Origin: Desulfuromonas sp. | Lineage (GTDB): Bacteria; Desulfobacterota; Desulfuromonadia; Desulfuromonadales; BM501 | Reading direction: 5' to 3' | Length of the DNA: 53,436 nucleotides | NCBI RefSeq assembly: GCF_002868845.1 | Contig: NZ_PKUB01000052.1 | Span: 1-53,436, forward strand | Shown here: positions 1-53,436 of the stretch, piece after piece | Layout: every line of letters starts with the position of its first letter | How positions within the stretch are numbered: position 1 is the stretch's first letter | Made by a program: the position numbers and the translations under genes | The notes under the pieces: model-generated | Told to the model about the DNA's origin: nothing | Database searches by the model: none | Seen by the model: the letters and a program-made list of their open reading frames with translations, nothing else

Positions 1-228
1 GAACAACTCCACCAGAGGGACTACAATGAATACAACTAATAGTTTTATAAACACTTTTGCTCTCTTTTTTAATAAAAACCAAGGATAAGGGGCGAGGGAC
101 GCTCGCCCGACATGGCGGTTTGGAAGGTTTTTCCAAGTGGTTGATTTTTATGATGAAAGTTTCTGCCTAAAAAATAACCACTTTGTTGGAAAGGTTTTGG
201 TGACCGGGGGGGAGTCTTCAGCCAACAC

Positions 229-266
229 CCTTTTCCACAAGTTTTCCACAGTTTTTGTGGAAAAGG
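229..266. repeat. 12-bp inverted repeat with three DnaA-box-like 9-mers
   Basis: Perfect 12-bp arms (229-240 and 255-266) flank a 14-nt centre. The nonamer TTTTCCACA, which fits the relaxed DnaA-box pattern TTWTNCACA, occurs at 231-239 and 242-250 on plus and at 256-264 on minus. The first 180 bases are locally AT-rich for this genome. The repeat lies just downstream of mazG and could instead be a transcript-end hairpin, but no clean U-run follows on either strand. I see no convincing gene in 1-295. A 7-bp hairpin (90-96 with 102-108) is the only other structure noticed there. Confidence 0.45.
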
Positions 267-295
267 TCCCAAGGCGCCCGAAAGGGAGTGCTTTT

Positions 296-1117
296 TCATT
301 TATTCTCCTTGGAGGTCCCCCTCTTTTTCGCCCCGGCCCCTTTCAATATATCGCCCTCGCCGGCGGAAAGGATGCTCGGCGAGGGTTCCTTTTCTTTCAA
401 GCCCAGGTCCTGGGTTTCGAAACCTTCGACGAAGCCGTCGATCCGGCTGCGCAATGCCTCCTCCGGATCGTGCCCGAGGGCCGAGGCGAGTCCTGCCAAC
501 TCAAAGAACAGGCTCCCGAAGAGATTGCCGAGCCGTTCCTTGTCGTCCGTGCCCAGTTCCATGTTCAGTGCCTCAAGGTGTGTCCTGGCCTGCTCTGCCC
601 GACGAAGGGGAGAGCCTGGGTCGTATCCGGCCCGGGCGGCCTTTTCATTGATCTTGGCTGCCCGCAGCAGGGCCGGCAATTGCCGGGGGAGATTCCCGAG
701 CGCTGAGGAAGCCTCGCCTCGCTTGGATTTCTCTCGCGCCTTGATCCGGTCCCACTGGGTATTCAACTCTTCCAGGTCGAGCGTCTGCACCTCGTCGAAC
801 ACATGCGGGTGGCGGCGTACGAGCTTGTCGGCGATCCCGTCGGCAACATCGGCCATGGTGAAGGCCTGACGTTCCTCGAAAATCCTGGTCTGAAACACGA
901 TCTGGAGAAGGAGGTCCCCAAGCTCTTCCTTGATTGACGAGGCGCACCCCTGATCGATCGCTTCGATAACCTCATAGGTCTCTTCGATCAGGTAAGGCTT
1001 GAGGCTCTCGGGGGTTTGCTCGGCATCCCAGGGGCACCCCCCTGGCGAGCGCAGAGTGTCCATGATCTCCAGAAGACGGCGGAAGGCGAGGCAGGCTTGA
1101 GAGTGTGGCGTCGGCAT
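296..1117 (-). CDS. mazG: Nucleoside triphosphate pyrophosphohydrolase MazG
   Basis: This protein hydrolyses (d)NTPs to the monophosphate and pyrophosphate, a housekeeping role in nucleotide-pool sanitation in the cytosol. The 273-residue length matches two-domain MazG proteins (about 260 residues). The N-terminal domain carries GGCPWD (residues 26-31), the metal-binding EE..E group (E45, E46, E49) and EELGD (64-68). A second, more divergent copy of the fold follows, containing the motif RRHPHVF. The C-terminal 40 residues are lysine/serine-rich and unlike the family core. The gene is read away from the yceD operon and shares a 234-bp divergent intergenic region with it. The family assignment is firm; substrate preference cannot be read from the sequence. 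Confidence 0.95.
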   Translation of the reverse strand: MPTPHSQACLAFRRLLEIMDTLRSPGGCPWDAEQTPESLKPYLIEETYEVIEAIDQGCASSIKEELGDLLLQIVFQTRIFEERQAFTMADVADGIADKLVRRHPHVFDEVQTLDLEELNTQWDRIKAREKSKRGEASSALGNLPRQLPALLRAAKINEKAARAGYDPGSPLRRAEQARTHLEALNMELGTDDKERLGNLFGSLFFELAGLASALGHDPEEALRSRIDGFVEGFETQDLGLKEKEPSPSILSAGEGDILKGAGAKKRGTSKENK

Positions 1118-1292
1118 GCTGGGGGGTTGATCTCCAGAAAAGTTGAACAGGGTACGGCAAAAACTAACCCAATACAGGAGCTATTGCAAGGATGAAAAGG
1201 GTCCTTTTCCCCTTGGTCTCTCCGTATATATTCCCAGGGAAGGTGCCTGGAAATAGGGTGATTCTAGAGGTCTCCGGAGGGGGCGATTTCCC

Positions 1293-1320
1293 TTGACAAA
1301 AAGGGGGGCGTCACTATACT
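1293..1320 (+). promoter_or_regulatory. Sigma-70 promoter of the yceD-rpmF-plsX-fab operon
   Basis: TTGACA (1293-1298) and TATACT (1315-1320) are separated by 16 bp. They lie about 30 bp upstream of the GTG start of yceD, which has a GGAGG ribosome-binding site. This is close to housekeeping consensus and probably drives the whole ribosomal-protein/fatty-acid operon. The rest of 1118-1292 shows only a short AAAAGG/CCTTTT hairpin near 1196-1212. Confidence 0.8.
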
Positions 1321-1351
1321 AACCGTTTCCAAGCTCGCAAGGAGGGTAGAG

Positions 1352-1909
1352 GTGCGCCTACGCATCGAGGACATTAAAGAGAAGGGTCTCACCCTCGATT
1401 TTGTTGAAGACCCCAGCGAATACCCGGTTCTGTCCGAAATGGCAAAGAAGGGGGAGGGGGACTTTCGAACCGAAGTACGCACCCACGTGCGGGCCCAGCG
1501 GATCGGTGACCTGGTCGAAATAGACGGGCGGGTAGAGACCACCGCTCGGCTGGCTTGCAGTCGATGCCTCCAGGATTTCGAGAAACCCCTCTCGGGCGGA
1601 TTTTCACTCGCCTTCGTGAGGGAACTTCCTGCGGTTCACGACGAAGAGGGCGGCGAGGAAGTCGAGGTCTCTGCCGAGGAGATGGGTCTTGTTCTGTTCG
1701 AGGGGGATGAGATCGACCTGAAGGACACAGTTCAGGAACAGGTGGTTCTCGCCCTGCCTGTGCGCCCCCTCTGTTCCAATCAATGCCCGGGGCTTTGCGC
1801 CAAGTGCGGTGCCGACCTCAAACATGGCGAGTGCGGGTGCGACCGGGTGTCGGGCAGTCTGAAATTCGCGGCCCTCAAGGACTTCAAGGTAAACAAAGAT
1901 CGCAATTAA
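1352..1909 (+). CDS. yceD: YceD/DUF177 family protein
   Basis: DUF177 proteins are conserved immediately upstream of rpmF. They are linked in bacteria and plants to accumulation of 23S rRNA, so a role in large-subunit biogenesis is expected. This 185-residue protein has the family's central segment (ARLACSRCLQDF, about residues 66-77) and the C-terminal cysteine-rich stretch LCSNQCPGLCAKCGADL, with four cysteines that probably bind zinc. It starts with GTG preceded by AAGGAGG. It is the first gene after a strong promoter and lies 77 bp upstream of rpmF. Family membership is well supported; molecular function remains inferred. Confidence 0.88.
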   Translation: MRLRIEDIKEKGLTLDFVEDPSEYPVLSEMAKKGEGDFRTEVRTHVRAQRIGDLVEIDGRVETTARLACSRCLQDFEKPLSGGFSLAFVRELPAVHDEEGGEEVEVSAEEMGLVLFEGDEIDLKDTVQEQVVLALPVRPLCSNQCPGLCAKCGADLKHGECGCDRVSGSLKFAALKDFKVNKDRN

Positions 1910-1986
1910 CCGGCTTGGACCCCAAGCCGAGGCCGAAGATATCATTGAATCGACCTGTTGGTCGACGAACAAGGAGATGTTAAACC

Positions 1987-2166
1987 ATGGCAGTACCAAA
2001 AAAGAAAACATCAAAATCCAAACGTGACATGCGCCGTTCCCACGACGCCCTGACAGCGCCCGGAATTTCCATCTGTTCCCAGTGCAAAGAGCCGAAACAG
2101 CCTCACCGGGTCTGCGCCAGTTGCGGGACCTACAAAGGGAAAGACATCCTCGGCACCGAAGAATAA
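1987..2166 (+). CDS. rpmF: 50S ribosomal protein L32
   Basis: This is a 59-residue, lysine-rich ribosomal protein of the large subunit. It has the typical start [10 protein letters not shown], the segment MRRSHDAL and a zinc ribbon formed by C30/C33 and C43/C46, so it is a C+ type L32. An AGGAGAT ribosome-binding site precedes ATG. The yceD-rpmF-plsX order is the classical link between ribosome production and membrane lipid synthesis. Confidence 0.97.
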
Positions 2167-2181
2167 GGGGCTGTCCGATCG

Positions 2182-3273
2182 ATGCCGCGCATTGTCGTTG
2201 CCGTGGATGCCATGGGGGGGGACAACGCACCAGCCGTAGAGGTTGAGGGTGCTGTTGCCGCCGCCAGGAAATGGGGCATTCCAATCGTATTGGTCGGGGA
2301 TTCTTCCCGGATCGAACAGGAACTCAGTAACCATTCTGCAGAAGGGCTGGACATAAGCATCCGGCATGCCAGCCAGGTCGTGGGGATGCACGACTCGCCC
2401 TCTGACGCCGTTCGCAAAAAAAAGGACTCCTCTATTCGGGTCGCCTTCAATCTGGCGAAGACGGGAGAGGCTCACGCGGTGGTCAGTGCCGGTAACTCCG
2501 GGGCCACCATGGCGGCCGGGATGTTTGTTCTGAAGCGCCTTCCCGGGATCGATCGTCCCGCCATCGCCACCATTATGCCCAATCTCAAGGACCAGACCCT
2601 GGTTCTCGACGTGGGCGGAAACGTGGATTGCAAGCCTCAGCACCTCGCCCAGTTCGCTTTTATGGGTGAGGTCTTCGTACGTCACGTACTGAAGAAGTCC
2701 AACCCGAGGGTCGGCCTCCTGTCGAACGGCGAGGAGGAGTCCAAGGGGAACGAATTGACCCGCGAGGCGCATCGGTTCCTCAAGAAAGCCCCCTTTAATT
2801 ATCTGGGGTACATCGAGGGTCGGGACATCTACAACGGCTCGGTCGATGTCGTCGTGTGTGACGGGTTCGTCGGAAATGTCGTCCTGAAGGTGTCTGAAGG
2901 TCTCGCCGAGGCCCTGGGTACGATGTTGAGCAAAGAGATCCGTCAACACCCCCTGGCTAAGATCGGCTATCTTCTATCCCGCGGAGCCTTCAAGTCTTTC
3001 AAGAAGAAGGTGGACTACGCCGAATACGGCGGGGCGCCCCTGCTCGGGATCGAGGGTACGGGTATCATCGCCCATGGCGGATCGAGTCCGAGGGCCTTGA
3101 TGAACGCCATCGGCCAGGCCAGGGATTATGTGGCCAGCAAGGTCAATGAAAAGCTTGTTGGACAGTTGAGTCAGGTTGCAGGGGATGACATCGAATGCCC
3201 CGAGAGGTCGAACGGGGCAGGCAAGGTGCTGGAAGGTGGAAACGTCTCTGGCCCCAAAGGAGTAGCAGGTTGA
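2182..3273 (+). CDS. plsX: Phosphate acyltransferase PlsX
   Basis: PlsX converts acyl-ACP to acyl-phosphate, the acyl donor for PlsY in phospholipid synthesis. It is a peripheral enzyme at the inner membrane. The protein has the N-terminal signature DAMGGDNAP (residues 9-17), a central [10 protein letters not shown] segment and the C-terminal motif ALMNAIGQA. Its 363 residues are slightly longer than usual because of a hydrophilic tail after about residue 330. The stop TGA overlaps the TTG start of fabH (TTGA), implying translational coupling. No strong Shine-Dalgarno precedes the ATG, 15 bp after rpmF. Confidence 0.96.
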
Positions 3274-4250
3274 AAAAAGCTCGGATAGTCGGTACCGGGT
3301 CTTATGTTCCGGAAAAAGTTCTGACCAATCATGATCTAGAGAAATTTCTCGATACCAGCGATGAGTGGATCACCAGCCGTACCGGTATCCGCGAAAGACA
3401 TGTCGCCGCTGAGGGGGAAAACACCTCCGATCTGGCCACCGAGGCTGCACGTCGGGCGATGGATATGGCGGGCATTGGGGCGGAGGAGATCGACCTGATC
3501 CTCGTCGGCACCATCACCGGCGACTTTCCCTGGCCGGCCACGGCGTGTCTGGTGCAGGACAATTTGGGCGCCTGCAACGCTGCCGCTTTCGACATCTCCG
3601 CAGCCTGCAGCGGTTTTGTCTTCGCTCTCGATGCGGGGGTCAACTACATAAAAGCCGGGGCGGCCCAGAACGTACTCGTCATCGGTGCCGAAATCCTTAC
3701 GAGGGTCGTGGACTGGGAAGACCGCAACACCTGTGTTCTTTTTGGCGACGGGGCTGGGGCAGTGGTCCTGCAGGGGCAGGAGGGCGAGAGCGGGGTTCTC
3801 TCAACCCATCTCCACTCCGATGGATCCTATTGGGAACTCCTCTACCAGGCCGGATTCGGCACCCGCATTCAGCCCACTGAACAGGGCATCAAGGATCGCA
3901 TTCCTTACCTCAAAATGCAGGGGAACGAGGTGTTCAAAATGGCTGTCCGTTCCCTTTCGGACGTGGCCGTAGAGGCTCTCGAAACCAACGGATTCGTATC
4001 CAGCGACATCGACATGTTCATTCCGCACCAAGCCAACCGGCGCATTCTCGAAGCGACCGCCAAGAGATTGAAGCTGAAGGACGAGCAGGTTTATATCAAC
4101 GTCGATCGCTTTGGGAACACCTCCGGCGCCTCGATTCCTCTTGCCCTTGACGAGGCCAACCGGGCCGGCAAGATTGCCGAGGGCGACCTGCTTCTGTTTG
4201 ATGCCTTCGGCGGAGGATTCACTTGGGCCTCAGCCCTGGTTCGCTGGTAG
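3270..4250 (+). CDS. fabH: 3-oxoacyl-ACP synthase III (KASIII)
   Basis: FabH condenses acetyl-CoA with malonyl-ACP to start fatty-acid elongation. I place the start at TTG, which overlaps the plsX stop and follows AAAGGAG at a 7-nt distance. This gives 326 residues beginning [13 protein letters not shown], the usual N-terminus. A longer reading from 3195 would lie inside plsX. The catalytic triad is visible: Cys113 in DISAACSGF, His near 253 in PHQANRRI and Asn near 283 in GNTSGAS. It is co-transcribed with plsX and fabD. Confidence 0.96.
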
Positions 4251-4294
4251 TCTCTGCGGAATTCGGATCGATCAAGAAGGAGAATTGAATACAA

Positions 4295-5218
4295 ATGGTC
4301 GCTTTTTTATTCCCCGGCCAGGGGTCGCAGTTCCCGGGCATGGGAAAGGAACTCTACGACAATTTTGCCGTGGCTAGAGAGGTCTTTGAAGAAGCCAACG
4401 ACGCTCTCGGATTTGATCTCGCCGCGATGTGCTTCAACGGTCCCGAAGAGGACCTGAAGCTGACCACCAATACCCAGCCCGCCATTCTCACAACCAGCAT
4501 TGCTGCCCAAAGAGTGTTGCAGCAGGAGACCGACCTGAAGCCCGGCTATGTCGCCGGGCATTCCCTCGGCGAGTATTCGGCTTTGGTCTGTGCCGAGTGA
4601 CTGGCCTTTGCCGATGCGGTGCGTACCGTCCGGAAGCGCGGAGCCTTCATGCAGGAGGCGGTTCCTGTCGGTGATGGGGCGATGGCCGCCGTGATCGGTC
4701 TCGACCAGGATGATCTCGAGGTGGTATGCAAAGAGGCCGCTCAGGGCGAGGTCGTCTCTCCGGCAAACTTCAACAGCCCCGGACAGGTCGTTATTGCCGG
4801 CAACGTGGCGGCAGTGAACCGCGCCATCGAACTGGCCAAGGAGCGGGGAGCCAAACGCGCTCTTCCCCTGCCTGTGAGCGCTCCCTTTCACTGCTCCCTC
4901 ATGGATCCCGCTGGAAAACGGTTGGCCGAGGTTCTGGAAACAGTTTCCGTAGCATCCCTTCAATTCCCCGTAGTGACCAACGTTGAGGCTTCTCCCAACC
5001 AGGAGGCCGGACGTATCAAGGAACTTCTCGTCGCACAGGTAAGCGCTCCGGTGCGCTGGGAGGAGTCGGTCAGGGCGATGCTCGGTCTCGGCGTTGAGAG
5101 GTTTGTCGAAATCGGGCCCGGCAGGGTGCTTGCCGGACTCATCAAGCGCATCGCCAAGGGAACGGCCGTCCAGAACTTGCAGGACGTCAAGGACCTGAAT
5201 GCTCTGCAAGGGGCGTGA
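4295..5218 (+). CDS. fabD: Malonyl-CoA:ACP transacylase with an in-frame TGA
   Basis: FabD moves malonyl groups from CoA to ACP. The reading frame is complete (308 codons) and well matched to the family: FPGQGSQ (6-12), nucleophile Ser90 in GHSLGEY and His near 198 in SAPFHCSLM. It is interrupted only at codon 102 (4598-4600) by TGA, directly after VCAE. Family members usually read VAAGAL or similar here, so both E101 and the stop are unexpected. One explanation is a paired one-base deletion and insertion, since GCC-GGA-GTG-CTG would restore the family residues. Another is UGA decoding: the resulting C-A-E-U has CxxU spacing, and a weak 4-bp hairpin lies about 17 nt downstream. FabD has no known redox function. 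The gene should be essential, so I keep it as a CDS rather than a pseudogene. Confidence 0.82.
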
Positions 5219-5251
5219 GCGCCGTTTTACTCATTAACAGGAGGACTCAAC

Positions 5252-5989
5252 ATGCCGAAAGATAAAGTCGCCGTCGTCACGGGCGCCTCTCGGGGGATCG
5301 GCCTGAGCATCGCCAAGGCTCTGGCCGCCCAGGGTGCGCGGATCGTCGCCGTAGACATCTACCAGGAAGCTACCGAAAAGGTGGTCGCTCAATTCAAGGC
5401 GGACGGGACCGAGGCCATCGCGGTCAAGGCCAACGTCACTCTCACCGAGGACGTCGAACAGATCATCACTGCGGCCATGGATGCGTTTGGACGGGTAGAT
5501 ATCCTGGTAAACAACGCCGGGATAACCCGTGACGGGCTATTGCTGCGGATGAAGGACCAGGATTGGGATGCTGTTCTCTCCGTCAACTTGAAGGGGGCCT
5601 TTCTCTGCAGTCGGGCCGCTTCCAAGGTGATGTCCAAGCAGCGCTTCGGAAGGATCGTCAATATCGCTTCGGTGGTGGGGCAGATGGGAAATGCCGGGCA
5701 GGCCAATTATTGCGCCAGCAAGGCCGGCTTGATAGGACTGACCAAGTCCAACGCCCGGGAACTGGCTCGCCGCAACGTCACCGTGAACGCTGTTGCTCCC
5801 GGGTTCATCGCCACCGAAATGACCGAAATTCTGCCTGAGAAAACAAAACAGGAACTGGCGGCCCAGATCCCTCTGGGGAGCCTTGGTACCGCTGAAGATG
5901 TGGCGAACGCCGTTGTGTTTCTTGCCTCGGAAAAGGCCGGGTACGTCACCGGGCAGGTTCTGGGTGTTAACGGCGGAATGTATATGTAA
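5252..5989 (+). CDS. fabG: 3-oxoacyl-ACP reductase
   Basis: FabG is the NADPH-dependent reductase of the elongation cycle and a short-chain dehydrogenase. In 245 residues it shows the cofactor motif GASRGIG (12-18), NNAG near 88-91, the catalytic Ser near 140 and the YxxxK pair (about Tyr153/Lys157, in NYCASKAG). The C-terminus ends VNGGMYM, typical of FabG. An AGGAGG ribosome-binding site lies upstream. It sits between fabD and acpP in the standard order. Confidence 0.97.
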
Positions 5990-6048
5990 ACGACCAATCT
6001 TTGCACGGTCTTGCGGCCGGCACGGACATCAAACAGGAGGTAACACAC

Positions 6049-6282
6049 ATGGCTTCAACTGCTGAAAAAGTGAAACAGATCGTTGCGGAACAACTTGGGG
6101 TGGATGAGGAGCAGGTTGTCGATGGGGCGTCTTTTATGGACGACCTGGGGGCGGATTCCCTCGACACCGTTGAACTGGTAATGGCTCTCGAAGAGGAGTT
6201 CGATATCGAGATCTCCGACGAGGACGCCGAAAAAATCCAGACCGTCAAAAACGCTATCGACTACATCGCAGAAAACGCCTAA
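6049..6282 (+). CDS. acpP: Acyl carrier protein
   Basis: This is a 77-residue acidic carrier that shuttles acyl chains on a phosphopantetheine arm attached to Ser37 of the [10 protein letters not shown] motif. The start is set at the ATG preceded by ACAGGAGG, not the upstream in-frame codon at 6001. It is followed at once by a very strong terminator, which ends this transcription unit before fabF. Confidence 0.98.
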
Positions 6283-6283
6283 C

Positions 6284-6326
6284 AAAGAGTGAAGGAGGGA
6301 GCCTTCGCTCCCTCCTTCACTCTTTT
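6284..6326 (+). terminator. Strong rho-independent terminator after acpP
   Basis: A perfect 19-bp stem (6284-6302 with 6307-6325) is capped by a CUUC loop and ends in a short T-run. It separates acpP from fabF. A possible promoter for fabF follows: TTGACC at 6325-6330 and GATAAT at 6350-6355, with a long 19-bp spacer. Confidence 0.9.
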
Positions 6327-6406
6327 GACCTTTCGACCCGACCTGGAAAGATAATTTCAGGAAACCTTCCCGCACCACAGATCCTTGTTCACGAAGGAGT
6401 TTTTAC

Positions 6407-7639
6407 ATGCGCAAAGTTGTTGTGACTGGTGTCGGCACCATCTCCGCCCTCGGCATCGGGGCCGAAGAGAACTGGCAGGCCCTTATGGCAGGCCGGTCAG
6501 GGATCGGCCCCATAACCCACTTCGACGCATCCGAATTTCCGACCCAGATCGCCGGTGAGGTCAAGAATTTCAACGCCGAAGAGTTCATCGACAAGAAGGA
6601 AATCAAGAAGATGGACCTTTTCATCCAGTATGCCCTGGCGGCTGCCGATAAGGCCATGCTGGACTCTGGATTGGAAATTACCGAGGAGAACGCCGAACGT
6701 GTCGGTGTCCTCGTGGGGGCCGGCCTGGGCGGGCTTCCCGCTATCGAGAAGTATCACAACGCGATGCTTGAAAGGGGATACAAGAAGATCTCCCCGTTTT
6801 TCATCCCCATGCTGATCATTAACCTCGCGCCCGGCCATATCTCGATCCGCTACGGCGCCAAGGGCCCCAACCTCTCTTCGGTGTCCGCCTGCGCCACGGG
6901 AACTCACTCCATTGGGGACGCTTTTCGCATGATTCAGCGAGGCGACGCCGATGCTATGATCGCCGGCGGTACCGAGGCCACGATCACCTCCCTGGGGATC
7001 GGCGGATTTAACGTCATGAAGGCGCTGTCGACACGGAATGACGACCCCGAGGGAGCGAGCCGCCCCTTCGAAAAGGGTCGCGACGGTTTCGTCATGGCCG
7101 AGGGTGCGGGTATCGTGATCCTGGAGGAATATGAAGCGGCCAAGAAGCGGGGCGCCAAAATCTACGGAGAGGTCTGCGGTTACGGCCTCACCGGCGACGC
7201 TCACCACCTGACCGCCCCCGCCCCCGGCGGGGAATGGGCCGCCCGGTGCATGAAAATGGCTCTTGACGGCGCTGGCGCCCGCCCAGAAGATGTCGATTAC
7301 ATCAATGCCCATGGCACATCTACCCACTTCAACGACCTCTACGAAACCATGGCCATCAAGAATGTGTTCGGAGACCATGCTCGAAAGGTGATGATCAGTT
7401 CCACCAAGAGCATGACCGGCCATGCCCTCGGGGCTGCCGGCGGCCTCGAGGCAGTGTATGCCCTCATGGCCATGGAGCGGGGGGAAGTCCCGCCGACCAT
7501 CAACTATCACGAACCGGACCCCGAGTGTGACCTTGACTACGTTCCAAACGAAGGGCGGCGCGGCCAAGTCCGTATGAGCATGTCCAACTCTTTCGGTTTC
7601 GGCGGGACCAACGCCACTTTGCTGTTCAGAAAGGTCTGA
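6407..7639 (+). CDS. fabF: 3-oxoacyl-ACP synthase II
   Basis: FabF performs the chain-extending condensation of fatty-acid synthesis. The 410-residue protein carries the thiolase-fold catalytic residues: Cys near 162 in SACATGTH, His near 302 in [11 protein letters not shown] and His near 339 in [11 protein letters not shown]. The C-terminal signature [10 protein letters not shown] is present. The start has a GAAGGAG ribosome-binding site. It begins a new operon that runs into rpiB and probably glyA, an order I associate with Geobacter relatives. Confidence 0.97.
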
Positions 7640-7647
7640 TTGTCATC

Positions 7648-8103
7648 ATGATCATCATCGCAAGCGACCACGGGGGCCTGGAACTCAAGGAGACCGTCAA
7701 GCAGGCTCTTCAGGACAGAGGTGTCGAGGTCCGGGACCTGGGGACCATGAACAGCGATTCGGTGGACTATCCCGACTTCGGAGCTAAGGTCGCCGGGGCG
7801 CTGGCTCGCGGAGAGGCCGATCGGGGTATTCTGATCTGCGGCACGGGGATCGGGATGTCCATCGTTGCCAACAAGTTTCCCGGAGTGCGGGCGGCGCTTA
7901 TCAGCGACGAATTTACCGCCCAAATGTCCAAGGAGCACAACAACGCCAACGTGATCGTCATGGGGGGCCGGGTCCTGAACTCTGAACAGGCGTGCCGGAT
8001 GGTGAACGTCTGGCTTGACACCTCTTTCGAGGGCGGCCGCCATCAAAAGCGCCTCGATAAAATCGCCCAGATCGAGGAAAACGTCAGGGCCGGCCGAGTT
8101 TGA
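7648..8103 (+). CDS. rpiB: Ribose-5-phosphate isomerase B
   Basis: RpiB interconverts ribose-5-phosphate and ribulose-5-phosphate in the pentose phosphate pathway. The latter is also the substrate of RibB, encoded further down the cluster. Visible signatures are ASDHGG near the N-terminus, the catalytic-cysteine region CGTGIGMS and the HNNANV segment. The 151-residue length is normal. It starts 8 bp after fabF with only a weak ribosome-binding site, so translation may be coupled to fabF. Confidence 0.95.
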   Translation: MIIIASDHGGLELKETVKQALQDRGVEVRDLGTMNSDSVDYPDFGAKVAGALARGEADRGILICGTGIGMSIVANKFPGVRAALISDEFTAQMSKEHNNANVIVMGGRVLNSEQACRMVNVWLDTSFEGGRHQKRLDKIAQIEENVRAGRV

Positions 8104-8116
8104 CCCGGGCCTATGT

Positions 8117-8137
8117 GGGCAGGCAAACGGCCTGCCC
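8117..8137 (+). terminator. Hairpin between rpiB and glyA
   Basis: GGGCAGGC and GCCTGCCC form an 8-bp GC-rich stem with a 5-nt loop, followed by a weak T-containing tail. It may be a partial terminator or an mRNA-stabilising hairpin inside the fabF-to-nusB gene series. Confidence 0.5.
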
Positions 8138-8192
8138 ATTGCTTTAGCTGGACGTGTTTTAGAAACCGAGAGTTAACCGGAGGATGGTAAAG

Positions 8193-9443
8193 ATGTCGGA
8201 GATGATAGCCCAGTTCGATCCGGAAATTGCTGCTTCGATTCGCCGCGAGACCGAGCGCCAGGAGTACAGCCTCGAGTTCATCGCCTCGGAAAACTTTGTC
8301 AGCGAGCTGGTTCTGGAGGCTCAGGGGTCTGTCCTGACCAACAAGTATGCCGAGGGTTACCCGGGCAAGAGGTACTACGGCGGCTGCGAATTCGTCGACG
8401 TGGCAGAGCAGTTGGCCATTGACCGCGCCAAGGAGCTTTTCGGGGCCGAACATGCCAATGTCCAGCCCCACTCCGGGTCCCAGGCCAACATGGCGGTCTA
8501 TTTTACGGTCTGCCAGCCGGGCGACACGGTTCTCGGGATGAATCTCGCTCACGGAGGCCACCTCACCCACGGCTCGCCCGTCAACTTTTCCGGGAAACTG
8601 TTCAATATCGTTCCCTACGGGGTCAAGAAAGAAACCGGGACGATCGACTACGAAGAAGTGGAGCGGCTTGCAGAAGAGCACCGCCCGAAACTTATCGTCG
8701 TCGGTGCCAGCGCCTATCCCCGGACCATCGATTTCGCCGCCTTCCGGAGGATCGCCGACAAGGTCGGTGCCATGGTCATGGTCGATATGGCTCATATCGC
8801 CGGGCTGGTCGCAACCGGCCAGCACCCGAGTCCGGTTCCCCATGCTGAATTCGTCACCACCACGACCCACAAGACCCTGCGCGGACCCCGGGGAGGAATG
8901 ATTCTTTGCCGTGAGGGGTTCGCCAAAAAAATCAACAGCAATATCTTCCCCGGTATTCAGGGCGGCCCCCTGATGCATGTCATCGCGGCCAAGGCGGTGG
9001 CGTTCAAGGAAGCGCTTTCTGCCGAATTCAAGGATTACTCCGCCCAAGTGGTGAAGAACGCCAGCGCTCTCGCCGAGGGGCTGGTCAAGCGCGGGTTCAA
9101 TCTCGTTTCCGGCGGGACCGACAATCACCTCATGCTGCTCGATTTCTCCGGAACGGAGCTGACCGGCAAGGTCGCCGAGGAAACCCTTGAAAAGGCCGGT
9201 ATTACTGTCAACAAAAACGCCGTCCCCTTCGACACCCGTTCACCCTTTGTGACCAGCGGCATCCGCATCGGCACTCCGGCCACGACCAGTCGCGGCCTCA
9301 AGGAGCTGGAAATGGCACTGGTCGCCGAGTGGATCGACCGGGCTCTTGAAAACGTGGGCAACGACGCCGCCCTTGCCGAGATCCGGCAGGAAATTCGCCA
9401 GCTTTGCGAGCGCTTTCCCCTTTATGCCCACCGCCTGAGGTAA
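8193..9443 (+). CDS. glyA: Serine hydroxymethyltransferase
   Basis: GlyA is the PLP enzyme that interconverts serine and glycine with tetrahydrofolate, supplying one-carbon units. I choose the second ATG, because GGAGG ends one base before the upstream ATG at 8184 but lies 9 nt from this one. That gives 416 residues. IASENF near the N-terminus, the PLP lysine K227 in [14 protein letters not shown] and the tail segment RIGTPA are all present. The stop codon directly abuts the next start. Confidence 0.97.
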
Positions 9444-9920
9444 ATGACTCGTCCGTCCTGGGAAGAATACTTCATGGATATCGCCCGCCTGGTGGCCAAG
9501 CGCTCTACGTGCTTGCGCCGCCGTGTCGGTGCCGTGGTGGTCAAGGACAAGAACATCCTGGCCACGGGGTATAACGGCACCCCTTCGGGGATTACCCACT
9601 GTGAGGAGGTCGGCTGCCTGCGCCAGAGGCTCAACGTCCCTTCCGGTGAGCGCCATGAACTGTGTCGTGGACTGCACGCCGAGCAGAACGCCATCATTCA
9701 GGCCGCCAAGCACGGCGCTAACATCAGCGGCACGACTCTCTATTGCACAAATTCGCCTTGCGTGATCTGCTCTAAAATGATCATCAATGCCGGTATCCAC
9801 CGGATCATTTTTCTGGAGGGATACCCCGACGACCTGTCCACCGAACTTCTTCGGGAATCGGGGGTGGAGCTGGTGCCTTATTCAAATTCCTCGGGAGAGG
9901 CGAAGGAGGATGCGCCATGA
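9444..9920 (+). CDS. Deoxycytidylate (dCMP) deaminase
   Basis: This is a zinc-dependent cytidine-deaminase-fold enzyme that converts dCMP to dUMP for thymidylate synthesis. His78-x-Glu80 (HAE) and PC(106)VIC(109) form the zinc site and catalytic acid. The dCMP-deaminase-type N-terminus ([19 protein letters not shown]) and the YNGTPSG loop separate it from tRNA adenosine deaminases. The ATG follows the glyA stop with no gap, and the stop overlaps nrdR by 4 bp. It links the folate cycle (GlyA) to thymidylate production. Confidence 0.93.
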
Positions 9921-10390
9921 AATGTCCCTTTTGCGGGTTTGCCGACACCAAGGTTATCGATTCCCGTCTCGGCAAGGAAGGGAACAACATTCGCCGCCGG
10001 CGCGAGTGCATCGACTGCGAGCGGCGTTTCACCACCTATGAAAGGGTCGAGGAGAGTCTTCCCCTGGTCGTCAAGAAGGACGGAAGACGGGAGCCTTTCG
10101 ATCGCACCAAGATCATTGCCGGGATGCAAAGGGCCTGCGAAAAGCGACCTGTTTCCATCGGTACAATCGAGAAGGTGGTGGACCGCCTCGAGGTGACCCT
10201 CCAGGAGTCCGGGGACAAGGAGATCGAGTCCTCAAGGCTTGGGGAGGCGGTCATGGTGGCGCTGCAGGGCATCGATGAGGTCGCCTACGTTCGATTCGCC
10301 TCTGTCTACCGGCAGTTCAAGGATATCAACGAGTTCATGTCGGAATTGTCCGAAATCCTCGCCAAGGGCGGCGATCGGTCCCCCTCCTGA
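9917..10390 (+). CDS. nrdR: Transcriptional repressor NrdR
   Basis: NrdR is the ATP/dATP-sensing repressor of ribonucleotide reductase genes. In 157 residues it has an N-terminal zinc ribbon (C3, C6, C31, C34) with the [17 protein letters not shown] region, then an ATP-cone domain ([16 protein letters not shown], about residues 51-66). An ATGA overlap joins it to the deaminase. No NrdR-box pair was evident in the immediate upstream sequence, so I cannot say that it regulates itself. Confidence 0.96.
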
Positions 10391-10451
10391 ATCCTGCTCC
10401 GGTCCTTTCTTCGGCCGGATGAACCCTTGGGTCGAATCAGTGAACACTAAA

Positions 10452-11561
10452 ATGGCTGGCCACAAGCGGTTCATGCAGCGGGCCCTTGACCTTGCTCGTC
10501 GCGGAGAGGGACGAACCGGTCCCAACCCTCCCGTAGGAGCCATTCTGGTCAAGGACGGGCAGATCGTCGGGGAAGGGTTTCATCCCAGGGCGGGAGACCC
10601 TCATGCCGAGATTTTCGCCCTCCGCCATGCGGGGGGGGCAGCCCGCGGAAGCGACCTCTATGTGACTCTCGAACCGTGTTCCCACCGTGGACGCACCGGG
10701 CCCTGTGCCGAGGCTCTTCTCGATGCTGGGATCCGGCGGGCTTTCATCGGAACCCAAGACCCCAACCCCCTGGTTCAAGGACGGGGGATGTCCCTCCTGC
10801 GCAAAGGTGAGATCCCGGTCGAGTCCGGCCTTCTCGAAGCGGAGTGCCGGCGCCTGATCGCCCCTTTTGCCAAGCATGTCACTACCGGACTTCCCTACGT
10901 GATCCTCAAGAGCGCCGTGACCCTCGACGGTCACACGGCCACCTCCGCCGGTGATTCCCAGTGGATCAGCGGGGACGATAGTAGGACCCTCGTCCATCGT
11001 CTTCGGGACCGGGTTGACGCCATCATGGTCGGCATCGGCACAGTGCTGCACGATGACCCGCGCCTGACAACCCGCCTCCCGGAGGGGGGAAAGGATCCGC
11101 TGCGTGTGGTGGTCGACGGACGTCTTGAAATCCCCGAGGAGGCCCTCGTACTTCGTGGCGACTCCGCCGCATCGACCCTCGTTGCAACAACGGCCCGTGC
11201 ATCCCGCGACAAGGTCGAGCGCCTGAGAGCCCTAGGCGCCGAGGTGCTTCTGCTCGGCGAAGATGAGGGCCGGGTCGATCTCTCCGAACTGATGGGGTGT
11301 CTTGGGCAAAGGGGAATTCAAAGTCTCCTGCTCGAAGGAGGGGGCCGCCTGAACGCCGCCGCCATACGTGAAGGCCTTGTCGACCGGATGATGGTCTTTG
11401 TCGCACCGCTCCTGCTGGGCGGCAACGACGGGCAGGGGATTTTCTCAGGGTGCGGGGTTCGACGATTGGCAGATGCTCTGCGTCTGGACGATGTCAGGAT
11501 CACTTCCGTTGGCGTCGATACTCTTATTGAGGGGGAGGTCAAGGGATGTTCACCGGTCTGA
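10452..11561 (+). CDS. ribD: Bifunctional riboflavin deaminase/reductase RibD
   Basis: RibD deaminates and then reduces the GTP-derived pyrimidine, the second and third steps of riboflavin synthesis. The deaminase half shows HAE in PHAEIFALRHAGG and PCSHRGRTGPC. The reductase half begins near residue 150 (KSAVTLDGHTAT). The chosen ATG gives 369 residues, the usual size; in-frame starts at 10419 (ATG) and 10440 (GTG) are possible and none has a strong ribosome-binding site. Its 3' end overlaps ribE by 16 bp. Confidence 0.94.
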   Translation: MAGHKRFMQRALDLARRGEGRTGPNPPVGAILVKDGQIVGEGFHPRAGDPHAEIFALRHAGGAARGSDLYVTLEPCSHRGRTGPCAEALLDAGIRRAFIGTQDPNPLVQGRGMSLLRKGEIPVESGLLEAECRRLIAPFAKHVTTGLPYVILKSAVTLDGHTATSAGDSQWISGDDSRTLVHRLRDRVDAIMVGIGTVLHDDPRLTTRLPEGGKDPLRVVVDGRLEIPEEALVLRGDSAASTLVATTARASRDKVERLRALGAEVLLLGEDEGRVDLSELMGCLGQRGIQSLLLEGGGRLNAAAIREGLVDRMMVFVAPLLLGGNDGQGIFSGCGVRRLADALRLDDVRITSVGVDTLIEGEVKGCSPV

Positions 11562-12193
11562 TCGAAGATCTGGGCGTTCTGCGGGAGGTGCGCAAGCAGG
11601 GCGAGAGAGGATCCCTGGTCGTCTCGGCCAACATTCCCGCTTCAGAATTCCGACTGGGTGAGAGTATTGCGGTCAATGGGGTCTGCCTGACGGTGTCCTC
11701 CTTTGGCGAGGGCAACTTTACCGCAGACGTCTCTCCCGAAACCCTTCTGCGAACCACTCTGGGGGGATTGCCGCCGTGCATACCCGTAAACCTGGAGCGA
11801 GCGGTGCGCTTGTGCGATCGCCTCGGCGGGCACCTTGTGACGGGACACGTGGACGGCGTCGCCAGGATCCTGAAGCGGGAGAAGGACCGCAACGCCGTGC
11901 GCTTTTCCATCTCTCTGCCTGGCGACCTGGCGCGGTATGTCGTGGAAAAGGGTTCAATCGCAGTGGACGGCATCAGCCTGACCGTCAACCGGGTTTTCCC
12001 GGAGAATTTCTCCGTCTCGATCATTCCCCATACCCTCGCCGAAACGGCGCTGAAGGAGAAGGGGGCCGGTGACAAGGTGAATCTTGAAACGGATATCCTC
12101 GGCAAATACGTGGAACGCCTCCTGACCGGAGGGACGGCCTCCGCCGGGGCGGGGATCGACCTCGATTTCCTTGCCAAGCATGGATTTATGTGA
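11546..12193 (+). CDS. ribE: Riboflavin synthase alpha chain
   Basis: This enzyme dismutates two molecules of 6,7-dimethyl-8-ribityllumazine into riboflavin and the pyrimidine precursor. The N-terminus MFTGLIEDLG is diagnostic. Two tandem lumazine-binding domains are visible; the second starts near GHVDGVARI. Its 215 residues match the family. It overlaps the end of ribD, so translation is probably coupled. No FMN riboswitch consensus was seen anywhere upstream in this rib cluster. Confidence 0.96.
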   Translation: MFTGLIEDLGVLREVRKQGERGSLVVSANIPASEFRLGESIAVNGVCLTVSSFGEGNFTADVSPETLLRTTLGGLPPCIPVNLERAVRLCDRLGGHLVTGHVDGVARILKREKDRNAVRFSISLPGDLARYVVEKGSIAVDGISLTVNRVFPENFSVSIIPHTLAETALKEKGAGDKVNLETDILGKYVERLLTGGTASAGAGIDLDFLAKHGFM

Positions 12194-12226
12194 CATATAT
12201 TTGGATCACACAAAGGACTATAGAGA

Positions 12227-13432
12227 ATGCCAATTGACAAAATTGAAGCCGCTCTGGAGGATATCCGTCAGGGCAAAATGGTCATCCTGGTCGATGACGA
12301 GGACCGGGAGAACGAAGGGGACCTGACCATGGCCGCAGAAATGGTCACGCCCGAGGCCGTCAATTTCATGGCCAAGGAGGGGCGTGGCCTCATATGTCTG
12401 TCCCTTACCGAGAAGCGGGCTGACTACCTTGGCTTGCCCCTGATGGTGTCGGAGAACACCTCCTCCTTCGGGACCGCCTTCACCGTGTCCATTGAGGCGA
12501 GGCGAGGTGTCAGCACCGGCATCTCCGCAGCCGACCGGGCGACCACCATCCTTGCCGCCATTGACGAGAACTCCAGCCCTTCAGATCTGGCTCGCCCCGG
12601 ACATGTCTTTCCTCTGCGGGCTAAGCTCGGGGGGGTGATGGTCCGGGCCGGACAGACCGAGGGGTCCGTCGACCTGGCCCGATTGGCGGGGCTGAAGCCT
12701 TCCGGCGTCATTTGTGAAATCATGAATGACGACGGCACAATGGCGCGGATGCCTCAGCTCAAAGAGTTTGCCAAAAAACACGATCTGAAGATCGTTTCCA
12801 TTGCTGACCTCGTGGCCTATCGCATGCGCAAGGAGTTGCTCGTGCGGCGGGCCGCCGAAACCGTCATCCCGACCCCCTTTGGCGGCGACTTCAAGGCAAT
12901 CGCCTACGAAAACGATGTTGACAATGCCCAGCACCTCGCTCTGGTCAAGGGGGAGGTCGATCCCGACCGGCCGGTTCTTGTGCGTGTCCATTCCGAGTGC
13001 CTCACCGGGGATGTCTTCGGGTCGATGCGTTGCGACTGCGGTGAGCAGTTGCACGCCGCCATGGCTCAGATCGAAGAAGAAGGAGGCGGGGTCATTCTCT
13101 ACATGCGTCAGGAGGGGCGGGGAATCGGGCTCATCAACAAGCTGCGCGCATATGCATTGCAGGAAAAGGGGCACGATACTGTCGAGGCCAACGAGGTCCT
13201 CGGATTCAAGGCCGATCTGCGCGATTACGGCCTCGGCGCCCAGATCCTGAGCGATCTCGGGATTCGGCAGATTCGCCTCATGACCAACAACCCGAAAAAA
13301 GTGATCGGACTTGAGGGGTACGGTCTGAAAATCGTCGAACGGGTGCCGATCGAGGTGAAAGCCACTTCTGACAACCTCGACTACCTCAAAACAAAACGCG
13401 AAAAGATGGGGCACCTGCTCGAAAACCTTTAG
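12227..13432 (+). CDS. ribBA: Bifunctional RibBA (DHBP synthase/GTP cyclohydrolase II)
   Basis: This fusion supplies both branches of riboflavin synthesis. The N-terminal DHBP synthase (about 1-200) has [11 protein letters not shown] and the GHVFPLRA region. The C-terminal GTP cyclohydrolase II (about 205-401) has the zinc cysteines in [15 protein letters not shown] and the [11 protein letters not shown] motif. Both halves keep their catalytic motifs, so it should be fully bifunctional. AAAGGA precedes the ATG. A 15-bp near-palindrome (13459-13473, GAGGCCC-A-GGGCCTC) lies between this gene and ribH. Confidence 0.97.
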
Positions 13433-13507
13433 CCTTTTCAGTATTGTCTGAATCATAAGAGGCCCAGGGCCTCCACTGCCGATTTGTCCTATCGAGGGAG
13501 AAAAGAC

Positions 13508-13972
13508 ATGGCCAAGACCATCGAGGGTCAGCTTGACGCCAAAGGGTTGAAATTCGCCCTTGTTGTGAGCCGCTTTAACAGTTTCATCTGTGAACGCCTT
13601 CTCGAGGGGGCAATCGACGCCCTTGTCCGGCACGGGGCCGCTCAGGGAGACCTGGAGATCGTCAAGGTTCCCGGGGCCTTCGAAATACCGATGGCCGCGA
13701 AAAAAATCGTCGAGTCACAGCGCCATGACGCTGTTATTTGTCTTGGTGCCGTTATCCGCGGAGCGACCCCTCACTTCGACTATGTCAGTGCTGAAGTCTC
13801 CAAGGGGATCGCCGCGGTGAGTATGGACTCCTCGGTGCCTGTCGCCTTCGGTGTTCTGACCACGGACAGCGTGGAACAGGCGATCGAGAGAGCCGGAACC
13901 AAGGCTGGCAACAAGGGGTACGATGCGGCGGTCAGCGCCATTGAGATGGCCAATCTCTTCAAGGTTCTTTGA
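13508..13972 (+). CDS. ribH: 6,7-dimethyl-8-ribityllumazine synthase
   Basis: RibH condenses the RibA/D pyrimidine with the RibB butanone phosphate and typically forms icosahedral capsids. The start is placed at the ATG after GAGGGAG, giving 154 residues; an upstream ATG at 13484 would put the ribosome-binding site inside the ORF. Family signatures include [14 protein letters not shown] and [14 protein letters not shown]. It is followed immediately by nusB, a common pairing. Confidence 0.97.
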
Positions 13973-13977
13973 ACAAG

Positions 13978-14448
13978 ATGAGTATCGGTATCCGGCGGCG
14001 GGGCAGGGAACTGGCCCTCAAAATCATATACAGCCTCAAGGACCAGAATATCTCCATGGGCGATGTTCTGGGGGATTTCTGGGCCAACTTCCGCTTCGCC
14101 GAAGATCAACTCGGCGAAGCCCTCGACGAGGCGGACGCGCCCGTTCACCCGGAGGTTCGACGTTTCGCCGAAGAACTGGCCACGGGGGTATTCAGCAACC
14201 TTGGCGAGATCGACCGGGTCATCGAGGAGTTCTCGACCAACTGGGCACTGGACCGCATGGCCCGGGTGGACAAAGCCTTGCTGCGGTTGGCGACCTTTGA
14301 ACTGATCTGCCGGCCGGACGTTCCTTCCAGCGTGGTTATCAACGAAGCCATCGAGGTCGGCAAGCGCTACGGCACCAAGGAGACTCCTGCATTTGTCAAC
14401 GGGATTTTGGACAAGATCTCCAGGACCCGTCGTCCTTCCAAGGCATGA
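13978..14448 (+). CDS. nusB: Transcription antitermination factor NusB
   Basis: NusB joins NusE (ribosomal protein S10) at boxA in rRNA leader transcripts. The protein (156 residues from this ATG) is the usual helical RNA-binding fold, with RRRGRELALKIIYSL at the start and NEAIEVGKRYGTKETPAFVNGILDK near the end. An alternative TTG start at 13969 overlaps the ribH stop, as at the plsX-fabH junction, and sits closer to an AAGG, so the start is uncertain. The stop overlaps the next gene by 4 bp. Confidence 0.93.
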   Translation: MSIGIRRRGRELALKIIYSLKDQNISMGDVLGDFWANFRFAEDQLGEALDEADAPVHPEVRRFAEELATGVFSNLGEIDRVIEEFSTNWALDRMARVDKALLRLATFELICRPDVPSSVVINEAIEVGKRYGTKETPAFVNGILDKISRTRRPSKA

Positions 14449-14891
14449 CGGCCCCCGATCTGGTCGAAATACCCATTGACCGCATTCAGGGAGAGGTGGT
14501 CGCCGTTTTGTATTTCGAGGACGAACGGCCACCGCGGGGGCCCGCCGCACTGCTGGACTGGCGGCTGAATGGAGTCCTCACCGAACTCCTCGTCCAGGGC
14601 AGGGCCGCAGGACATGTCGGGGAGCAGATCCTCGTCCCCAACAACGGAAAGCTCGGGGCGGATTGGGCCCTTTTCCTCGGCGGGGGGCGCTGGGAGGGGA
14701 GGGGAAAGAAGAGCTACCGCACCCTCGTCGAGCAGGCCCTTGATACATGCCGGGGGTTGAACCTTTCCAGGGTTGGGATAGGGCTGACCCCGCTGGAAGG
14801 CATGGGGGAGGGGAGCGCTGAGAAGATGGTTTCTCAAGCCCTCGGCCGGCGGACCGTCACTGACCTTGAGTGTCAGCTCTGCTTGGGGTAA
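14445..14891 (+). CDS. Stand-alone M17 aminopeptidase N-terminal-like domain protein
   Basis: This 148-residue protein resembles the N-terminal, macro-like, non-catalytic domain of leucyl aminopeptidases: DWRLNGVLTELLVQG, GEQILVPNNGKLGADWALFLGGG, then SRVGIGLTPLEG. It ends where the metallopeptidase domain would begin, so it has no catalytic metal site. An ATGA overlap couples it to nusB. Its function is unknown; a ligand-binding or regulatory role is a guess from the fold. The comparison is from memory of the family pattern. Confidence 0.65.
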   Translation: MTAPDLVEIPIDRIQGEVVAVLYFEDERPPRGPAALLDWRLNGVLTELLVQGRAAGHVGEQILVPNNGKLGADWALFLGGGRWEGRGKKSYRTLVEQALDTCRGLNLSRVGIGLTPLEGMGEGSAEKMVSQALGRRTVTDLECQLCLG

Positions 14892-14953
14892 AGGCCGTTC
14901 CCGCATGTACCCGGTCTTTGATCGATTTTCATTTTTTATATAAAGGGGATGTT

Positions 14954-16264
14954 ATGAAAGAGCTTAAGGTTGGGCTTCTCGGTTTCGGAACTATTGGTAC
15001 CGGCGTTGTGAAAATGTTCCAGAAAAACGCTGAACTGATGGAACAGCGCCTTGGGGCTCGCCTTTCCCTGGCACGGATTGCTGACCTTGACATTACCTCC
15101 GACCGTGGGGTTGCCCTGGAAAACGGAATGCTTACCTCCCGGGTCGAGGAGGTTCTGGATAACCCGCAGATCGACATTGTCATCGAATTGATCGGGGGGT
15201 ACGAACCGGCCCGCTCTTTCGTCCTAAGGGCCATTGAAAATGGAAAGCACGTGGTGACGGCCAACAAGGCCCTGCTTGCGATCCATGGTGATGAGATCTT
15301 CGGGGCGGCCGAGAAACATGGCGTTGAGGTCTTTTTCGAGGCTGCCGTCGGGGGGGGGATACCCGTCATTTCGGCCATCAAGGAAAGTCTCTGCGCCAAT
15401 CGATTCGGAAGCGTCTTTGGGATTCTCAACGGGACATGCAACTATATCCTCTCCCGGATGACCTCCGAAGGTGAAGATTTCGATCTGGTCCTCAAGGACG
15501 CCCAGGTCCAGGGGTATGCCGAGGCGGATCCCACCTTTGACATCGAGGGGGTCGACGCCGCTCATAAACTGGCCCTGCTGATGTCCCTCTGCTTCGGCAC
15601 CCGGGTTCGGTTCGAAGACATCTACACCGAGGGGATTAGCTCCATTTCCGCGCTGGACATCCAGTTCGCACGGGAATTCGGATACAAAATCAAACTCCTT
15701 GCCATCAGCAAAAAGGACAATGGTCGCATCGAGGCAAGGGTTCATCCGACCATGATTCCCCTAAACCAGCCCCTCGCAGACGTCGACGGGGTGTTCAATG
15801 CCGTGTGCCTATCGGGGGATTTCGTCGGTCCGATCATGCTGTACGGGCTCGGTGCGGGGATGGAGGCTACCGCCAGCGCCGTCATGGGCGACGTTATGGC
15901 CATCGGGCGCAACCTGCTGGCCGGTGCCAAGGTGCGAACACCCTCCATGGGATACGTAATGGACCAGGTGACCGAGTTAGCCATCAAGTCGATGGATGAC
16001 GTGGAGACTCAATACTACCTGCGCTTCGCAGCAACCGACCAACCCGGGGTGCTGGCTCAGATTTCAGGCATTCTGGGTCGTCACGACATCAGTATCGCTT
16101 CCATGATCCAGCCCGAGAGGCGCGAGGGAGGTGCAGTGCCGATCGTGCTCATGACTCACGAAGCAAGGGAGGCCAACATTCGCCGCGCCCTGCTGGAAAT
16201 CGATGCTCTCCAGGTGGTTCAGGACCGAAGTCATTTCATCCGGATCGAGAGCGAGTTGGGCTAA
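14954..16264 (+). CDS. hom: Homoserine dehydrogenase
   Basis: This enzyme makes homoserine from aspartate semialdehyde for threonine and methionine synthesis. The Rossmann motif GFGTIGTGVV lies at about residues 10-19, AANKALLA-type substrate residues follow (VVTANKALLA), and EGVDAAHKLALLMSL lies mid-protein. A C-terminal ACT domain (from about 355, QPGVLAQISGILGRHDISI) suggests feedback control by an amino acid. The start has AAAGGGG upstream. It appears to be the last gene before tRNA-Val and is separated from the preceding gene by 62 bp. Confidence 0.96.
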   Translation: MKELKVGLLGFGTIGTGVVKMFQKNAELMEQRLGARLSLARIADLDITSDRGVALENGMLTSRVEEVLDNPQIDIVIELIGGYEPARSFVLRAIENGKHVVTANKALLAIHGDEIFGAAEKHGVEVFFEAAVGGGIPVISAIKESLCANRFGSVFGILNGTCNYILSRMTSEGEDFDLVLKDAQVQGYAEADPTFDIEGVDAAHKLALLMSLCFGTRVRFEDIYTEGISSISALDIQFAREFGYKIKLLAISKKDNGRIEARVHPTMIPLNQPLADVDGVFNAVCLSGDFVGPIMLYGLGAGMEATASAVMGDVMAIGRNLLAGAKVRTPSMGYVMDQVTELAIKSMDDVETQYYLRFAATDQPGVLAQISGILGRHDISIASMIQPERREGGAVPIVLMTHEAREANIRRALLEIDALQVVQDRSHFIRIESELG

Positions 16265-16319
16265 GAACGGGTTTCAGACGCAAAGGGGAAAAAAAAACGT
16301 TCCGGGCCGTTGAAAGTGC

Positions 16320-16347
16320 TTGACATCTCTTGGGGTATTTTGATAGA
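16320..16347 (+). promoter_or_regulatory. Promoter of tRNA-Val
   Basis: TTGACA (16320-16325) and GATAGA (16342-16347) are spaced 16 bp apart, about 22 bp upstream of the mature tRNA 5' end. The -35 is perfect and the -10 is weaker. Confidence 0.65.
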
Positions 16348-16369
16348 AACAACCGGCGTTTGGGCATGT

Positions 16370-16444
<75 letters not shown>

Positions 16445-16473
16445 TCTACACGCCCAATCGGAACGCGAGCATG

Positions 16474-16497
16474 GAGGCATCCTCGGATGCCTCTTTT
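16474..16497 (+). terminator. Terminator between tRNA-Val and thrS
   Basis: GAGGCATC and GATGCCTC form an 8-bp stem with a CTCG loop and a TTTT tail. It overlaps the upstream in-frame ATG at 16487, which argues for the thrS start at 16514. Confidence 0.75.
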
Positions 16498-16513
16498 CGT
16501 TAGTGGAGTCGTA

Positions 16514-18430
16514 ATGAGTCAGATTCACATCGCATTGCCCGACGGGACCGTCAAGGAGTTCGAGCAGGGAACGACTCCTCTTGATGTTGCCCGTTCCATC
16601 GGGGAGGGTTTAGCACGACAGTCCGTTGCCGCCCGCTGCGACGGTCAATTGGTCGATTTGAACGCCTCCCTTGAAAAGGACGCCAGCCTCGAGTTAGTGA
16701 CCCTTTCGTCACCCGAGGGTCTGGATGTCTATCGGCACTCCGCCGCTCACCTGATGGCTCATGCCGTCAAGGACCTTTACGGTGACGACGTTCAGGTGAC
16801 CATCGGCCCCTCTGTCGAAAACGGCTTCTACTACGACTTTTACACCGAAAAGCACACTTTTACTCCCGAAGAGTTCGACCGCATCGAGAAGAAGATGGCC
16901 GAGTTGGCCAGTGCCGACATGCCCATTGTTCGGGAGGAGGTCAGCCGCGACAGCGCCATCCGTTTGTTCCGGGACATGGGCGAGACCTTCAAGGTGCAGC
17001 TTATCGAGGATCTGCCCAACGAGACGGTCTCCCTCTACCGGCAGGGGGATTTTGTCGATCTGTGCCGCGGACCGCACCTAGCATCCACCGGAGCGCTCAA
17101 GGCCTTCAAGTTGACCAGCGTGGCGGGCGCCTATTGGCGCGGCGATGAAAAGAACGCCATGCTTCAGCGGATCTACGCCACGGCCTTTCCCGACAAGAAA
17201 AAGCTCAAGGCCCATCTGGCAAAACTCGAAGAGGCCAAGAAGCGCGACCATCGCAAGTTGGGCAAGGAGCTTGACCTTTTCTCCTTTAACGAGGAGGCGG
17301 GCGCCGGCTTGGTGATATGGCACCCCAAGGGGGCTCTTCTTAGGACCCTGCTTGAAGATTTCGAGCGCCGGGAGCATCTCAAGAGAGGTTACGATATCGT
17401 GTTGGGGCCGCAGATCCTCCGCACCGACCTCTGGAAAACTTCGGGCCATTACGAAAATTATCGCGAGAACATGTACTTCACCGAGGTCGAGGAACAGAGC
17501 TACGGCATCAAGCCGATGAACTGCCTCGCCCATATGCTCATATACAAGTCCAAAATCCGTTCCTACCGCGATCTTCCATTGCGTTTTTTCGAACTCGGCA
17601 CCGTTCACCGCCACGAGAAGTCTGGGGTTCTACACGGTCTGCTGAGGGTGAGGGGTTTTACCCAGGACGACGCCCACATCCTTTGCACTCCCGACCAGCT
17701 CGACGGCGAGATCAAAGGGGTTCTCCAGTTCGTTCAGGAAGTCATGGCGATTTTCGGCTTCGACTATGAAATGGAGATCTCCACGCGACCGGAGAAGTCG
17801 ATCGGTTCCGACGAGGACTGGGAGCAGGCCACCGATGCTCTTTTGAACGCACTCAAGGACTCCGGGCTCCCCTTTGAGATCAACGAGGGGGATGGCGCTT
17901 TCTACGGGCCGAAGATCGATATCAAGCTCAAGGACGCTCTTGACAGGAAGTGGCAGTGTGCTACTATTCAGTGCGATTTTACCCTGCCCGAGCGATTCGA
18001 CCTCACTTATGTAGGAACGGACGGCGAGAAGCATCGACCGGTCATGGTCCACCGGGTTATCCTGGGGGCCATTGAAAGGTTTATCGGTGTGCTTATCGAA
18101 CATTTCGCCGGGAACTTCCCGCTTTGGATCTCGCCGGTTCAGGCTACGGTCGTCAACGTGACCGACAATCAGGGCGAGTACGCTGAAAAGGTCTACGAGC
18201 AACTCCGGGCCGAAGGCGTGCGCGTGCAGAAGGACCTCCGGAACGAGAAACTGGGCTTCAAAATTCGCGAAGCCCAGATGGAGAAGATCCCTTATATGCT
18301 CGTTGTGGGGGACAAGGAGATGGAAAACGGGACCGTCGCCCCGCGCCACCGGTCCGGTAAGAACCTAGACCCCATGACCCCTGCAGAGTTCGTCCGGTTC
18401 GTTCAGGACGAGTGCGGGCAACACCACTAG
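16514..18430 (+). CDS. thrS: Threonyl-tRNA synthetase
   Basis: ThrRS charges tRNA-Thr. The 638 residues contain an N-terminal TGS domain (about 1-62, [14 protein letters not shown]), the editing domain with [10 protein letters not shown] (the HxxxH zinc-like site), the class II catalytic core with the zinc cysteine in PMNCLAHM, motif 2 in [14 protein letters not shown], and a C-terminal anticodon-binding domain. The start was chosen at the ATG downstream of the tRNA terminator. The stop TAG is followed directly by the infC ribosome-binding site, so the two are one transcript. Confidence 0.97.
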
Positions 18431-18441
18431 GAGGCGGGACC

Positions 18442-18957
18442 ATAGCTAAGCAAGAGACCAACATCAACCGTGCCATTCGAGCCAGGGAGGTCCGTGTCGT
18501 CGATGACGAAGGGACCCAGCTTGGCGTCCTGAGCCTCCAAGAGGCCCTGTCCGCCGCTGATGAACGGGGGCTCGACTTGGTTGAGGTGTCCCCCAACGCC
18601 GCGCCGCCGGTTTGCCGAATCATGGATTACGGCAAATACAAGTATCAGGCGCAGAAGCGGGCGGCCGAGGCCAGGAAGAAAACCGTACGGGTGGAGATCA
18701 AGGAAGTCAAGATGCGCCCCAAGACGGAGGAGCATGACTTCCAGTACAAACTGAAGAACGCCCGAAGGTTTCTCGAGGGAGGGAACAAAGTCAAGGTCAC
18801 CATCATGTTCAGAGGCAGGGAGGTGACTCACCCCGAGTTCGGAACCCGGCTTTTGGAGCGGGTGGCCGAGGAGGTCAAAGACCTTGGACAGGTCGAAATG
18901 AGGGGCAGGATGGCCGGGCGCTTCATGACGATGGTTGTCGAACCACTCAAGAAGTAG
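18442..18957 (+). CDS. infC: Translation initiation factor IF-3 (AUA start)
   Basis: IF3 binds the 30S subunit, discriminates against wrong start codons and prevents premature 50S joining. The conserved N-terminus (AKQETNINRAIRA) is preceded by ATA at 18442, with an AGGAGG Shine-Dalgarno 6 nt upstream. No ATG, GTG or TTG lies at a plausible position, apart from a codon at 18412 inside thrS. Non-canonical AUU/AUA starts on infC are the known basis of IF3 autoregulation. The 171-residue protein has both domains, with NAAPPVCRIMDYGKYKYQ at the N/linker boundary and TIMFRGREVTH in the C-domain. Confidence 0.94.
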   Translation: MAKQETNINRAIRAREVRVVDDEGTQLGVLSLQEALSAADERGLDLVEVSPNAAPPVCRIMDYGKYKYQAQKRAAEARKKTVRVEIKEVKMRPKTEEHDFQYKLKNARRFLEGGNKVKVTIMFRGREVTHPEFGTRLLERVAEEVKDLGQVEMRGRMAGRFMTMVVEPLKK

Positions 18958-19001
18958 CCGCCACTCACTTGGCGGCGTGCATTATTTAGAAGGAGAGGGT
19001 T

Positions 19002-19199
19002 ATGCCCAAGATCAAAACCAATCGCGGAGCGGCGAAACGCTTCCGCAAGACCGGAACCGGCAAGATTCGTCGCAACAAGGCTTTCACCAGCCACATCCTG
19101 ACCAAGAAGTCGACCAAGCGTAAGCGGGAGCTTCGTCAGGGTACGTTGGTGCATAAGGCCGATGTCAAGAATGTCAGTCAGCTGATCCCTTACCTCTAG
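19002..19199 (+). CDS. rpmI: 50S ribosomal protein L35
   Basis: A 65-residue, very basic large-subunit protein beginning [14 protein letters not shown], with the usual [16 protein letters not shown] segment. AGAAGGAGAG precedes the ATG. It is the second ribosomal gene of the classical infC-rpmI-rplT operon. Confidence 0.98.
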
Positions 19200-19226
19200 G
19201 GGTATTAGCCGGGGTCAGGTCGTGAA

Positions 19227-19274
19227 CTGAGGGGACGGTATCCCCCTTCAGATCCGGCCGCGGGATTTTCCCGC
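19227..19274 (+). promoter_or_regulatory. Paired hairpins in the rplT leader
   Basis: Two stems lie between rpmI and rplT. One joins 19227-19235 to 19241-19251 and contains a 2-nt bulge; the other is GCGGGA/TCCCGC at 19260-19274. In other bacteria L20 represses this operon by binding structured leader RNA that mimics its 23S site. These hairpins are candidates for such control, but I cannot match the L20 site from sequence alone. Confidence 0.4.
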
Positions 19275-19299
19275 TCATTATCCAGAGAAGGAGAAAGAG

Positions 19300-19656
19300 A
19301 TGCCCAGAGTAAAAAGAGGATTCAAGGCAAGACGCAGAAGGAACAAGGTTCTAAAACTGGCCAAGGGCTACCGCGGCGCTCGGAGCAAGCTGTTTCGCAG
19401 TGCCACTGAGGCAGTCGACCGGGCCCTCAATTACGCTTACCGGGATCGAAAAGTACGCAAGCGGGACTTTCGGGCCCTGTGGATCGCCCGCATCAACGCT
19501 GCTGCCCGTGAGAACGGTGTCTCCTACAGCAGGCTTGTTTTTGGGCTGAAAAAGGCGGAAATCGGGTTGGACCGCAAGATTTTGGCCCAACTGGCCGTGG
19601 CCGACCCTGCCGGGTTCAGCTCGGTCGTTGATAAGGCCAAAGCCCAACTCCAGTAG
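19300..19656 (+). CDS. rplT: 50S ribosomal protein L20
   Basis: L20 is an early assembly protein of the large subunit. It is 118 residues long and very basic, beginning [19 protein letters not shown], with [15 protein letters not shown] and the C-terminal helical domain. A strong AGAAGGAGAAAG site precedes the ATG. It is followed by a terminator-like hairpin before pheS. Confidence 0.98.
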
Positions 19657-19666
19657 GGATGTAATC

Positions 19667-20785
<1,119 letters not shown>

Positions 20786-20846
20786 ATGGAAAAAACCTTT
20801 TCCACCGGCATGTTGGAAATGAATAGTTGATAAGGGACTGAAGGAT

Positions 20847-23261
20847 ATGATCGTAACCTACAACTGGCTCAATGAATTTGTCGACTTCAATCTCTCTCCG
20901 GAGGAGCTGTCCCACCGATTGACCATGGCCGGACTCGAGGTCGATGCCATGGAACGCCTCGGGGACGGGCTCGACAATGTGGTCGTCGCGCGATTGAGTT
21001 CAGTGGAGTCTCATCCCGGGGCCGACCGGTTGACCTTGTGCCAGGTGGAGACCGGCAGCGGGACCGTTCCCGTCGTCTGCGGGGCGCGAAACCACAAGGC
21101 CGGAGACTTGGTCGCTCTCGCCCAGGTCGGTTCAGTGCTGCCGGGCGATTTTAAAATCAAAAAATCCAAGATCCGGGGCGAGGTCTCCATGGGGATGCTC
21201 TGCTCGGAAAAGGAACTGGGTCTTGCCGAGGAGGCCGAAGGAATCATGATCCTGTCGGCGGATTTGCCCCTGGGACAGCCGGTTTTCGAAGCCCTCGGCC
21301 TCAAGGACGTCCGCTATGAGATCGGCCTGACGCCTAACCGTCCCGACTGCCTCAGCCTCCTCGGTGTCGCTCGGGAGGTCGCTGCCATGGTGGGCAAACC
21401 CCTGAAGATGCCCTCCGTTGTCGTGGAGGAGGGTGGCGGGTCCATCGACTCCCTGACCTCGGTCTCTGTGGAAGAGGCGGGCCTGTGCCCCCGGTATGCC
21501 GCACGCCTGATTCGCGGTGTCCGAATCGGGCCTTCGCCCGAATGGTTGGTTCGCCGCCTCGAAGCCGTTGGCCAGCGCTCGATTAATAACGTGGTCGATG
21601 TGACCAACTACGTGCTCATGGAACTGGGCCACCCGCTTCACGCCTTTGATTTTAGTCTGCTTCGCCAAGGGCGCATCGTCGTGCGCAGACCCCAGGAAGG
21701 GCAGGCCTTCAATACTTTGGACGGCGCTGAAAGAATCCTTGGCAGCTACAACCTTGCCATTTGCGACGGCGTCGGTCCCGTGGCTCTCGCCGGCATCATG
21801 GGAGGAGAAAACTCCGAGGTTCAGCCCGAGACCACAGACATCCTCCTGGAAAGCGCTTATTTTAACCCCGTCAGCATCCGGCGATCCAGCAAACGGCTTG
21901 GCATCCACAGCGAATCCTCCCATCGCTTCGAGCGAGGTGCGGATGTGGACATGGTGCCCCTCGCTCTCGATCGAGCGGCATCCCTGATCCATGAGGTGGC
22001 CGGCGGGGAGATCGCCCGGGGAGTGATCGATATCTACCCGAACCGGATTGAGCCGAGAAGGATTTCCCTGGAGGTCCAGCGCTCCAACCGGATCCTCGGA
22101 CTCGATCTCGAACAACAGGAGGTCCTTCGGCTTTTGCGTTCCATCGGCCTTGAGGCCGAACCGGCGACCGATCGTGAAGACGAGGCCGTCTATGTCACCG
22201 TTCCGACCTTTCGTCCCGACCTTGAGCGCGAAATCGATCTGATCGAAGAAGTTGCAAGGCTTCACGGCTACGACCGCATTCCGGTCACCATGCCGGCCGG
22301 GAGAATGATCTGCCACCAGCCCGCCGAACACCAGCGCGGGGTCTCCTCGGTTCGTGAGGCCATGGTGGGGGCCGGTTTCTCCGAGGTGACCAACTACTCC
22401 TTCATCGCACCGGGAGCCTGGGACAAGCTGGGCCTGGCTGGGGATGACTCACGTCGCGAAACGGTCCGTATTCTCAACCCTCTCAACGAGGATCAGTCGG
22501 TGATGCGCACCAGCCTGGTGCCCAGCCTCCTGGAGAATGTTTCCCGCAACCTGGCCTACAGGTTGGGGGATCTGCGCCTTTTCGAATTGCGTCCTGTTTT
22601 TCGACCCCTCGCAGGCGAAGAACTTCCCGAAGAGGGGTTGCGGCTGGTGGCCGCCCTCTGCGGGCGCCGCGAACCGGAGGGATGGGCCCAGGGCGCAGAA
22701 AAAGTCGACTTCTTCGACCTCAAGGGGGTGGCAGAAACTCTCCTGGAGAGCTTTTCCCTTAGCGGAGTTCAGTGGCAGAGTGATGCCGGCGAACTTTTTC
22801 TTCATCCCGGCAAGAGCTGCTCCCTTTCTGTCAAGGCATCTCAACTGGGTACCCTGGGGGAAGTTCATCCCCGGACTCTTGAAAGTTTCGGCATCGACCA
22901 GCCGGTCTTTCTTCTTGATCTCGACTTTGAGGCCCTGCTGAAGGCATCCGGAGAGCGGCCCGGCTTCCGTCCCCTGTCCCGTTATCCGGATACGGAACGG
23001 GACAGCGCTCTTTTGCTGGACGAAGAGGTTCCCGCGCAGAGGCTTCTCGATGTGCTCGAAGGCGCCAAAGGCAAATTGGTGGAGGATGTCGTCCTGTTCG
23101 ACCTGTATCGGGGTAAGGGGATTCCAGAGGGCAAGAAGAGCATTGCCCTGCGGGTGCGTTACCGCAGTGCCGAGAAGACCCTCACCGATGATGAAATCAA
23201 TGCGGCTCACGAAAAGCTCATAAAAGCCCTCTGTAAAAAGCTCGAAGCTCAGGTTCGGTGA
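20847..23261 (+). CDS. pheT: Phenylalanyl-tRNA synthetase beta subunit
   Basis: PheT recognises tRNA-Phe and edits mischarged tyrosine. Domains in order: an N-terminal tRNA-binding EMAP-like domain (about 40-150), the B3/B4 editing domain (about 210-370, including SSHRFERGAD), B5 (about 400-475), a catalytic-like core ([24 protein letters not shown] onward) and a C-terminal FDX-ACB domain (from about 710, PLSRYPDTERDSAL). The 804-residue length is normal. GAAGGAT precedes the ATG. It lies 61 bp after pheS. Confidence 0.97.
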   Translation: MIVTYNWLNEFVDFNLSPEELSHRLTMAGLEVDAMERLGDGLDNVVVARLSSVESHPGADRLTLCQVETGSGTVPVVCGARNHKAGDLVALAQVGSVLPGDFKIKKSKIRGEVSMGMLCSEKELGLAEEAEGIMILSADLPLGQPVFEALGLKDVRYEIGLTPNRPDCLSLLGVAREVAAMVGKPLKMPSVVVEEGGGSIDSLTSVSVEEAGLCPRYAARLIRGVRIGPSPEWLVRRLEAVGQRSINNVVDVTNYVLMELGHPLHAFDFSLLRQGRIVVRRPQEGQAFNTLDGAERILGSYNLAICDGVGPVALAGIMGGENSEVQPETTDILLESAYFNPVSIRRSSKRLGIHSESSHRFERGADVDMVPLALDRAASLIHEVAGGEIARGVIDIYPNRIEPRRISLEVQRSNRILGLDLEQQEVLRLLRSIGLEAEPATDREDEAVYVTVPTFRPDLEREIDLIEEVARLHGYDRIPVTMPAGRMICHQPAEHQRGVSSVREAMVGAGFSEVTNYSFIAPGAWDKLGLAGDDSRRETVRILNPLNEDQSVMRTSLVPSLLENVSRNLAYRLGDLRLFELRPVFRPLAGEELPEEGLRLVAALCGRREPEGWAQGAEKVDFFDLKGVAETLLESFSLSGVQWQSDAGELFLHPGKSCSLSVKASQLGTLGEVHPRTLESFGIDQPVFLLDLDFEALLKASGERPGFRPLSRYPDTERDSALLLDEEVPAQRLLDVLEGAKGKLVEDVVLFDLYRGKGIPEGKKSIALRVRYRSAEKTLTDDEINAAHEKLIKALCKKLEAQVR

Positions 23262-23270
23262 AAAAAGCTA

Positions 23271-23299
23271 TTGAAAACCGAAAATTCATATGATATAAA
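23271..23299 (+). promoter_or_regulatory. Promoter of ihfA
   Basis: TTGAAA (23271-23276) and TATAAA (23294-23299) are separated by 17 bp, in a locally AT-rich stretch directly after the pheT stop. ihfA can therefore be expressed independently of pheST. Confidence 0.7.
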
Positions 23300-23344
23300 A
23301 GCGCGTAAATTCAATAACCTGTATCCTTCGGGACGGGGGGAGAT

Positions 23345-23626
23345 ATGACCAAGGCGGACCTTGTCGAAAATGTATATTTAAAAACGGGTTTTTCCAAAAA
23401 GGAATCCGCTGAGATCGTTGAAGAGGTTTTCGACCTGATGAAATTCAATCTCGAGGCGGGTGAAAAGATCAAAATCGCCGGTTTTGGTAACTTTGTGGTC
23501 AAGGAGAAGGCAACTCGTCGCGGTCGCAATCCGCAGACCGGCGAAGAGATCGAAATCTCATCCCGCAGGATTCTCACCTTTAAACCCAGCCAAGTTCTGA
23601 AAACGGCCATCAATGGCGAAGGGTAG
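23345..23626 (+). CDS. ihfA: Integration host factor alpha subunit
   Basis: This nucleoid protein bends DNA sharply as a heterodimer with IHF-beta and helps sigma-54 promoters and recombination. At 93 residues it has the HU/IHF fold, with MTKADLVENVYLKTGFSKKE at the start, FGNFVVKEKATRRGRNPQTGE (the DNA-inserting arm, whose tip contains Arg-Asn-Pro) and VLKTAINGEG at the end. The pheT-ihfA-merR order is widespread in proteobacteria. Confidence 0.93.
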   Translation: MTKADLVENVYLKTGFSKKESAEIVEEVFDLMKFNLEAGEKIKIAGFGNFVVKEKATRRGRNPQTGEEIEISSRRILTFKPSQVLKTAINGEG

Positions 23627-23659
23627 GCCGGCTTCCTCAGGCTGACTTCAGCGCTGGCG

Positions 23660-24034
23660 ATGGACATCCAGATCCCAGACAAGTTGTATTTCAAAATTGG
23701 CGAGGTCGCCGACCTTACCGGCGTGAAACCGCACGTTCTGCGCTACTGGGAAAGCGAATTCGGGTCTTTCCGGCCGGTTAAGAGCCGCTCCAAGCAGCGC
23801 CTTTACCGGCAAAAGGACATCGAACTCGTCCTCCGGCTCAAGGACCTTTTATACAACCAGGGCTTTACCATCGCAGGTGCCAAACGGGTGCTGCGGGGGG
23901 GCGCGATCGAAGAACAGGGGGCGCTGCCGTCGTCCCACGGTTCGGAACGTGCCCTCCTCGATGAGGTGCGCCGGGAACTGCAGGCACTGCGCCGGTCATT
24001 GAACTCCGAGCCAGAAGGCCCTTCTGAAGCCTGA
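23660..24034 (+). CDS. MerR-family transcriptional regulator
   Basis: This 124-residue protein has an N-terminal MerR winged-helix domain ([24 protein letters not shown], about residues 11-34, then [19 protein letters not shown]), followed by a short helical tail. No metal-binding cysteines are visible, so it is the small one-domain type commonly found after ihfA. Its targets are unknown. No palindromic operator with the typical 19-bp spacing was recognised nearby. Confidence 0.9.
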
Positions 24035-24069
24035 ATTCCCTTCCACCAGGCGACCGCCGGCGAGGTTTT

Positions 24070-24843
24070 TTGCTGATACTGGTCACCAACGACGACGGGG
24101 TTTTTTCTCCCGGGATTCGCGCCTTGGCAAAGAGCCTTTGCGCCTTAGGCCGTGTCGTGGTCGTGGCCCCGGACCGCGAGCGCAGCGCGGTCAGTCATGC
24201 ACTTACCCTTCATTCTCCCCTCCGAGCCGAAGAGATTCGTCCCGACATCTTCGCCGTCGACGGCACTCCCACTGACTGCGTCAACCTCGGGGTCCACGGT
24301 CTTCTCCAGGAACGTCCGGCCCTTGTGGTCTCTGGAATCAACCGGGGGGGCAACATGGGGGACGACCTCACCTATTCGGGCACCGTCTCCGCAGCCATGG
24401 AGGCGACCCTTATGGGCGTTCCCGCCATGGCCGTCTCTCTGGACGGGGAGTCGTTCGGAAGCGATAACTTCAACCGGTCCGCCCGACTCACCCTTTTCCT
24501 GGCCCGCAGCATCGTGGAAAAGGGACTGCCTCCCGACACCTTTCTCAACATTAATTTCCCGGCGGCCGAGCCCCGCGGCTTCAAACTGACCCGGCAGGGT
24601 AAAAGGCGCTACGGTGAAACGGTCGTGGAGAAGATTGACCCGAGGGGCAAGACGTACTACTGGCTCGGAGGCGGCGAGATGGGGTTTGATAATCTGGAGG
24701 GGACCGATTTTCACGCGGTGCATGCCGGATACGTTTCGATTACCCCCCTGCATCTCGATCTGACCAACTACCGCTCTTTCGAGCAGTTGGAATCCTGGGG
24801 GCTGGATGCTGTGACCGATTTTCCCGCCGAGCCCGAATCCTGA
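24070..24843 (+). CDS. surE: 5'/3'-nucleotidase SurE
   Basis: SurE dephosphorylates nucleoside monophosphates and is associated with stationary-phase survival. The TTG start gives [10 protein letters not shown], with the metal-binding D8/D9. SAVSHALT contains the metal Ser, and SGINRGGN contains the metal Asn near residue 92. Its 257 residues match the family. It begins the conserved surE-pcm-dedA-nlpD-rpoS cluster, a known stress and stationary-phase neighbourhood. Confidence 0.96.
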
Positions 24844-24851
24844 GGAGTGTC

Positions 24852-25502
24852 ATGGATTATTCAATAGCCCGGCGCAGAATGGTGGAGAAACAGATCCGCG
24901 CGAAAGGGATCACCGACCCCCTGGTTCTCGATGCCATGCTTCAGGTCCCCCGTCATCTTTTCGTCGAGGAGGCCTTCTGGGACCAGGCATATGGGGACTT
25001 CCCACTTCCCATTGGCGAGAAACAGACTATTTCCCAGCCTTTTACTGTCGCCGCCATGACCGAGGCACTGCAGTTGAGCGGAGTAGAGAGGGTTCTTGAA
25101 ATCGGAACCGGGTCGGGCTACCAGACAGCCATTTTGGCCCAAATCGTCTCCAAGCTTTATTCTCTGGAGCGCCTCCCCGACCTCGCCCGCAAAGCTCGGC
25201 GCATCCTCGATTCGATCGGTTGCGCCCAGGTCCACATTCGGGTCAGCGACGGCACCTGTGGCTGGGAGGAGGCTGCTCCCTTCGACGCCATCATCGTCAC
25301 CGCCGGCGCCCCGTCCGTCCCGAGCGATTACCTTTCGCAGCTTTCCATCGGGGGTCGGCTGGTCGTTCCCGTTGGCGGGCGCGACAAGCAGGTTCTGCGC
25401 CGGGTCAGCCGCCTCGGCGAGCAGGATTACGTCGAGGAGGAACTTCAGGACTGCCGTTTCGTGCCCCTGATCGGCCGCTTCGGATGGCGGGAGGGGGCCT
25501 GA
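24852..25502 (+). CDS. pcm: Protein-L-isoaspartate O-methyltransferase
   Basis: Pcm methylates isoaspartyl residues in ageing proteins to start their repair. The 216-residue protein has [16 protein letters not shown] (substrate loop), the SAM-binding motif [15 protein letters not shown] (about 80-94), and GGRLVVPVG near the C-terminus. GGAGTGTC precedes the ATG, 8 bp after surE. It is coupled closely to the downstream dedA gene (one base apart). Confidence 0.96.
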
Positions 25503-25503
25503 A

Positions 25504-26100
25504 ATGAGGCTGATGCGGCGGCTGTACGACTGGGTTCTGCACTGGTCCGACACCCCATACGGTGCAATCGCTCTCTTTCTTCTGGCCTTTGCCGAATCGT
25601 CCTTTTTCCCCATCCCTCCCGACGTCCTTCTCCTTGCCCTCTGTATCAGCGTCCCGGCGCGCTCCTTTCGCTTTGCCCTCATCGCCTCCCTCGGTTCAGT
25701 TCTGGGAGGAGTGGTCGGTTACGGCATCGGCATGGGGCTCTGGGGGGTCGTGTCCGGTTATTTTTTTCGTTTTATTCCGGGCTTTACCCCCGAGGTCTTC
25801 GCCCGCGTCCAGGATCTTTTTGTCACCTATAACTTTTGGGCCGTATTCACTGCCGGATTCACCCCCATCCCGTACAAAGTCATCACCATCGGAGCCGGGG
25901 TTTTTCACATCAACTTCGCTGTCTTCCTCTTCGCTTCCCTGCTGAGCCGAAGTCTGAGGTTTTTTCTCGTGGCTGCGATTATCTACCGGTTCGGTCCGGC
26001 AACCCGCAATTTTATTGAGAAATACTTCAACATTCTGAGCCTGATTTTCGTTGCCCTCCTGATTCTCGGTTTTGTTGTCATTAAGTTTGTGGGGCACTGA
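25504..26100 (+). CDS. DedA/YqaA-family inner-membrane protein
   Basis: This is a 198-residue integral membrane protein with four to five hydrophobic segments, including the family's re-entrant-loop region (FAESSFFPIPPDVLL, about residues 29-43) and FTPIPYKVITIGAGVF (about 119-134). DedA proteins support membrane lipid homeostasis, some as undecaprenyl-phosphate or phospholipid flippases; the substrate here is unknown. YqaA-type members commonly lie between pcm and nlpD in this phylum. The 139-bp gap after it shows no convincing promoter or RNA element. Confidence 0.85.
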   Translation: MRLMRRLYDWVLHWSDTPYGAIALFLLAFAESSFFPIPPDVLLLALCISVPARSFRFALIASLGSVLGGVVGYGIGMGLWGVVSGYFFRFIPGFTPEVFARVQDLFVTYNFWAVFTAGFTPIPYKVITIGAGVFHINFAVFLFASLLSRSLRFFLVAAIIYRFGPATRNFIEKYFNILSLIFVALLILGFVVIKFVGH

Positions 26101-26239
26101 AATGTTTTTCTTTAGGCTTATGCCCTTCAGCATGGGCGGACCCTTTCTATGTCGGATCTGAACGGGAGCCTGTCGCCGGTTCCTTCTTGACGGGCGTGGG
26201 GCCTGCCGGCTAGGTTGGATTAAACGGGACTTTACGGAA

Positions 26240-27040
26240 TTGGCTTTGAATCGGAATTTGAGCAAAATTCTTCTGTTGACCTGTCTGACGGCGGTGTTGA
26301 ACTGGGGATGCTCCAGGCCGAGCGGTATCCACCACACCATTCGTGAAGGGCAGACCCTTTACCGCATCGCCCGTACCTACGAGGTGAACGAGAAGTACCT
26401 CGCTCGTCTCAACGGCATCAGCGACCCCACCAGACTGGAAGTCGGGCAGCGGTTGTTCGTCCCCGGCGCCAGCCGTCTCAAAGAGGTCCCATCCACGGTC
26501 AAGTCCCCAGAGAAAGGGGCAAAGGCCACTGCGGCCAGTCCCGGCAAGGTTGCCGCCGTTCCGAGGCAGGTTCGCGCCGCTCCTAAAGCCCACCAAAGCA
26601 AAGGCCAAAAGGTTCCGCCCCGCCAAGCGCCCCCAAAAACCGTCCCAAAGGCTGCAGTCGCTACTCAGAAGGGGAAGTTCTCATGGCCTCTGCGAGGCAA
26701 AATCCTGAGAAGTTTCGACAAGGGGACGACTGAAATCAGCAAGGGGCTGGAAATCGGAACACCGCTCAGCACCCCCGTGTTATCGTCAGCCGCGGGCCAG
26801 GTGATCTACAGCGGCAACGGCATCGCCGGTTTCGGCAATCTGATCATCCTGGAACACGACGAGTCGTTCTACACCGTATACGGATTTAATCAGAAGAACC
26901 TCGTCGAGACCGGGAAATTCGTCAGCCAAGGGGAGAGAATCGCTCTTTCCGGCCTCCCCCCCCGAGGAGGAACCCCCCGGCTTCATTTTGAAATCCGCCG
27001 AGGCAAGAAGGCCGTCAACCCGATTTTTTTCTTGCCATAG
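26240..27040 (+). CDS. nlpD: NlpD-like LysM/LytM lipoprotein with a degenerate active site
   Basis: A signal sequence ends at a plausible lipobox cysteine (LNWGC, residues 20-24). A LysM domain follows (about 32-76, HTIREGQTLYRIARTYEV), then a Pro/Lys-rich linker and a C-terminal M23/LytM domain (about 145-266). The metal ligands of active M23 peptidases are mostly missing: GLEIGTP replaces the G-x-D motif, YGFNQ replaces YAHL and RLHFEIR replaces HLHFEVR. This fits an amidase activator such as NlpD/EnvC rather than a hydrolase. The start TTG is uncertain (26240 or 26246). It precedes rpoS, as in enterobacteria, where an rpoS promoter lies in nlpD. Confidence 0.88.
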   Translation: MALNRNLSKILLLTCLTAVLNWGCSRPSGIHHTIREGQTLYRIARTYEVNEKYLARLNGISDPTRLEVGQRLFVPGASRLKEVPSTVKSPEKGAKATAASPGKVAAVPRQVRAAPKAHQSKGQKVPPRQAPPKTVPKAAVATQKGKFSWPLRGKILRSFDKGTTEISKGLEIGTPLSTPVLSSAAGQVIYSGNGIAGFGNLIILEHDESFYTVYGFNQKNLVETGKFVSQGERIALSGLPPRGGTPRLHFEIRRGKKAVNPIFFLP

Positions 27041-27106
27041 AACAGGTCATCTCTTAGACTTTCGTAATCATTTCTCCCTTCTAACCTCATGGAGGATTTT
27101 CCGACC

Positions 27107-28093
27107 ATGGACGAAAGCCAATTCGAGTGCCACGATTTTGAAATGGGAGCTGAGGAGGCCGAAGAAGAGGCCGTCGAGTTCCAGGAAGTCGCCAAGAACA
27201 AGGAGAAGGAAGAGGAGGAGGCCAAGGAGCGGAAGGCTGCTTTGGACGATCATTCCGATGACGCCATCAAGCTCTATCTCAAAGAAATTCAAAAGACCAA
27301 CCTGCTGACAGCCGACGAAGAGAAGGAGCTGGCCCGGCGCATCTCCGTAGGCGACATGGCGGCGCGGGAGAGGATGATCGAGTCCAACCTTCGCCTCGTG
27401 GTCAAGATAGCCAAACGCTACATGAACCGCGGGTTGCCCTTTTTGGATCTCATCGAAGAGGGGAACATGGGGCTCATCAAGGCGGTCGAGCGCTTCAAGC
27501 TGAGCAAGGAGTGCAGGTTTTCCACCTACGCCACCTGGTGGATTCGCCAATCGATTGAACGGGCCCTCGTCAACCAGAGCCGCACCATCCGCCTGCCCGT
27601 TCACGTCTCCGACGACATTAATAAATTGATCAAGGTCAGCCGCGAACTCATCCACAAATACAATCGTGAGCCCCATGTCAAAGAAGTGGCCGATGCCATG
27701 GGAGTCGAACCCGCCTATATCCGGCGCCTGATGGTTCTGGTCAAGAAGACCTATTCCATTGAGCATCCAATGGGCGAGAGCAACGATTACAGCCTGATGG
27801 ATACCATCGAGGACCCCAATGCCGTCGACCCGTCCGACCTGATCGAGGGTCTCAACAAGTTCGCCCACGTTACCGAATGGCTTGAAACCCTCAGCGAGAA
27901 TGAACGGGAGATTCTCACCCTGCGTTTCGGACTCGACGATCGCGAACCCCAGACCCTTGACACTATCGGGCGGCGATTCGGAGTGACCCGGGAGAGGATT
28001 CGTCAGATCGAAGCGAAGAGCCTTGATAAGTTGCGCATGATCATGGAAGAGAAGCAGGCCGCCGGAGAGAATACCCCCGAGGAGGCGGACTAG
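27107..28093 (+). CDS. rpoS: Sigma factor RpoS
   Basis: This is a sigma-70 family stationary-phase/general stress factor. The 328-residue protein has an unusually acidic Glu/Lys-rich N-terminus (about 1-50), region 1.2 ([17 protein letters not shown]), region 2 ([22 protein letters not shown] to [14 protein letters not shown]), region 3 and region 4 ([36 protein letters not shown]). The long region 1.1 of RpoD is absent. The ATG at 27107 is chosen because GGAGG overlaps the alternative ATG at 27089. The nlpD-rpoS order supports the RpoS name over other sigma-70 paralogues. Confidence 0.93.
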
Positions 28094-28130
28094 CCCGGGG
28101 AGTAGCCAGAAGACTGAGGAGGAGTAGGTT

Positions 28131-28646
28131 TTGGAAGAGCTGAAAAATATCATCCGGGATATTCCCGATTTTCCAAAGAAGGGGATAGTCTTCAAGGACA
28201 TCACCACACTCCTGGCCGATGCCAGGAGTTTTCACCGCATGATTGATCTTCTCGCTCACCGTCACGTCGGTGAAAAAATCGACCAGGTTGTCGGGGTGGA
28301 GGCTCGGGGCTTTATTCTCGGTGCGGCGCTGGCCTATAAGCTCGGCACCGGAATCACCTTGGTGCGCAAACCGGGAAAGCTGCCCTACAAGACCCGGGAA
28401 AAAACCTACCAGCTCGAGTACGGCACCGACACTCTGGAAATCCACGAAGATGCCTTCAAGGCCGGAGACCGGATCATCGTTGCCGATGACCTGCTGGCGA
28501 CCGGAGGGACCGTGGCTGCCGTCGTCGACCTGGTCGAGGAACTCGGCGCCGAAGTCGTCGAATGCGCTTTAATGGCGGAACTGGAATTTCTCGAGGGACG
28601 CAAGCGGTTGCCGGAGGGGAAGGTCTTCAGCCTGCTCAAGTTTTAA
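28131..28646 (+). CDS. apt: Adenine phosphoribosyltransferase
   Basis: Apt salvages adenine to AMP with PRPP. It has 171 residues from a TTG start preceded by [29 protein letters not shown] at the N-terminus and the PRPP-binding motif [14 protein letters not shown] (about 117-130) are clear. VEARGFILG marks the base-binding region. It follows rpoS by 37 bp and probably reads through from it. Confidence 0.97.
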
Positions 28647-28653
28647 TTTGGTC

Positions 28654-28682
28654 TTGCCATGGATCGGGCCCTGCGATATAAA
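28654..28682 (+). promoter_or_regulatory. Promoter of tRNA-Arg
   Basis: TTGCCA (28654-28659) and TATAAA (28677-28682) have a 17-bp spacer and end 13 bp before the mature tRNA, just after the apt stop codon. Confidence 0.75.
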
Positions 28683-28695
28683 GGGTGGCCTTTCA

Positions 28696-28772
28696 GGCCC
28701 CGTAGCTCAGCTGGATAGAGCGACCGCCTCCTAAGCGGTAGGCCACAGGTTCGAATCCTGTCGGGGCCGCCA
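28696..28772 (+). tRNA. tRNA-Arg (anticodon CCT)
   Basis: Acceptor GGCCCCG/CGGGGCC, anticodon stem ACCGC/GCGGT with loop CTCCTAA, and T-arm ACAGG-TTCGAAT-CCTGT. The discriminator is G and CCA is encoded. It reads the rare AGG codon. Confidence 0.97.
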
Positions 28773-28780
28773 AAAACGAA

Positions 28781-28812
28781 AATGGGCCCGCGAATAGCTT
28801 CGCGGGCCCATT
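28781..28812 (+). terminator. Hairpin terminator after tRNA-Arg
   Basis: A perfect 14-bp stem (28781-28794 with 28799-28812) has a TAGC loop. The T-run after it is weak (GCGTTTAT). It separates the tRNA from the AddB-like gene. Confidence 0.75.
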
Positions 28813-28955
28813 GCGTTTATAGGGGAGATCGGGTCTTCCGCTCCGGCTGTCTGGCCTGTTCACACCCCGAAGGGGGAGAGCGGGGCCGACAATGATCGGA
28901 GCGTAAACAGGTGCGTAGGTACGCCTGCACATTCGGCGGCCCGACAGAGAGCGAT

Positions 28956-31628
28956 ATGAAAGATCATAACCTTGAAATCCTCGATGCAGCCGCCGGAGGA
29001 GCACTCGTCCTTACCGTCAATAAGCGGCTCGCTCGCCATCTCCTGTCCCTTTTCTATGTTCGCATGGCATCGCTGGGAAAAATGACCTGGCGGGCTCCGG
29101 CAATTATCAGCTTCGACGCCTGGCTGCGCCAGGCCCTGGTTTCACTCGGTGAGGAGGCCCGCCTGCTCGACGGTTTTGCAGCGCTGCGCCTGTGGGAGCA
29201 GGCGGTCGAGGACGATTCCGCTGCCTCTGAGCTGGGACTGCTTCAAGTATCCGCCACAGCGAGGCGGGCGATGGAAGCCCACCAGCTGCTCGTCGAGTAC
29301 GATGCCGACATGGCGGGGCTGCCCTTGAGCGATGATCATCGTGCCTTTGTTCGCTGGCGCAAACGATACCTGGAGGCGTGCGGGAAGGGCGGGTGGCTCG
29401 ATGCCGCCGATCTTCCGGGCAGGGCATGCGCCGCTGTGGAGCAGGGTGAATTAGCCGCGCCGGGGCGGGTGCTCCTCGCGGGTTTCGACGAGTTGCCTCC
29501 CAGGGTAACCGGCCTGATCGCCGGTTTCAGCGCCGCCGGGAGCGTCGTAAAGGAGTTCCCTCCGCCCATCGAACCGAGAGGAGAGCTCGTGCGGATGCCG
29601 TGCACCGATGTCGAGGAGGAAGTGCGGCGTGCTGCTCGCTGGGTTCGTCACCTGCTCGATGCCGGAGAAGAAAGGATCGGCATTGTCGTTCCCGACCTGC
29701 AGGGATACCGATCCCTGGTGGAGCGGCTATTTCGCGCGGAAATCGATCCGGAAGGCCTTGTTGGCCTCGCCGAAGATGAGACCCGGTTCAGTCTTTCCCT
29801 CGGCACCCGGCTTTCCGAGCAGGGGCTGGTCGTGGCGGCGTTGGAGATTCTCGGCGCAGGCTTTTCCTCCCCCCTGGAGACGATCAGCTTCCTGCTGCGC
29901 ACCCCCTACCTTGGCGGCAGCCAGGCAGAGTCTTTCAGCCGGGCCACGCTCGAGGGGAGGCTGCGGCGTTTCGGCGCCCGGAAGGTGAGTCTGAAGAGGA
30001 TGAAGGGACTCGCCGAAGGGGAGAGGGAAACGAAGGGACTGGCGCGTTGGGCCAAAATATGTGCTGTCCTGGAGAAAAGCCTCGGGGAGAGGGGAAAGTG
30101 TCCTCCCGGCGAATGGGTGAACCGCTTCTCCCGGTTGCTCCAGGGGGTCGGCTGGCCGGGGGACCGTCCCCTGGGCAGCCTCGAGTTCCAGATTTTCAAG
30201 GCATGGCGGGAAAAGCTGCTGCCGGCGATGGTCGCTCTGGAGCCTGTCTGCAAGGACCTCGGGCGCGAAGAGGCCCTGTCACTGCTGCGCCGGCTCGCTT
30301 CCGAAATCGATTTTCAACCCGAATCGCCGGCGGGCCCGGTGCAGGTGGTCGGCATCCTCGAGGCGGCAGGCCTGCAGTTCGATCACCTCTGGGTGATGGG
30401 GCTCACAGAGGATGCCCTGCCGGCTCACCCGCGGCCCAACCCCTTTCTTCCGGTCCATCTTCAGGTCACTTTGGGGATGCCCCACGCCAGTGCTGAGCGG
30501 GAACTCGCCTTTGCCCGTCGTCTCAGCGCCAGGCTTTTCGCCGGGGCCCCGAGAGTGATCCTGAGCCACCCCTGCCGGGAGGGGGACCGGGACTTGAGAC
30601 CGAGCCCCCTTATCGGTTGGATCGATGAGGGAGAGGTTCCTCTCGCCCCTTGCCATGACCCGGAAGAAGCTGTCCGGGCGCAGGCAGTCCCCCTCGAGGG
30701 GATCGTCGACAGGCAAGGACCTCCCCTCGGCGCGACAGAGATCGCCACAGGCGGCACCGGCCTGCTCAAGGACCAGGCTCTATGTCCTTTTCGCGCCTTC
30801 GCCCATCATCGGCTCGCAGCCAGGGCCCTCGATCGACCGGAAATCGGCCTAGACCTCGGCACCCGGGGAACCCTTTTGCACACTGTGCTGGAGAGGTTCT
30901 GGGAACGGACAGGGGACCATGCCGCCCTCTGTTGCCTTTCTCAAGCCCAACTGTTTGAACGGATCTCCGAGTGCATCGAGGCCACGTTCAGTGAGATCTT
31001 TTCTGAGTGGGGGCAGGAGGCATCCGAACCCCTTCTGGCGATCGAGCGGTGCCGTCTGGCAGCCCTTGTGGGGGAGTGGCTTGTGAAAGTGGAAAGAGAG
31101 AGACCGGCCTTTGTCGTCAAAGAACTCGAAGTCGAGCATAGGGAATCCTTCGGTGGGCTCACCATAAACACCAAGGTCGACCGCATCGACGATATGGCCG
31201 GGGGCAGCCGGGTCATCCTCGATTACAAAACCGGCCGGGTCGATCCCGACGATCTGCTCGGCGAGCGCATTCTCGAACCCCAGCTGCCGGTCTACGGCGT
31301 CGGCGGCGACAGGGGCAACCTTGCCGGGGTTGCCTTTGCCAACGTGCGACAGGGGGAATGCACTTTCAAGGGGGTTGCCCGGGAGTCCGGGCTTTTGCCG
31401 AACGTCGCGGCGCTCGCCGATTCAAAGTTTTCGGAAAAGCACGGGGTCGGCGATTGGAGCGACCTTCTGGCCAGGTGGCGACGTCAGCTGGGAGAGCTCG
31501 GGACGGAGTTCTCGGAGGGCGTGGCAGGGGTCGATCCCGTCGATCCGAAGAAGGCCTGCGCTTACTGCGATCTCCACGGCTTCTGTCGCATTGATGATCT
31601 CGATTCTCTCGCGGAGGACGCCGAATGA
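28956..31628 (+). CDS. AddB/RexB-like Fe-S PD-(D/E)XK nuclease subunit
   Basis: This 890-residue protein looks like the non-helicase partner of an AddAB-type double-strand-break enzyme. The N-terminal helicase-like region lacks a GKT Walker A motif, so it is an inactivated helicase. The C-terminal nuclease contains ILDYKTGRV (about 753-761). Four cysteines that bracket the nuclease, one in QALCPFRAF (about 610) and three in CAYCDLHGFC (about 868-877), match the iron-sulfur cage of AddB/Cas4 nucleases. The ATG at 28956 is preferred to a start at 28911; neither has a strong ribosome-binding site. An ATGA overlap joins it to the helicase gene. It may be the general recombination nuclease here. 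Confidence 0.82.
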   Translation: MKDHNLEILDAAAGGALVLTVNKRLARHLLSLFYVRMASLGKMTWRAPAIISFDAWLRQALVSLGEEARLLDGFAALRLWEQAVEDDSAASELGLLQVSATARRAMEAHQLLVEYDADMAGLPLSDDHRAFVRWRKRYLEACGKGGWLDAADLPGRACAAVEQGELAAPGRVLLAGFDELPPRVTGLIAGFSAAGSVVKEFPPPIEPRGELVRMPCTDVEEEVRRAARWVRHLLDAGEERIGIVVPDLQGYRSLVERLFRAEIDPEGLVGLAEDETRFSLSLGTRLSEQGLVVAALEILGAGFSSPLETISFLLRTPYLGGSQAESFSRATLEGRLRRFGARKVSLKRMKGLAEGERETKGLARWAKICAVLEKSLGERGKCPPGEWVNRFSRLLQGVGWPGDRPLGSLEFQIFKAWREKLLPAMVALEPVCKDLGREEALSLLRRLASEIDFQPESPAGPVQVVGILEAAGLQFDHLWVMGLTEDALPAHPRPNPFLPVHLQVTLGMPHASAERELAFARRLSARLFAGAPRVILSHPCREGDRDLRPSPLIGWIDEGEVPLAPCHDPEEAVRAQAVPLEGIVDRQGPPLGATEIATGGTGLLKDQALCPFRAFAHHRLAARALDRPEIGLDLGTRGTLLHTVLERFWERTGDHAALCCLSQAQLFERISECIEATFSEIFSEWGQEASEPLLAIERCRLAALVGEWLVKVERERPAFVVKELEVEHRESFGGLTINTKVDRIDDMAGGSRVILDYKTGRVDPDDLLGERILEPQLPVYGVGGDRGNLAGVAFANVRQGECTFKGVARESGLLPNVAALADSKFSEKHGVGDWSDLLARWRRQLGELGTEFSEGVAGVDPVDPKKACAYCDLHGFCRIDDLDSLAEDAE

Positions 31629-34600
31629 ATGCCGGACCCGCACCCATTGCCGACGCCCGAGAGAGGGAGGTCGCGGTCGACCCGAGCCGTTCGTTCATCG
31701 TTCAGGCCCCCGCCGGTTCCGGAAAGACCGAACTGCTGATCCAGCGTTTTCTCGCCCTGCTCGGCAGTGTGCGCCGTCCCGAGGAAATCCTCGCCATTAC
31801 CTTCACCCGCAAGGCCGCCGGCGAGATGCGCTCCCGCCTTCTGAAGGCCCTCGAAATGGCCGAAGAGAATCGCCCGGCCGCCGCCCACGAAGCCCGTACC
31901 TGGGAGTTGGCCAGAAAAGCCCTGGAGCGGGACAGGGAGAACGGCTGGCACCTTGCGGAGACCCCCTCCCTGTTGACCATTCAGACCATCGACTCTTTCA
32001 ATGCTTCTCTTGTCCGCCGCATGCCCTGGGTCTCACGATTCGGGGCGATGCCAAAGGTGTGCGAAGACCCGGAGCCCCTTTACCGGCAGGCGGCCGAAAG
32101 AACCCTGGCCGAGCTTGGTTCCGGGGGACGGGGGGGCGCCGAGGTGGCGACGGTCCTCTCTCATCTCGATAACCGAATGGACCTTTTCCGGGACCTGCTG
32201 GTCAGCATGCTGCGGCGGCGGGACCAGTGGCTGCGCCATCTTGGAAAGAAGGAGCACGCCCTCTGGCGCCAGAGCCTGGAGGGATCCCTTCGGAGCCTGG
32301 TGGAGGGCAGGCTGGGGGAGCTTGCCGGAACCATTCCCGCAGATCTGCGGGACGAACTTATCCAACTCGCCCGCTATGCCGCCACCCGGCTCCCTGGCGG
32401 TGAGCGTCCCCTGGCATCTCTTGACGGCCTTGAGACCTTTCCAGGGAGGTCATCGGAAGACCTGCCGTGCTGGAAGGGGCTGGCCGACCTCCTGTTGACC
32501 GCCGGGGACGCCCTGCGCAAGCGTCTCGACAGGAACTGCGGTTTCCCGCCGGGCAAAGGTGAGGCGACCTCCATGAAGGAGAGGATGAAGGAACTCCTCG
32601 ATCGCTTGAGTGCAACGCCTCGGGCCGAGAGCCTGCTCGGCGAAATACGGAGACTCCCGCCAACGGCCTACCCGGACGATCAGTGGCAGATTCTTCAAGC
32701 CCTCGTCGATCTTCTCCCCCTGGCCGCCGCCCAGCTGTGGCTGGTTTTCCGCGAAGAGGGCGGCGCAGATTTCGCCGCTATCGCCATGGGAGCCCTCGAT
32801 TCCCTTTCGGCCGCGGGGGACCCATCAGAGCTCCTTCTCATGCTCGACGCCAGGATCAACCATCTGTTGGTCGACGAATTCCAGGACACCTCATGGCTGC
32901 AGTTTCAGCTCCTGGAGAATCTCACCGCAGGATGGTCTCCGGGCGACGGCCGCACCTTGTTTCTGGTCGGCGATCCGATGCAGTCGATTTATCTTTTTCG
33001 CGAGGCGGAGGTCGGGCTCTTTTTACGCGCACGCCAAAGAGGCATCGGGTCGGTGGCCCTCGAAGCGCTGACCCTGAGCTCAAATTTCCGCTCCCAGGAG
33101 GGAATTGTCTCCTGGGTCAATCGAACCTTTGCCGATCTCTTCCCCGACCGCGAGGACGAGGCCCTCGGGGGGATCGTCTACAGCCCGGCCAGCGCGGTGC
33201 ACGGTCGGCTCGAAGGGCCCTCCTGTTGCGTCCATCCCTTTTCCGACCGGGACGATTTTGCAGAGGGGCAACAGGTCGCGGCCCTGGCCCGCAGGGCCCT
33301 CGAGGGAGACAGTGCCGGAACGGTCGCGGTGCTCGTTCGCGGTCGCACCCATCTTCCGGAAATCCTTATGGCCCTGAAAGAGGAGGGGCTGCGCTACAGC
33401 GCCAAGGATATCGACCTGCTCGGATGCCGGCCCGCGGTTCGAGATATCCTCGCCCTGACCCGGGCTCTGCTTCATCCCGCGGACCGTCTTTCCTGGCTGT
33501 CGGTGCTGCGCGCGCCATGGTGCGGTCTCCTTCTCCGTGACCTGTACGCCTTGTGCGGAGAGGAACCCTCGCAGACCGTCCCGGCTCTGCTGCGTGATCC
33601 CGAGGCGAAAAGCCGTCTTTCCGAAGACGGTCGCGAGAGGGCCGAACGGGTTCAGGGAATTCTTTCTCTCGGGGTGGCCCGGCGCGGCGCAGTCGGTCTG
33701 CGGCGTCTGGTAGAAGGCTGCTGGCTGGCTCTTGGGGGCCCTGCATGCAGCGGTTCTGGAAGCGCCAAAGACGTCGAGATGGTCTTTTCCCTCATGGAGA
33801 AACTCGACCACGGCGGGGACCTTTTGTCTCTCGACGGCCTCGAGGAAAGCGTAAAGAAACTCTTTGCCGCCTCCGATTCGGGTGCCGACGGCAGGCTGCA
33901 GGTCATGACCATTCATAAATCGAAGGGCCTGGAGTTCGACACCGTTATCCTCCCCGGCCTCGGCCGCCCACCGGCAGGGGGCGACAAACCCCTGATGCGT
34001 TGGCTTGAACATCCGGATTCCGGCTTGCTTCTCGCTCCGGTCTCGCCCCGGGACGGATCGGCCAAGGATCCGATCTATGAGGCCATCGGACGCCTCGAGC
34101 GTGAAAAGGAAGATCTGGAGGTCACCCGGCTGCTCTACGTTGCCGCGACCCGCGCCAGGAAGCGCCTTCACCTCCTCGGGCATGCGAAGCTCAACGGGAA
34201 GGGGGAATTCAGTCCTTCCTCCGGGTCCCTGTTAAAGAAGCTATGGCCGGCGGTCGAGAGTCGATTCGCCTCGGCAGACGCTCCGGACAACCCTTCGGAT
34301 TCAAAAGAAGAGGGAAGGGGAGGGAGCCGGATCTTCCGCCTGCCGTGCGACTGGGCTATGCCCCAACTTGTGCCCGCCCGGATCCAGGTCGGCGGGGCTG
34401 TCAGCCAGCCCTCGGATCGCAGAGAGGCTGACCTGCGAGGGGATCCCTTCTCCGGGTGGGAGGCCGAAACGGCCCGCCACGTGGGGACGGTGAGCCATGC
34501 CTACCTGGAACGCATTGCCCGGGAAGGGCTGGGAAGGTGGTCGGCAGAGAGGGTGAGGGGAGATGAGACGGCAATCGCCCGCCGGTTGAACGCCCTCGGC

Positions 34601-34987
34601 GTGCCGGCGTCCGAAATTCCCAGCGGCGTTCGGAAGGTCGTCGATGCTCTGTGCACGGCCCTCGCCAGCACGAGAGGACGGTGGATTCTCGGGGACCGCT
34701 CCGATGCCGAAAGCGAGTCGGCCCTCTCTGGCATGGTTGATGGCCAACTCGTTCATGCCGTGATCGATCGAACCTTTGTCGACGACGATGGGGTCCGCTG
34801 GGTGATCGACTACAAGACGACGCCCTGTCCGGAGAAGGGGCAGGAGGCGTTTCTGCGTGAGCAGGGAACCATATACGCTGGCCAGCTTGCCGCCTATGGC
34901 GCCCTTTTTCGCAGCCTGGAGCTTGGACGAACGATTCGCACAGCACTCTACTTCCCTTTATTTGACGGCTGGTGGGAAGTGGCCTGA
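31625..34987 (+). CDS. AddA-like UvrD-family helicase-nuclease
   Basis: This 1120-residue superfamily I DNA helicase is the likely partner of the preceding gene. Walker A is APAGSGKTEL (about 27-36), motif Ia is AITFTRKAAGEMRSR, motif II is LVDEFQDTSWLQF (about 415-427), motif III is LVGDPMQSIYLFREAE, motif V is MTIHKSKGLEFDTVILPG and motif VI is LLYVAATRARKRLHLLG. A C-terminal RecB-type nuclease motif, VIDYKTTP (about 1059-1066), is present. Both subunits therefore carry nuclease motifs, as in AddAB. The gene is convergent with the selenoprotein gene, only 20 bp away. Confidence 0.88.
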   Translation: MNAGPAPIADAREREVAVDPSRSFIVQAPAGSGKTELLIQRFLALLGSVRRPEEILAITFTRKAAGEMRSRLLKALEMAEENRPAAAHEARTWELARKALERDRENGWHLAETPSLLTIQTIDSFNASLVRRMPWVSRFGAMPKVCEDPEPLYRQAAERTLAELGSGGRGGAEVATVLSHLDNRMDLFRDLLVSMLRRRDQWLRHLGKKEHALWRQSLEGSLRSLVEGRLGELAGTIPADLRDELIQLARYAATRLPGGERPLASLDGLETFPGRSSEDLPCWKGLADLLLTAGDALRKRLDRNCGFPPGKGEATSMKERMKELLDRLSATPRAESLLGEIRRLPPTAYPDDQWQILQALVDLLPLAAAQLWLVFREEGGADFAAIAMGALDSLSAAGDPSELLLMLDARINHLLVDEFQDTSWLQFQLLENLTAGWSPGDGRTLFLVGDPMQSIYLFREAEVGLFLRARQRGIGSVALEALTLSSNFRSQEGIVSWVNRTFADLFPDREDEALGGIVYSPASAVHGRLEGPSCCVHPFSDRDDFAEGQQVAALARRALEGDSAGTVAVLVRGRTHLPEILMALKEEGLRYSAKDIDLLGCRPAVRDILALTRALLHPADRLSWLSVLRAPWCGLLLRDLYALCGEEPSQTVPALLRDPEAKSRLSEDGRERAERVQGILSLGVARRGAVGLRRLVEGCWLALGGPACSGSGSAKDVEMVFSLMEKLDHGGDLLSLDGLEESVKKLFAASDSGADGRLQVMTIHKSKGLEFDTVILPGLGRPPAGGDKPLMRWLEHPDSGLLLAPVSPRDGSAKDPIYEAIGRLEREKEDLEVTRLLYVAATRARKRLHLLGHAKLNGKGEFSPSSGSLLKKLWPAVESRFASADAPDNPSDSKEEGRGGSRIFRLPCDWAMPQLVPARIQVGGAVSQPSDRREADLRGDPFSGWEAETARHVGTVSHAYLERIAREGLGRWSAERVRGDETAIARRLNALGVPASEIPSGVRKVVDALCTALASTRGRWILGDRSDAESESALSGMVDGQLVHAVIDRTFVDDDGVRWVIDYKTTPCPEKGQEAFLREQGTIYAGQLAAYGALFRSLELGRTIRTALYFPLFDGWWEVA

Positions 34988-35007
34988 ATCGGCCAGCGGG
35001 GCATTCA

Positions 35008-35265
35008 TCAATCCTCCAGGCCCAATTCCTCCGTCATGCGCAGAACGAAATTTTTCGCCCGACCCGAAGGGGCGAGCATCCCATAAGCCATGGCTTCCTT
35101 GAGTTCCGCCTCGCTGGCACCTGCCTGCTTCGCGACCGCGAAGTGTTTGGCCAGTCAGTCGGGGCATCCCACCGCCACCGCACACCCGACCCGAATCAGT
35201 TCCCTCGTCCTGGGGTCCAGGACTTCCTCGTATTCGTAATCGAAAACCTTCTGACGGGTTTTCAT
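35008..35265 (-). CDS. CMD/AhpD-like selenoprotein (TGA-encoded Sec37)
   Basis: Read through one TGA, this minus-strand frame gives 85 residues: MKTRQKVFDYEYEEVLD..., RELIRVGCAVAVGCPD-U-LAKHFAVAKQAG, then a helical tail ending EELGLED. The motif C34-P-D-U37-x3-H41, with E22 upstream, matches the E...CxxC...H active site of AhpD/carboxymuconolactone decarboxylase-like thiol peroxidase partners, with Sec replacing the second Cys. ATG follows a perfect AGGAGG. TGA at 35157-35155 is followed 11 nt later by a strong hairpin with a GGUC loop. AhpD-like selenoproteins are known in metagenomes and related bacteria. Its role is probably thiol redox or peroxide defence; the partner is unknown. Simple ORF calling would miss or truncate it. 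Confidence 0.88.
35128..35143 (-). promoter_or_regulatory. Bacterial SECIS hairpin
   Basis: In the mRNA, CUUCGC-GGUC-GCGAAG forms a perfect 6-bp stem. Its loop starts with G and contains GU, as in the fdhF SECIS that binds SelB. The loop begins 17 nt after the UGA, inside the usual window for bacterial SECIS elements. It lies within the coding sequence, as bacterial SECIS elements do. Confidence 0.85.
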
Positions 35266-35388
35266 CCTTTTGCCTCCTATGAACAGGTTTCGGTCAACTG
35301 GACCCTCGACTTAGATATGATATCATTGAACCATCGATGCATCCTTAAGCTATCATTCTTTTGTTGTATCTTTGAAGGGAGGCTCGGC

Positions 35389-35613
35389 ATGGCGCAACTG
35401 CTCGAGGTTTTGAACAGGGCCCTTGAGGATCAGCGAATCAGCCAGCAGGATTGGAAAACGGTCCTGGAATTAGCCACTGAAAAACGAGAAGTGGTCGTTA
35501 ACGGGGAAAACGCCAGTCTTTCCCAATTGGTTTCGCTTCTCGAGGGTGGAGGCATCCTCGTCGATGGGGTGCCCCAAGACGAGATCCTGAGAAATCTCGC
35601 GGTTTTTGCCTGA
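35389..35613 (+). CDS. Small protein of unknown function, 74 residues
   Basis: The start is the ATG after GGGAGG; a longer in-frame reading from 34972 has no support and overlaps the minus-strand selenoprotein. The sequence is hydrophilic: MAQLLEVLNRALEDQRI, then WKTVLELATEKREVVVNG, then LVSLLEGGGILVDGVPQDEIL. It appears to be a helix-strand-helix protein without cysteines or membrane segments. It is divergent from the selenoprotein across a 123-bp intergenic region. I do not recognise the family; codon use and ribosome-binding site suggest a real gene. Confidence 0.65.
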   Translation: MAQLLEVLNRALEDQRISQQDWKTVLELATEKREVVVNGENASLSQLVSLLEGGGILVDGVPQDEILRNLAVFA

Positions 35614-35643
35614 AGGTTTTTCCTGCGACTTTAAATTTTTCAC

Positions 35644-35682
35644 ACCCTCTGTCCCGTTGCTTCTTTTCCAGAGGGTTTTCTT
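35644..35682 (+). terminator. Candidate terminator after the 74-residue gene
   Basis: ACCCTCTG (35644-35651) and CAGAGGGT (35669-35676) pair across a 17-nt loop and are followed by TTTCTTC. A second stem, CCCGAAG/CTTCGGG (35705-35724), lies beyond. No other gene is seen between 35614 and the tRNA promoter. Confidence 0.45.
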
Positions 35683-35795
35683 CGCCCCCAAACGGAAAGC
35701 AAAACCCGAAGACTCCTCTTCGGGGCCGGGGAAAAGGGGCAAGGAACGCGTCCGGTAAGAACTGCATCCCGCCCTGCATTGTTCCTGATTTTCCC

Positions 35796-35824
35796 TTGAC
35801 ACCCCTTGGGCGATCTGGTATCAA
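35796..35824 (+). promoter_or_regulatory. Promoter of tRNA-Cys
   Basis: TTGACA (35796-35801) and TATCAA (35819-35824) have a 17-bp spacer, 34 bp before the mature tRNA. Confidence 0.75.
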
Positions 35825-35858
35825 TACCGGGCTTTTACGGCACAAACAGTTATATGTC

Positions 35859-35932
<74 letters not shown>

Positions 35933-35942
35933 ACTAAAAAAA

Positions 35943-35968
35943 GCCAGCCCCCTCGGGCTGGCTTTTTT
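35943..35968 (+). terminator. Terminator after tRNA-Cys
   Basis: GCCAGCCC/GGGCTGGC with a CCTC loop, flanked by an A-run upstream and TTTTTT downstream. It is symmetrical enough to work in both directions. Confidence 0.9.
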
Positions 35969-35983
35969 CTTTGCCGGGTCGAT

Positions 35984-36805
35984 ATGGAGCATTTTTCACC
36001 CTTCATCCTAGTGATGTTCACCCTGCTCGGATCCCTGGCCGGCTTTCTTGCCGGCCTCCTGGGCATCGGGGGAGGCATCATTCTGGTGCCCCTGTTCCTC
36101 TGGTGTTTTCCCGCCGCCGGATTCCCTTCCGCCCACCTTGTCCATGCCGCCTTCGGGACCAGTCTCGCCATTATTATCCCCACCGCTCTGAGCAGCACCC
36201 TCGGTCACTGCAAACGGGGGAACGTCGAATGGCACCAGGTCTTCTACCTGGCCATCGGGGGGGCCGTAGGGGCATTCTCCGGGGGAACCCTGGCCGCCTT
36301 TTTGCCGGGAGATTGGCTCAAGTGGCTCTTCGGACTGATGCAAATCACCGTAGCTCTGAAGCTCTTTCTCTTCCATCCCCGCCTTCCTCCCGAACGGATC
36401 ACACCGGCAGCTCGCCCTACCCTGATCGCGGTCGGGTTGGGGGGAGGAGTCTTTTCTGCGTTTTTCGGTGTCGGAGGCGGCGTGGTCGCCGTTCCGCTGA
36501 TGGTCATTCTTCTCCAGTTGCCCATTCACCTTGCGGTCGGCAATTCAAGCGCCCTGATTGCCATCTCTTCCTTTTTCGGGGCACTCTCCTACGTTATCCA
36601 CGGCTGGGGCAGTCCCCTCTTGCCGCCTTTTTCTCTCGGCTATGTCAACCTTCTCGTTGCCGCCCTCGTCGCCCCCGTCACCATGGTCTCCGCCCGAGTC
36701 GGAGTCAAGGTTGCCGGGAGTTTCACCCATGATAGACTCGTAAGAGTTTTCGCCCTTCTGCTGGTCCTGGTCGGTCTGCGCATGTTGGTGGTCGCCTTTT
36801 TCTGA
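35984..36805 (+). CDS. TauE/SafE-family membrane permease
   Basis: This 273-residue inner-membrane protein of the sulfite exporter/anion permease family has about eight hydrophobic helices. The duplicated family motif appears as FLAGLLGIGGGIILVPL (about 21-37) and FSAFFGVGGGVVAVPLM (about 152-168). The true substrate is not known; family members move sulfite, sulfoacetate or other organosulfur anions. The start at ATG 35984 has a weak ribosome-binding site and lies 16 bp after the tRNA-Cys terminator, so a promoter inside or beyond the tRNA is likely. Confidence 0.88.
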   Translation: MEHFSPFILVMFTLLGSLAGFLAGLLGIGGGIILVPLFLWCFPAAGFPSAHLVHAAFGTSLAIIIPTALSSTLGHCKRGNVEWHQVFYLAIGGAVGAFSGGTLAAFLPGDWLKWLFGLMQITVALKLFLFHPRLPPERITPAARPTLIAVGLGGGVFSAFFGVGGGVVAVPLMVILLQLPIHLAVGNSSALIAISSFFGALSYVIHGWGSPLLPPFSLGYVNLLVAALVAPVTMVSARVGVKVAGSFTHDRLVRVFALLLVLVGLRMLVVAFF

Positions 36806-36871
36806 CCGATCGGGACTCGTGCCGCAGAAAGCATCATCACCGTGTGACCGTTGCATCCCGAAGGAGAGGCC

Positions 36872-37675
36872 ATGCATCGCAAAGCCGTCGTAGCCGGGCA
36901 GTTCTATCCTGAAAGTGCGACCGCTCTACGGGATATGGTCAAGGGGTTTCTCTCTTCGGAGGTCCCGCCCCGCCCGGCTCTCGGAATCGTCTCCCCCCAT
37001 GCCGGGTACATTTATTCCGGGGCGATAGCCGGCCAGACCTTTGCCCGGGTCGAGGTCCCCCGGCGGGTCGTTATCCTCGGTCCGAATCATCATGGCTTGG
37101 GGCAGCCCGGTGCTGTGTTCCGCGCCGGGGCGTGGGCCACTCCCCTCGGCGAGTCGCTGATCGACGAGGAACTGACCGGTGCTCTTATCGCGCGCTGTCC
37201 GGCCCTGGTCGCCGACGAGGCGGCCCACCGTATGGAACACTCCCTGGAAGTCCAGCTGCCCTTTGTTCAGGTCCGCTCGCCCCGTGCTTCGATCGTCCCC
37301 ATCTGCCTGGCCTCCCTGTCCCTTTCCAGCCTTTTGCAGACCGGGGAAGCCCTCGCGGAGGTCTTGAGTTCCTGTCCCGACGAGGTGCTCATGGTGGCCA
37401 GTTCGGACATGACTCACTACGAATCGTCCGAGACCGCCCGGGCCAAGGACATGCAGGCACTCGAGAGAATCGAGGCACTCGACCCAGAGGGGCTCTACCG
37501 GGTGGTTCGGAACCGGGGAATAAGCATGTGCGGAGTTCTCCCCGTCGTCGTCATGCTGGCCGCCTCAGTCAGGCTCGGAGCCCGTCAGGCCACCCTGGTG
37601 AATTACGGCAATTCCGGTGACGTCACCGGGGACAACGATCAGGTGGTCGGATATGCCGGGGTGGTGATCACTTGA
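36872..37675 (+). CDS. MEMO1-family protein (AmmeMemoRadiSam system protein B)
   Basis: This 267-residue MEMO protein belongs to the LigB-like, non-haem-iron dioxygenase-type fold. Visible signatures are AGQFYP, VSPHAGYIYSG (metal-binding His), LGPNHHG and SSDMTHYE. In many bacteria and archaea Memo is encoded with an AMMECR1 protein and a radical SAM enzyme; neither is adjacent here. It starts at an ATG with AAGGAGAG. Its biochemical role is unresolved. Confidence 0.92.
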   Translation: MHRKAVVAGQFYPESATALRDMVKGFLSSEVPPRPALGIVSPHAGYIYSGAIAGQTFARVEVPRRVVILGPNHHGLGQPGAVFRAGAWATPLGESLIDEELTGALIARCPALVADEAAHRMEHSLEVQLPFVQVRSPRASIVPICLASLSLSSLLQTGEALAEVLSSCPDEVLMVASSDMTHYESSETARAKDMQALERIEALDPEGLYRVVRNRGISMCGVLPVVVMLAASVRLGARQATLVNYGNSGDVTGDNDQVVGYAGVVIT

Positions 37676-37724
37676 CCTCTCCAGGAAAGGGGTTGCCAGG
37701 TTACGGGGATTGCAGGTAATATCC

Positions 37725-37753
37725 GGGGTCGCTCAAAATGCGGCCCCTGTCTT
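37725..37753 (+). terminator. Terminator after the Memo gene
   Basis: GGGGTCGC and GCGGCCCC pair (one G-T) around a 7-nt loop and are followed by TGTCTTTT. It closes the unit before gltX. Confidence 0.65.
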
Positions 37754-37810
37754 TTGGAACCGGGGGCCGCCCGGCGCAAACACCACTTAATCCGCCCAAG
37801 GGAGTTCAAG

Positions 37811-39205
37811 ATGTCCAAGCTGCGTGTTCGCTTTGCCCCCAGCCCCACCGGCTACCTTCACATCGGAGGTGCCCGGACCGCCCTTTTCAATTACCTCCTG
37901 GCCCGCAAGGAGGAAGGAACTTTCATACTGCGCATCGAGGATACCGATGTCGCGCGGTCAACGCAGGAGTCGACCGACGCTATCCTTCAGGCCATGGAGT
38001 GGTTGGGCCTCACCAGCGACGAGAGGCCGTACTATCAGTCCGAGCGGTTCGACCTTTACCGGGCCAAGGTCGACCAACTTCTCGCCGAGGGCAAGGCCTA
38101 TCGCTGTTACTGCACCCCCGAAGAGCTTGACGCCAAGCGCAAGACCGCCATGGCCGAAGGCGGAAAGCCCAAGTACGACGGAACCTGCCGGAACCGCCAG
38201 GACCAGCCGCAGGGCGTTCCTTTCGTCGTCCGTTTCCGCTCTCCCCAGGAGGGGGAAACGTCCTTTGCAGACCGGATCAAGGGTCCGATCACATTCAGCA
38301 ACGAGGAACTCGATGACTTGATCATCCAGCGTTCCGACGGGACACCGACCTACAACTTCGTGGTCGTCGTCGATGACGCCGAAATGGGCCTGACCCATGT
38401 CGTCCGGGGGGACGATCACATCAACAATACCCCGCGGCAGATCCTCCTCTATCAGGCCCTCGGCTACCCGGTTCCAGAGTTCGCCCACGTGCCGATGATT
38501 CTCGGCGCCGACAAGTCGCGACTTTCGAAACGTCACGGGGCGACCTCGGTCATGGCCTACAAGGATATGGGCTACCTCCCCGAAGCGATGGTCAATTACC
38601 TTGTACGCCTCGGCTGGTCCCACGGCGACGAAGAAATCTTCTCCATGGACGACCTGGTCGAAAAGTTCAGCCTCGAGAACGTCGGCAAGTCAGCCGGTGT
38701 GTTCAACCCGGAAAAGCTGCTGTGGCTCAATGCCCACTACATCAAGACCGGCGATCCCGCCCGCCTCGCGGGACTGCTGGAGCCGTTCCTCGCCGCCGAC
38801 GGGATCGACCCGAGGGGTGGTCCCGATTTGCAGGCTGTGGTGAAAACTCTTCGGGAGCGCTCGCGCACCATGCTGGAGATGGCTCAAGGGGCGGCTTTTT
38901 ATTTCCAGAAAGACTTCGCTTACGACGAGCAGGCAGCCGCGAAGTTTCTCACCGAGGACAAACGCCCTGTACTCGAAACAGTGATCCGGCACCTTGAAAA
39001 GAGTTCCGATTGGAACGAAGAGGGGATTGGCCAGGCCTTTAAGGCGGTCATGGAAGAGACCGGTCTGAAGCTCGGCAAGTTCGGCCCCTCTATTCGCGTC
39101 GCCCTGGCCGGGGGGACCGCGAGTCCCGGAATCTACGAAGTGGCCGTGGTCCTCGGCCGGGAGGAGACCTTGCGGCGGCTGCAGCGCGCTTTAGAAATGC
39201 TCTGA
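37811..39205 (+). CDS. gltX: Glutamyl-tRNA synthetase
   Basis: GltX charges tRNA-Glu, and often tRNA-Gln when GlnRS is absent. The 464 residues have the class I HIGH motif in [15 protein letters not shown] (about 6-20) and KMSKS as SRLSKRHG (about 237-244). A possible zinc region, [13 protein letters not shown], is present. GGGAG precedes the ATG. tRNA-Gln and tRNA-Glu follow directly, a suggestive functional neighbourhood. Confidence 0.97.
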
Positions 39206-39257
39206 GGCGAACTTTGGCGGTTCCCTGAGTCGGGAGGAGGAGGACGTAATTTTCCTC

Positions 39258-39285
39258 TTGACTTCGTGTCGGCATCTCTGATAAA
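39258..39285 (+). promoter_or_regulatory. Promoter of the tRNA-Gln/tRNA-Glu pair
   Basis: TTGACT (39258-39263) and GATAAA (39280-39285) have a 16-bp spacer and end 14 bp before tRNA-Gln. Confidence 0.75.
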
Positions 39286-39299
39286 AATCCATCTGTTTT

Positions 39300-39374
39300 T
39301 GGGGTGTCGCCAAGCGGTAAGGCAGCGGATTCTGATTCCGCCATTCGGGGGTTCAAATCCTCCCACCCCAGCCA
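39300..39374 (+). tRNA. tRNA-Gln (anticodon CTG)
   Basis: Acceptor TGGGGTG/CACCCCA, anticodon stem GCGGA/TCCGC with loop TTCTGAT, and a T-arm with TTCAAAT. The discriminator is G and CCA is encoded. It reads CAG. Confidence 0.96.
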
Positions 39375-39409
39375 GATTCAACCGGGCGTACCCGGCCAAC
39401 ATAACGTAC

Positions 39410-39487
39410 GCGCCTATCGTCTAGCCTGGTCTAGGACACCGCCCTTTCACGGCGGCGACAGGGGTTCGAATCCCCTTGGGCGTACCA
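39410..39487 (+). tRNA. tRNA-Glu (anticodon TTC)
   Basis: Anticodon stem CCGCC/GGCGG with loop CTTTCAC and T-arm CAGGGG-TTCGAAT-CCCCTT, with encoded CCA. The acceptor GCGCCTA/TGGGCGT needs G-T pairs at positions 1-72 and 6-67. A flanking GTACGC/GCGTAC repeat offers an alternative end pairing. The sequence is otherwise a typical tRNA-Glu. Confidence 0.94.
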
Positions 39488-39513
39488 TATCCAGCTTGCC
39501 TGAGGGCAAGCAA

Positions 39514-39546
39514 AAAGGTGGAGCTATTTGCTCCACCTTTTTTTTT
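39514..39546 (+). terminator. Terminator after tRNA-Glu
   Basis: AAAGGTGGAGC/GCTCCACCTTT with a 5-nt loop continues into a long T-run. A smaller stem, GCTTGCC/GGCAAGC (39494-39511), precedes it. Confidence 0.92.
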
Positions 39547-39602
39547 CTCTCGTACGAGACAGCAATAAATAGGCAAGGCCTGGCCTTCATCGTTTTGAAA
39601 TG

Positions 39603-39631
39603 TTGACCTTGGAGGGGGAGAGTTGTAAAAA
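39603..39631 (+). promoter_or_regulatory. Promoter of the deacetylase-to-mla gene block
   Basis: TTGACC (39603-39608) and TAAAAA (39626-39631) have a 17-bp spacer and lie about 19 bp before the ATG. A short palindrome, AAGGCC-T-GGCCTT (39575-39587), lies upstream and could be an operator. Confidence 0.5.
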
Positions 39632-39649
39632 GGTGGTGGGTGGACAATA

Positions 39650-40801
39650 ATGAAAGACAGTTGCGCTTTAATTTACTCCAGTCGTTTCAGCGGATTCTCC
39701 TACGGGGAGGAGCATCCGTTCAAGGTGCTGCGCTATCGGTTGACATATGACCTGATTCGGGAACTCGGGCTTCTTGCCCCGCCCGAAGCGCGCGTCGTCT
39801 AGTGCCCGCGGGCCCCGGAGGAAGCCCTTCTGTCCTACCACGATGCCGGCTACCTGAAGACCTTGAAGGAGTTCAGTCGCGCAGCTACGCCCCGAGCCAA
39901 TTTTCTTTACGGCCTGGGAGACGTGGAGAATCCTGTTTTCCCCGGCGTATATGAATGGTCCCGCCTGGGGTGCGGGGGCACCCTCGAGGCGGCCCGCCAG
40001 GTCGTTGAGGAGAATTGCCGGGTTGCCTTCAATGTCGCCGGGGGGTACCACCACGCTCACCGGGCCAAGGCCTCCGGTTTCAGTTACCTGAACGACGCCG
40101 TGGTCGCCATTCTCAGTCTTTTGGACCGGGGCCTTCGGGTCGCCTATGTCGATATCGACGCCCATCACGGAGACGGGGTCCAAGAGGCATTTTACGATAC
40201 CGACCAGGTCCTGACCATCTCGCTTCACGAAACCGGAGACGATTTCTTCCCCCAGACGGGCTTCACCCACGAATTGGGGCGCAACGCAGGATACGGGTAC
40301 TCCATCAACGTGCCTTTCTCTGCCCATGCCGACGACCTCATATTCGAGCAGGCCTTTCGAAGAATCGTTCTTCCCTTGATCGAGGGATACCGGCCCGATG
40401 TGCTCGTCACCCAACTCGGTGTCGACAGCCTGCGGACCGACCCCCTGACCCGACTTGAGTGCACCACCGGTGCCATCGAATATGCCGCCCGCAGTTTTGC
40501 AGGCACTGGACTGCCCTGGGTCGCTCTGGGCGGGGGGGGGTACGATGAAGTCAACGTGGCTCGAACCTGGACCCTGGTCTGGGCGATCATGGCGGGCATC
40601 GAGGTGCCGGACCGGTTGCCCGGCCGGGTTGTCCGGAGGCTCAAAGAACTCGGGTACGCCAGCGACCTGTTGCGGGACGAGCCGCGTCTGGCCCATCCCG
40701 ATGACTTCGCCCGGGCTCAAGCGAACCTGGAGCAGCACCTGGCTTTTCTCGAACGGAGAGTCTTCCCCCTGTTCGGCCTGACTCCCGGAGAAACGCCATG
40801 A
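39650..40801 (+). pseudogene. Histone deacetylase/AcuC-like protein with an in-frame TAG
   Basis: Apart from TAG at codon 51 (39800-39802), the frame is intact for 384 codons. It is a class I/II deacetylase-fold protein: HPFKVLRYRLTYDLI at the start, YHHAHRAKASGFSYLNDAVVAI (the catalytic His pair region) and DIDAHHGDGVQEAFY (zinc Asp and His). Relatives have a Glu-Pro-Arg-like stretch where this reads VV-stop-CPR, so GAG to TAG is the simplest change. All catalytic residues lie after the stop. Translation could restart downstream only without the N-terminal strand. It overlaps the next gene by 4 bp. It may be a recent pseudogene, a readthrough gene or an error. Confidence 0.8.
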
Positions 40802-41625
40802 GCCGCCTGGGAACCCCCCATCTGCTCGGCCCTGACGGTCTTCCCCTGTTCTCGTTGAGGGATATCAACCGTCTGCCGGTGAGTGCCAAGGAGGGCATTT
40901 ACCGTGCTCTGATTCCGGTGCCGATCTATGATCGCCTGGGGATCGATTCGGGAGACCTTCGTGGCAGGGACGGTCGATCCAAGGTAAAGTTCATCTGCCC
41001 CCCGGGGCTCGGGGTGACTCGGGTCGAGGTCCGGATGGATCCGGAGGACAGGGACTGTGTCTTCTTTGTAGAAATTGCGGACACGCCCTATGGGCAGATT
41101 GAACTCTCCTTCTGCCTGATCAACGATCCGGCGGCCCCCCGTTTCGACATCGACGTCGATCCCTCGGGCCGGGAAAACTCTTTCGGCACCCTGCGCCGCA
41201 ACGTCCCAGAGGAAGTCGGGGCCATGAACCACGGCCTCTCCCCCAACCAGGTGCGCGCCGGGCTGAAAATGTTCTCACCCTTTTTCGCCCAGTTCGAGCG
41301 GTTTGTCGATGCGCTCGGGATCGATACGATCGTGGCCGAGCCTCTGTCGTACAACAATGCCCTGCGCTACGAGAAATACGGTTTCGATTACATCACCGGC
41401 AAACAGCTTATGCTCTGGATTGACCGAGAGTTTCGTCCCGGCGGAACGCTCTTCCGGAGTCTGGACGGGTCGACCCCTTTCCGCAGGCAGGGTTCCTAAA
41501 AGACCGTCAAGGGCCGCAGCTGGGCCATTCATGACGGCATTCTGGAGCGGCCATGGGACGGCGTCAAAATATATAAGACCCTCGGTGTTGATGCGGGGAT
41601 TGACACCTTTGCCGACCGGGTCTGA
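40798..41625 (+). pseudogene. Uncharacterised protein, possibly GNAT-like, with an in-frame TAA
   Basis: An ATGA overlap joins it to the deacetylase. The first 233 codons are open to TAA at 41497-41499. The same frame then continues for 41 codons (KTVKGRSWAIHDGIL... to FADRV) before TGA. The coding-like continuation suggests that the natural end is 41625 and the TAA is internal. The segment NNALRYEKYGF (near residue 187) resembles the acetyl-CoA-side motif of GNAT acetyltransferases. An acetylase beside a deacetylase would be reminiscent of acuA/acuC, but this is a weak inference. The N-terminal half (ICPPGLGVTRVEVRMDPEDRD) is unrecognised. Confidence 0.55.
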
Positions 41626-41652
41626 ACTCTCTTCACCGAAAAGGACGAACCG

Positions 41653-42618
41653 ATGCACGAGAACCAGGACGTCAAATCCCTAGACCCACAGAATTTCGTT
41701 CTCTGGACGCCGCCGAAAGATGCCACCGTGGAGGTCGGGCCCGAGCAGAACGAAGTCCCTTTGCCCAAGGTCCCTCTTCCCGTCAAACAGGAAGACCTCT
41801 CCGATGGTGAGCCCGATTCCAACGCCATCGGGCAGGGCCTGTACGATTACCTGCGGCAGTTTCCCGATTGTGAGTTCAATACAGTCTATGCAGGGCTGCT
41901 GAGGGATGCCTTTCCGCACTTCATCGCAGACATGGGAGCCCAGATCGTCATGCTGGAGCACAAAGAGGTCGACGCTCCCTATGTGCGGCGCAAAATCACC
42001 TACATGAAAATTCTCTCCCTGCTCGATCCTGAAAACCCCGGCCTGCTTCAGCGACTCGGGATATCTTTTTTCGATGTGGGCACAATGTTCTCCGAATTAG
42101 ACAACTGCCGTCTTGATCTCCTCAAGGCGCTCGGCTACCTGCAGCGTTCCCTCAAATATCTGCCCAACGATCCCACAACCCTCAACTACCTCGGGCAGAT
42201 CGATTTTTTCCTTGGTGATTTCCCCGGTGCCGCCCGCCGGTGGCAGGGGGTTGTCGATCGACTGGAGGCCGGCCCGACCCGGGATGCCCTTGAGAGCCGC
42301 ATCGAACAGATCCTGCAGCAGGAAATCCCCGACCACCCGCTGATCGACGATCTAGAAGCGGCCGGAGAGGCGCTTAAGGCCTGCGGTGAAAAAGATTTTG
42401 AAACCGCCCGCCAGATTCTTGAGCGGCTCGAGGAAGAAGGGGTGTTCTTGGAGAACTTTTCTTCACCTCAATTCTTTTACCTTCTCGGGGTATGCCGGGA
42501 AAAGGGTGGCGATCTCGGCGGGGCATTCGAGGCCTTTGAAAAAGCTCTGGAGATCGACCCGGACATGGAAAAGGCCATCAAGGGCAAAGACCGAATCATT
42601 GACGGGGGAGGGATCTGA
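41653..42618 (+). CDS. TPR-repeat protein
   Basis: This 321-residue soluble protein has no signal peptide. After a charged, proline-rich N-terminus (about 1-55) come helical repeats of TPR type, for example LDLLKALGYLQRSLKYLPNDPTTLNYLGQ (in part) and the C-terminal FFYLLGVCREKGGDLGGAFEAFEKAL with EIDPDMEKA. AAGGA lies 7 nt before ATG, so this is a separate start even though it is in frame with the preceding interrupted gene. It is probably an interaction scaffold in this operon; the partner is unknown. Confidence 0.75.
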   Translation: MHENQDVKSLDPQNFVLWTPPKDATVEVGPEQNEVPLPKVPLPVKQEDLSDGEPDSNAIGQGLYDYLRQFPDCEFNTVYAGLLRDAFPHFIADMGAQIVMLEHKEVDAPYVRRKITYMKILSLLDPENPGLLQRLGISFFDVGTMFSELDNCRLDLLKALGYLQRSLKYLPNDPTTLNYLGQIDFFLGDFPGAARRWQGVVDRLEAGPTRDALESRIEQILQQEIPDHPLIDDLEAAGEALKACGEKDFETARQILERLEEEGVFLENFSSPQFFYLLGVCREKGGDLGGAFEAFEKALEIDPDMEKAIKGKDRIIDGGGI

Positions 42619-42619
42619 A

Positions 42620-42736
42620 ATGGATAGTTTCGGCATTGGTGACCTGGTCTTTATTCTTTTTATTGCCGGGGTGATATACGGCATCCTGACTCTTGTGAAT
42701 CGCCCCGGGAATGGGAAGGGCGGACCCGGGGCCTGA
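42620..42736 (+). CDS. 38-residue single-pass membrane protein
   Basis: ATG directly follows the TPR stop (TGAAATG). The product is MDSFGIGDLVFILFIAGVIY followed by a short basic tail: one hydrophobic helix (about 8-25) and GNGKGG at the end. Its size, position and composition suggest a real small membrane protein. Function is unknown. Confidence 0.55.
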   Translation: MDSFGIGDLVFILFIAGVIYGILTLVNRPGNGKGGPGA

Positions 42737-42898
42737 CGCGGCGAGGTGCCAGGGAATCCTGTTTTTTCTACAGGGCGATCTCAGGCATTGGATCGGTCTG
42801 TCGGGAAAAGACCCGGTTGTTTTTGATGCGTGATCCTGTTAGTATTTCTAATTATTTGAAATGGATTAGAAGAATTGTTTTTTGCGGCTTGGGGATTG

Positions 42899-44347
42899 AT
42901 GGGACGTCTTGCTCTGACCTTCTTTTTAGGGGTGCTGCTTTTCATGCCCCCTGCTTCTGCGCTCGGGCAGGACGCAGAGATCCTCACACTCTGGCCCCTG
43001 ATCGATTATCGTCGTACCGAGGATTCCGACTTTGTCAGTTTCCACCTGCTCGGGCCTCTCTTCAGTTATCAAAGGACTCTGGAAGAGACCCGTTACGGCC
43101 TGCGCCCTCTTTACCACCACGTCCGAAACGCGGAGGGGAAATACCGGTACAGCGAATTCCTTTACCCTCTAGCTTCTCGCAAGGCGGAGCCGAAACGGAC
43201 TTTCTTCCAGGGATTGCACCTTCTCAACTATGACTTCGGCCGGATGGGTGACCCGCAGGAAGACGAGTTTCTCCTCTTTCCCTTTGTGTTCTATCGCAAA
43301 ACCGACCAGGAGGGGGAGGGTTACCTTGCCATCTTTCCCCTGGGAGGCAAGATTACCAACCGGTTCGGCAGGGACGAGATTCAGTTCGCTCTCTTCCCTC
43401 TCTACAGCCGCACCCAAAAGAAGGGCACCACGGTGACAAATGTCCTGTGGCCCATTGGAGCGCGCATAGAGGGGGAAAACGAATCGGGTTGGAAATTCTG
43501 GCCGCTGGCAGGGGCCAGTCAAAAGGAGGGTGTTTACAGAAAACGCTTTTATCTCTGGCCCTTTTATTTCGACTACCGGCTGGCCCAGGATACAGAAGCG
43601 CCCCTTCACCAGAGAATGTTCTTTCCCTTTTTTTTCGGGGAGGACTCGCCGCAGCGGGTTTCCCGGACCTATCTCTGGCCCTTTTTCAGCCACATTCAGG
43701 ACAGGGCCAAGGGATACGAGGAATGGAATCTCCCCTGGCCCATCTTTCGGGTCGCCGAAGGCGGAGACAAGGAGATCCAGCGATTCCTTCCCTTTTACGC
43801 CGACGAGAGGGGGGAGGGGTACCGCAAGCGCTGGTTCCTCTGGCCGCTTTACAAAATCGAGGAGACCGAGACCGAGTTCTACCAAAGAAGGCGCGACCGG
43901 GTGCTGTTTTTTCTGTATTCGGACCTGAAGGAGCAGACCTACGGGGAAGACGGAAAGAATAAGAGACGCACTGCCTTTTGGCCACTATTCAGCTATGAGG
44001 AGAACGACGGAGTTAGCCATTTTTACACCCTTTCGCTCCTCGAGCCCTTCTTTCCAGAAAGCGGCGGCATCGAGCGCAACTGGTCGCCCCTGTGGCGCCT
44101 TTACCAGCGAAAATGGGACCGTCACGGCAACGAGATGTCCTCCCTGCTTTGGAACCTTTACTGGAAGGAGCGCCGCGGGGATGACCTGGCTCTGGAGATT
44201 TTCCCCCTGCTCTCTTTCAGGAGGGACGTGGAACGAGGGGTCGACTGGTCGCTTTTGAAGGGGCTTTTGAGATATCGCAGCGGCCCCGAGGGTAGAAGGG
44301 TCAACCTGTTTTACCTGCCTTGGGGACTGCCCCTCGGAAAGGGCTAA
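42899..44347 (+). CDS. Exported aromatic-Pro (WPF/L) repeat protein upstream of mla genes
   Basis: An N-terminal signal peptide (MGRLALTFFLGVLLFMPPASA) is followed by about 455 residues built from roughly 20 short repeats. Each is centred on a hydrophobic strand of the form [LF]-[WFL]-P-[LFI]-[FY] and is followed by charged residues, for example TLWPLIDY, LLFPFVFY, VLWPIGAR, YLWPFYFDY, YLWPFFSH, FLWPLYK, AFWPLFSY and EIFPLLSF. Spacing is mostly 20-25 residues. This suggests a beta-solenoid or beta-barrel envelope protein. mlaE starts 24 bp after the stop, so it is probably co-transcribed with mlaEFD. I do not recognise the family. An upstream TTG (42875) is in frame, but the ATG gives the better signal peptide. 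Confidence 0.8.
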   Translation: MGRLALTFFLGVLLFMPPASALGQDAEILTLWPLIDYRRTEDSDFVSFHLLGPLFSYQRTLEETRYGLRPLYHHVRNAEGKYRYSEFLYPLASRKAEPKRTFFQGLHLLNYDFGRMGDPQEDEFLLFPFVFYRKTDQEGEGYLAIFPLGGKITNRFGRDEIQFALFPLYSRTQKKGTTVTNVLWPIGARIEGENESGWKFWPLAGASQKEGVYRKRFYLWPFYFDYRLAQDTEAPLHQRMFFPFFFGEDSPQRVSRTYLWPFFSHIQDRAKGYEEWNLPWPIFRVAEGGDKEIQRFLPFYADERGEGYRKRWFLWPLYKIEETETEFYQRRRDRVLFFLYSDLKEQTYGEDGKNKRRTAFWPLFSYEENDGVSHFYTLSLLEPFFPESGGIERNWSPLWRLYQRKWDRHGNEMSSLLWNLYWKERRGDDLALEIFPLLSFRRDVERGVDWSLLKGLLRYRSGPEGRRVNLFYLPWGLPLGKG

Positions 44348-44371
44348 GGCCCAAGGATACGAGGATAAGGG

Positions 44372-45139
44372 ATGCTGGAAGCCCTCGGAAAAAAAATTTT
44401 AAATGCCGCCCAGACCGCTGGCGAGATGCTAGCCCTGCTGGTGGAAACCGTCTATTATTTCAAGGAGGCGCCCCGCAACCTGCCCGCGATCTTCCGGCAA
44501 ATGAGCGAGGTTGGGATCGGGACCCTTCCCATCGCTTCGCTAATGGCCCTGTTTATCGGCATGGTCCTTTCGCTGCAGACCGGGACGCAGTTGGCTCTTT
44601 ACGGCACTCAGGACGTCATCGGCGCGATCGTCGGCCTCTCCATGACCAAGGAGTTGGGACCGGTCATGACCTGCCTGCTGGTGGCCGGACGCATCGGCTC
44701 GTCCATGGCCGCGGAACTCGGGGCGATGGAGGTCTACGAGGAGATCGATGCCCTCAAAACCCTGGAGATCAACCCCGTCCGCTATCTGGCCATGCCGCGG
44801 CTGCTTGCCTGCCTCGTTGCGGTTCCGGCTCTCGTTGTGTTAACCATTATTATAGGCATCTTCGGCGGTGGTTTCGTGGCCCATGTCAACCCCAAGATCA
44901 ATGTCCCCTTCACCGTTTATTATGACAACCTGGTGCAGGCTCTCAACTACAAGGAAATTCTCAAGGGGTTGCTCAAGGCCACGGTCTTCGGCGGAATCGT
45001 CGCCCAGGTCGGCTGCTATGTCGGCTTCAAGACAACCGGAGGCGCCCGGGGCATCGGACGTTCCACCACCCGGGCCGTCGTCCTCTCTTTCCTGCTGATT
45101 TTCGTCGCAAACTACTTTTTGACCCGCGTGATGATGTGA
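44372..45139 (+). CDS. mlaE: MlaE-family ABC lipid transporter permease
   Basis: This inner-membrane subunit of an MCE/Mla transporter moves phospholipids between the membranes. The 255-residue protein has about five hydrophobic helices and the conserved EVGIGTLPI-like start, GMVLSLQTGTQLALYG, KELGPVMTCLLVAGRIGSSMAAELG and EEIDALKTLEINPVRYLAMPRL. AAGGG precedes ATG. Together with the next two genes it forms a complete permease-ATPase-MCE set. Confidence 0.95.
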   Translation: MLEALGKKILNAAQTAGEMLALLVETVYYFKEAPRNLPAIFRQMSEVGIGTLPIASLMALFIGMVLSLQTGTQLALYGTQDVIGAIVGLSMTKELGPVMTCLLVAGRIGSSMAAELGAMEVYEEIDALKTLEINPVRYLAMPRLLACLVAVPALVVLTIIIGIFGGGFVAHVNPKINVPFTVYYDNLVQALNYKEILKGLLKATVFGGIVAQVGCYVGFKTTGGARGIGRSTTRAVVLSFLLIFVANYFLTRVMM

Positions 45140-45152
45140 AAACAAGGTGCCC

Positions 45153-46040
45153 ATGATCGGATCATCAAAAAACGGAAAAAACGGAAAAAACGGCAAGCCT
45201 AAAAGTGGGATCCTCAGCAAGTTGACCCACGGATTTAGCGCATCGATTTTCGACGGTTGCGAGTGTCAATCCGACTACGAGGAATCCCACGGTGTCGGCA
45301 TTCGCGTGGTGGATCTGAACAAGTCATTCGGCGCCAACCATGTTCTCAGGAAAATCAACCTTGAGATCCTTCCCGGCGAGACTTTTTCCATTATCGGCCC
45401 CTCCGGCACCGGGAAAAGTGTTTTGCTCAAGCATATCGTCAAGCTCGAGAAGCCCGACAGCGGGAAGATTTTCATCGACGGACACGACATTTACGATTTT
45501 TCCAGGGAAGCCGCGGAGCGCGACTACCGCTACAGCATGGTCTTCCAGTCCTCCGCTTTATTCAACTCCCTCACCGTGGGGGAGAATGTCGGCCTATGGT
45601 TGCGGGAAAAAAGGGTCTGTACCGAGGCGCGGATTCGGACCATTATTCGTGAAAAACTTTCCTTGGTCGGGCTCGAGGGGCGGGAGGACCTCCTTACATC
45701 CGAACTTTCCGGGGGCATGAAGAAGCGCGTGGCGATTGCCCGCTCCCTTGCCATGAACCCCGATCTCATCCTTTATGACGAACCGACGGCCGAACTCGAC
45801 CCCGTCACTTCGGACGAATTGGCCAAGGTGATCATGACCCTGAAGGAGAAGGTCAACCTCACCTCCATCATTGTCAGCCACGACCTGAATTTCGCACTAT
45901 ACCTTTCGGACCGCGTGGCCATGATCACGGAGGAGGGCATCGTCGAGGTCGGTACACCCGCGCAGATCAAAGCCAGCCAGAACCCGGTTGTGCGTAATTT
46001 TATCTATACCACCACCAAGGGAATCAAGGGAGAGGACTGA
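45153..46040 (+). CDS. mlaF: MlaF-family ABC transporter ATPase
   Basis: The nucleotide-binding subunit partner of MlaE. Walker A is GPSGTGKSVLL, the signature is ELSGGMKKRVAIARSLA, Walker B is LILYDEPTAELDP and the switch His is in IVSHDL. The 295 residues include an unusual N-terminal extension of about 45 residues, rich in Lys/Gly/Asn (KNGKNGKNGK), with GCECQSDYEE before the ABC domain. GTG at 45147 is an alternative start; ATG is preferred because AAGG lies 5 nt upstream. No mlaB or mlaC homologue is adjacent. Confidence 0.94.
   Translation: MIGSSKNGKNGKNGKPKSGILSKLTHGFSASIFDGCECQSDYEESHGVGIRVVDLNKSFGANHVLRKINLEILPGETFSIIGPSGTGKSVLLKHIVKLEKPDSGKIFIDGHDIYDFSREAAERDYRYSMVFQSSALFNSLTVGENVGLWLREKRVCTEARIRTIIREKLSLVGLEGREDLLTSELSGGMKKRVAIARSLAMNPDLILYDEPTAELDPVTSDELAKVIMTLKEKVNLTSIIVSHDLNFALYLSDRVAMITEEGIVEVGTPAQIKASQNPVVRNFIYTTTKGIKGED
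45167..45193 (+). repeat. Three tandem AAAAAACGG units at the start of mlaF
   Basis: The unit AAAAAACGG is repeated exactly three times and encodes the NGK-rich leader of MlaF. In the coding phase each unit presents the heptamer A-AAA-AAC, a -1 slippery sequence in other systems. It is also a tract where replication slippage could add or remove units in frame. Confidence 0.85.
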
Positions 46041-46041
46041 A

Positions 46042-47130
46042 ATGGCCATGTCCACGGAGAAGAAGGTGGGTCTCTTTTTTCTGCTGGCCCTGGTGGCCTT
46101 GGGGGCCGTTATCGAGCTGGTGGAGGACTGGAGTCCCTTCGAGGATCAAACCCCTTACTTGACCTATTTCGATTCAGGGGTGGGGATCAAGGTCGGAGAC
46201 CCGGTGCTGGTGGCCGGCGTCGATGTCGGCAAGGTCGAATCGGTCGCCATCGAAAAGGGGAAGGTTCGAATAGATTTCTACGTCGTGGAAGGGACCGATA
46301 TCCGGGAAGATTCGATCGCTTCCATCCGCAAGGCCAATCTGCTCGGAGGTCAGTTCCTCGGCATCGATTTCGACAACCCCGAATCCCCTCCGCTCCCCCC
46401 GGGGAAGGCCCTTCGGTCTCGGCCCACCACCAATATCGATCAGCTCATCAACAATATCGACCGCAACCAAGAGCGCCTCATGGGCAACCTGGGCGATTTC
46501 CTGGAGGAGAGCAAGGAAACCTTCACCGATGCGGTGCGGCAGCTCGAGAGCGTCGTGCGCAAGATCGATCAGGGGGAGGGGAGCCTCGGCCGGATGGTCA
46601 ACGATCCGGCCCTTTATGACGACCTGCACCTCGCCGTGGGGTCCCTCAAGACCTTTCTCGACCGCTTGGAGAACGGAGAGGGGAGCTTGGGGCGCCTTCT
46701 GAAGGACCCGACCCTTTACGACGAGGCGTCCGCGACCCTCGTCAACCTCCGGGAGATTTCCGACCGGATGAAAAAAGGCGAGGGCACAATCGGGCGCCTT
46801 CTTGTCGAAGACGATCTCTACGTTCAGACCGGGGACGCCATGGCCGAAATCCGCGAACTCGCGGTAAAGGTCAACGAGGGCAAAGGCACCCTGGGCAAGC
46901 TGGTCAACGAGGACGGGCTCTATGACGACGCCAGTGCCGCCATGCAGAAGGTGAACAGCATTGCCGGCAAGATCGACGAAGGGCAGGGCACCCTGGGCAA
47001 GCTGGTCAACGAGGACGGGCTCTACCGGGACGCAAAAACTACCATCAACAAGGTCGAGAAGACGGTCGATGGTCTCAGTGACTCCGGACCCCTGCAGGCC
47101 CTCGGGGTCGCCGTGGGGACCCTTTTCTAG
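46042..47130 (+). CDS. mlaD: MlaD-family MCE lipid-transfer protein with C-terminal repeats
   Basis: The periplasmic MCE subunit, anchored by an N-terminal helix (KKVGLFFLLALVALGAVIEL). An MCE domain (about 38-120) contains GVGIKVGDPVLVAGVDVGKV and NLLGGQFLGIDF. The C-terminal half carries five copies of a repeat reading roughly [EKQ]G-[ST]-[LI]-G-[RK]-[LM]-[VL]...LY, separated by helical segments. Others have linked such helical tails to oligomer assembly. The ATG follows GGGAGAGGAC, one base after the mlaF stop. It probably ends the operon; the next gene is convergent. Confidence 0.93.
   Translation: MAMSTEKKVGLFFLLALVALGAVIELVEDWSPFEDQTPYLTYFDSGVGIKVGDPVLVAGVDVGKVESVAIEKGKVRIDFYVVEGTDIREDSIASIRKANLLGGQFLGIDFDNPESPPLPPGKALRSRPTTNIDQLINNIDRNQERLMGNLGDFLEESKETFTDAVRQLESVVRKIDQGEGSLGRMVNDPALYDDLHLAVGSLKTFLDRLENGEGSLGRLLKDPTLYDEASATLVNLREISDRMKKGEGTIGRLLVEDDLYVQTGDAMAEIRELAVKVNEGKGTLGKLVNEDGLYDDASAAMQKVNSIAGKIDEGQGTLGKLVNEDGLYRDAKTTINKVEKTVDGLSDSGPLQALGVAVGTLF
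46885..47024 (+). repeat. Direct repeat of 38 nt within mlaD
   Basis: Bases 46885-46922 and 46987-47024 are identical over 38 nt, with a 102-nt (34-codon) period. They encode the last two copies of the GTLGKLVNEDGLY repeat. This near-perfect identity suggests recent duplication, while earlier copies in the gene have diverged. Confidence 0.85.
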
Positions 47131-47217
47131 CCGCAGGACGATATCGGAATAAAGTACCGGTTTCCGAGAGGGGATCGGTCCTTTTTTGTCTGGCAATCGT
47201 TATTAGTTCCGGCAGGG

Positions 47218-48111
47218 TCACAGAAGGAGGTAGAGCAGTATCGTCAGGGAGACAGTACTGGCCAGAGTGGTGACCAGAATGGAACTGGCGACGAGGTCGG
47301 GGCGGGTGCCGAAGCGCAGGGAGTAAAGGAGGGGCAGGACCGCCGAGGGCGTGCTCGTCTGGAGAATGATCACGCCCTTGGCCATGCCCTGGATGCCGAG
47401 GGCCCTGGTCAACAACCATGCAACGAGGGGCGCGAGGGCCAGTCTTAGCAACGTGGCAAGGGACAGAAACCCCGGGGTGTTCTGAAAGCGGGTGCGGGCC
47501 AATTGCATGCCGAGAAGGACCAGCATGACCGGGATGGCCGCCTGTCCGAGAAGATCGACCGGCTGAAGGAGGAAACGGGGAAGGTCGATAGCCGTTCCCT
47601 TCAATAGCAGAGCCAGGACGACTGCATGGAAAATGGGGATTTTGAATGCATTGGAGAGGGCCTTGCCCAGGGGGGCCTTTCCCCCCTGGGCGATGACAAT
47701 GGCCAAGGTCCCCAGAGGAATAGTGAAAAAGACAAAGGTCAGGATGGAGATTTCAAGGCCGCTCTCCCCGTAGGCGAAGTAGGCCAGTGGCAGGCCGAAG
47801 TTGCCGCAGTTCATGACAACCGTCGACAGGGACAGGGCCCCTGCGGTCTCCCCGGTAAACCGGAAAAGCCGGGCCAGGACGACGGAGACGGCCCAAAGAA
47901 TGGCGGTGTACAAAAGCATGAAGAGAAAGAGTCGGCCGGCAAGGCCGGAGTGGAGTTCCTGTTTCATGAGGGCGGAAAAGACCAGGGCCGGCGAGAAGAG
48001 AAAGAGGGAGACCTGGGTAAGGGTACGGAAATCGAGACGGGAGAATTTCTCCAGGGCGAACCCGGCAAGGATGATGAGAAAAACCGGCAAAATGATCTGG
48101 ATGAACAACAT
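47218..48111 (-). CDS. AEC (auxin efflux carrier)-family permease
   Basis: This 297-residue inner-membrane protein has about ten hydrophobic segments. AEC family hallmarks are FLIILAGFALEKF near the start, MNCGNFGLPLAYFAYG (about 99-114) and TSTPSAVLPLLYSLRF (near 255-270). Bacterial members move malate or other carboxylates, or are uncharacterised; auxin is only the plant substrate. The start is placed at 48111 with GAGGTG upstream. A longer frame to 49092 only mirrors the opposite gene. It is convergent with mlaD. Confidence 0.9.
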   Translation of the reverse strand: MLFIQIILPVFLIILAGFALEKFSRLDFRTLTQVSLFLFSPALVFSALMKQELHSGLAGRLFLFMLLYTAILWAVSVVLARLFRFTGETAGALSLSTVVMNCGNFGLPLAYFAYGESGLEISILTFVFFTIPLGTLAIVIAQGGKAPLGKALSNAFKIPIFHAVVLALLLKGTAIDLPRFLLQPVDLLGQAAIPVMLVLLGMQLARTRFQNTPGFLSLATLLRLALAPLVAWLLTRALGIQGMAKGVIILQTSTPSAVLPLLYSLRFGTRPDLVASSILVTTLASTVSLTILLYLLL

Positions 48112-48140
48112 GGAGACACCTCGGCGCGGGGCAATGACCG

Positions 48141-48225
48141 AACCTACCATGGACGGTAACCTGCTGCAAAGCGCTTCGCCCTTCGATGAGCGATTTGTTG
48201 AAGGGCGGTAAAAAGTTGGTAGGTT
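48141..48225. other. Candidate structured RNA in a divergent intergenic region
   Basis: An outer 9-bp pairing (AACCTACCA 48141-48149 with TGGTAGGTT 48217-48225) encloses an inner 8-bp pairing (CGCCCTTC 48177-48184 with GAAGGGCG 48200-48207). It lies between the divergent AEC permease and GerMN lipoprotein genes and could be a leader RNA for either. I do not recognise a known riboswitch class. The element explains most of the 207-bp gap. Confidence 0.4.
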
Positions 48226-48318
48226 TAAGGAGGCAGGTCGCCCGGCCTTCGAGGAGTTTCGGGACGGGGAGATGGGGTTGCCGGGAGACTGGGGATCCTC
48301 TGGAAGAAAGACATTGCA

Positions 48319-49218
48319 ATGAGAGATGCGACTCTGAAGAAAATCCCCGTCCCGTTTTGGGTCTTGCTCGCTGTCGCTTTCCTGATTGCCGCAGGGGCTT
48401 GCAGGGGGCGGGACTCTCAGCCGAGCGGGGAGGAAGTCAGGGTTTCGTCTTCGACCGCCTACGAGAAGCACTTCGGGTCCCCGCCGACGGCGGAGAAGGG
48501 GAGGTGCTACGCCCTGGTCGGTTATCTTCCGACCCGGGATGAACCGGCCAGGGTCAGGCCTTTTCCATTGTTTCTCTTCACCGACCAAAACCAGATCTCC
48601 CTCCTCGTGGAACGCCTGCTGGAGGAAAACGGATCGAACCTTGACCGGCTCGGCCTGACAAACCCTTTTCCCCGCGGGACGTTCCTGAAGGGCCTTCATC
48701 GGGATGGTGGCGCGGTGACCCTTCACCTCGGCAATGCGGGGGACGCCCCCCAGGTTCGGTTGGGGAAAGGGGCCCTGGAGGCGCTGGGCCACAGCCTGCT
48801 CCAGTTTCCAGGGGTGGCCCGGGTCGATGTCCACTTTGCGGGGCGAAAGGCGGGGCGTTTTCCGCCCTCTCCGGAGGGGAACGAAACCCTGTCCGTATTG
48901 CCTCCTGAAGATCCCCTCCTTCTCGGGGCGGTCGGTTTCTGGGAATCGGAGCAAAGGGGTGCCGAGGAGGTTGCGCTCCATTTTGATCGCCCCGTTCGCG
49001 TCGAACAATTGAAGGTAGAGGATGCCGAAACCGGAGAGGTCCTGACAGGGGAGTACTTCCAGTCCATTTTCAATATGGCGGTGATTATCCACCCCGAAAA
49101 ACCCGGTTCCATCCAGGAGGGGATGCCCCTGAAAATCTATTGGCAGGTCTCCGACGGCAAGGATCGTATGGGAACCGGGAGCGAAATTATCACCCTCGGC
49201 AGGGGTGAACGGCCCTAA
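48319..49218 (+). CDS. GerMN-domain lipoprotein
   Basis: This 299-residue predicted lipoprotein has a signal helix (VPFWVLLAVAFLIAA) and a lipobox cysteine in AGAC. The central region (about 75-185) resembles the GerMN domain, with FPLFLFTDQNQISLLVERLL, PFPRGTFLKGLHRDGGAVTLHL and LLQFPGVARVDVHF. The C-terminal 90 residues look like an Ig-type beta domain (ALHFDRPVRVEQLKVEDAETGEVL). GerMN proteins occur far outside sporeformers; the function here is unknown. The ribosome-binding site is weak. Confidence 0.75.
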   Translation: MRDATLKKIPVPFWVLLAVAFLIAAGACRGRDSQPSGEEVRVSSSTAYEKHFGSPPTAEKGRCYALVGYLPTRDEPARVRPFPLFLFTDQNQISLLVERLLEENGSNLDRLGLTNPFPRGTFLKGLHRDGGAVTLHLGNAGDAPQVRLGKGALEALGHSLLQFPGVARVDVHFAGRKAGRFPPSPEGNETLSVLPPEDPLLLGAVGFWESEQRGAEEVALHFDRPVRVEQLKVEDAETGEVLTGEYFQSIFNMAVIIHPEKPGSIQEGMPLKIYWQVSDGKDRMGTGSEIITLGRGERP

Positions 49219-49254
49219 GTGCTGATTTTCTTTGCCTTCGGAGTCATATTCTCG

Positions 49255-49283
49255 TTGACAAGGGCTCGAAAAGCTTGATTAAA
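49255..49283 (+). promoter_or_regulatory. Promoter of the aminotransferase gene
   Basis: TTGACA (49255-49260) and ATTAAA (49278-49283) have a 17-bp spacer. The leader to the ATG is about 65 nt. Confidence 0.6.
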
Positions 49284-49357
49284 TACGAACCCGGCGCCGG
49301 AAGGCGCCTTGCAGGAGCGCCATCCTTGCTAATCTCAAATGTTCCGGGAGGACATCA

Positions 49358-50662
49358 ATGAATCCACTGGCCCAAGAACTGAACGACCAACTCGCCCAGC
49401 ACAGCCCCCATGTTCTGGAAATGCTTTCCGACCTGGGAAAAAATCTGTTTTTCCCCAAGGGCATTCTGACCCAGTCTGCTGAAGCCAAAGAGAAGGCCCA
49501 TAAATTCAATGCCACCATCGGCATCGCCACCGAAAAGGGCGGCCCGATGTTCCTGCAGTGCATTCAGGACAAACTCTCGGCCTTCGACCCGAAGGACATC
49601 TACCCCTATGCCCCCCCTGCCGGCAAGCCCGAGCTCCGCTCCCTGTGGCGGGAAAAGATGCTCTCCGAGAACCCGAGCCTGAGGGGGAAACATTTTTCCA
49701 ACCCCATCGTCACCAACGCCCTGACCCACGGGCTGTCGGTCGTCGCCGACATGTTCGTCGACCGGGGCGACCACCTTGTCTGCCCCGACATGATGTGGGG
49801 GAACTACAATCTCACCTTTGGCGTCTGTTCCGGGGCGATCGTCAAGAAGTTCCCGACCTTCACCGTCACCGGCGGCTATGACATCGACGCCTTCAAGGCG
49901 GTGCTGCAGAACACCGCCGCCGAAAAGGGCAAGGCCATCGTCCTGCTCAACTTCCCCAACAACCCGAGCGGCTACACCCCCACCGTCGCCGAAGGGTACG
50001 CCATCGTCGCAGCGATCAAGGAGGTCGCCGAGGGCGGATGCAACATCGTCGCCGTCACCGACGACGCCTACTTCGGCCTCTTCTACGAGGATTCGATGAA
50101 GGAATCCCTCTACGGCAAACTCGCCAACCTCCACCCACGAATCCTCACGGTGAAGCTCGACGGTGCGACAAAAGAAGAGTTCGTATGGGGTTTCCGCACC
50201 GGTTTCATCACCTTCGCCGATGGCAACGACTACGAGAACGAACCGGTGATCACCGCCCTCGAGAAGAAGACCATGGGGGTCATCCGGGCTCGGATCTCCA
50301 ACTGCCCGCATCCCTCCCAGACCTTTGTCATCGAGGCGCTGCGCTCCCCCGACTTCCTTCAGCAGAAGGCTGAGAAGTTCGAGGTCATGAAGGGACGGGC
50401 CCTGGCGACGAAGCGGGTCCTCGACTCCGGGAAATTAGATGAGGCCTGGGATTACTACCCCTTCAACTCCGGCTATTTCATGTGCCTGAAGTTGAAGACG
50501 GTAGATGCGGAGAAACTGCGGGTCCACCTCCTCGACAAGTACGGGGTCGGTGGCATCTCCATCGGCAAGACAGATCTGAGAATCGCCTTTTCCTGCATTG
50601 CCGAAGAGGACATCCCCGAACTCTTCGATATCATCTACCAGGCGGTCCAGGACCTGTCCTGA
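49358..50662 (+). CDS. Class I/II PLP-dependent aminotransferase
   Basis: This 434-residue fold-type I enzyme shows NFPNNPSG (about 196-203, the PLP-contacting Asn), VTDDAYFGLFYED (Asp/Tyr contacts near 232) and the likely Schiff-base Lys in LDGATKEEFVWGFRTGF (near 270). The spacing is that of aspartate-aminotransferase-like enzymes. The unusual start (LDGATKEE in place of SKxxG..) makes the substrate uncertain. It is a monocistronic unit between its own promoter and a strong terminator. Confidence 0.88.
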   Translation: MNPLAQELNDQLAQHSPHVLEMLSDLGKNLFFPKGILTQSAEAKEKAHKFNATIGIATEKGGPMFLQCIQDKLSAFDPKDIYPYAPPAGKPELRSLWREKMLSENPSLRGKHFSNPIVTNALTHGLSVVADMFVDRGDHLVCPDMMWGNYNLTFGVCSGAIVKKFPTFTVTGGYDIDAFKAVLQNTAAEKGKAIVLLNFPNNPSGYTPTVAEGYAIVAAIKEVAEGGCNIVAVTDDAYFGLFYEDSMKESLYGKLANLHPRILTVKLDGATKEEFVWGFRTGFITFADGNDYENEPVITALEKKTMGVIRARISNCPHPSQTFVIEALRSPDFLQQKAEKFEVMKGRALATKRVLDSGKLDEAWDYYPFNSGYFMCLKLKTVDAEKLRVHLLDKYGVGGISIGKTDLRIAFSCIAEEDIPELFDIIYQAVQDLS

Positions 50663-50673
50663 CCCTTCCGACA

Positions 50674-50705
50674 AACGGGGCCCCATGCGGGCCCCGTTCC
50701 TTTTT
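50674..50705 (+). terminator. Terminator after the aminotransferase
   Basis: AACGGGGCCC/GGGCCCCGTT with a 5-nt loop and CCTTTTT tail. Confidence 0.9.
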
Positions 50706-50725
50706 CAAGCCAGGGGATCGCGCCC

Positions 50726-52146
<1,421 letters not shown>

Positions 52147-52158
52147 TTTAAATACTCG

Positions 52159-52193
52159 AGCCCTAATTCCGTTCCGGGACATTAGGGCTTTTG
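52159..52193 (+). terminator. Terminator after tRNA-Gly
   Basis: AGCCCTAAT (52159-52167) pairs with ATTAGGGCT (52181-52189) and is followed by TTTG. A small inner CCG/CGG pairing may extend the stem. Confidence 0.8.
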
Positions 52194-52273
52194 TTTGTCT
52201 CCCGGGTCGAGAGGGGCCCTTGGAATACCCCGGCTTTCCAGGTACTCTGTAAGAAATGCCCCATGGAGAGGCG

Positions 52274-52459
52274 ATGACCGAAAAGATCGAAATTTTCAAA
52301 GTGCGCTGCCCCCGCTGCGGCAAGCACAAAACCTGGAAAGGGAATCCCCACCGGCCCTTCTGCTCTGAACAATGCAAAATGATCGACCTCGGACGCTGGG
52401 CCGATGGCGACTACCGCATTGCCGGAGAGAAAGCGGAACCGAAGGACCCGGAGGATTAA
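52274..52459 (+). CDS. yacG: DNA gyrase inhibitor YacG-like zinc protein
   Basis: A 61-residue protein of the YacG/DUF329 family, which in E. coli binds and inhibits GyrB. The CPRCGK...[23 protein letters not shown] pattern contains the CxxC and CxxxC zinc ligands and the family signature FCS..C..IDLG.W. I choose the ATG preceded by GGAGAGG rather than the one at 52256. It precedes queD by 11 bp. Confidence 0.9.
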
Positions 52460-52470
52460 GGGAGAGGACG

Positions 52471-52842
52471 ATGTACCATCTGACCATTCACTCGCATTTC
52501 GCTGCCGCACACAACCTGAACAATTACCAGGGGGAGTGCGAAAACCTGCATGGCCACAACTGGAAGGTGGAGGTTACCGTCGGGGCACGGGAACTGGACA
52601 AGGCAGGGCTCGGCATCGATTTCAAGGTCCTCAAGCAGGAGACCAAGGACATCCTCAACGACCTTGACCACAAATACCTGAACGAACTGCCCCCCTTCAC
52701 GGAGACCAGCCCCTCCTCGGAGAACATTGCCCGGCACCTCTTTCAGAGGCTTTCGGAGCGCCTCAACAACGACAACGTCCGGGTGGAAAAGGTCAACGTC
52801 TGGGAATCCGATTATGCCTGTGCCAGTTACACCGAAGACTGA
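52471..52842 (+). CDS. queD: 6-carboxy-5,6,7,8-tetrahydropterin synthase
   Basis: QueD makes the second intermediate of the queuosine/7-deazaguanine pathway. The 123-residue protein carries the zinc histidines and catalytic Cys in HSHFAAAHNL and GECENLHGHNW, and DLDHKYLN and SSENIARHLF further on. The ATG is preceded by GGGAGAGGA; a longer in-frame start at 52372 would overlap yacG. It overlaps queE by 29 bp. Confidence 0.95.
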   Translation: MYHLTIHSHFAAAHNLNNYQGECENLHGHNWKVEVTVGARELDKAGLGIDFKVLKQETKDILNDLDHKYLNELPPFTETSPSSENIARHLFQRLSERLNNDNVRVEKVNVWESDYACASYTED

Positions 52843-53436
52843 GGCGCAACTCCTGGAGGTCTTCTCCTCCATCCAGGGCGAGGGGCTGCTGATCGGGTGC
52901 CTGCAGATATTCCTCCGTTTTGCCCTGTGCAACCTCGATTGCAGCTACTGCGACACCCCCTTCGCCCCTGCGGATGACTGCCGCATCGAGGACGCCCCCG
53001 GTTCGGGGCAGTTCCGCACCCTTCCCAACCCCGTCTCCCTGGAGACCCTCACCAACATCCTCTCCGCGTGGTGCGGTAAAATTCCCGGGCTCCACCACTC
53101 CATCAGCCTTACCGGCGGCGAACCGCTGGTGCAGTTGTCTTCGCTCCTCGACTGGGTGCCCGCCCTGGCGGAGATTCTTCCTTTGCACCTGGAGACGAAC
53201 GGCACCCTGCCGGATGCGCTCGAGCCCCTCCTGCCGCATCTCGAATGGATCTCCATGGACATCAAACTCGCATCCATGAGCGGAACGCCCACCCCTTGGC
53301 AGGCTCATTCCAATTTCCTGGCCCTCGCCCGCGACCGGAACTGCCTCGTCAAGGTCGTGGTCGGCGAGGAGACCGCCCCCCGGGAGGTGGAAAACGCCGC
53401 GCGCATGGTTCACGAGGTCGGCCCCGATGTCCCTCT
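52814..53436 (+). CDS. queE: 7-carboxy-7-deazaguanine synthase (partial, runs off the window)
   Basis: QueE is the radical SAM enzyme that follows QueD. The frame opens inside the 3' end of queD and stays open to the window end (207 codons). FSSIQGEG near residue 16, the radical-SAM cysteines in C-x3-C-x2-C form (CNLDCSYCD) and SLTGGEPLVQ are clear. No QueC or QueF is seen in the window. The C-terminus is missing because the sequence ends. Confidence 0.93.
   Translation, partial: MPVPVTPKTEAQLLEVFSSIQGEGLLIGCLQIFLRFALCNLDCSYCDTPFAPADDCRIEDAPGSGQFRTLPNPVSLETLTNILSAWCGKIPGLHHSISLTGGEPLVQLSSLLDWVPALAEILPLHLETNGTLPDALEPLLPHLEWISMDIKLASMSGTPTPWQAHSNFLALARDRNCLVKVVVGEETAPREVENAARMVHEVGPDVP

Follow-up and report, generated by a model that had tools for sequence, protein, structure and literature searches.

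The stretch from 35008 to 35265 on the minus strand of the window (the whole 53,436-nucleotide stretch of Desulfuromonas sp. DNA that was analysed) is almost certainly a real and complete selenoprotein gene, and our main reading, that it is such a gene and that its product carries out thiol/peroxide redox chemistry of the AhpD type, is given a probability of about two in three. The gene itself, its family membership, the presence of a selenocysteine (Sec) machinery in the genome, a constraint at the RNA level, the spacing of the active site and the predicted fold were all established by computation.

The frame opens with an ATG at 35265 and meets a TGA after 36 codons (codon 37); 48 codons further on stands a second TGA (codon 86), which is directly adjoined by a third. 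An earlier note on this DNA had described a frame of this layout behind a perfect AGGAGG, and all of its coordinates proved exact to the base. With Sec at codon 37, translation yields MKTRQKVFDYEYEEVLDPRTRELIRVGCAVAVGCPDULAKHFAVAKQAGASEAELKEAMAYGMLAPSGRAKNFVLRMTEELGLED, and the active-site motif of this 85-residue product reads C34-P-D-U37-L-A-K-H41, so that the first TGA indeed stands within C-P-D-U-x3-H, as had been claimed. The UGA is followed by 11 nt and then by CUUCGC-GGUC-GCGAAG, a 6-bp stem with a 4-nt loop; the spacer, the perfect stem and the GGUC loop are thus seen in the sequence just as reported. The mechanical list of open reading frames holds overlapping frames alone at 35008-35265, in line with the remark that standard gene calling would give only shadows here. 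Only gene callers that treat every TGA as a stop would miss the gene, since a curated model of the family exists and its listing among selenoproteins dates from 2006. The coordinates of all features are collected in Table 1.

Table 1. Coordinates of the selenoprotein gene, of its parts and of related genes elsewhere in the genome (C37 and C56 are contigs).
Feature	Position	Strand	Evidence
Gene for an 85-residue selenoprotein with Sec37 (GSU3128 family, NF041047), ending with TGA at codon 86	35008..35265	(-)	NF041047 and Pfam CMD matches, translation
In-frame TGA, Sec codon 37, second residue of C-x-x-U	35155..35157	(-)	Same TGA in 138/138 loci read; tRNA-Sec, selA, selB and selD in genome
SECIS hairpin CUUCGC-GGUC-GCGAAG, UGA-to-apical-loop distance 17 nt	35128..35143	(-)	Synonymous-site conservation and pair-preserving changes family-wide
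Ribosome-binding site AGGAGG, ATG 7 nt further on	35273..35278	(-)	Sequence
Second CxxU CMD protein L164, 94 residues, Sec44	C37:925-1206	(+)	In-frame TGA, own hairpin
tRNA-Sec	C56:70593-70684		75.7 bits, over cut-off; ARAGORN agrees
selA	C56:65497-66867		615 bits, over cut-off
selB	C56:63575-65443		390.3 bits, over cut-off
selD (L018), one in-frame TGA	C56:62561-63484		356.1 bits, over cut-off

The product is a protein of the CMD/AhpD fold, a further member of an already described family and nothing different in kind. In a protein search it matched the curated model NF041047, "GSU3128 family (seleno)protein", with E=2.4e-47 and 158.9 bits (curated cut-off 110) over positions 1-83 of 84, and in a search of the genome itself with 152.2 bits, again above the cut-off; the CxxU of this family is present as C34-P-D-U37. 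Pfam CMD (PF02627) was matched with E=9.9e-15 and 54.8 bits (cut-off 23). The AhpD-like parts of the arsenite methyltransferase/AhpD selenoprotein (NF041537, E=4.2e-11) and of the selenoprotein MduS (NF045649, E=4e-10) match as well, yet with 42 and 39 bits against cut-offs of 510 and 380, respectively, and an 85-residue product leaves no room for a methyltransferase domain. In the available text of a 2006 survey (PMC1794560), Geobacter sulfurreducens and G. uraniumreducens are credited with a selenoprotein called "distant AhpD homolog", and the accessible part of a 2026 review tabulates a "Distant alkylhydroperoxidase (AhpD) homolog" under NF041047, with the motif CxxU (PMC13188914). From the equal names in these portions of the two sources we read the 2006 and 2026 entries as one family; the earlier note, too, had stated that AhpD-like selenoproteins had been reported. 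A literature search for the locus tag GSU3128 by name returned nothing.

Among solved structures, those closest in sequence are 7y4r (E=4.2e-9) and 3bey (E=1.3e-7), and a Cys occupies the site equivalent to Sec37 in the three solved chains with alignments shown. Structure prediction from a 34-row alignment, in which Sec was lettered C, gave a mean pLDDT of 93.8 for the 85-residue product. In a Foldseek comparison of the predicted fold, 7y4r (titled RclX; TMq 0.72) and 3bey (TMq 0.70) came out on top, with E<=0.001 for one match only, and M. tuberculosis AhpD (1gu9) had E=0.81.

The catalytic relay of M. tuberculosis AhpD includes, according to the available text of PMC3141380, Glu118, Cys130, Cys133 and His137. 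When the window product is compared with this enzyme and with the AhpD-like protein PA0269, Glu22, Cys34, Sec37 and His41 prove to be equally spaced (Glu-x11-Cys-x2-Cys/Sec-x3-His; same portion of PMC3141380), and the CMD fold, predicted in the case of the window product, is common to both sides. The window product differs in that Sec takes the place of the second Cys, in that Asp36 is found where His132/Tyr50 stand in the relay as given in the accessible source, and in that it is only about half as long as the M. tuberculosis AhpD chains. Glu22, Cys34, Sec37 (lettered C) and His41 are invariant in the 34-row alignment; at position 36 the window product has Asp, and most of the relatives listed have Asp or Thr there. 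A Sec where an AhpD-type arrangement has its second active-site Cys would predict a redox protein, and a putative thiol-redox role agrees with both the family and the geometry of the active site.

We infer that Sec is inserted into this protein in the cell and that the 85-residue product carries out a redox reaction. SelB, acting on the GGUC-loop hairpin just 3' of codon 37, would deliver Sec-tRNA(Sec) to the UGA, and this delivery would allow translation to continue to the complete AhpD-fold protein. Sec37 and Cys34 would form a selenenylsulfide/selenol-thiol pair within the Glu22-Cys34-Sec37-His41 arrangement, and the protein might either reduce peroxides itself or hand electrons to a peroxiredoxin. 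Donor and substrate can only be inferred: clustering of the flanking frames within 1.5 kb over 138 loci turned up no neighbour common to the family that might point to a partner. No group was present in more than 42 of the 138 loci and no neighbour from the window fell into the 14 largest groups, and the neighbourhood was rejected as a clue to function. Several of the large groups look like antisense shadow frames. The neighbours that could be identified differ by locus (GlnE at L114, Fmt at L122, an AAA ATPase at L127), and those in the window are a UvrD/AddA-like helicase (under the NCBIfam cut-offs), a TauE/SafE protein and a Memo protein. At L078, the neighbour matched a sigma-54 ATPase model only, just under the cut-off.

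The alternative that survives best accepts a real selenoprotein but assigns it a function other than that of an AhpD-type peroxide/thiol enzyme, for example, in selenium handling or as a regulatory thiol/selenol switch. Such a function would be in keeping with RclX (7y4r) as the nearest solved fold, with Asp36 in place of the relay His/Tyr, with the lack of a conserved gene neighbour in our search, and with the fact that no functional test of the family was found in the available parts of PMC1794560 and PMC13188914. However, the 34-sequence alignment shows no variation at the Glu, Cys, Sec and His of the AhpD relay, and we regard this alternative as rather unlikely, though by no means negligible; AhpD-type redox chemistry is the reading that we prefer.

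The bacterial SECIS rule, as given in the accessible part of PMC13188914, asks for a loop of 3-9 nt with a G in the first two positions, a stem of 4-16 bp and a distance of 16-37 nt from the UGA. The window hairpin conforms to this consensus, with a GGUC loop that starts with GG, 6 bp, and 17 nt from UGA to loop, and CTTCGCGGNCGCGAAG has no second exact copy in the 3.70-Mb genome. The folding energy of the bare 16 nt, -7.1 kcal/mol, is marginal against the limit of -7.5 kcal/mol that is quoted in the same portion of the 2026 review (PMC13188914); longer stretches give -12.3 kcal/mol for 33 nt, which include a second small hairpin, and -18.6 kcal/mol for 66 nt. Folding energy was rejected as evidence, the 66-nt fold having z=+0.41 against shuffles, of which 129 of 200 were as good. 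Codon randomisation of the window sequence alone yields such a hairpin 6.6% of the time. Thus, in view of the z value, the marginal energy and this chance frequency, the case from the single sequence is modest, whereas the conservation throughout the family makes the comparative case strong.

For the comparative analysis, the synonymous codons of 126 distinct 48-mers were randomised by pooled usage in 1000 rounds. All six pairs can form in 122 of the 126 sequences (randomised mean 31.2, maximum 46), and 113 combine 6 bp with a GG loop (mean 7.5, maximum 18). Among the sequences that share the commonest residue at a given position, a single codon accounts for 96, 100, 90, 98, 97 and 98% at +4 to +9 (H F A V A K); the pooled use of these favoured codons is 25-62%, and on either side, at +1 to +3 and +10 to +13, the leading codon reaches 36-66%. 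Uniform codons occur also at -17, -13, -1, +24, +26 and +27 (0.81-0.92), but these are generally favoured ones (0.70-0.72 pooled). The outermost pair is C-G in 121 sequences, U-A in three (L053-L055) and U-G in two, and the second pair is U-A in 122, C-G in three (L106, L108, L109) and broken in one; the third and fourth pairs are broken in four sequences each, and the two pairs adjoining the loop are invariant. In L106, L108 and L109, which belong to one genus, the change of the second pair from U-A to C-G goes together with Phe to Leu and Lys to Arg, which we read as the protein probably following the RNA. It should be noted that the paired changes represent few events in related genomes. 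Judged from these patterns of codons and pairs, the hairpin after the UGA is held at the RNA level in the family.

One genus, g80, departs from the common arrangement. In four distinct sequences (L090, L094, L111 and L119), the original stem is lost and a perfect stem of 6 or 8 bp with the loop GGCA starts three nt later. L046 has the old six pairs with the loop CUUG, and a 4-bp stem with the loop GGCG is possible in the new register. The old six pairs are also present in L056, L057, L066 and L080, with a loop that has no G in the first two positions, and a scan of these four for a conforming hairpin found none. The SECIS appears to be shifted by one codon in L090, L094, L111 and L119, and L046 is a possible intermediate.

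At E<=1e-15, the family was found in 136 of the 277 genomes of the class, all matches being over the cut-off, with one TGA in every listed match. A partial copy at a contig end in G133 has a TAG besides the TGA. The loci that were read number 138: one is the window copy, 136 come from the 135 remaining genomes (two of these from G133, including the partial copy), and the last is a Geomonas silvestris record that repeats genome G177. C-x-x-U with the same TGA is present at the aligned position in all 138, Cys in none, and no Cys form of the family was found in the 277 class genomes at E<=1e-15. A draw of 395 genomes of the phylum gave two matches without a stop (L170 and L171; 50 bits, under the cut-off), and these are CxxC CMD proteins. 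The earlier note would have given up its proposal if no homologue carried Cys or Sec at residue 37; Sec is found there in 138 of 138 loci, and Cys in more distant CMD/AhpD proteins, namely L170, L171 and the three solved chains. Five relatives outside the class that score below the cut-off (L165-L169) have kept the TGA followed by CUUCGC-GGnn-GCGAAG, and a CMD protein in an Actinobacteria MAG (L022, VAYJ01000092.1) has the hairpin CUUCGC-GGGC-GCGAAG, with a stem identical to that of the window family. L022 has, in addition, an apparent U-L-P-U motif with two in-frame TGA. A search for the TGA-hairpin pattern in viral contigs (viral_contigs) gave 0 copies.

The source genome (3.70 Mb, 56 contigs, 99.84% complete) contains tRNA-Sec, selA, selB and selD within about 8 kb on contig C56. 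The inference of the earlier note that the organism has a Sec machinery, which it had tied to the presence of the sel genes, was thus right: selA, selB, selC and selD were all found. The in-frame TGA of selD itself stands in SSG-U-AAK; SelD is listed as a selenoprotein in the accessible tables of PMC1794560. With a criterion of E<=1e-60, selA is present in 234 of the 277 class genomes. The family and selA occur together in 129 genomes, the family only in 7, selA only in 105 and neither in 36, that is, selA accompanies the family in 129 of 136 genomes versus 105 of 141 without the family (Fisher P=1.8e-6, uncorrected for relatedness). Among the seven genomes with the family and without selA, tRNA-Sec is over the cut-off in G010 (48.2 bits, cut-off 47), G045, G106 and G236, and selB in G208; the same tRNA-Sec search also took in G205 and G149. 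In G217 (96% complete) and G227 (99%), neither selA (E<=1e-60) nor tRNA-Sec (E<=1e-6) was detected, and the selB matches stayed below the cut-off (best 114 and 98 bits); both genomes retain the TGA-containing gene and the hairpin despite the undetected machinery. Both an unassembled and a recently lost sel cluster are possible in these two genomes.

These data also bear on two readings without Sec. A true stop at the TGA, which would leave a decayed AhpD-like pseudogene or a 36-residue peptide, could be argued from the ordinary role of UGA and from the near-complete genomes G217 and G227, but it is highly improbable given that all 138 loci share the TGA, with conserved residues before and after it, that codon choice is frozen in the hairpin and that the genome has a Sec machinery. 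The chance is equally minute that near-cognate readthrough, for example, places another residue at the UGA, or that the UGA is a sequencing error over a Cys codon: readthrough frames are known in other systems and one base separates TGC from TGA, but the genome has a tRNA-Sec, a Cys codon is found at the site in 0 of 138 loci, and the hairpin is constrained at synonymous sites.

A wider picture of this selenoprotein family can be drawn only tentatively, at somewhat less than even odds. Sec may have become locked in, with no Cys version found in the 277 class genomes; the hairpin may dictate the HFAVAK that follows the active site, the simultaneous replacement of F by L and of K by R in one genus serving an RNA pair; and in g80 the SECIS may have slipped by exactly one codon, a shift of which possible intermediates can still be seen. 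The 85-residue selenoprotein gene was recognisable from raw sequence. In the 136 genomes with the family, no replacement of Sec by Cys was found and the SECIS places a visible constraint on the protein; with this set one can test what keeps some families from reverting to Cys and how a SECIS shifts its position with respect to the UGA.

The same genome encodes a second CxxU CMD protein, L164, with GGAGG before its ATG and the hairpin CUUGGC-GUC-GCCAGG. L164 matched no curated NCBIfam family over the cut-off (best 58.3 bits, cut-off 380), and Pfam CMD with 44.2 bits. Relatives at E<=1e-8 are present in 64 of the 277 class genomes, and in the best 30 loci of these 64 genomes the Sec site is TGA in 24, Cys in five and Leu (TTA) in one. 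The Cys forms have lost the letters of CUUGGCGU, though other small hairpins remain, and their folding energies are -3.2 to -7.0 kcal/mol versus -8.0 to -16.0 kcal/mol for the Sec forms. The locus with TTA for TGA (L188, genome G132) retains the letters of the hairpin, and the TTA may be an error, a recent mutation or something else. In 11 of the best 30 loci, selA lies directly downstream on the same strand, and printed coordinates add G004, G005, G007, G013, G018 and G020, resulting in 17 of 64 genomes with the L164 family directly upstream of selA, all of them from families f3 and f20; in the source genome, L164 (C37) is not beside selA (C56). The phrase "upstream of selA" was absent from the papers that a literature search on AhpD, selenoprotein and selA returned. 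A CMD-like CxxU selenoprotein is entered under PF02627 in the review table, as far as the table is accessible (PMC13188914), and this entry may or may not be the L164 family. Elsewhere in the window, six tRNA genes between 16370 and 52143 (+) and an L20-Deltaproteobacteria leader at 19218-19293 (+) score over the Rfam thresholds.
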